From Thioalkalivibrio sp. (GTDB taxonomy: Bacteria; Pseudomonadota; Gammaproteobacteria; Ectothiorhodospirales; Ectothiorhodospiraceae): a stretch of 41,349 nt of DNA. Position 1 is the first letter of the stretch; each line of letters begins with the position of its first letter. The DNA is taken from NCBI GenBank assembly GCA_007692435.1, contig RECA01000111.1:1-41349 (forward strand). The letters run 5' to 3'. Both the position numbers and the translations under genes were made by a program. Positions 1 to 41,349 of this stretch are shown here, in pieces. The notes beneath the pieces were generated by a model. That model had not been told where the DNA came from. It worked only from the letters and a program-made list of their open reading frames with translations, and did no database searches.

Positions 1-29
1 GCTGCGCCACCCCCGACCATGAAAGAAGC

Positions 30-142
30 GTAGGGCGGAAGAGGGCGCAGCCCGTTATCCGCCATCCGGCGCCAGGGTAGCCGCGTGCTCCAGGACATTG
101 CGATCGCCGCATGGCGGATGACGCTACGCTCTTCCGCCCTAC
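30..142. repeat. REP/MITE-like palindromic repeat pair
   Basis: GTAGGGCGGAAGAG...TATCCGCCAT (30-65) faces ATGGCGGAT...CTCTTCCGCCCTAC (111-142). The outer 14 bp are perfect inverted repeats and each half contains GGCGGA...TCCGCC. Confidence 0.75.
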
Positions 143-186
143 CGGTTCCCGAAGCGCACGCCGTGTTCTTTCACGCTAATGGGCGT

Positions 187-918
187 TCAGGCTGCCGCCT
201 CCGTCTGCACCGCGTAGTAGCTCACCGCCAGAAGCGTTGCGTTGTAGACACCGTGAATGACCGCGGGCACCGCGATGTTGCCGGTCCGCTCGTAGGCGAT
301 GCCGAACACCAGGCTCGGCAGCACCAGCACCACGACCGTGGTGATGCGTGCCGCGAGCGGACCGCTGAGGGCGAGCATGTGCAGGGCCGCAAAGGTCACG
401 GCAGCGAGACCGATTGCGGCGCCGGCACCAAAGGCCTGACGCAGGCGGCCCTGCACCACGCCGCGAAACAACAGTTCTTCGGCGGGGCCGATGAGCAGCA
501 GCGAGAGCACGATCAGAAGCAGGAAGATCTGGGGATCGGCCATGCCGGCTTCCTGGAGCTGGTGTTCGCCGACGTCGAGCCCGACGAGTGACACCACGAG
601 CCAGCCGACGATCAGGGCCGCAAGCGCGAGTGCCGAGCCGCCGACCATCCAGTTCACATCGATGGCCGTCGGCCAGCGCACCGGAACGCGCAGGGTCCCT
701 TCCTGGAGCGCGAGGTAAAGCAGCGCCACGCCGCCAAAGCTCAGGCCCTGAGTCAGCAGGATCGAAAGCGTGATGACCAGCGCCGGGGTGAGTTGGACGC
801 CCGCGGCCGCCAGGCTCCCGATCACCGCGAGCGGCAGCACGAGGGCCACGCCCGCGGCGACGAGCAAGACCCCCGCCGCCCCGCCAAGTGCGTGTGCCTT
901 TTGTCTCCGGTCACTCAT
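187..918 (-). CDS. CPBP family intramembrane metalloprotease (CAAX protease-like)
   Basis: Multi-TM protein with EELLFRGVVQGRL motif, FAALHML and HGVYNATL. Start taken at the internal Met (MSDRRQKAHALGG) because the longer ORF is read-through antisense to gltB. Confidence 0.85.
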   Translation of the reverse strand: MSDRRQKAHALGGAAGVLLVAAGVALVLPLAVIGSLAAAGVQLTPALVITLSILLTQGLSFGGVALLYLALQEGTLRVPVRWPTAIDVNWMVGGSALALAALIVGWLVVSLVGLDVGEHQLQEAGMADPQIFLLLIVLSLLLIGPAEELLFRGVVQGRLRQAFGAGAAIGLAAVTFAALHMLALSGPLAARITTVVVLVLPSLVFGIAYERTGNIAVPAVIHGVYNATLLAVSYYAVQTEAAA

Positions 919-1134
919 TCCCGCAGTGTCAGAATCCAGAGCAGGGTCGCCTCTATACGCAGTGGTGCGCAGTGTACGCCCATGCCGGGTCGCTTTCTGC
1001 CAGCGGCGCGTCAGCCGGCGAGGCAGGGCGCAAGACCCGACCCCGCTGACCGAAATTGATTCGCGGCGGGGGAGGGCGCAGAGTATCCCCGGTGTCTCTT
1101 GCAGGTCATGAGCAGATTCTTTCGGAGTGTGCAG

Positions 1135-4100
1135 ATGACAGGTTTCGAGGGATTGCAGGGCGTGGCGTCGCGCGGGGAGCGGGAAGATCCGCGCTCGCTG
1201 TACGGCGCCGGGTACTCGAACTGCGGCGTGGGCGTCGTGGCCGATCTGGACGGCAGGCGAAGCCATCGGCTGGTGCGGGACGGCATCGAGTGCCTCGAGA
1301 ACCTCGACCACCGGGGCGCACGCGGGGCCGAGGAGAACACCGGCGACGGGGCTGGCATGCTGCTGCAGAAGCCGCACGCCTTCTTCCGGGACGAGGTCCC
1401 CGGGCTGGGTGAGCCCGACAGCTATGGGGTCGGCCAGGTCTTCATGCCCCGGGATGCCGGGCAGCGGGCCGCGCTGCGTTCCGTGATCGCGACCCGCTGC
1501 GGGGCCCGGGGCTTCGAGGTGGTTGCCTGGCGTGACGTGCCCACGGACAACCGCGAGCTCGGAAAGACCGCGCTCGAGAGCGAACCGCTCAGCCAGCAGT
1601 TCTTCGTTCAGCCCCGGGAACCGATGGAACCTGCGGACATGGACGTCGAGCTGTACGTGCTGCGGCGCGGGATCGAGAACGAGGCCCTGTTCCGGCGGCT
1701 GGTCGGATTCGGCGACCAGGTCTTCTACGTGTGCTCGCTGTCGCGCACCACCATCGTCTACAAGGGTCTGCTGACCTGCCCGCAGCTCCGGCCCTATTAC
1801 CCCGACCTCTCCGATCCGCGCTTCACCTCGGCGATGGTGCTGGTGCACGCGCGGTTCTCCACCAACACCCTTGGCGCCTGGGACCTCGCGCACCCCTATC
1901 GCTACCTCGTGCACAACGGCGAGATCAACACCCTGCGCGGCAACCAGAACTGGATGCGGGCGCGCGAGGCGGCGCTCGCGTCGCCGCGCTTCGGGGCCGA
2001 GATCGAGAAGATCAAGCCACTGACGGCAGAGGGGCTCAGTGACAGCGCGCAGATGGACAACGTGCTGGAGCTGCTGGTGGTTGCCGGCCGCAGCCTGCCC
2101 CACGCCCTGCGCATGCTGATCCCGGAGGCGTGGGAGCAGAATCCCCATATGGACCCGAATCGGCGCGCCTTCTATGGCTATCACAGCGCGCTGATGGAGC
2201 CCTGGGACGGCCCGGCCCTGGTGGTGGCCACCGACGGCGAACGGCTCGCGGGCGTGCTGGACCGCAACGGGCTTCGGCCCTGCCGCTACACCGTCACCCG
2301 CGACCGGCGCCTGATCATGGCCAGCGAGACCGGGGTGCTGGAGGTGCCCGCGCGCGACGTGCTCGCCCGGGGGCGTCTGAAGCCGGGGGCACTGTTCGTG
2401 CTCGATCCTGGCCGGGGCGGCATCGTGCCGGAGGACGAGGTCTTTGCGGAGCTTGCGGATCGTCCCTACGGGGAGTGGCTGAAGGCCGAGCGCGTGGCGC
2501 TGGAGGACCTCGTGGACCCGGCAGAGGCGGCGCTGTCCGCGGATGCGCTGGAGCGCCCCCTGACCGAATACCAGCGCGCCTTCGGTCACACCATGGAGTC
2601 CCTGCGGGTCCTCGTGCAGCCGATGGCGGCGAGCGGGGCGGACCCGATCGGGGCGATGGGCAACGATACCCCGCCGGCGGTGCTGTCTTCGCGACCGCGG
2701 CCGCTGAGCCACTATTTCCTGCAGCAGTTCGCGCAGGTCTCGAATCCGCCGCTGGACTACATCCGCGAGGCCCTGGTGACCTCCCTCGGCGACGCGATCG
2801 GTCCGCGCGGGAACCTCCTCGCGGAGACTCCCGGTCACTGCCGGCAGCTGTATCTCGAGTCACCCGTTCTGAGCACTCCCCAGGCGCGCGCCATCGAGCG
2901 GCTCGACCGCGAGGGCCTGCGCAGCCGCAGCATCGACATCAGCTACGGCAAGGGCGGCGACATGACCACCGCGATCCGGGCGGTGCACGCGGCGGCGGAG
3001 CGGGCGATCGAGGCGGGCTGCGGAATCCTGGTCCTCACCGATCGCGCGGCCGGACCCGGACGGGTCGCGATCCCGAGCCTGCTGGCGGTGTCGGGCCTGC
3101 ATCATCACCTCGTGCGCAATGGCCTGAGGACCCGCGTGGCGATCGTGCTCGACGGTGCCGAACCGCACACGGTCCACGACTTCTGCACCCTGATCGGCTA
3201 CGGGGCGGACGCGGTGCACCCATGGCTCGCCTACCGCGGCATCGCCGACATGGCGGCGCGCGGCTACCTCGAGGGCGAGATCGGGCACGGCCTCACGCAA
3301 TACCGGCGGGCGCTCGAACGCGGCATCCTGAAGGTGATGTCGAAGATGGGAATCTCGACGCTGCAGGGTTACAAGGGCGCGCAGATCTTCGAATCGATGG
3401 GACTGGATCACGAGTTCATCGATGCCTTCTTCGCGGGCACCACGGCCCATATTCCCGGGGTCGGCCTCGAGGAACTGGAACGGGAGACGCTCGAGGCCCA
3501 CGAGGTCGCCTTCGGCACACCGGTGATCGGCAACCTGCCGCTGGACCCGGGTGGGCACCTCTACTGGCGTCGCGACGGCGAACGGCACCACTGGAACCCG
3601 TACACCATCGGCAAGCTGCAGCAGGCCGCGCGCGGCAACGATGCCGGGGCCTACCGGGACTTCGCCCGCCACGCGAACGAGCAGGGAGGCGGACTCCTCA
3701 ACCTTCGGGGTCTGCTGGAGTTCGCGCGTGACGAGGCCGCCGCGCTCCCGCTCGACGCGGTGGAGCCGATCGAAGCGATAATGCAGCGCTTCTCCACCGG
3801 CTCGATGTCCTTCGGGGCCCTGAGCCAGGAGGTCCACGAGGCGCTCGCGATCGCGATGAACCGGGTCGGCGGGAAGTCCGGCACCGGCGAGGGTGGCGAG
3901 CAGGTCGAGCGCTTCGGCACCGATCGCGAGTGCTCGATGAAGCAGGTGGCGAGCGGGCGCTTCGGGGTCACCGCGCACTACCTCGCGCAGGCGAAGCAGA
4001 TCGAGATCAAGATGGCCCAGGGCTCCAAGCCCGGGGAGGGGGGCGAGCTGCCCGGCGGCAAGGTGGACGAGGGCATCGCGCGGGTGCGGTTCACGGTGCC

Positions 4101-5673
4101 GGGGGTCGGCCTGATCTCGCCGCCCCCGCATCACGACATCTACTCCATCGAGGACCTCCAGCAGCTGATCCACGATCTCAAGTGCGCCAATCCGACCGCC
4201 GAGATCCACGTGAAGCTGGTCTCGAAGGCCAACGTCGGCACCATCGCGGCGGGCGTGGCCAAGGCCCGTGCCGACGCGGTGCTGATCAGCGGGGACTCCG
4301 GTGGCACCGGGGCCTCGCTGAAGACCTCGATCAAGCACGCCGGCGCACCCTGGGAGTTCGGGCTCGCGGAGACCCAGCGGGTGCTGCAGGCGAACCGGCT
4401 GCGTTCGCGCATCACCGTGCGCGCGGACGGCGGTCTGCTGACCGGCCGCGACGTGGTGATCGCGGCCCTGCTGGGGGCGGAGGAGTACGGGCTGGGCACC
4501 GCGCCGCTGGTGGCCCTCGGCTGCATCATGCTGCGCAAGTGTCACTGCAACACCTGTTCCGTCGGGATTGCCACGCAGGATCCCCGCCTGCGCGCGCGTT
4601 TCCAGGGACGCGCAGAGCACGTCGTCAACTACATGCGCTTCGTCGCCGAAGAGGTGCGCGAGCACATGGCCGCCCTCGGGTTCCGCACCATGGACGAGAT
4701 GATCGGCCGGGTCGAACGCCTGCAGGCAAAGCAGATCGTGCATCCCAAGGGCGTTCGGCCGGACGTCTCGGAGCTGTTGCGGCGGGTCAGCTCCGAGGAT
4801 GCACCGCGCCGGACCCGTGCGCAGAACCACGGCCTTGAGACGAAGATCGATCACACGGTGATCGAACAGGCCCGGCCGGCGCTGGAGGAGGGGCGGCCGG
4901 TGGAGGTCGAGACCAGGCTGAGCAACCGAGACCGGACCTTCGGCACGCTGCTGAGCTATGAGGTCACCCGCCGCTACGGTGCCGAGGGCCTGCCGATGGG
5001 CACCATCGCGGTGCGCTGCACCGGCACGGCGGGGCAGAGCTTCGGGGCCTTCCTGTGCCGGGGGATCGCGCTGCATCTCGTCGGGGATGCGAACGACTAT
5101 GCCGGCAAGGGGCTCTCGGGCGGGCTGATCAGCGTGCGCACGCCGCCGGACGCCGGCTATCCGGCCGCGGAGAATTCGATCGTGGGCAACGTCACGCTGT
5201 TTGGCGCGACCGGGGGCGAGGCCTACTTCAATGGCCGCGGGTCGGAGCGCTTCTGCGTGCGCAACTCCGGCGCGCTGAGCGTGATCGAGGGGGTGGGCGA
5301 CCACGCCTGCGAGTACATGACCGGCGGGGTGGCCGTGGTCCTCGGGCCGATCGGCCGGAACTTCGGTGCCGGCATGAGCGGCGGCGAGGCCTACATCTTC
5401 GACGCGGAGGGGCTCGCGGAGCGGCACCTGAATCCGGACGGCCGGCGGGTCGAACCGGTGCGGGATGCGCGCGACCGCGAGCTGCTGCGGCGGATGCTGG
5501 AGAACCACGTCAGCTACACCGGCAGCCAGCTGGCCGCCCGGATCCTGGGCGACTGGGAGCGGTCGCTGGGGACCTTCGTGAAGGTGGTGCCCGACGCCTA
5601 CGCCGATGCGGTGGCCCGGCACCTCGCCACCGGGCGGGATATCCGCGTGACACCCCCGCCACGGGCTGCATGA
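1135..5673 (+). CDS. gltB: Glutamate synthase, large (alpha) subunit
   Basis: Class II amidotransferase N-terminus with propeptide then CGVGVVADLDG, plus central and FMN-binding synthase domain (SGDSGGTGASLKTSIKHAG), CXXXXXC cluster (CHCNTCSVGIATQD) and GXGXG domain. Start chosen by GGAG spacing; upstream in-frame ATGs at 1099 and 1108 are possible. Confidence 0.95.
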   Translation: MTGFEGLQGVASRGEREDPRSLYGAGYSNCGVGVVADLDGRRSHRLVRDGIECLENLDHRGARGAEENTGDGAGMLLQKPHAFFRDEVPGLGEPDSYGVGQVFMPRDAGQRAALRSVIATRCGARGFEVVAWRDVPTDNRELGKTALESEPLSQQFFVQPREPMEPADMDVELYVLRRGIENEALFRRLVGFGDQVFYVCSLSRTTIVYKGLLTCPQLRPYYPDLSDPRFTSAMVLVHARFSTNTLGAWDLAHPYRYLVHNGEINTLRGNQNWMRAREAALASPRFGAEIEKIKPLTAEGLSDSAQMDNVLELLVVAGRSLPHALRMLIPEAWEQNPHMDPNRRAFYGYHSALMEPWDGPALVVATDGERLAGVLDRNGLRPCRYTVTRDRRLIMASETGVLEVPARDVLARGRLKPGALFVLDPGRGGIVPEDEVFAELADRPYGEWLKAERVALEDLVDPAEAALSADALERPLTEYQRAFGHTMESLRVLVQPMAASGADPIGAMGNDTPPAVLSSRPRPLSHYFLQQFAQVSNPPLDYIREALVTSLGDAIGPRGNLLAETPGHCRQLYLESPVLSTPQARAIERLDREGLRSRSIDISYGKGGDMTTAIRAVHAAAERAIEAGCGILVLTDRAAGPGRVAIPSLLAVSGLHHHLVRNGLRTRVAIVLDGAEPHTVHDFCTLIGYGADAVHPWLAYRGIADMAARGYLEGEIGHGLTQYRRALERGILKVMSKMGISTLQGYKGAQIFESMGLDHEFIDAFFAGTTAHIPGVGLEELERETLEAHEVAFGTPVIGNLPLDPGGHLYWRRDGERHHWNPYTIGKLQQAARGNDAGAYRDFARHANEQGGGLLNLRGLLEFARDEAAALPLDAVEPIEAIMQRFSTGSMSFGALSQEVHEALAIAMNRVGGKSGTGEGGEQVERFGTDRECSMKQVASGRFGVTAHYLAQAKQIEIKMAQGSKPGEGGELPGGKVDEGIARVRFTVPGVGLISPPPHHDIYSIEDLQQLIHDLKCANPTAEIHVKLVSKANVGTIAAGVAKARADAVLISGDSGGTGASLKTSIKHAGAPWEFGLAETQRVLQANRLRSRITVRADGGLLTGRDVVIAALLGAEEYGLGTAPLVALGCIMLRKCHCNTCSVGIATQDPRLRARFQGRAEHVVNYMRFVAEEVREHMAALGFRTMDEMIGRVERLQAKQIVHPKGVRPDVSELLRRVSSEDAPRRTRAQNHGLETKIDHTVIEQARPALEEGRPVEVETRLSNRDRTFGTLLSYEVTRRYGAEGLPMGTIAVRCTGTAGQSFGAFLCRGIALHLVGDANDYAGKGLSGGLISVRTPPDAGYPAAENSIVGNVTLFGATGGEAYFNGRGSERFCVRNSGALSVIEGVGDHACEYMTGGVAVVLGPIGRNFGAGMSGGEAYIFDAEGLAERHLNPDGRRVEPVRDARDRELLRRMLENHVSYTGSQLAARILGDWERSLGTFVKVVPDAYADAVARHLATGRDIRVTPPPRAA

Positions 5674-5684
5674 GGACGCGAGCG

Positions 5685-7172
5685 ATGTCAGAAAATCACC
5701 CCGACGGATTTCTGCTCCACCCGCGGCGCACGATCGGCTACCGCGAAGCCCGCTCGCGCACGCGCGACTATCAGCAGATCTACGCCTTCGAATGGGACTC
5801 CAGGGAACTGAGCACCCAGGGCCAGCGCTGCATGGACTGCGGCGTGCCGACCTGCATGGGCGGCTGCCCGATCGGCAACCTCATCCCGGAGTGGAACGAC
5901 CTCGTCTACCGCGGCCTCTGGGAGGAGGCGCTGGCGCGGCTGCACGCGACCAACAACTTTCCCGAGTTCACCGGCTACACCTGTCCGGCCCCCTGTGAAC
6001 CGGCCTGCACACTCGCCAGCAATGACGACGCGGTGACCATCAAGGACATCGAACGCGCCATCGTCGACATGGGCTGGGAGAAGGGCTGGATCGTGCCGTG
6101 TCCGCCGACGCAGCGGACCGGGAAGCGGGTGGCGATCGTCGGCAGCGGCCCGGCAGGGCTTGCCGCTGCCCAGCAGCTCAATCGCGCGGGACACGCGGTC
6201 ACCGTCTTCGAGCGCGACGACGTGATCGGCGGCCTGATGGTCTACGGTATCCCCGACTTCAAGTTCGCCAAGCACATGGTGGCCCGCCGCGTGCAGCAGT
6301 TGCGCGACGAGGGCATCGAGTTTCGGGCCGGCGTGAATGTCGGGGTCGATGTGCCACTCGCGGAGCTGCAGGCAGACTTCGATGCGGTATGTCTCGCGAT
6401 CGGTGCGCTGCGGCCGCGCGACGTTTCGGTGCCGGGGCGTCACCTGCAGGGCATCCTGTTCGGGATGGAGTATCTCACGGCCGAAAACCGGCGCCAGGCC
6501 GGACGGCCGGTGGACGGCGTCGCCGATGCCCGCGGCAAGCGGGTGGTGGTGCTCGGCGGTGGCGACACCGGTGCCGACTGTGTCGCCACCGCGCATCGCC
6601 AGGGCGCGCGGGAGGTGGTGCAGGTGAGCATCAATCCGCGGGCGCCGGAGGAGCGGCCCGAGGACAACCCCTGGCCGCAGCAACCCCAGACCTACCGCCG
6701 GACCTATGCCATCGAGGAGGGCGGGGAGGAGGCCTTCAGCCTGAACGTGGCCGGCTTTGTCGACACCGATGGGGACGGCCGCGTGAACCGGATCGACTTC
6801 GAGCGGGTCGACTGGAAGCGCGATCGGTACGGCCGCAGGACCGAGAAGATCGTGCTCGAGAGCGGGATTGAACAGCCGGCCGACCTCGTGCTGATCGCGA
6901 TCGGCTTCGAGGGGCCGGAGGTGGCGCCGCTACGGGAAGACCGCCTTGCGGTCACGGAGCGCAAGGTGCTCGACACCGACGCGCGGAAGATGTCGTCGAT
7001 TCCCGGGGTGTTCGTGGCCGGAGACGCGAGTCGCGGCCAGTCGATCGTCGTCTGGGCCATCGGCGAGGGACGCGACGTCGCCCGCCAGATCGATGCCTGG
7101 CTGATGGGGACCTCCCGACTCCCGCCCAGCCTGCAGACCCCGAACCCGCCAAGCCCGCCGCGCGGCCTCTGA
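5685..7172 (+). CDS. gltD: Glutamate synthase, small (beta) subunit
   Basis: CMDCGVPTCMGGCPIGNLIPEWNDLVY Fe-S motif; GSGPAGLAAAQQL and GGGDTGADCVATAHRQGA nucleotide-binding motifs. Directly follows gltB. Confidence 0.95.
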   Translation: MSENHPDGFLLHPRRTIGYREARSRTRDYQQIYAFEWDSRELSTQGQRCMDCGVPTCMGGCPIGNLIPEWNDLVYRGLWEEALARLHATNNFPEFTGYTCPAPCEPACTLASNDDAVTIKDIERAIVDMGWEKGWIVPCPPTQRTGKRVAIVGSGPAGLAAAQQLNRAGHAVTVFERDDVIGGLMVYGIPDFKFAKHMVARRVQQLRDEGIEFRAGVNVGVDVPLAELQADFDAVCLAIGALRPRDVSVPGRHLQGILFGMEYLTAENRRQAGRPVDGVADARGKRVVVLGGGDTGADCVATAHRQGAREVVQVSINPRAPEERPEDNPWPQQPQTYRRTYAIEEGGEEAFSLNVAGFVDTDGDGRVNRIDFERVDWKRDRYGRRTEKIVLESGIEQPADLVLIAIGFEGPEVAPLREDRLAVTERKVLDTDARKMSSIPGVFVAGDASRGQSIVVWAIGEGRDVARQIDAWLMGTSRLPPSLQTPNPPSPPRGL

Positions 7173-7222
7173 GGGCGACGAGGGCAACCGCGCGGTGCCC
7201 GTGCGGAATGTCCGACACGCCC

Positions 7223-10015
7223 TCATTTCCGGTACTCGGTGCCACGATCCCGCAGCAGGATCTCGGCCGAAACCGTGCCCTCTTCCGGTGGGTCCAGCCG
7301 GAAGCCCACCTTGCGGCAGACCCGCTGCATCCCGACGTTTTCGGCGAGGATATCGGCCGTGATGCGCACGATGCCCTCTTCCAGTGCGATGTCCGTGAGC
7401 CGTCTGAGCAGTTCGGTCCCGATGCCCTGCCGCTGGTCCGGATCGTTGATCAGCATCGAGAATTCCGCGTGGCTGCTGTCGTGCAGCCGACTCCAGCGTC
7501 CCACACCCAGGATTCGGCGCTCTCCGTCAGCAGGATCCCGGTAGACCACCACCAGGGCCATCTGCCGGTCGTAGTCGGTGAAGCAGAGCCGGGTGAGCCT
7601 CTCATGCGCGACACGCTGGCTCATCTGCATGATGTGGAAGTAGCGCAGATAGACGCTGCGCTCCGAGAGCGTCTTGTGGAAGGCCGCGACCAGAGGCTCA
7701 TCCTCGGGCCGGATCGGTCGTATCGTGACACGCCGTCCGTCGTGAAGCGTCCAGTCCGAGGCGTATTGTGCCGGATACGGGCGGATCGCCAGCGGTGGCA
7801 GGCTGGAGAGATCAAGGTCGGGGTCGTGCAGCAGTACGCGCGCGTCCAGGGCGCTGATCGTGTCCGCTCCGTCCCCGGCGTCCGGCGAGGCGAGGAGGGG
7901 GTTGATGTCGACCTCGCGGATCTCCGGGTGCTCGACGATCAGCTGGCTGAAGCGGACCAGCAGGCTCTCGAGCTGGGCCAGGTCGACGGCAGCGCGGCCG
8001 CGAACACCCTTCAGGGCCTCGTGGATCCGCGTCTGCTCCATCAGCCTGCGGGCCAGGGTGGTGGTCAGCGGCGGGAGTGCGACGGCCGTGTCCCGCAACA
8101 CCTCCACCATCTGGCCGCCCGCGCCGAACAGCAGCACGGGTCCGAACTGGGGATCCGGGCTGCTGCCCAGAATCAGTTCGTAGCTCTCGTCGCGGTTCAC
8201 CATGGGTTGCACGGTCACGCCCTGGAAGTGATGCGCTCCGGCCCGCTCGGCGACCGATGACTGAATCCGGGCGAAGGCCTCGGTCACGGCCTCGGCATCG
8301 GTCAGGTTCAGGCGCACGCCCCCCACGTCGGTCTTGTGGGTCAGTGTCTCCGAGTGCAGTTTCAGCACCACCGGATAGCCGATGTCCCCGGCTTGCCGGA
8401 CGGCTTCTTCGGCAGTGGCCGCAAGGCGTGTCTCCACGATCGGAATGCCGTAGGTCTGGAGCAGGGTCTTGGACTCGAACTCGGTAAGCAGCGTCCGCCG
8501 GGTCTCGCGCGCGGTCTCCAGCAACTGGTGCACCCGCGCCTGGGCGACCCCGATTTCTTTCCGGCCCATCGCGAGGGTGGGGGTCTCGTAGAGGGCCTTG
8601 AGGTTGCGGTGATAGCGCCACATGAGGTTGAACAGGTGTGCGGCAGCATCGGGTTGAGAGTAGGTCGGAATGCGCGCCTGGTTGAGCAGGCTGGTGCCGG
8701 GAAAGACCTCGGCGCCGCCCATCCAGCTTGCGAGGACCGGCTTCTTCAGGCCCTCGGCCTCACACTTGATCAACTCCGCCGTGCGGGTCGGATCGGTCAT
8801 GGCCTGAGGTGTCAGGATCACGAGGATGCCATCGGCATTGGGGTCTGCCGCGGCGCGTTCGAAGGCCAGGGCATACCGCTCCGGGTCCGCGTCTCCCAGG
8901 ATGTCGACCGGGTTGCCGTGGCTCCAGTGCGCCGGCACCACCTCGTCCAGTGCGCTGATCGTGGTGTCTTCCAGCGGGGTCAACTCACCCCCGCCCTGGA
9001 TCAGCGCGTCGGTGCTGAGGACGCCGGGCCCGCCGGCATTGGTCAGGATGGTCAGGCGCGGGCCCTGCGGCAGGTGGACCTGCTTGGCGAGGACTTCCGC
9101 CACGTCGAACATCTCCGCGAGGGAATCGACGCGGAGTACGCCGCAGCGTCGGAACGCGGCGTCCAGCACACGGTCGCTGCCTGCGAGCGAGCCGGTGTGA
9201 GAGGCGGCCGCCTTGGCCGCGGCCTCCGTCCGGCCCGCCTTGATCACGATGATCGGTTTGGTCAACGCCACCTCGCGGGCGGCGGAGAGGAACGGGCGCG
9301 CATCGCCGATACTCTCCATGTAGATGACGATGCTGCGGGTGTTCGGGTCATCCCCGAGGTAGTAGATGAGGTCGCCCCAGTTCACGTCGAGCATGGAACC
9401 GATCGACGCGAAGTTGCTGAAGCCCACGTTCTCGCGGCGGCTCCAGTCCAGCACGGCGGTGCCGACCGCACCGCTCTGGCTGATGAAGGCGACGTGGCCC
9501 GGCTGGGCCATCACGCCGGAGAAGGTCGCATTCAAGCCGGTGCGTGGGCTCATGACCCCCAGGCAGTTCGGCCCGATCACGCGCAGCGCGCTGTTCCGCA
9601 GTGCCTGGCGGATCTCCTCCTCCAGGGCGAGGCCCTCAGGCCCGATCTCGCGGAAGCCCGCCGAGACCACGATTGCGCCGCGTACGCCGTTCGCGACGCA
9701 TTCCCGGATCACGCCGGGTACGGTGGGTGCGGGCGTTGCCACGATCGCGAGATCCACCGATTCCGGCACCTCTGCGATCGACGGGTAGGCCCGGATGCCC
9801 AGGACGCTGCGCCGACTTGCGTTCACCGGGTAGACGGTACCGCCGAAGGGGTGGCTGAGCAGGTTCCAGAACAGGGTGCGGCCAACGCTGCCGGGTCGGT
9901 CGGTGGCACCGATGAGCGCAATGGACCGGGGCGCGAAGATCGCGCGCAGGTGCAGATAGTCGGAACGCAGGATGTCGTAGGAGGGATCCGTGTTCGGGGC
10001 GTGAATAGCGTTCAT
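7223..10015 (-). CDS. Bifunctional ADP-forming acetyl-CoA synthetase-like / GNAT N-acetyltransferase (Pat/PatZ-like)
   Basis: CoA-binding domain ([15 protein letters not shown]), succinyl-CoA ligase-like domains ([20 protein letters not shown]), ATP-grasp ([21 protein letters not shown]) and C-terminal GNAT ([13 protein letters not shown]). Confidence 0.92.
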
Positions 10016-10082
10016 GGCGATCCGTGGGCTGGGGCGGGTTGCCGTATGGGTGACGGACGATGGGAGTTCGCGACGGGATGTC

Positions 10083-10138
10083 CAGGCTGTGTCGATCAGG
10101 CTGTGTCGATCAGGCTGTGACGATCAGGCTGTGACGAT
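10083..10138. repeat. 4 x 14 bp tandem repeat, CAGGCTGTG(T/A)CGAT
   Basis: Copies at 10083-10096, 10097-10110, 10111-10124 and 10125-10138. The first two carry T and the last two carry A at one position. Confidence 0.95.
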
Positions 10139-10545
10139 CCTGGGCCGGCCGGTGATGGTGCGCTGCAGCATCGAAGAGTAGCGACTTCGGCAGCGGGCAT
10201 CAATATCCGGTTCAATATTTCCTTGCGGAAACCGCACGGCCCACTAGCCGGGGGGAGGGGAGTTTCCATCATCGCCGGGGGATGGCGACGAAGTTCGTGC
10301 GCGAGCTCATGGTGTTCCCGCACCGCCACGGGTTGGGGACCGCTCGCGCGATCTCCCAGGCGCTCGGGGGAGCGGCAGAAGTGATACGCAAACGGAGACT
10401 CCGAGGCAGGCCGCCTCGGGGCAACGCCGGGCGCGGACCGTGGCGATTCCGGAAAACACCAACCGCGGGGCCGGCAGCCGCTCGGTGGGCTGCCGAATTC
10501 GTGGCTCAGTCTGGTTCGTCCGGCGTGCGGCCGCCGAGACACCGC

Positions 10546-11517
10546 TCAGCCCGCGTCGGGACGAGACCCCTCGGCGGCCCGCCAAGCCGTCATCCCCCGG
10601 CGCACGATTCGCAGATCATGGAAGCCGCGAGCATGGAGCAGCTTCGCGGCGGCCCGGGAGCGGCGATCGGTGTGGCACACCAGCACCAGCGGGCGATCGG
10701 TGGGCAGTTCGTGGAGACGGTCTGCGAGTTGATCGAGCGGCAGGTTGAGCGCGCCTTCGAGGTGGCCGAGTTCGCCGGTGAATTCCTGAGGGCTGCGCAC
10801 GTCCAAAACCACGGGCGCGGGGTCTTCTGCGAGCTCTCGTGCGAGCTCCTGCGCCGTCAGCCACTCGGCTGGCACGCGCAGCCGCTTCACCAACCGCGGG
10901 AGAAACGCGACCGCGGCGAGCAGTGCGAGCGCGATCAGCCCGGTCTGGATCGCGGCCTCGCCTCCCGCAATGGCCTGGCGCCCGGCATAGCCGACATAGG
11001 TGTAGGCGAAGGCCCCCGGCGCCATGAATACGAACGTCGCGATGACATAGGCCAGCAGACGGATCCGGGTCAGGCCCAGCGCGTAGTTCAGCAGGTTGTA
11101 GGGGAACAGCGGGACGAGGCGAACGAAGGCGACGAAGCGCCAGCCCTCGGCCTCGACCCCGGTGACCAGATCCTTCAGCCGTCCGCCGAGGCGGCGCGAA
11201 ATCCAGTCGGCTCCGAGGTAACGGGCAACCAGGAAGGCGGCCGTGGCACCCAGCGTCGCGCCGAACAGGTTGATCAGCGTGCCCCAGACCGGCCCGAACA
11301 GCGCGCCACCGGCGAGCGTCATCACCATGCCGGGCAGGAACAGCACCGAGGCCAGCGCGTAGACAATCACGAAGACCAGCGGTGCGGTGATGCCGAAGCC
11401 GGCGATCCAGGCCTCCAGCGCGGCGGGATCCATCTGGTCACGGAATGCGACGGCAACCGCGATCGCGGCCAGCAGTGCAGAGGCCAGGGCGATCCGGAAC
11501 CAGGGCCAGGACTTCAT
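10546..11517 (-). CDS. TVP38/TMEM64 (VTT/DedA-like) membrane protein fused to a C-terminal rhodanese domain
   Basis: VTT features (LPGMVMTLAGGALFGPVWGTLINLFGATLGATAAF, RLVPLFPYNLLNYALGLTRI) followed by rhodanese ([39 protein letters not shown]). Confidence 0.88.
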   Translation of the reverse strand: MKSWPWFRIALASALLAAIAVAVAFRDQMDPAALEAWIAGFGITAPLVFVIVYALASVLFLPGMVMTLAGGALFGPVWGTLINLFGATLGATAAFLVARYLGADWISRRLGGRLKDLVTGVEAEGWRFVAFVRLVPLFPYNLLNYALGLTRIRLLAYVIATFVFMAPGAFAYTYVGYAGRQAIAGGEAAIQTGLIALALLAAVAFLPRLVKRLRVPAEWLTAQELARELAEDPAPVVLDVRSPQEFTGELGHLEGALNLPLDQLADRLHELPTDRPLVLVCHTDRRSRAAAKLLHARGFHDLRIVRRGMTAWRAAEGSRPDAG

Positions 11518-12413
11518 CGTGCGGCCTCGGGCTTCGTGCCAACACTTTCCGCAGCGCGCGGCCAATCCGCGACCTCGCCTTCCGGCCGGCGGTTGATCGG
11601 GTAGCTGTCGGCCGGGCCGACGAAGGGCTGGACCAGCATCTTGTCGAGGCGTTCCCATGCGGGCTCCCGGAACAGGTTGATGCCGATGGTCATGCCCTCG
11701 TGGCCGTCCTGCGGCTGCGCGCGATAGGTGCCGAGCAGCCGGTCCCAGAGCGACAGGTTGAAGCCGAAGTTGGAGTTGGTCTCGTGCGGATACCAGGAGT
11801 GGTGGACCCGGTGGAAGTCCGGGGTCACGATGAACCACCGCAGCACGCGGTCGATGGCGGTGGGGATGCGCACGTTCGAGTGGTTGAACAGCGCCAGCGA
11901 ACTCAGGATGACCTCGAAGATCAGCACCGCGACCGCCGGTGCGCCGATCATCACGATCACGCCGGCCTTGATCACAAAGGAGAGCAGGATCTCGATCGGG
12001 TGGAAGCGCAGGCCCGTGGTCAGATCGAAATCGAGGTCGGCATGGTGCATGCGGTGCAGACGCCACAGCGCCGGCACCGCGTGGAACATCACGTGCTGCG
12101 CCCAGATCGCGAAGTCGAGGACCACCAGCGCGATCAGCACGGTGAGCCAGAAGGGCAGGTCGAGCACCTGCAGCAGGCCCCAGCCCTGGCTTTCGACGAA
12201 GAAGGCCAGGCCGACCGCGCCGGCCGGGAAGATCACGCGCGTGAGGAGCGTGCCGGTGATCACCACGCCCCAGTTGTTGATCCAGCGATAGGACTTGCCG
12301 ATGGTCAGGGCCCGGCGCGGCGCGAGGAACTCCCAGGTCGCCATGATCGCGATCACTCCGAACAGGAAGCCCAGTCGCACCACCGGCTCCTGCTCCAGAA
12401 ACCATTCCATCAT
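11514..12413 (-). CDS. Sterol desaturase / fatty acid hydroxylase family protein
   Basis: Histidine clusters HRMHH, HSNVR and HRVHHS in a multi-TM protein. Overlaps the start of the VTT-rhodanese gene by 4 bp. Confidence 0.88.
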   Translation of the reverse strand: MMEWFLEQEPVVRLGFLFGVIAIMATWEFLAPRRALTIGKSYRWINNWGVVITGTLLTRVIFPAGAVGLAFFVESQGWGLLQVLDLPFWLTVLIALVVLDFAIWAQHVMFHAVPALWRLHRMHHADLDFDLTTGLRFHPIEILLSFVIKAGVIVMIGAPAVAVLIFEVILSSLALFNHSNVRIPTAIDRVLRWFIVTPDFHRVHHSWYPHETNSNFGFNLSLWDRLLGTYRAQPQDGHEGMTIGINLFREPAWERLDKMLVQPFVGPADSYPINRRPEGEVADWPRAAESVGTKPEAAR

Positions 12414-12498
12414 TGCTCTCCCTGTGGCTCCACAGAACCGCCATTACTCAAAAGATTGTTTGAAAGTAACCGTAAACACGGAGGTCCGTCAAGGGGGT

Positions 12499-12595
12499 GA
12501 GCGCGGTGGCATCAGCGGGTCGATGATCCGGCTTTCGGTGGGTCTGGAGGACGCGCAGGATCTGATCGCGGATCTGGAGCAGGCGCTCGGTTGCG
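12499..12595 (+). pseudogene. C-terminal fragment of a Cys/Met-metabolism PLP-dependent enzyme (MetB/MetZ-like)
   Basis: GGISGSMIRLSVGLEDAQDLIADLEQAL matches the characteristic C-terminus of the family; no catalytic domain upstream. Confidence 0.55.
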
Positions 12596-12869
12596 CCTTC
12601 GGGTGCTGCCGATCGGCCGCAACGAGCCTCACCCGTGAGAGCGGGGCCCCCGGGTTCCTGCGACTGGGAACTGTGCAGCGCCCGGCGTGCCGCAGGTGGC
12701 AAAGCCCCCACGGGCCTTCACGACCAGCACGTTGCGGAGGATCTGCGCGGCTTCATCATCGCCGAGGAGATCCGGCTGCTGGAGAACTAGGACGCGGCTC
12801 TGCGCGCCGGTGTCAGCAGCGCCGGCGCGCAATTGAAGGTCAGCGGGCAGGGACATTCCCCGTCGTGGC

Positions 12870-12975
12870 AGACGATCTCCCGTTTATGCCAGCATCGGGA
12901 GCGCCGCGCCGCCTGTGGTCGTAGAGGTCGGTTGCCGCCGCGAGATACAGCGAGCCCTCCAGCGCCCACACCGAT
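12870..12975 (-). pseudogene. Possible IS3-family transposase (rve) remnant
   Basis: Minus-strand translation VWALEGSLYLAAATDLYDHR resembles the EGWLYLAAVIDLYSR motif of IS3 OrfB; no surrounding intact ORF. Confidence 0.4.
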
Positions 12976-13161
12976 CTCCTGGCGGCAATCCGTTGCGTGG
13001 AGGGCGAGGTCCGGCTGGCATCCCGTCGTGGGGGGGGCGGAATGCGTTGGGGTGGCGGGCTTGGGCCGGCGGCCACCCCGGCGGGCCCCCTGCTCATTTC
13101 TTCGCTGGGGCCACCGCGTTTCTGCCGTCTTCGGGTGGTGGGGTTCCTGGATGGGTAAATG

Positions 13162-13182
13162 AAAAAGGCACCCGCAGGTGCC
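13162..13182 (-). terminator. Rho-independent terminator downstream of tRNA-Ala
   Basis: Minus strand GGCACCTGCGGGTGCC followed by TTTTTC. Confidence 0.8.
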
Positions 13183-13199
13183 TGTTTTCGTTGAAGCCT

Positions 13200-13275
<76 letters not shown>

Positions 13276-13353
13276 AATCCGCCTATGATAGCAGTGGCGG
13301 GCGAGCAGTGGGAAGGGTCGGCGCGCACCGTTCCCACGATTGCCTGCGGCCGG

Positions 13354-15570
<2,217 letters not shown>

Positions 15571-15677
15571 ACTGATATCGCTCACCTGGATTCCCGCCCC
15601 GACGATACCGACATACGCCACAACCGGTCCAGTTTGGCGCGGACTACGGACAACTGAATGGACGGAAGGATTATCGC

Positions 15678-16943
15678 ATGAATCCGCAACCTCAACGCTT
15701 CGTCAGCCGCCTGACCCGGGAGACCCTTGCGCTGATCCTCGCAGGCGGCCGTGGCTCGAGGCTCAAGCATCTCACCCTCTGGCGTGCCAAACCGGCGGTT
15801 CCGTTCGGCGGGAAGTTCCGGATCATCGACTTTCCGCTGTCCAACTGCATCAACTCCGGCATCCGGCGGGTCGGGGTGCTGACCCAGTACAAGGCGCACT
15901 CCCTGATCCAGCACGTGCAGCGCGGCTGGAGCTTCCTGCGCGGCGAATTCGGGGAGTTCATCGAACTGCTGCCGGCACAGCAGCGGATCGAGACCTCCTG
16001 GTATGCGGGAACCGCGGACGCGGTGTACCAGAACATCGACATCATCCGCCAGCACGCACCCGAATATGTGCTGATCCTGGCCGGCGACCACATCTACAAG
16101 ATGGACTACGGGCAGATGATCGCCTACCACGTGGAGAGTGGCGCCGACATGACGGTGGGCTGCCTGCAGGTCGACAGAGCCAGCGCGCGCGCGTTCGGGG
16201 TGATGGGCGTGGACGGGAAGGGCCGGGTCAACGCCTTCCTGGAAAAGCCCGAGGATCCTCCCGAGATGCCCGGTCACCCGAACACCGCGCTCGCGTCCAT
16301 GGGCATCTACGTCTTCAATACCGGCTTCCTGTTCGAGCGCCTGATCCGGGACGCGGACGACAGCCGCTCGAATCACGACTTCGGCACGGACATCATCCCA
16401 AGCATCATCGACCGGTACCGGGTGATGGCCTACCCCTTCCGCGACGAGCGGGAGGGCGTGCAGGCCTACTGGCGCGACGTCGGGACCGTGGACTCCTACT
16501 GGCAGGCAAACCTGGAACTGATCGGCGTGACGCCGGAGCTGAACCTCTACGACAGCGAGTGGCCGATCTGGACCTACCAGGAGCAGTGGCCACCGGCGAA
16601 ATTCGTGTTCGACGACGATGATCGCCGCGGCATGGCAATCGATTCGATGGTCTCGGGCGGCTGCATCATTTCAGGCAGTACCGTGCGCCACTCGCTGCTG
16701 TTCTCCGATGTCCAGGTGAACGCCGGCTCGCGCGTGCACGACTCGGTGATCCTGCCCAGCGTGACCGTTGGCGAGAACTGCGAGATCCGTCGCTGCGTGA
16801 TCGACCGGGGTTGCGAGATCCCGGACGGCATGCGCATCGGCGTGGACGAAGAGGAAGACGCACGGCACTTCTTCATCTCCCCCGGCGGTGTCCGGGTGGT
16901 CACGCCGGAGATGCTCGGACAGCTTTCGCGTTATGTCCGCTGA
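15678..16943 (+). CDS. glgC: Glucose-1-phosphate adenylyltransferase
   Basis: [61 protein letters not shown]-terminal left-handed beta-helix repeats. Confidence 0.95.
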
Positions 16944-18678
16944 CCGGGCGGAGGGCGGCCTCGACGCGGCTCCGCTCGACGTCGTGCTGTGCTGGCACAT
17001 GCACCAGCCGCAGTACTTCGAGCACGGGCAGGGCCACTACGCGTTGCCCTGGACCTACCTGCACGCGCTGAAGGACTACTCGGACATGGCCGCGCATCTC
17101 GAGGCCGTCCCCGAGGCCCGGGCCGTGATCAACTTCGCGCCGATCCTGCTCGAGCAGATCGCGGACTACGCACGGCACGTCGCGGGCCATCTCGAGCACG
17201 GGCACCCGATCCCGGACCCGACCCTGGGGCTCCTGACCGCGAAGTCCGTGCCCGAGGACGCCGAGGCCCGCGCCGAGATCATCCGTGCCTGCCTGCGTGC
17301 GCACGAGCCGCGGATGATCGAGCCCTTTCCGCTGTTCCGGAGCCTGGCCGGGATCGCCCGGAAGGCACAGGAGGCCCCGGCCCTGCTGCGCCACCTGGCG
17401 CCGTCCTTTTTTCTCGACCTCGCGACCTGCTACCACCTGGCTTGGCTCGGGGCCACCGTGCGCCGCGACAACCCCGAGGTGCAGCGCTGGCTGGCGGAGG
17501 AGGACGGCTATGACGCCGGCACCCGGCGGCAGCTGCTGGAGCTGATCGGCTACGTGCTCGCGGACATCATTCCGCGCTACCGCGAACTGGCCGAATCGGG
17601 ACAGGTGGAGCTCTCGTTCACGCCCCATTCCCACCCGATCATGCCGTTGCTGCTGGACATCGGGTCCGCCCGGGAAGCAATGCCGGACGTGGTGCTCCCG
17701 GCGCATACCACCTACCCGGATGGGGAGGCACGGGTGCGCTGGCACATCGAACGGGGCCTGGAGGTCTTCGAGCAGCACTTCGGCTTTCGCCCGCAGGGCT
17801 GCTGGCCGTCCGAGGGCGCGGTGAGTACCGCCACGCTGCGGCTCCTGGACGAGTACGGCATCCGCTGGGCGGCCAGCGGCCAGACGGTGCTCGCAAACAG
17901 CCTCGCGGCCGCGCCCGACGTGGAGGCCACGCCCGACGCGGAAAGGGCGCCCCGGGACGGCTGGCTGCACCAGCCCTACCGGCTCGCGGGCACGCGCCTG
18001 CTCGCCTTCTTCCGCGACGACGGCCTCTCCGACGCGATCGGGTTCCGCTACGCGGACTGGCATGCCCGCGACGCGGTCGGTGACTTCGTGCATCACCTCG
18101 AGAACATCGTGGACGCGCCGCCGCCCGGCGGCGTGGTGTCGGTGATCCTCGATGGCGAGAACGCGTGGGAGTACTATCCGGAAAACGGCCTCCACTTCCT
18201 GCACGACCTGTATCGGCGCCTGGCCGGGCACCCGCACATCCGGCTTCGAACCTTCGCGGACGTCTGCGCGCGTCCCACCGGCGGCGTGGCCGAACTGCCG
18301 GCGCTGGTGGCCGGCAGCTGGGTCTACGGCACCTTTTCCACCTGGATCGGCGACCCGGACAAGAACGCCGGCTGGGACCGCCTGATCGAGGCGAAGCAGG
18401 CGGTGGACATCGCGCTGAAACAGCACCCGGAGCTGGACCACGAGGCCGTGATCGAACAGCTGGCGACCTGCGAGGGCTCGGACTGGTGCTGGTGGTTTGG
18501 CGGCTACAATCCGGCTGGGTCGGTGAGCGACTTCGAGATCCTGTACCGCCGGCATCTGGCGGTGCTGTACCAGCGCGCCGGGCTTCCGGTCCCGGAATCC
18601 CTGTCGCTGGTGCTATCCAGCGGTGGCGGTGAGCAGGCAGCCGGCGGTACGATGCGCCGGGGCCAGGCGCACTCATGA
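16933..18678 (+). CDS. Glycoside hydrolase family 57 protein (alpha-amylase/glucanotransferase type)
   Basis: [30 protein letters not shown] and [12 protein letters not shown] match GH57 conserved motifs. Overlaps the glgC end by 11 bp. Confidence 0.9.
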
Positions 18679-20150
18679 CCGCGAACCGGCCCGCAAATCC
18701 GCTGCTCGAAAAGCGCCGGTCCGGGATCATCCTGCACCCCACCTCGCTGCCGGGCCCGGGTCCGGTCGGCCGGATCGGGACCGAGGCGCTGCGGTTTCTG
18801 GACTGGCTCGAGGAGGCCGGCGTCAGCCTCTGGCAGGTGCTGCCGCTCAACCCGCCGCAGGCGGACGGTTCGCCCTACGCGTGCATCTCCGCCTTTGCCG
18901 GCGACACCCGCCTGATCGACCCCGGGGAAATGGCTCGCGACGGGTGGCTCCCCGCCAGCGCCGCCGGAATGCCGACCGCGGACGCCCTGTTCGAGGCGCG
19001 TCAGGCGCTCGAATCGGCGGGCGGCTCCGGGTGGGAGGAGTACCTGGCCTTTGTCGAGGCGCAGAGCGACTGGCTCGAGGACTTCGCGCTGTTCGTGGTG
19101 ATCAAGCAGCTGCAGGGGAACCGCCCGTGGTGGAACTGGCCCGCGCCGCTGCTGCACCGCGAGCGCAGCCGCATGGTGCAGCTGCGCGCCGAGGCCGCGG
19201 AGGCGCTGGACGCGGTCCGCTTCGCGCAGTTCGTGTTCTTCCGGCAGTGGACCCGGCTGCGGCGTGAGGCGAACAGCCGCGACATCCTTCTGCTCGGGGA
19301 CATGCCGATCTTCGTGGCACACGATTCCGCGGACGTCTGGGCGAGCCCGGAGAACTTCGATCTCGACGGGGAAGGTCAGCCGAGGACCGTCGCCGGCGTG
19401 CCGCCCGACTATTTCTCCGAGACCGGGCAGCGCTGGGGCAATCCCCACTATCGCTGGGACTCCATGGCGGAGACCGGCTACGCGTGGTGGATGCGACGGG
19501 TCGAGTGGGCGCTGGAGGAACTGGATGCGCTGCGAATCGATCACTTCCGCGGATTCGAGGCCTACTGGTCGATCCCGGCAGACGAGCCGACCGCGATCGG
19601 CGGTGAATGGAAGCAGGGTCCGGGCGCGGACTTCTTCGACGCCCTGCTGGAGCGCTTCGGCGAGCTGCCGCTGCTGGCCGAGGACCTCGGCGTGATCACG
19701 CAGGAGGTGACCGCCCTGCGCGAGCGCTTCGGTCTGCCGGGAATGAAGATCCTGCAGTTCGCCTTCGACGGAGGCGAGGACAACCCCTACCTTCCCCGGA
19801 ATCACGAGGAGCGCGGGGTCGTCTATACCGGCACCCACGACAACGACACGACGCTGGGCTGGTTCGAGTCGTTGTCTCCGGACGATCGTCAAGCGGTACT
19901 CGGGAGACTCGGGGAGCCCGACGGCGAAATGCCCTGGCCGCTGATCCGTGCGGCCCTGGAATCACCGGCACGCGTGGCCGTGATCCCCATGCAGGACGCG
20001 CTGGCCCTCGACGGCAGGCACCGCATGAACAAGCCGGGGACGACCGAGGGCAACTGGGGCTGGCGCTTCGACTGGCGGGACATCCCGCCCGGGCGTGCCG
20101 AGCAGTTGCGGCAGATGAACGAGGACGCCGATCGCATCCCCGACCGCTAG
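18675..20150 (+). CDS. malQ: 4-alpha-glucanotransferase (amylomaltase, GH77)
   Basis: RSGIILHPTSLPGP, GDMPIFVAHDSADVWA, LRIDHFRGFEAYWSIP, LLAEDLGVIT and YTGTHDNDTTLGW. ATGA overlap with the GH57 gene. Confidence 0.95.
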   Translation: MTANRPANPLLEKRRSGIILHPTSLPGPGPVGRIGTEALRFLDWLEEAGVSLWQVLPLNPPQADGSPYACISAFAGDTRLIDPGEMARDGWLPASAAGMPTADALFEARQALESAGGSGWEEYLAFVEAQSDWLEDFALFVVIKQLQGNRPWWNWPAPLLHRERSRMVQLRAEAAEALDAVRFAQFVFFRQWTRLRREANSRDILLLGDMPIFVAHDSADVWASPENFDLDGEGQPRTVAGVPPDYFSETGQRWGNPHYRWDSMAETGYAWWMRRVEWALEELDALRIDHFRGFEAYWSIPADEPTAIGGEWKQGPGADFFDALLERFGELPLLAEDLGVITQEVTALRERFGLPGMKILQFAFDGGEDNPYLPRNHEERGVVYTGTHDNDTTLGWFESLSPDDRQAVLGRLGEPDGEMPWPLIRAALESPARVAVIPMQDALALDGRHRMNKPGTTEGNWGWRFDWRDIPPGRAEQLRQMNEDADRIPDR

Positions 20151-20154
20151 CGCG

Positions 20155-20337
20155 CTAGCGGCCTGAACGTGGCCCGAAGATCAGCCAGAGGATGAAGCCG
20201 AGGAGAGGGAGCAGCACCAGGACCACGATCCAGACCACCTTGGCGCCCGTGGAGGCGCTGCTCTGCACGGTGCTGACGATCGCCCAGATCACCAGGACGA
20301 GCAGCACGAGACCGAGAAGGCCGGAGATTTCAATCAT
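20155..20337 (-). CDS. Small PLDc_N (phospholipase D-nuclease N-terminal) domain membrane protein
   Basis: 60 aa: LLGLVLLVLVIWAIVSTVQSSASTGAKVVWIVVLVLLPLLGFILWLIFGPR. Confidence 0.8.
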   Translation of the reverse strand: MIEISGLLGLVLLVLVIWAIVSTVQSSASTGAKVVWIVVLVLLPLLGFILWLIFGPRSGR

Positions 20338-20394
20338 CGCGAGGGATCCTCTGGCTCGGTCGCGGCCTGCGGGAGCCGCGGGTGTGTGTGCATT

Positions 20395-21252
20395 CTACCG
20401 GTCACTGAGCCACTCGAACGCACGCCGCCGCGCCTCGTTCAGTTCGGCATCGCTCAGCTCCGCCGCGATCTGTTGCCGCATCTGCTCGCCGGGTTGATTG
20501 CCCCCGGACGCCGCGAGGCTGGCCCACTTGTGAGCCTCGACCAGGTCCTGCGAGACGAATTCGCCGCGCGCGTGCAGGGACGCGAGCCAGGCCTGCATGT
20601 CGGGATGGCCCGCCTCGGCGCCGATCCGTGCGTAGTGAACGGCGCTTTCAGGGTCGGCGGGCAGGTTGCCGACGCCCTCCATGTACATCTGCGCAAGGTA
20701 GAGGGCGGCGTCCGTCTCGCCGTCCTCGAGGGCCTGCACCAGCAGGTCGCGGGCCTCGCTGCCGCGTTCCGGCCGCACGCCGGCCATCGCGTCGGAGACC
20801 AGCAAAGAGGCCAGCGCCAGGCGTGCGGCGCTGTCATCCCGCTCTTCGATGACCCGCTGGAACCAGGTCTCGGCGGCACCGCGATCCGGTTCCACACCGA
20901 TGCCCTGGACGTACATCCAGCCGATGCGCAATCCGTATTCGTTCTCGCCTGCCTCGTAGGCCTCCCGGTAATACTCGAGCGCCTTCCCGGCATCCGGCTC
21001 CACGCCGAGGCCCTGTTCGTAGAGCCAGCCGACCTCACCCATGGCCTCGACCGAGCCGCTGTCGGCGGCCGACTCGAGCCAGCGGCGGGCCTCGACCACG
21101 TCGGGAGGCTCGCGCTGGAGGTGTCTCTCGGCCTGGAGTCGCTGTTCCTCCGGCCCGAGTTCGGTCGCGGTTTCGGGGCTGTAGGGGATCGGCTCGGCGT
21201 GGGCGGGGCCCGTGATCAGGAAGACTGCGAGGAACAGGAGTGCCCAATGCAT
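20395..21252 (-). CDS. Sel1-like/tetratricopeptide repeat secreted protein
   Basis: Signal peptide, then repeats such as AMGEVGWLYEQGLGVEPDAGKALEYYREAYEAGENEYGLRIGWMYVQGIGVEPDRGAAETWF. Confidence 0.85.
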   Translation of the reverse strand: MHWALLFLAVFLITGPAHAEPIPYSPETATELGPEEQRLQAERHLQREPPDVVEARRWLESAADSGSVEAMGEVGWLYEQGLGVEPDAGKALEYYREAYEAGENEYGLRIGWMYVQGIGVEPDRGAAETWFQRVIEERDDSAARLALASLLVSDAMAGVRPERGSEARDLLVQALEDGETDAALYLAQMYMEGVGNLPADPESAVHYARIGAEAGHPDMQAWLASLHARGEFVSQDLVEAHKWASLAASGGNQPGEQMRQQIAAELSDAELNEARRRAFEWLSDR

Positions 21253-21311
21253 GCGTTTGGCTCCGCTGCCGATGGATCGGCTCTATGCTACCGTTAACCG
21301 CCGCTCACTGC

Positions 21312-21998
21312 ATGAACTCCGCCTGCGTGGAACAGACCCCCGAGAACCGGCGCCACCCGTCGCGCCTTCCATGGATCCTCGTGCTGCTGCTGGCGGTGCT
21401 GCTGGCCGCGGCCGGTTTGCGGATCTATTACCTGACGCAGGTGGAGCGGGAGACCGCGGTGGCGCTGTCGCCCACGGAACAGCAGACACTGGACGAAAAA
21501 CTGGCCGTGTTGCGGGAGGCATCGGCCAGGGCTGCGCCGGGTACGGCGGATCCCGCGGAGCATCCAGCCCCCGACACGGCGACGACACTCGCCCCGGAGG
21601 TCTACGAAGAGGACCCGGAGCAACGGTATCTTCGCTTCACCGAGCGCGAGTTGAACGCGGCGATCGCGCGCGACCCGGCGCTGGCGGGCCGGGCCGCGGT
21701 GCGCCTGTCACCCGAACAGGTGTCCTCGACCTTCCTCGTGGATGTTCCCGAGGACCTGCCGCTGTTCGGCGGACGCCGGCTCCGGGTCCAGGCCGGAATG
21801 CGACTGACGACCGAGGGCAACCGGGTTGAGGCCCGTTTGCTTGGCGTGAGTCTGGCCGGGGTGCCGCTGCCGGACGCGTGGCTAGGGGGGTTCAAGGGCC
21901 GCGATCTCCTCGAGGGCAGCGCACTGAGCGGGCTCGGTGCCGGGATCGAATCGGTGGAGGTCGGCGACGGCTGGGTCGCCCTGCGGCTCGCTCCCTGA
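21312..21998 (+). CDS. Conserved hypothetical single-TM anchored protein
   Basis: N-terminal TM segment (PWILVLLLAVLLAAAGLRIYYLTQ) then a soluble domain; divergent from the Sel1 gene. Upstream in-frame ATG at 21240 possible. Confidence 0.65.
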   Translation: MNSACVEQTPENRRHPSRLPWILVLLLAVLLAAAGLRIYYLTQVERETAVALSPTEQQTLDEKLAVLREASARAAPGTADPAEHPAPDTATTLAPEVYEEDPEQRYLRFTERELNAAIARDPALAGRAAVRLSPEQVSSTFLVDVPEDLPLFGGRRLRVQAGMRLTTEGNRVEARLLGVSLAGVPLPDAWLGGFKGRDLLEGSALSGLGAGIESVEVGDGWVALRLAP

Positions 21999-22047
21999 AC
22001 CGCCTCGACCGACCCCGTCACCGCCCTTGCCGAGCCGCACCCCGGGC

Positions 22048-22833
22048 TCACCTCAGCGCCAGCAGCTCCGGCGGTTCGTCGGGGACGACCACGAGGACGT
22101 GGCCTTCCGGGACGCTGCGCCAGCGCTCGCGTTCCGTGAGTGGCTCGGAGGCGATCACCACCGCACCCTCCGGGAAGCCGTCGTCGTCGCTGGTGTAGTA
22201 GAGGCTGGGGCAGGCGTCGTTGATCGCGTGGCGGCTGGCGACCAGGCGGTCGCCATCGGTGAGGATCACGTTCAGCAGCGCGCGGCCCGGCCCCATCCAC
22301 GGTTCGAGGGTCGTGAAGGCCTCCATCATCGCGCCCTCGAGGCTGAGGTCCGCATCGTCGATCAGGTACTGCCGGATCAGCGCGAAGAGGTACTCCGAGT
22401 CCGTGGATCCGAGGATCTCCGCCTCGACGTCGGGGTCGAGGAGATTCTGGATCTCGCGCCGGATCTCCGGGCGAAACCCGTCGATCAGGCCGTTGTGGCT
22501 GTAGAGCAGATCGCCGTTCGCGAAGGGCTGGGCGTTGACCACGTCGCCTCCGAACCCCGGCGTGGCGCTGCGCACGGCCGCGAGCCAAAGGTCGGCATAG
22601 AGGTTGCGGGCGAGCGGCACGAGGTTGGGGTCCTGCCAGATCGGGTCGCCCCGCCGGTACACCACGGCGGTGTCGTCCTCCCCGTACCAGCCGAAGCCGA
22701 AGCCGTCGGCGTTCAGCCGTGCGTAGCGCAACTCCTCTGGGTCGGAGGCCTGTCGTGCCAGTCCGTGCGGCGGCAGGAACAGGATCTCCTGCAACGCCAG
22801 TTCGGGCCCGATGTAGGCGACGTGACGGCACAT
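22048..22833 (-). CDS. Class II glutamine amidotransferase (EgtC/YafJ-like)
   Basis: N-terminal MCRHVAYIGPELALQEILFLPPHGLARQ with Cys2; NADGFGFGWYG, NAQPFANGDLLYSHNGLIDGF, STDSEYLFAL. Confidence 0.85.
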   Translation of the reverse strand: MCRHVAYIGPELALQEILFLPPHGLARQASDPEELRYARLNADGFGFGWYGEDDTAVVYRRGDPIWQDPNLVPLARNLYADLWLAAVRSATPGFGGDVVNAQPFANGDLLYSHNGLIDGFRPEIRREIQNLLDPDVEAEILGSTDSEYLFALIRQYLIDDADLSLEGAMMEAFTTLEPWMGPGRALLNVILTDGDRLVASRHAINDACPSLYYTSDDDGFPEGAVVIASEPLTERERWRSVPEGHVLVVVPDEPPELLALR

Positions 22834-22980
22834 GGCTGACCTCGCAGGGTGGGTCGCGGCGTGTGATTCATGGTAGCTTTCCCGCGCGAGCAATGCACTC
22901 GCGCCGTTGCCCCGTCCGCCCGTGGGACCGACCATGTCGATCAAACTCTCGAACCTCGCCCCGTCGCACCGGGGGTCCCG

Positions 22981-23517
22981 GTGAAGAAGACCGCCCCGGG
23001 TCCTGACGAGCGTCTGCTGGTGCTCGTTCGACACGCGCAGGCGGGGGACTCGGAACGCTTCTGGCGGGAGACCGCGCGGCCCGACCGGGAACGGCCCCTG
23101 ACCGGCGAGGGCCGCAAACGCAACGCGGCGGCCGCCGCGGGCCTGTTCCGTCTGATCGGATCGCCCGATCACCTGTGGAGCAGCCCGTACACCCGGGCCT
23201 GGCAGACTGCGCAGGGCATCGCCGAGGTCTTCGGTTGCCCGCCCGAGGCCCCGGAGGCACTGGAACCGCCCTGGGGGCACCGGACCCTGTCGGACTGGCT
23301 GGAACTGCGCGTGGCCCGGGGCGAGACCGCGATGCTCGTGGGCCACGAGCCCGATCTCTCCACGCTTCTGACGCACTGGCTCTGCGGCGCGGGCGGCCGC
23401 GCGCCGGTACCGATGGAGAAGGGAGCCGCCTGTGCGCTCCGGGTCTTCGGGGACATCGTGCCCGGGAAGGTGGAACTGGTCTGGAAACTTCCCCAATATG
23501 GCCTCCGGCGACTGTAG
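22981..23517 (+). CDS. Histidine phosphatase family protein (SixA-like)
   Basis: VLVRHAQAGDSERFW, RPLTGEGRKRNAAAA, WSSPYTRAWQTAQ and VGHEPDLSTLL; GTG start inferred. Confidence 0.85.
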   Translation: MKKTAPGPDERLLVLVRHAQAGDSERFWRETARPDRERPLTGEGRKRNAAAAAGLFRLIGSPDHLWSSPYTRAWQTAQGIAEVFGCPPEAPEALEPPWGHRTLSDWLELRVARGETAMLVGHEPDLSTLLTHWLCGAGGRAPVPMEKGAACALRVFGDIVPGKVELVWKLPQYGLRRL

Positions 23518-23523
23518 TGGGCC

Positions 23524-25053
23524 ATGCAACGGCAGGGACACGCGATGCCAGCGAGCAAAGAACACAACGGTTTCGAGACGGTTGCAGCCGTCGATCTCGG
23601 CTCGAACAGCTTCCACATGATCGTGGCCCGCTGGCATGAGGGCGAGGTCATCATGGTCGATCGTCTGAAGGAAACGGTCCGTCTGGCGAGTGGCCTGGAC
23701 AACCGGAACCGCCTCTCCGCGGCCGCGCAGGAGCGCGCGCTGGCGTGTCTCGGGCGGTTCGGGCAGCGCCTGCGGGAGATGCCGCCCGGCAGCGTCCGGG
23801 CGCTCGGCACCAATACCCTGCGCAAGGCGCGCGGCTCCCGCCGGTTCCTGGAGGATGCCGAGGAGGCCCTCGGGCACCCCGTGGAGATCATCGGCGGCCG
23901 CGAAGAGGCGCGCCTGATCTACCTCGGCGTCGCGCATACCCTCGCTGACGACAGGGGCCGCCGGCTGGTGATCGATATCGGCGGAGGCAGCACCGAGTTC
24001 ATCATCGGCGAGCGCTTCGAGCCGCAGCTGGCGGAGAGTCTGCAGATGGGCTGCGTGACCTTCAGCAGCCTGCACTTCCCCGATGGCCGGATCAACGCTC
24101 GACGTTTCCGTCAGGCGGAACTGCACGCGCAACTGGAGCTGCAGCCGATCGTGGCGGCCTACCGGGCGCTGGGCTGGGAACAGGCACTGGGGTCGTCCGG
24201 GACGCTGCTGGCGCTCGACCGGATCCTGCAGGAGGGCGGGCTGGAGAAGAGCCGGGGTCTGACCCTGCCGTCGCTCGAGGCGCTGCGTGCCCGGATGATC
24301 GAGGCGGGAGACATCGACCGCCTGAGCCTGCCCGGGCTCAGCGACGACCGGCGCCCGGTGATCGTCGGCGGTCTGGCCGTGATCATCGGTGCCTTCCGCG
24401 CACTCGGGATCGAGCGGATGACCACCTCGGACGGGGCGCTGCGCGAGGGGGTCGTGCACGACCTGTTCGGGCGCTTCCATCACGAGGACGTGCGGGCACG
24501 CACCATCCACCACCTGCGCAAGCGCTTCGCAGTCGACGCCGTCCACGCCGAGCGGGTGGTGGAGCAGGCCCGGCGGCTGCTGGGACCGGTCTCGGGGGCC
24601 TGGGCCCTGGGCAAGGCCGACGCGGACCTGTTGAGCTGGGCCGCGGAACTCCACGAGATCGGCCTGGCCCTGGCCCACAGCCGTTACCACAAGCACGGGG
24701 AATACCTGCTGACCCATGCCGATCTGCCGGGCTTTTCCCGCCAGGAGCAGGCGGAGCTTGCGCTGCTGGTTCGGGCCCATCGCCGGCGTCTGCAGGAGCG
24801 TCTGTTCGAGGACCTGCCGAAGCCCAGGCGCAAGCGGCTGATGCGGCTGGCGGTGCTGTTGCGGCTGGCCGTACTGCTGCACCGCTCCCGAACCGATGCG
24901 CCGGTGCCGCTGGAGGGGATATCGGTGTCGGGAAAGGACCTCCGCATCGCCTTTGAGGACGGCTGGCTCGCGGAGCACCCGCTGACCGCAGCCGACCTCG
25001 AGCACGAGGCCGGGCAGCTGAAGGAGCTGGGCTTCACGCTGAAGGCGTCCTGA
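23524..25053 (+). CDS. ppx: Exopolyphosphatase / guanosine pentaphosphatase (Ppx/GppA)
   Basis: AAVDLGSNSFHMIVARW, LGTNTLRKARGSRRFL, IDIGGGSTEFIIG plus C-terminal HD-like region. Alternative start at 23548. Confidence 0.92.
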   Translation: MQRQGHAMPASKEHNGFETVAAVDLGSNSFHMIVARWHEGEVIMVDRLKETVRLASGLDNRNRLSAAAQERALACLGRFGQRLREMPPGSVRALGTNTLRKARGSRRFLEDAEEALGHPVEIIGGREEARLIYLGVAHTLADDRGRRLVIDIGGGSTEFIIGERFEPQLAESLQMGCVTFSSLHFPDGRINARRFRQAELHAQLELQPIVAAYRALGWEQALGSSGTLLALDRILQEGGLEKSRGLTLPSLEALRARMIEAGDIDRLSLPGLSDDRRPVIVGGLAVIIGAFRALGIERMTTSDGALREGVVHDLFGRFHHEDVRARTIHHLRKRFAVDAVHAERVVEQARRLLGPVSGAWALGKADADLLSWAAELHEIGLALAHSRYHKHGEYLLTHADLPGFSRQEQAELALLVRAHRRRLQERLFEDLPKPRRKRLMRLAVLLRLAVLLHRSRTDAPVPLEGISVSGKDLRIAFEDGWLAEHPLTAADLEHEAGQLKELGFTLKAS

Positions 25054-25122
25054 GGCAGGGCAGGGTGGACGCAAGCCCGGTCAGTCGAACCGATCCATTC
25101 GAATTGCTTCGGGCAGCGGGTC

Positions 25123-27198
25123 TTAGCGATTCGCCAGTCGCGCGAGCAGGTCCTTTTGTGCCGAGTACGGCTCTTCGCCGGGCGTCGGGGACAGGCGCTG
25201 GTAGCTGCCGTCCTTCTGCAGGATCCAGGCGCAGGTATTGTCCCGCATGTAGCAGAACAGCGACTCCTCGGCGGCGCGCTCGCGCAGCTTCGGGTCCTTG
25301 ATGGGAAAGGCGGCCTCGACCCGACGGAAGAAGTTGCGCGGCATCCAGTCCGCACTGGACATGTAGAGCTCGGGCTGCCCGTCGTTGCCGAAGTAGAACA
25401 CGCGCGAGTGTTCGAGGAAGCGTCCGAGCACCGAACGAACCTCGATGTTCTCGGAGATGCCGGGCACCCCGGGACGCAGGCAGCAGATCCCGCGCACCAG
25501 CAGCCGCACCTCTACGCCGGCACCGGAGGCGCGGTAGAGGGCCTGGATCACGCCGGGCTCGATCAGCGAGTTCATGCGCGCCGCGATCAGCGCCGGTCGG
25601 CCGGCCCGGGCGTGGGCGGTCTCGCGTTCGATCCGCTCCACGATCGCGGTGTGCAGGGTGAACGGGGCCTGCAGCAGGTCCTTCAGCTTCGAGACCTTCC
25701 CGAGACCGGTGAGCTGCTGGAAGATCCGGTGCACGTCCTCGGTGATCACCGGATCGGCGGTGAGCAGGCCGTAGTCGGTGTAGGCCTTGGCCGTTCCCGC
25801 GTGGTAGTTGCCAGTCCCGAGATGGGCGTAACGGGTGATGCGGTCCTTGTCGCGCCGCACGATCAGCGCCAGCTTGGCGTGCGTCTTGTAGCCGACCACG
25901 CCGTAGGTGATGTGCACGCCGGCATCCTGCATGCGGTTTGCGAGCTCGATGTTCGCCTCCTCGTCGAAGCGGGCCCGCAGCTCGATCACCACGGTGACCT
26001 CCTTGCCCGCCTGTGCCGCCTCGATCAGCAGCTCCACCAGCTCGGACTGGGTCCCGGTGCGGTACAGCGTCTGCTTGATCGCCAGGACGTCGGGATCGCG
26101 TGCCGCCTGCCGGATGAACTCGATCACCGGCATGAAGGACTCGTAGGGGTGGTGCAGCAGGATCTCCTGGGCGCGCACGGCCTCGAAGATGCTGATGCCG
26201 GCGCCGTGGTAGCGCGGCAGGCTGGGGACGAAGGGGCTGAACTTGAGATCCGGTCGTTCGACCAGGTCGTGCACCGCCATCAGGCGGTTCAGGTTCACGA
26301 GGCCGTGCACCTGGTAGAGCTCGCTTCCGGTCAGCTTGAACTGGGCGAGCAGGAACCGCGCGTCGTCCTCCGGACAGTTGTCCGCGATCTCGAGGCGCAC
26401 CGCCTCTCCGTAATTGCGCTGGGGCAGCTCGCCCTCGAGGGCGTTGAGCAGGTCGTCGATCTCCTCCTCGCGCACGAAGAGGTCGGAATTGCGTGTCAGC
26501 CGGAACTGGTAGCAGCCGGTCACCTTCATGCCCTGGAACAGCTCGTCCACGTGCGCGTGCAGGATCGACGACAGGAACACGAAGTCGTTGTCACCCCGGG
26601 CGACCTCGCGTGGCAGGCGCACGACGCGGGGCAGGGAACGCGGCGCCTGCACCACCGCACGGCGGGATTCGCGGCCGAAGGCGTCCTTGCCCTTCAGGGT
26701 GACGATGAAGTTCAGGCTCTTGTTCAGGATGCGCGGAAACGGGTGCGCCGGGTCCAGGCCCAGCGGGCTGAGCACCGGCTGGAGCTGTTCCCGGAAGAAT
26801 TCCTTCAGCCACCGCCGCTGTACGTCGTTCCAGTGCGTGCGCCGTATGAAGCGGATCTCCTTTTCGGCCAGTTCCGGAATCAGCACCGCGTTCAGGGTCC
26901 GGTACTGCTCCGCAACGAGCTCGTGCGCAACCACGCTGATCTTCGCCAGCTGCTCCGAGGCGGTGAGCCCGTCTGGCCCCGGCGTGTGCACGTTCAGGGC
27001 GACCTGCTGGCGCAGCGAGCCAACACGGACCTCGAAGAACTCGTCGAGGTTGGTGGAGGAGATGCACAGCAGGCGCAGGCGTTCCAGCAGCGGGTAGCCC
27101 TGGTCGAGCGCGAGCTGCAACACGCGCCGGTTGAACTCCAGCAGCGAGAGCTCGCGGTTCAGGTAGAGCTCGGGGTTGGCGAGATCGATGTCGTTCAT
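25123..27198 (-). CDS. ppk1: Polyphosphate kinase 1
   Basis: LYLNRELSLLEFNRRVL, LCISSTNLDEFFEVRVG, HHPYESF, YAHLGTGNYH and ELYMSSADWMPRNF. Confidence 0.96.
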   Translation of the reverse strand: MNDIDLANPELYLNRELSLLEFNRRVLQLALDQGYPLLERLRLLCISSTNLDEFFEVRVGSLRQQVALNVHTPGPDGLTASEQLAKISVVAHELVAEQYRTLNAVLIPELAEKEIRFIRRTHWNDVQRRWLKEFFREQLQPVLSPLGLDPAHPFPRILNKSLNFIVTLKGKDAFGRESRRAVVQAPRSLPRVVRLPREVARGDNDFVFLSSILHAHVDELFQGMKVTGCYQFRLTRNSDLFVREEEIDDLLNALEGELPQRNYGEAVRLEIADNCPEDDARFLLAQFKLTGSELYQVHGLVNLNRLMAVHDLVERPDLKFSPFVPSLPRYHGAGISIFEAVRAQEILLHHPYESFMPVIEFIRQAARDPDVLAIKQTLYRTGTQSELVELLIEAAQAGKEVTVVIELRARFDEEANIELANRMQDAGVHITYGVVGYKTHAKLALIVRRDKDRITRYAHLGTGNYHAGTAKAYTDYGLLTADPVITEDVHRIFQQLTGLGKVSKLKDLLQAPFTLHTAIVERIERETAHARAGRPALIAARMNSLIEPGVIQALYRASGAGVEVRLLVRGICCLRPGVPGISENIEVRSVLGRFLEHSRVFYFGNDGQPELYMSSADWMPRNFFRRVEAAFPIKDPKLRERAAEESLFCYMRDNTCAWILQKDGSYQRLSPTPGEEPYSAQKDLLARLANR

Positions 27199-27286
27199 CG
27201 GGAGCGGGGCGGCGATGCGGGCAGGTCCCGAGCGTAAACCAATCCCTGGGTGCGGTATACCGCACCGGCCCTCATCGCGTGCGCCC

Positions 27287-28195
27287 TCAGGCCGCGAGCA
27301 GGAATTCGACCAGGGCCTTCTGGGCGTGCAGCCGGTTCTCGGCCTCGTCCCAGACCACGCTCTGCGCCCCCTCGAGGACCTCGGTGCTGACCTCTTCCTC
27401 GCGGTGCGCCGGCAGGCAGTGCATGAAGATCGCCTCGGGTCGCGCCAGACGCATCAGCCCGGCATCGACGAAGAAGCCCGAGAAGGCCTGCCGGCGGGCG
27501 CTCTTCTCGTCCTCCTGCCCCATGCTGGCCCAGACGTCGGTCACCACCAGGTCGGCGTCGCGCACCGCCTGCCGCGGGTCGCGCACCAGTTCCAGTGCTG
27601 GACCGGCGGCGGCGCTGATCTCCGGGTGGGGATCGTAGCCCTCCGGGCAGGCGGCCGCGAGGGTGAAACCGAGGAGACGCGCAGCGTGGATGTAGCTGTT
27701 GCACATGTTGTTGCCGTCGCCGATCCAGGCCACGCGCTTGCCGCGAATCTCACCGCGGTGCTCGAAGTAGGTCTGGAGGTCGGCCAGTAGCTGTGCCGGG
27801 TGCTCGCGGTCGGTCAGCCCGTTGATCACCGGCACCGTCGCGTAGTTGGCGAAGCGCTCGACCTTCTCGTGCTCGTAGGTGCGGATCATCACGCTGTCCA
27901 CCATCCGCGAGAGTACGCGGGCGGTGTCCTCGATCGGCTCGCCGCGTCCCAGCTGGGTGTCGCGCGGCGACAGAAACAGCGCGTTGCCACCGAGCTGCTG
28001 CATGCCGACCTCGAAGGACACGCGGGTGCGGGTGGACGACTTCTCGAAGATCATGCCCAGCACCTTGCCGCGCAGGAGGCCGTCGTGGTGGGTGCCGGCA
28101 CGGGTCTCGCCCTTCAGCTCGATGGCGCGCTCGATGATCTGGCGAATCTCGGTGCCGGTGAGGTCGGCAAGTGATATAAAATGCCTGAGGTTCAT
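27287..28195 (-). CDS. argF: Ornithine carbamoyltransferase
   Basis: [21 protein letters not shown] (STRTR motif), [26 protein letters not shown]. Confidence 0.96.
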
Positions 28196-29388
28196 GCACT
28201 AATCCTTTGTCTTTCTTCCTTGTTGATCAGCTCGAGCACGATGTCGGACACCGTGTCGGCGATCTCGGTCGCCTGCGCGTCGTTGATGATCAGGGGCGGC
28301 AGCAGGCGAATCACGCGTTCCGCGGTGACGTTGATCAGCAGGCCGCGGTCCAGCGCGGCGCGCACGAGGTCGCCGGCCGGGCGGTCCAGTTCGATGCCGA
28401 GCATCAGGCCCCGGCCGCGAATCTCCACCACCTCGGGCCGGTCGCCGAGCCTCTCCTCGAACAGTCGCAGCAGCCGGGCACCCACCCGCTCGGCCTCCTC
28501 GCGCAGGGCCTCGGCCTGCATCACGTCGAGAACGGCGAGTGCAGCGCGGCAGGCCAGCGGATTGCCGCCGAAGGTGGTCCCGTGGCTGCCGGGCGTGAAC
28601 AGGTCGACGGCGCGTCGGGCGACCAGGCTGGCGCCAATCGGCACGCCGTTGCCAAGGCCCTTGGCCAGGCTGAGCACGTCGGGCAGCATCGCCTCGTGCT
28701 GGAATGCGAACCAGTGGCCGGTGCGACCGATACCGGCCTGCACCTCGTCGAGCATCAGCAGCCAGTCGTTCTCGGTCGCGAGCGCGCGGAGATCGCGCAG
28801 GTAGCCCGCCGGCGGAATGCGGATGCCGCCCTCGCCGGTGATGGGCTCGACCAGGATCGCGGCGACCTCCGGATCGTTGCGGTACTCGGCCACCGCGGCC
28901 GAATCGCCGAACGGGACCCGGACGAAGCCGTCGAGCAGGGGTTCGAAGCCGCGCTGGATGCGGGCATTGCCGGTGGCCGTCAGCGTGGCCATCGTGCGTC
29001 CGTGAAAGCTGCTGTCCATCACGATGATCTTGGGCCGCTCGATGCCCCGGCGGTGTCCGTGCAGGCGGGCGAGCTTGATCGCGGCCTCGTTGGCCTCGGC
29101 GCCCGAGTTGCAGAAGAAGACCTGGTCCATGCCGGACAGCGCACTGAGGCGACGCGCCAGTTGCTCCTGCAGCGGAATCCGGTACAGGTTGGAGGTGTGT
29201 ATCAGCGTGTGCGCCTGGTCGGCGACGGCGGCCGCGATCTTCGGGTGGGCGTGGCCGAGCCCGCAGACGGCAATCCCCGAGAGGGCATCCAGGTAACGGT
29301 GACCCTCGGTATCCCAGAGCCATGCACCCTCGCCGCGCTCGAAGGCGACCGGCAGCCGGTTGTAGGTCTTCTGAAGGGCATCAGCCAT
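28192..29388 (-). CDS. argD: Acetylornithine aminotransferase
   Basis: [72 protein letters not shown] overlap with argF. Confidence 0.95.
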
Positions 29389-29491
29389 CGCGAAGTCTCC
29401 TAATGAAGAAGGCCGGTGACATCGTCAGACGCTGCACCGGCCCTTGGTGGAGACACGTTTCACCGTGTCTCCATGCCTGTCGATTGTCGGA

Positions 29492-30073
29492 CTATTTCAT
29501 CTGGCTGGCAACGAAGTCCCAGTTGACCACGTTCCAGAAACCTTCCAGATACTTCGGGCGCTGATTGCGGTAGTCAATGTAGTAGGCATGCTCCCACACG
29601 TCCGCGGTCAGCAGCGGCGTCTTGCCGTCGCGCAGCGGGTTATCGGCATTGGAGGTGTTCACGATCTCCAGCGAACCGTCGGGATTCTGCACCAGCCAGG
29701 TCCAGCCGGAGCCGAAGTTGCCGGTGGCCATCTCGTTGAACTTTTCCTTGAAGGCGTCGACGGACCCGAAGGTCGAGCTGATCGCGTCGGCCAGCTTGCC
29801 GGAGGGTTCGCCGCCGCCGTTGGGGCTCATGCAGTTGAAGTAGAAGGTGTGGTTCCAGACCTGCGCCCCGTTGTTGAAGATGCCGCCGGCCGGCGCCTTC
29901 TCGACGATCTCTTCCAGGCTGGCGTTCTCGAATGCGCTGCCGGGCAGCAGACCGTTGAGTTTGGTCACGTAGGTCGCATGGTGCTTGTCGTGGTGAAACT
30001 CCAGGGTCTCCGCAGAGATATGCGGTTCCAGTGCATTCTTCTCGTAGGGCAGTGCGGGCAGTTCGTGTGCCAT
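29492..30073 (-). CDS. sodB: Fe/Mn superoxide dismutase (Fe-type SodB-like)
   Basis: [70 protein letters not shown]. Confidence 0.95.
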
Positions 30074-30418
30074 GCGGGATCTCCTTGACGGTATCTGCGA
30101 GGCTTCGCAGGGTTCTTGGGGGACCGGAAAAGATAGACATCCGTCTTCCCGGATGCAATTCCCGACGTGTTCGCTCAGCTTTAAGGGCGCCTCCGTCCGC
30201 TTCGTGGGCCGGGGGAACAGGCGGGACCAATGCCTTATCATGCCACCTGTCGGAGCGTGAAGCACCGGAGGCCTCGTGAACCTGTACCCGTCTCGACAAC
30301 GCGGATCATCGGTTGCGCCGCCCACGCCGCGCGTGCGGATGCCTGCGCGCCAGCGACGTTCCCGGTTTGCCTGCCGGCCCCTTCCGGTTCGCCCACCCGG
30401 TCCCTGCCGCTTACCGCG

Positions 30419-31900
30419 ATGACCGATTCGCCTCGTCCGACCCGGCAGGCCTCCGCGGAGGGCGGCACGATGGCGCGCGTCGGGCGCTGGCTCGGGCCGC
30501 TGCTGTTCCTGGTCTTCCTGCTGGTGCCGCCGCCGGCCGGTTTCGATCCGGACGCGTGGCTGGTCCTCGGGCTGACCCTGTTCATGGCCACCTGGTGGGT
30601 CACCGAGGCCGCGCCGATCCCGGTGACCGCACTTCTGCCCGTCGCGGCGCTGCCGGTGCTCGGGGTGGTGCCGATCGCGGAGGCCACGGCCCCCTATGCG
30701 AATCCGCTGATCTTCCTCTTCGTGGGCGGTTTCGCGGTGGCCCTGGCGGTGCAGCGCTGGAATCTGCACCGGCGCGTGGCGCTGACGGTGCTGGAGTTTT
30801 CGGGGAGCCGCCTGGACCGGCTCATCGGCGGCTTCATGCTTGCTACCGCCGGTCTCAGCATGTGGGTCAGCAACACGGCCACCGCGGCGCTGATGCTTCC
30901 GATCGCGTTGTCCGTGCTCGCGCTGGTGGAAACGGACGCACAGACCCGCGAGGCCGGATCGCGGCCATCGCTGGCGCTGCTGCTCGGGATTGCCTTCGCT
31001 GCGAACATCGGCGGGATGGCCACGCTGATCGGGTCGCCGCCGAATGCGCTGACGGCCGCGTTCCTGAACGAGCGCTATGACCTGGAGATCGGCTTCGTGC
31101 AGTGGCTGGTGATGGGCCTGCCCATCTCCGCGACGCTGCTCCTGTTCACCTGGTGGTCACTGACGCACTGGGTGTTCCGGGTGCACCGGATCCGCCTGAC
31201 CGGGCTCGACGGTCTGCTGTCCAGCCAGCGCGAGGACCTCGGTGGCTGGACCTCGGCCGAATGGCGCGTGGCGGGGGTGTTTCTGCTGGTGGCACTGGCC
31301 TGGCTGTTCCGCCCGCTGCTCAACGATCTGTTTCCGATCGAACTCACCGATGCCGGCATTGCGGTCCTCGGCGCGACCGCCCTGTTCATTCTCCCGTCGG
31401 GACGCACGGAACAGCGCTATCTACTGGCCTGGGAGAATACGCGGGACCTGCCGTGGGGCGTCCTGCTGCTGGTCGGGGGCGGCCTGAGTCTCGGATCGGC
31501 GATCGAGAGCAGCGGCCTGGCGGCGCTGACGGCACAGACGCTCGACGCGGCCGTACAACTGCCGTTCTGGGTCCTGACGGTCGGCGTGATCCTGCTGACC
31601 ATGATCCTGAGCCACGTGACCAGCAATACCGCGACGGCGGCGACCCTGCTGCCGCTGGTCGCGGCACTCGCGCTGCAGGCCGATACCTCGCCGCTGCTCC
31701 TCGCCGTGCCGGTGGCGCTCGCGGCCTCGGCGGCCTTCATGCTTCCGGTCGCGACGCCCCCGAACGCAATCATCTTCGGCAGTGACCGGCTGACCGTGCT
31801 CGACATGGTCCGCGGCGGGGCACTCCCGAGCCTCGCGTCCGTGCTGCTGCTGATACCGGTCGCGCTCTTCTGGGTGGGTCCGATGCTGGGATCGGGGTGA
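30419..31900 (+). CDS. SLC13/DASS family anion permease
   Basis: Multi-[29 protein letters not shown]-type segment, [52 protein letters not shown]. Confidence 0.9.
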
Positions 31901-32730
31901 CCGTGATGGCAACGGGATCCGGCGCACCAGAGATGCGCATGGCGCTCAACGACATGCTCTGGCTGCTGACAGTGCCCGTCTTCCTGATCGTCCTGAGCCG
32001 GGTCGGCGTGCTGCTACCGGACACGGCGGTCGCGGTCCTCGTGCTGGGGCTGGCGCTGTTCATGACGGCGGGCATCTGGCTGCGGCTGGTGCTGCGCAGG
32101 CGGATCTTCCTGGCCGGGGCGCTTCGCGCGGAGAGTCCATGGTACCGGCGGCTGCGCGGTGGACCCCTGATGGCGCTGGTGGCGCTGGGGGGCGCGATTC
32201 CGCTGGCGGCGATCCTGGTGGTCGCGATGGCCCGGGTGGACGCTCCGCACCTGCTGCTCGGGATGGTGCTGAACGTGCCGGTGCTGGTGCTGCTGCGGGA
32301 GTTCTGGAGCCGGCGTCTCGCCAGCCATGCGGTCCCGCGGTTCCGTGCGATGCTCGCGCTGCGGCTGGCGCTCGCACTCAATCTCGGGTTGCTGTTCCTG
32401 GCGCTGGCGGTGGCGGCGCTGTTTCGCACCTACCCGGAACTCTCCGGGCTGACGCTGGCGGAGGCGATGCTCTCCGAGGCCGGACGGCAGGAGGCGACAA
32501 GCGGGCTGCTGCAGGCGTTGATGCAGCTGGCCGCGGCGAAGGATGCGATGGCCTGGTGGCTGGGACAGCAGGTCCTGCCGGGGGTGATCGACCCGGGGCT
32601 CCAGGTCGCCGGCTGGATGGTGCTCGTGGCAACCGATCTGCTGGTGGTATGGTCTTACCTATTGATATGCGCCTCGGTACTCACGGTGCTGCACTGGCGC
32701 GCCTGGCATCCCGGGGGGCATCGAGAATGA
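31897..32730 (+). CDS. Hypothetical multi-TM inner membrane protein
   Basis: Several predicted TM helices; start overlaps the permease stop (GTGA) and its stop overlaps the next start (ATGA). Confidence 0.7.
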   Translation: MTVMATGSGAPEMRMALNDMLWLLTVPVFLIVLSRVGVLLPDTAVAVLVLGLALFMTAGIWLRLVLRRRIFLAGALRAESPWYRRLRGGPLMALVALGGAIPLAAILVVAMARVDAPHLLLGMVLNVPVLVLLREFWSRRLASHAVPRFRAMLALRLALALNLGLLFLALAVAALFRTYPELSGLTLAEAMLSEAGRQEATSGLLQALMQLAAAKDAMAWWLGQQVLPGVIDPGLQVAGWMVLVATDLLVVWSYLLICASVLTVLHWRAWHPGGHRE

Positions 32731-33848
32731 ACACGCAGGTGCAAAGACGCGGCATTGCCGGCAACGCGGCCCGGGCGCTGGGCGTGGTGCTGGCGCTTGC
32801 GCTGTTGACCGCCCTGGTGATGGATCAGCGGCCGTGGGACCGTCTGCTCGCGACGGACTCCGGGGTCGGTATCGTGATCCAGGGTCAGCGGTTCCAGCTC
32901 CCCGCAGAGGAGTCCGCCGTCATCGAGCATCGAGCCGCGCGGCACGCGGACCGCGGGGCCGCCGAGGCTGGCGACGCGGCGGCCCGGCTGGTGGCGGCCG
33001 AGCTCGACGACCTGTTCGAGCGGTTGTCCGGGCGCCTTCCGGCCTATGCCGACTGGTACTTCTCGCTGCGCGGAGAGTACACGCGCCTTTCACTGCTGAT
33101 CCTGCGCTGGGGCGGACTCGCCACTGCGGACCCGGTCGTCGACAAGGCGGTGGAACTCATCCTCGGTGGCGAGGAACTGGCTGGGGAGGTCAGCGCGATC
33201 GAAGGCCGGGTGGAGGGCCTTCTGGCGGCGCGCGCGAGCGAGCTGCGGACTGCCTGGCTGCAGGAATTGCTGCTGATGGCGGGGGAGCCGAGGCCCGCGA
33301 GCGAGCCCGGTACGCCCTCGGCGGTGGTCCTGCTCGACGACCTGGCGAAGGAGTTCGCGGGTCACGGGAGCAGCGAATTCCTCACCCGTCTGTCGGCGAG
33401 TTCTGCCGGTGCGGCCTCCGCCGGCGCCGCCGGACCGCTGGCGGCGCGCCTGGCGCTGCGTTCCTCTGCGGCCGCGGCCGGAGGTGGGTCGCTGGCGCTG
33501 AAGGGCGCGGGACGCGGTGCGGCGAAGGCCGGCAGCGCGGGCGCCGGGGCACTGGGCTGTGCCGCCGCCGGGCCCGCCGCCTGGGCGTGTGCGCTGGCGG
33601 TGGGCGGGGCCGCGTGGCTCGCCACCGACTGGGCGCTGCTTTCCGCGGACGAGTGGCGCAACCGGGACGCGCTGATCGCCGACTGGGAGGCGCGGCTTGC
33701 GCTGTTGCGGGCGGAACTGGAGGAGACGCTGCTCGAGCATTACGACGAGGCGATTGCGGCCTGGCACCGGGGGATGCGCCTGGAGGTCGAGCGGAGCTTC
33801 TCCCCGCTCGACTCGGTGCGCGGCGCACCGCCCCGCCGCTCGATCTAG
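32727..33848 (+). CDS. Hypothetical protein with N-terminal TM and glycine/alanine-rich hydrophobic segment
   Basis: RALGVVLALALLTALVM TM segment; helical body; GAGRGAAKAGSAGAGALGCAAAGPAAWACALAVGGAAWLATDWALL; C-terminal coiled-coil-like tail. Confidence 0.7.
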   Translation: MNTQVQRRGIAGNAARALGVVLALALLTALVMDQRPWDRLLATDSGVGIVIQGQRFQLPAEESAVIEHRAARHADRGAAEAGDAAARLVAAELDDLFERLSGRLPAYADWYFSLRGEYTRLSLLILRWGGLATADPVVDKAVELILGGEELAGEVSAIEGRVEGLLAARASELRTAWLQELLLMAGEPRPASEPGTPSAVVLLDDLAKEFAGHGSSEFLTRLSASSAGAASAGAAGPLAARLALRSSAAAAGGGSLALKGAGRGAAKAGSAGAGALGCAAAGPAAWACALAVGGAAWLATDWALLSADEWRNRDALIADWEARLALLRAELEETLLEHYDEAIAAWHRGMRLEVERSFSPLDSVRGAPPRRSI

Positions 33849-34694
33849 TCAGTCCGCGAACAGCCGATCGGCGTTGCCGTAGGCGATCCGGTCGGCGACA
33901 TCCGGGGGCAGCTGGTCCAGCCATTCCCTGATGTCGGCCACATGCCGGTCGAGTTCCGCCCAGCGCCGGGCGCTGAAGGTGTCGGCGCCGATCAGGAAGC
34001 GATCGGCGTGAGCGATCAGCAGGTCCTGCCATTCCAGCGGCATGAAGCCGTCGGCAATCAGCCGTTCGCTGCGCATGGACAGGTCCACGTGCAGACGGGG
34101 GTAGCGGCTCAGGTAGTCCGCAATCAGCGGCGGGTACGGGAAGGTGCCGGCGTGCGCCCAAAGGATCACGGCATCCGGCTCGATCTCATAGGCGCGGTCG
34201 ATCACCGCCGGGTCGCCGTGGATCATCACCGGCAGTCCGCGTTCGTGGCCGATCGAGACCAGTTCCGCGAAGACCGGCGAGTGGCGGTCGTCCGCGAACA
34301 GGTGCAGCTCCCCGATTCCCCGCCAGGCGCCGGTCGCAAGGCCTTCATCCAGCCGCTGCCGCACCCAGCCGGGGAGGTCGGCCTCGTCCATCCACGTGTC
34401 CTTCTGCGCCGGCGTCCGGTAGACATCCAGAAACGGGAGGATCACGCCCGGCGCGGCGCGCATCGCGGTCTCCACCAGGTCGTGGTCGCGGGTGATGATC
34501 ACCGCATGTTCGACCCCGACCGCCTCGAGCGCGGCACCGAGGCGCTCCGGGGACACGGCGTCGACATGCGGCGCGTTGTAGTGCAGGTGGGCGTCGAACA
34601 GCGGGCCGTCCCAGGCGGCAGTGGTGGCAACGAAGGCCATCAGTGCGGTGAAGGCGAGGCCGTGCACCGCTCGACGGATACGCTTTGATGACAT
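33849..34694 (-). CDS. Amidohydrolase-family metal-dependent hydrolase (exported)
   Basis: Signal-peptide-like N-terminus; LFDAHLHYNAPHVDAV metal motif, GLPVMIHGDP, VILWAHAGTFPYPP, FLIGADTF. Confidence 0.82.
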   Translation of the reverse strand: MSSKRIRRAVHGLAFTALMAFVATTAAWDGPLFDAHLHYNAPHVDAVSPERLGAALEAVGVEHAVIITRDHDLVETAMRAAPGVILPFLDVYRTPAQKDTWMDEADLPGWVRQRLDEGLATGAWRGIGELHLFADDRHSPVFAELVSIGHERGLPVMIHGDPAVIDRAYEIEPDAVILWAHAGTFPYPPLIADYLSRYPRLHVDLSMRSERLIADGFMPLEWQDLLIAHADRFLIGADTFSARRWAELDRHVADIREWLDQLPPDVADRIAYGNADRLFAD

Positions 34695-34810
34695 GGCTTT
34701 CTCCAGTCGGGGACAACCGCGGTGAAGCCGCTCCAGCTGAAAACGACAACTTCCAGAAGGAAAAGTTGTCCCACACCTTCGTGCGGACGTTCGATGCGGC
34801 AGGGGGCATT

Positions 34811-36457
34811 ATGGGCTGTTCAGTATTCTCGATGCAGTGGCTGCGGCAGGCATGGCCGCGCGACGGCTTCGGGTTCGGCGGAGGTTTCGCTGGGCGCATT
34901 GAGCGCCGGGTCCGGAACCTGGGTCTCGCGGCGCTGCTGTGCCTCGCCGCGATGCCGGCAACGGCCGCGGATGACGACGGCTGGACGGCCGAGTCCCTGT
35001 TCGAGCACGTGACGGCGCTGGCGGCGGAACGGGCCGGTTCCGCATACGAGCCGCCGGCCGCCCGGTTGCCGGAGGGTCTGCAGGACATCACCTATGATCA
35101 GTACCGGTCCATCCGGTTTCGGCCGGAGCGGGCGCTCTGGCGCGGCCACGGCCGCTTCGAGGTGCAGTTCTTTCACCCTGGATTCCTGTTCCCGCACCCC
35201 GTTGGCATGAACACGCTGGAGGCCGGGATCGTCAGCCCGATCCCCTTCGAGCAGGACCTGTTCCGCTATGACGCGGAGGCGGCCGTGCTCGAGGGCGAGG
35301 GTGACGGGGCCACCGGTTTCGCCGGTTTCCGGCTGCACTACCCCTTGAATACCCCCGAGTACAAGGACGAGGTGATGGTCTTCCTCGGGGCTTCGTACTT
35401 CCGCCTCGTGGGTCCCGGCCAGGCCTATGGCCTGTCCACGCGCGGTCTTGCGATCGACACGGCGGCACCCGAAGGCGAGGAGTTTCCGGCCTTCCGCGAG
35501 TTCTGGCTGGTGCGTCCGGGGCCACAGGCCGACCGGGTCACGATCCTTGCGCTGCTCGACAGTCCGTCGGTGAGCGGCGCCTACCGGTTTGATCTCACCG
35601 CGGGTGAGGAGGTACGGGTGGATGTCGACAAGCACCTGTTCGCCCGTGCGGACGTGGGCAAGCTCGGCATCGCGCCGCTCACCAGCATGTACTTCTTCGG
35701 CGAGAGCAGTGTGCGCGATCGCGACGACTTCCGGCCGCGCGTCCACGACTCCGAGGGTCTCCAGGTGCTGACCGGTGCTGGCGAGTGGATCTGGCGCCCG
35801 CTGGTCAACCCGCGCGCGGTGCGGGTCGTCTCCCTGCGCGACCGCGATCCGGCGGGCTTCGGGCTGGTGCAGCGCAACCGGGAGTTCGCGCAGTACCTGG
35901 ACATGGAGGCGGACTACCACCGCCGGCCCAGCCAGTGGGTGACGCCGACGGGCGGTGACTGGGGCGCCGGCGGGGTCGAACTGGTGGAAATTCCCACAGC
36001 GGACGAGACCAATGACAACATCGTCGCCTACTGGGTGGACGAGAGCGCGTTCTCTGCCGGCGAACGGCGCCACTATCGCTACCGCCTGACCGTCTTCGAC
36101 GACATGCCCCCGGGCGATCCGCCTGCCCGCGTGGTGCGCACGCGCAGTGGCTGGGGCGCAGTTCCCGGTGCGGCAGACCCGCCGCCGCGCAGCGTGCGCC
36201 GCTACATCGTCGATTTCGCGGGCGGTGCGCTGAAGGACCTCGGGCCGGACGCGGCCATCGGCGTCCGGCTGGACACAAGCTCCGGCAGCCTCGACGATGT
36301 GCGCGTGCGGCGGCTCCCGGACGGCGAGGGCTGGAGGGCGACCTTTCTGCTGGATCCCGAAGAGGAGCGCGCGGCCGATCTGCGCCTGATGCTCACGCTG
36401 GACGGCGTTCCCGTTACCGAGACCTGGAATCACGTGTGGTATCCGGATGAACTCTGA
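34811..36457 (+). CDS. opgG: Periplasmic glucan biosynthesis protein (OpgG/OpgD family)
   Basis: YDQYRSIRFRPERALWRGHGRFEVQFFHPGFLFPHPVGMN, ASYFRLVGPGQAYGLSTRGLAIDTA, PLTSMYFFGES; signal sequence. Start uncertain. Confidence 0.92.
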   Translation: MGCSVFSMQWLRQAWPRDGFGFGGGFAGRIERRVRNLGLAALLCLAAMPATAADDDGWTAESLFEHVTALAAERAGSAYEPPAARLPEGLQDITYDQYRSIRFRPERALWRGHGRFEVQFFHPGFLFPHPVGMNTLEAGIVSPIPFEQDLFRYDAEAAVLEGEGDGATGFAGFRLHYPLNTPEYKDEVMVFLGASYFRLVGPGQAYGLSTRGLAIDTAAPEGEEFPAFREFWLVRPGPQADRVTILALLDSPSVSGAYRFDLTAGEEVRVDVDKHLFARADVGKLGIAPLTSMYFFGESSVRDRDDFRPRVHDSEGLQVLTGAGEWIWRPLVNPRAVRVVSLRDRDPAGFGLVQRNREFAQYLDMEADYHRRPSQWVTPTGGDWGAGGVELVEIPTADETNDNIVAYWVDESAFSAGERRHYRYRLTVFDDMPPGDPPARVVRTRSGWGAVPGAADPPPRSVRRYIVDFAGGALKDLGPDAAIGVRLDTSSGSLDDVRVRRLPDGEGWRATFLLDPEEERAADLRLMLTLDGVPVTETWNHVWYPDEL

Positions 36458-38441
36458 GGCGATACTCGAGCAGCAGCCATCCGGGGACGTCGAAAAGGCG
36501 GCTTCGGAATCGTTTCTTCACGCGCCCGCGGCGCGCGGCCGGCGCCTGCTGTTCCTGGGGCTGGTCCTGGGGACTGTCGCCCCCGCCGGTTTCCTGATGA
36601 CGCGCATCCTGCCGGTCACGGGAATGGGGCCGCTGCTCTGGGTGATCCTCGCGCTGTTTCTGCTCACGTTCACCTGGATCGCGATCTCGTTCTGGACCGC
36701 TGCAGCCGGTTTCGTGCTCCGCCTCCTGCAGCGGGACCCGCTGAGCCTGCGCCGGATCCCGCCGGAGGCCGCGCCCGCGGACCCTGTCCGGCTGGCCGGG
36801 CGGCGGACCGCCATCGTGGTACCCATCTACAACGAGGATCCGCTGCGCGTGATGCGGGGCGTGGAGGCGATTTGCAGCTCGCTGCTTTCCACCGGGCAGG
36901 CGGCGGCCTTCGATCTGTTCCTGCTGAGTGACAGCAATGACCCGGCAGTGATTCCGGAGGAGGAACGGGCGGTGTGGGCCCTGCAGGGCCGGCTGCCGGC
37001 ACCCTTCCGGACCCACTATCGCAGGCGACCCGTGAACAGCGGGCGCAAGGCAGGGAACATCGCCGACTTCTGCCGGCGCTGGGGCGGTCGCTACGACTAC
37101 ATGGTCGTGTTGGACGCCGACAGCGTGATGGAAGGGCAGACGCTGGTGGAACTGGTGCGACTGATGGATGCCAATCCCGGTGCGGGGCTGATCCAGACGA
37201 TGCCGCTGCCGGTGCGCCAGGAATCCCTGTTCGGACGTCTCCAGCAGTTCGCGAACGCCCTGCACGGGCCGATGCTCGCGGCGGGTCTCAGCTTCTGGCA
37301 GGGCAGTGCCGGCAATTACTGGGGGCACAATGCGATCATCCGCATCCGGCCCTTTTTGGAGCACTGCCAGCTTCCGGTGCTGCCGGGGCGGCCGCCGCTG
37401 GGGGGCGAGATCCTGAGCCACGATTTCGTCGAGGCCGCACTGTTGCGCCGCGGCGGCTGGGACGTGTGGCTGTTGCCGGATCTCTCCGGCAGTTACGAGG
37501 AGCTCCCGGGAAACCTGGTGGATTACGCCCGCCGTGACCGGCGCTGGTCGCAGGGCAATCTCCAGCACCTGCGGCTCCTGGGTATGCCGGGGCTGCACCC
37601 GGTCAGCCGGGTCCATTTTCTGTTTGGCGCGCTCGCCTACCTCGCCTCACTGTTCTGGCTGCTGATGCTGGGGACGGCCTCGGCGGCTGCGGTCGCCGCC
37701 TACCACAGCCCGGCGCCCGGCGCCGCCGCGATTGCGCGCGATCTCACGCCGGTGCACGCGTCACTGGCCTATGTGCTCCTGGCAGTGACGGCCGTCCTGT
37801 TGCTGCTGCCCAAGCTGTTCGGCATCACGCTGGCCCTGCGCCGCGAACCCGAGCGTTTCGGCGGGCCGTCGCGGCTGGTGGCTGGCGGACTGCTCGAAAC
37901 CCTGTTCTCGGTCCTGATTGCCCCCCTGATGATGGCCTTCCACAGCCTCTTCGTCGGGGCGGTGGCCCTTGGCCGCAACGTCAGCTGGACGGCCCAGTCA
38001 CGCGAGGGACGTATGGTGTCCTGGCGCGAGAGCGGGCAGCGCACCTGGGCCTTCGTGCTGGCCGGCCTGGTCTGGGGGGTGATGGTCGTGTGGTGGGCGC
38101 CGGCGTTTTTCTGGTGGCTGTCGCCGGTGTTTGCCGGGTTGCTGCTCTCTCCTCTGCTGGTGCGCGTCAGCGGGAGCCGGTGTGCAGGACTCTGGCTGCG
38201 CGAGCGCGGTCTGCTGCTCGCTCCGTCGGAACGGGTGCCAAGCCCCGCGCTGGCGATCCTCGGTCAACTCGAGTCAACCGCGGTTTCGGTGCGTGCACGG
38301 CCGGTCGTGCCGGAGGCGGGCGCAGCGGTCACCTGGCTTGAGGATCACCGGACGCGCCGAGAGGTGGCGCGCAGCCGGCACGCGAACAGGCAGAGAGGTG
38401 TTGCGGGAAGCATCCAGGGGGGGATGCGTACCGACGCGTGA
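36447..38441 (+). CDS. opgH: Membrane glucosyltransferase for periplasmic glucan synthesis
   Basis: TAIVVPIYNEDPLRVMRGVEA, DFFLLSDSNDP-type motif, VVLDADSVMEGQTLVELVRLM, HDFVEAALLRRGGWDVWLLPDLSGSYEE, RDRRWSQGNLQHLRLL. Overlaps opgG by 11 bp. Confidence 0.95.
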   Translation: MNSEAILEQQPSGDVEKAASESFLHAPAARGRRLLFLGLVLGTVAPAGFLMTRILPVTGMGPLLWVILALFLLTFTWIAISFWTAAAGFVLRLLQRDPLSLRRIPPEAAPADPVRLAGRRTAIVVPIYNEDPLRVMRGVEAICSSLLSTGQAAAFDLFLLSDSNDPAVIPEEERAVWALQGRLPAPFRTHYRRRPVNSGRKAGNIADFCRRWGGRYDYMVVLDADSVMEGQTLVELVRLMDANPGAGLIQTMPLPVRQESLFGRLQQFANALHGPMLAAGLSFWQGSAGNYWGHNAIIRIRPFLEHCQLPVLPGRPPLGGEILSHDFVEAALLRRGGWDVWLLPDLSGSYEELPGNLVDYARRDRRWSQGNLQHLRLLGMPGLHPVSRVHFLFGALAYLASLFWLLMLGTASAAAVAAYHSPAPGAAAIARDLTPVHASLAYVLLAVTAVLLLLPKLFGITLALRREPERFGGPSRLVAGGLLETLFSVLIAPLMMAFHSLFVGAVALGRNVSWTAQSREGRMVSWRESGQRTWAFVLAGLVWGVMVVWWAPAFFWWLSPVFAGLLLSPLLVRVSGSRCAGLWLRERGLLLAPSERVPSPALAILGQLESTAVSVRARPVVPEAGAAVTWLEDHRTRREVARSRHANRQRGVAGSIQGGMRTDA

Positions 38442-38609
38442 GTGCTGTCCGGCGGGGACGACGCGGTTCTGGTTTCTGGCCGCCGCGCCGGGTACCGAAT
38501 GTCGGCCGTCGCACACCATTGCCGACAGTCGCGCGGGGGAGCGGCAAACCGTCGGGTCTGGATTCTCCGTTCCAGCGCGCCCCGTCCGGCCCTGGCGCCC
38601 CCGCGGACG

Positions 38610-39206
38610 TCAGCCAGCCTTGTTGCCGCGCAGGAGACTCATCCGCTGCATCACCTCGTCGCGGCGGATGCGCCAGTGATACATCGCGCCGGCGATGTGG
38701 ATCACGACCAGCGTGATCAATGCGTAGCCCACATACTGGTGCCAGAGAAACAGCGTCTCCGACAGCGCGTCGTTGCGGCCGATCAGGCCCGGCAGTTCGA
38801 GATGGAACAGGCTCACCGGGAAACCCCCGGAGGCGGTCGCCAGCCATCCGAGCACCGGCATCGCGACCAGCAGGACATAGAACAGTGTGTGCGCCACCTG
38901 GCTGGCGACGCGTTGCGGTGTCGGCAGTGGTGTCGCGTAGGCGGGCTTGCCAAAGGTGAGCCGGCTCAGGAGCCTCAGGACCATGAAGCCGAGGATCAGC
39001 ACCCCGAGGGTCTTGTGGGTGGTGTAGACCAGGTCGGTCCCGGCCGCGCCAAGCATGTCGCGCAGGCCGCTGAATTCGAAATACCCGATGGTGCCGCCGA
39101 AGGCGAAGGCCAGCAGCACGAGCACGGCGATCAGCCAGTGCAGCAGACGGTGCACCAGCGCATAGCGGGGCAGTCCGGGATGGTCGGCGGAGGTGGTGTC
39201 GCTCAT
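38610..39206 (-). CDS. Cytochrome b561 family protein
   Basis: RYALVHRLLHWLIAVLVLLAFAFG, THKTLGVLILGFMVLRL, HTLFYVLLVAMPVLGWL, WHQYVGYALITLVVIHIAGAMYHW with conserved heme His positions. Confidence 0.9.
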   Translation of the reverse strand: MSDTTSADHPGLPRYALVHRLLHWLIAVLVLLAFAFGGTIGYFEFSGLRDMLGAAGTDLVYTTHKTLGVLILGFMVLRLLSRLTFGKPAYATPLPTPQRVASQVAHTLFYVLLVAMPVLGWLATASGGFPVSLFHLELPGLIGRNDALSETLFLWHQYVGYALITLVVIHIAGAMYHWRIRRDEVMQRMSLLRGNKAG

Positions 39207-39405
39207 GGTCGCTCCCTTTGTGTGGACATCCGGAGAAATCGGCCTGCGCCTTGGAGGGGCAGAACGGGAAACGGTTCCCGGGGTCCGGCCGCGGAGCCCG
39301 GGGCGCGTATGCCGCGGCCGCTCCGGGACCCAAGCATACCGCGTCCCAGCCCCCCGCAAATGCTTGACCGCAATCCCGCCGGCGCTTACTCTTTGCCACC
39401 CGACC

Positions 39406-39480
39406 GGGCGGTTAGCTCAGCGGTAGAGCACTGCCTTCACACGGCAGGGGTCACTGGTTCGAACCCAGTACCGCCCACCA
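39406..39480 (+). tRNA. tRNA-Val (anticodon CAC), CCA encoded
   Basis: GGGCGGTTAGCTCAGCGGTAGAGCACTGCCTTCACACGGCAGGGGTCACTGGTTCGAACCCAGTACCGCCCACCA; cloverleaf with loop TTCACAC. Confidence 0.95.
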
Positions 39481-39496
39481 GAAAAGACCTGGAAAC

Positions 39497-39529
39497 AGCG
39501 ACTCAGGACTCTGTCCGGGTCGCTTTTTT
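39497..39529 (+). terminator. Rho-independent terminator downstream of tRNA-Val
   Basis: AGCGAC...GTCGCT stem followed by TTTTTT. Confidence 0.75.
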
Positions 39530-39587
39530 CTTGCCCGGTCACTCCATGTGGGCGCGTGTGACCACTCTGTGACCAGTAACGGCGGGC

Positions 39588-39611
39588 AAAAAAGCGGGGA
39601 CACGCCCCGCT
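39588..39611 (-). terminator. Minus-strand intrinsic terminator with no annotated upstream gene
   Basis: Minus strand AGCGGGG-CGTGT-CCCCGCT followed by TTTTTT. Confidence 0.7.
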
Positions 39612-39719
39612 CGGTGATGCGCTGGGCATTTGCGGTGAGTTGTGTGGTCTACCTTTCACGGACGTGGATTCAGGTTGTCTTGACTCGTCTAAAGCTTCAC
39701 ACCCTAAGATCGAGTGGAT

Positions 39720-39760
39720 CGCGATCGCGGGAGATGTGGAACTGGAGTCCCGCGATCGCG
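39720..39760. repeat. 13-bp perfect inverted repeat upstream of SDR gene
   Basis: CGCGATCGCGGGA (39720-39732), 15-nt loop, TCCCGCGATCGCG (39748-39760). Confidence 0.9.
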
Positions 39761-39863
39761 GCTACCGTCGGCGGGGCATGAGTTCACGCTGCTCGCCACG
39801 CTGGCTTGCCGTGGCCCGCCCCCCGCCGGCGACAAATCACGAATCCATTGAGAGGTAGGGAAT

Positions 39864-40634
39864 ATGGCGCGTTTGAAAGGCAAGGTAGCGATCGTGACCG
39901 GGGGGGCAATGGGAATCGGTGCCGCCATTTGCGCGATGCTGGCCCGCGAAGGGGCTGCGGTTGCGGTGACCGATCTGCAGGACGAAGACGGTGCGGGCGT
40001 GGTGGATCGAATCAAGACCGCCGGCGGCACGGCTCGCTATTGGCATCTCGATGTCGCTGAGGAGCAGGAGGTGCGACGGGTCTTCGACGAGATCGCCGAT
40101 GAATTCGGCAAGCTCGACGTCGTGGTCAACAATGCCGGCATCTCGGGGGTCAACAAACCCACTGACGAGATCACGGTGGAGGAATGGGAGCAGGTCATCG
40201 CCGTCAATGTTCGCGGCGTCTTTCTGTGTACAAAGCATGGGATCAAACACCTGCGCAACGCCGGCGGCGGGAGCATCGTCAATCTGTCCTCGATCTACGG
40301 TATCGTTGGCGCGCCGGATCTGCCGCCCTATCACGCGTCGAAGGGCGCGGTGCGGCTGATGACGAAGACCGATGCCCTGCTCTATGCCAAGGAGGGGATC
40401 CGCGTGAACTCGGTGCACCCGGGGTATATCTGGACGCCGCTGGTCGAGGCTCTGGGGCGGGAGTCACCCCAAGGCGTCGAGGCGTTCCGCCGTGAGCTCG
40501 ACGAGAAGCACCCTATCGGCCACGTTGGCGAGCCGGACGACATCGCTGCCGGCGTTGTCTACCTCGCCTCTGACGAGGCGAAGTTCGTAACCGGCAGCGA
40601 ACTGGTGATCGATGGCGGCTACACGGCCCGCTAA
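39864..40634 (+). CDS. SDR family NAD(P)-dependent oxidoreductase
   Basis: TGGAMGIGAAI (TGxxxGIG), NNAGISG, YHASKGAV (YxxxK), C-terminal FVTGSELVIDGGYTAR. Confidence 0.93.
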   Translation: MARLKGKVAIVTGGAMGIGAAICAMLAREGAAVAVTDLQDEDGAGVVDRIKTAGGTARYWHLDVAEEQEVRRVFDEIADEFGKLDVVVNNAGISGVNKPTDEITVEEWEQVIAVNVRGVFLCTKHGIKHLRNAGGGSIVNLSSIYGIVGAPDLPPYHASKGAVRLMTKTDALLYAKEGIRVNSVHPGYIWTPLVEALGRESPQGVEAFRRELDEKHPIGHVGEPDDIAAGVVYLASDEAKFVTGSELVIDGGYTAR

Positions 40635-40834
40635 TACGCCCGAACGCAGGACTGTCCACGCCGGCTTGGATGTGGGCATCGGTGAGCGCGTTCCGGAGCA
40701 GACCCCGGGCCAGGTCCATCTTTGTGTTCCCCCTCTCGGGGCACGAGGGGATCGATTCGAGAGCGATCATCCCTGAACGCTAGCTTACGGCAAACACGCG
40801 GCGCGCCCTCAATACGCAGCGCCACCTCGAGCGA

Positions 40835-40853
40835 CAGTGTCGTTCTGACACTG
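40835..40853. promoter_or_regulatory. Inverted repeat, candidate activator (enhancer) site
   Basis: CAGTGTC-gttct-GACACTG, with a further half-site CAGTGTGTCGC at 40865-40875; about 155 bp upstream of the predicted sigma-54 start site. Confidence 0.5.
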
Positions 40854-40973
40854 CCAGGGTGACTCAGTGTGTCGCGGTTATACGTTCGCTCCGCCACCCG
40901 GTTGCCCCGGATAGGTCGCGAATTGGCGCGTAAGTGGTTGTCATAGCGAGAACCTTTTATCCGGCCATGCATC

Positions 40974-40989
40974 TGGCACGTCGTATGCA
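40974..40989 (+). promoter_or_regulatory. Sigma-54 (RpoN) -24/-12 promoter
   Basis: TGGCACGTCGTATGCA against consensus TGGCACGNNNNTTGCW: GG and GC correctly spaced with one mismatch. Confidence 0.8.
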
Positions 40990-41030
40990 GGGTGGACGTA
41001 ACAATTCCACCAAGTGAACAGGAGTCACTG

Positions 41031-41349
41031 ATGATACGACGCAAAAGCGCCCTGGCTCTGGCCATCGCGTCTTTGGTAGCCTTGGGAGGCTCTGCCGCCG
41101 CTCAAGGCTTCGACGATGATGCCGCTGATGCATCGCCCGAGGCCGGCATGGATACGCAGCCCCCGGAGCGGGGCATGGATATGCCACCGCACGAGGGTGA
41201 AATGGGCACGCCGCCAGCGGGCGACATGGGTGCGCCACCTCCGGGTGACATGGGCACGCCGCCAGCGGGCGACATGGGTGCGCCACCTCCGGGTGACATG
41301 GGTGCGCCACCTCCGGGTGACATGGGTGCGCCACCTCCGGGTGACATGG
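41031..41349 (+). CDS. Exported octapeptide-repeat protein (3' truncated by window)
   Basis: AGGAG Shine-Dalgarno 6 nt before ATG; signal peptide MIRRKSALALAIASLVALGGSAAAQG; then MGTPPAGD/MGAPPPGD repeats. Absent from the + ORF track because no stop lies inside the window. Confidence 0.8.
   Translation, partial: MIRRKSALALAIASLVALGGSAAAQGFDDDAADASPEAGMDTQPPERGMDMPPHEGEMGTPPAGDMGAPPPGDMGTPPAGDMGAPPPGDMGAPPPGDMGAPPPGDM
41202..41349 (+). repeat. 24-bp tandem coding repeat (6 full units, continues past window)
   Basis: Units start at 41202, 41226, 41250, 41274, 41298 and 41322 in order A-B-A-B-B-B, where A=MGTPPAGD and B=MGAPPPGD. Confidence 0.95.

Follow-up and report, generated by a model that had tools for sequence, protein, structure and literature searches.

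The window, a stretch of 41,349 nucleotides, is an entire contig (C196) of a Thioalkalivibrio assembly of 2.71 Mb in 244 contigs (G000). At its far end, on the forward strand, lies a gene for a repeat protein (41031-41349) whose 3' end falls beyond the window. A ribosome-binding site, AGGAG (41020-41024), gives the start an AGGAG-N6-ATG context. Translation of 41031-41348 yields a signal peptide predicted by eye, MIRRKSALALAIASLVALGGSAAA followed by Q (41031-41102), an acidic Met/Pro linker, QGFDDDAADASPEAGMDTQPPERGMDMPPHEGE (41103-41201), and six complete 24-nt units (41202-41345) encoding the octapeptides MGTPPAGD (A) and MGAPPPGD (B) in the order A-B-A-B-B-B, the array continuing past the contig end. 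This matches exactly the exported (MG[TA]PP[AP]GD)n protein that a preliminary description had read here, and the signal peptide is kept in orthologues and in paralogues of the DUF4168 family. The duplication of a 48-bp A-B unit proposed at the same time agrees with the unit order and with Tandem Repeats Finder (TRF), by which 41195-41349 is called as a 24/48-bp array (93% matches at period 48). The repeat locus is preceded by an SDR gene, which has a tRNA-Val (cac) gene (39406-39480) just upstream of it; elsewhere in the window a 14-bp tandem repeat, CAGGCTGTGACGAT, occurs in about four copies (10083-10139), and a search for a plasmid origin found nothing.

The repeat frame is a real gene and not a chance open reading frame, since its start context is visible, orthologues exist in other genomes, and the differences between units of the window array fall at codon positions 1, 2 and 3 in numbers of 16, 0 and 32, two thirds of the codon differences being synonymous, as expected for a selected protein. 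Frames on the opposite strand are also open because the repeat contains no stops on that strand; coding there was rejected and these frames regarded as a by-product of the repeat. In the window protein and its relatives, the mature chains contain 10-15% Met, 21-34% Pro and 15-24% Gly, carry a net negative charge, have neither Lys nor Cys and at most one His, and are almost certainly disordered. Pfam and NCBIfam searches with the window protein, and a Pfam search with two orthologues, returned no match, bearing out the impression that no named family is involved.

As the contig ends within the array, six is a minimum for the repeats in G000. A single other place in the assembly matches: the reverse complement of contig C9 (L003) begins with the same repeats in frame (minus strand, 8801 down to about 8519) and carries about eight further units before ending in ...GPGDAPAAPPTRP-stop, that is, ...GRDMEMPPREGMGAPGPGDAPAAPPTRP-stop. 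Downstream of this stop, on the same strand, is a gene for a Met/Pro-rich lipoprotein (8371-8072). We found no exact overlap between the ends of C196 and C9 and therefore infer the join; C9 is most probably the other end of the window's repeat gene, being the sole match in frame, ending like the orthologues (GAPPTRP in G017, GAPPTRWP in G012, GAPPARP in G015) and carrying a gene pair that is adjacent in the complete genome G012. The early stop or frameshift reckoned with in the preliminary description did not occur. An anchor, sorting signal or PEP-CTERM motif, also considered there for the C-terminus, is absent from C9, and the orthologue ends are equally plain.

Promoter elements shared with DUF4168 genes

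Three features that the preliminary description did not contain, namely the partner lipoprotein gene, a sigma-54 promoter with a dyad and a link to DUF4168 genes, shape the interpretation of the locus. A perfect -24/-12 element, TGGCACGTCGTATGC (GG-N10-GC; 40974-40988, forward strand), lies 57 bp upstream of the start. It is preceded on the same strand by a distal dyad, GTGTCGTTCTGACAC (40837-40851), a putative site for an NtrC-family activator, and by a proximal dyad with one mismatch, GTGTCGCGGTTATAC (40869-40883). The 2.7-Mb assembly contains no perfect GTGTC-N5-GACAC besides the distal dyad, which is kept in six promoters of the repeat/lipoprotein pair; the proximal one is likewise kept in other pair promoters and is perfect in G027 and at the G017 locus on contig C186. 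The consensus is GTRTC-N5-GAYAC, and every readable pair promoter in Thioalkalivibrio has a perfect sigma-54 site, at -53 to -59, together with the dyad. With its -24/-12 element and putative upstream activator site, the window gene would be classed as sigma-54-dependent, and the fixed distance between sigma-54 site and dyad is that of the DUF4168-type regulon.

Indeed, the DUF4168 genes of this clade have the same layout upstream. We scanned 46 genomes for GTRTC-N5-GAYAC followed by TGGCAYG at a gap of 90-120 or 105-135, which gave 14 and 16 matches, respectively, and none with a reversed control. The 18 distinct places include 11 before DUF4168 genes and six before the pair; the last, in an unrelated genome, is presumably a chance occurrence. 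Because the motif is common to both, a single regulator probably controls the DUF4168 genes and the repeat/lipoprotein pair alike. A candidate is at hand: in G000, G012, G009 and G023 the DUF4168 gene is preceded by a gene for an NtrC-family regulator, and a kinase gene was seen as well (in the first two, both stand just upstream), while one DUF4168 gene each in G041 and G044 also follows such a regulator. In G000 the uncharacterised kinase/NtrC-type regulator/DUF4168 cluster (contig C174; L076, 10903-14488) seems to be the hub from which this small regulon is controlled. At 382 bits against a curated ZraR cut-off of 760, the regulator led us to reject ZraSR proper; it also falls below the curated cut-offs for AtoC, NtrC and PrsR. 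The seeming absence of DUF4168 from G023 is an assembly artefact, contig C30 of that genome ending inside the gene (L097, 1-350).

In G041 and G044, which belong to Ectothiorhodospira, it is a DUF4168 gene and not a repeat gene that occupies the first place of the lipoprotein operon. Its sigma-54 site stands at -57, its dyad has diverged by two mismatches, and its signal peptide and first residues (MTLRKTALTLAITSLFALGGTAAAQGFGDDAG) resemble those of the window protein; the lipoprotein downstream was read in G041. Whole-genome searches with the window protein had DUF4168 genes among their weaker matches. The two proteins have homologous signal peptides, but where DUF4168 (PF13767) proteins have a helical domain the window protein has its Met/Pro/Gly repeats: it gives no Pfam match, against scores of 55-71 bits for genuine members encoded in the same genomes. 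The DUF4168 paralogues also contain long Gly/Pro/Gln linkers with little Met. A structure model of DUF4168 is helical, at moderate confidence (pLDDT 71); a PDB search with it gave no significant match, and hence no functional hint, and our literature search found no paper mentioning the domain.

Operon position, signal peptide and the sigma-54 site at -57 are common to both genes, and the simplest reading is that the folded domain was lost while a low-complexity linker expanded; the repeat protein probably arose in this way where a DUF4168 gene had stood. Donation of the signal peptide is a less simple alternative. The fuller version of the first scenario, in which a disordered Met/Pro/Gly array of variable length replaced the domain under the same switch and at the same operon position, is offered tentatively.

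Distribution and loss of the repeat gene

Among 47 genomes of the family searched, clear orthologues of the repeat gene were found in G000, G012, G017 and G023, and G015 has a C-terminal piece. Relatives named through the partner gene, by an alignment scan of genome contigs with the lipoprotein, are Thioalkalivibrio metagenome-assembled genomes and Ectothiorhodospira haloalkaliphila, which places the host among the soda-lake-type sulfur oxidisers of the Thioalkalivibrio/Ectothiorhodospira group. In G012, complete in a single contig, the repeat gene (211793-212089) and the lipoprotein gene (212558-212830) are adjacent, and the pair recurs in other Thioalkalivibrio genomes with differing flanking genes; no metal or redox gene is a consistent neighbour across the genomes compared. 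The repeat protein is the product of a real gene in an unnamed, narrowly distributed family.

Intact frames have 138 codons in G017 and 201 in G012. Unit length and Met spacing vary from genome to genome (8 in the window, 9, or 2/7/9 in relatives), so that a Met at every eighth residue, as first described, holds for the window and not as a rule of the family. What is kept across arrays, each species having its own, is M-x-x-P, with Met in 62 of the 71 [x][GEDN][ATMV]P contexts.

Two loci bear the marks of a later loss of the repeat gene. At G017:C186 (L071, 1-420) only ATGATACGACGC remains ahead of the lipoprotein leader, and in G027 (contig C130; L069, 3700-4100) the pair promoter is joined straight to the lipoprotein gene, the deletion junction lying between two ribosome-binding sites of the type AACAGG(A/G)G. 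At both scars the arrangement now places the lipoprotein gene under the sigma-54 promoter. These losses show that the repeat gene is dispensable; G017 has a second, intact copy at another locus. Only distantly related lipoproteins rich in Met and Gln (MKHSTKIL..., MKRSTGIL...; L027-L038) are encoded by many further Thioalkalivibrio genomes, and none of the five upstream regions read (L027, L028, L029, L031 and L033) contains a strict sigma-54 match.

Possible roles of the repeat protein

We propose, with a probability of roughly 0.45, that the repeat protein is a DUF4168-derived, sigma-54-switched and disordered methionine sponge that acts in the periplasm as part of an envelope-stress response. 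The repeat gene would form the first half of a two-gene unit, completed by the Met/Pro-rich lipoprotein gene and transcribed from the sigma-54 promoter; judging by the shared motif, the NtrC-family two-component system beside the DUF4168 gene most likely switches it on. Once exported, the acidic chain, free of Lys and Cys, would expose its Met thioethers to solvent, where they would most likely bind soft metals (Cu+ or Ag+) or be oxidised sacrificially. The Met-rich periplasmic metal-binding role aired in the preliminary description may thus apply, and is better motivated now that probable sigma-54/two-component control has come into view; for the extracellular matrix role there is no support. 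The G000 genome encodes a periplasmic MsrP, as do its relatives, at a site unlinked to the repeat locus, which is consistent with a repairable Met sink but not specific to it. Arguing against a sponge, the pair has no conserved metal or redox neighbour, the repeat gene is dispensable, and the repeats are without the His on which SilE depends and for the most part without tight MxxM spacing. The main texts of Thioalkalivibrio transcriptome papers (low temperature, arsenite) mention neither sigma-54 nor Met-rich proteins.

These properties invite analogies with several known systems. In ZraPSR/AtoSC-type systems, as here, a histidine kinase and an NtrC-family regulator are encoded beside a small exported protein. 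Expression of ZraP is driven by a sigma-54 promoter that ZraR controls, and the Escherichia coli zraP site, TTGGCACGGAAGATGCA (PMC4591121), is near-identical in kind to that of the window gene; however, the regulator here lies under the curated cut-offs and the output protein is not ZraP. The MXKDX proteins MrpX and BcrX, for which a role as sacrificial HOCl sinks has been proposed (PMC8315932), are likewise small, exported, Met-rich and built of tandem repeats, but they are under ECF sigma control with msrPQ as a neighbour, whereas the window gene has a sigma-54 promoter, an octapeptide without Lys and a location away from msrPQ; membership was rejected for want of any NCBIfam match at E<=1 and of Lys in the mature chain. 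In SilE, a disordered His/Met "molecular sponge", and in PcoE, HxxM/MxxH motifs account for ten conserved His per protein (PMC5008109). Both proteins resemble the repeat protein as proposed in being disordered periplasmic chains that contain Met, but with 0-1 His in its mature chains it lacks their motifs and was not assigned to them. PEP-CTERM proteins under PrsK/PrsR are sigma-54-regulated, exported and of low complexity too, but end in a PEP motif, a hydrophobic helix and a basic cluster; the window protein family ends in ...APPTRP, ...APPTRWP or ...APPARP and its putative regulator scores below the TIGR02915 cut-off, so this assignment was also rejected.

Other roles deserve consideration. 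The chain could be a structural element or spacer, a Pro/Gly-rich disordered polymer in the periplasm or at the surface that shields the envelope, or crowds it, under haloalkaline stress, its Met being incidental. The net negative charge, the Pro and Gly contents and the Met-poor linkers of the DUF4168 paralogues suit this idea, which we nevertheless think unlikely: Met was retained at 10-15% over independently expanded arrays, the partner lipoproteins are Met-rich as well, and the repeat protein has no anchor. An accessory role in signalling, with the protein feeding back on the sensor kinase in the manner of ZraP or CpxP and the number of repeats tuning the response, appears improbable. Although control is shared with a kinase-adjacent DUF4168 gene and ZraP-type accessory proteins are expressed from sigma-54 promoters, a low-complexity chain offers no folded domain for binding a sensor, and most genomes that keep a DUF4168 gene have no repeat gene.

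The same sparse distribution, the absence of the DUF4168 domain and the deletions in G027 and at G017:C186 might suggest a decaying DUF4168 pseudogene whose linker expands neutrally by slippage. More improbable still, this account conflicts with the intact frames of G017 and G012, which retain promoter, signal peptide and the GAPP[TA]RP/GAPPTRWP C-terminus, and with the third-position bias of substitutions in the window array. That the assembler created or collapsed the repeats, a concern voiced from the start, is highly improbable; the G000 contig does end within the array, as do those of G023 and G015, but complete, single-contig G012 contradicts it with an intact 201-residue protein encoded at a corresponding locus, leaving only the exact repeat number in G000 exposed to such an error.

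The wiring and the DUF4168-type origin are more remarkable than the repeat itself. They would bring an uncharacterised domain and a Met-repeat protein without a family name together in one small sigma-54/two-component regulon of haloalkaliphilic sulfur oxidisers, in an apparent case of a folded domain giving way to a disordered repeat array, with the promoter and the export signal left in place. Under the tentative replacement scenario, this stress response would have a tunable methionine polymer as its effector. In G044 a second DUF4168 gene is likewise followed by a gene for a Pro-rich exported protein (L096, 7300-8108), so the association of DUF4168 with such a partner may be old.
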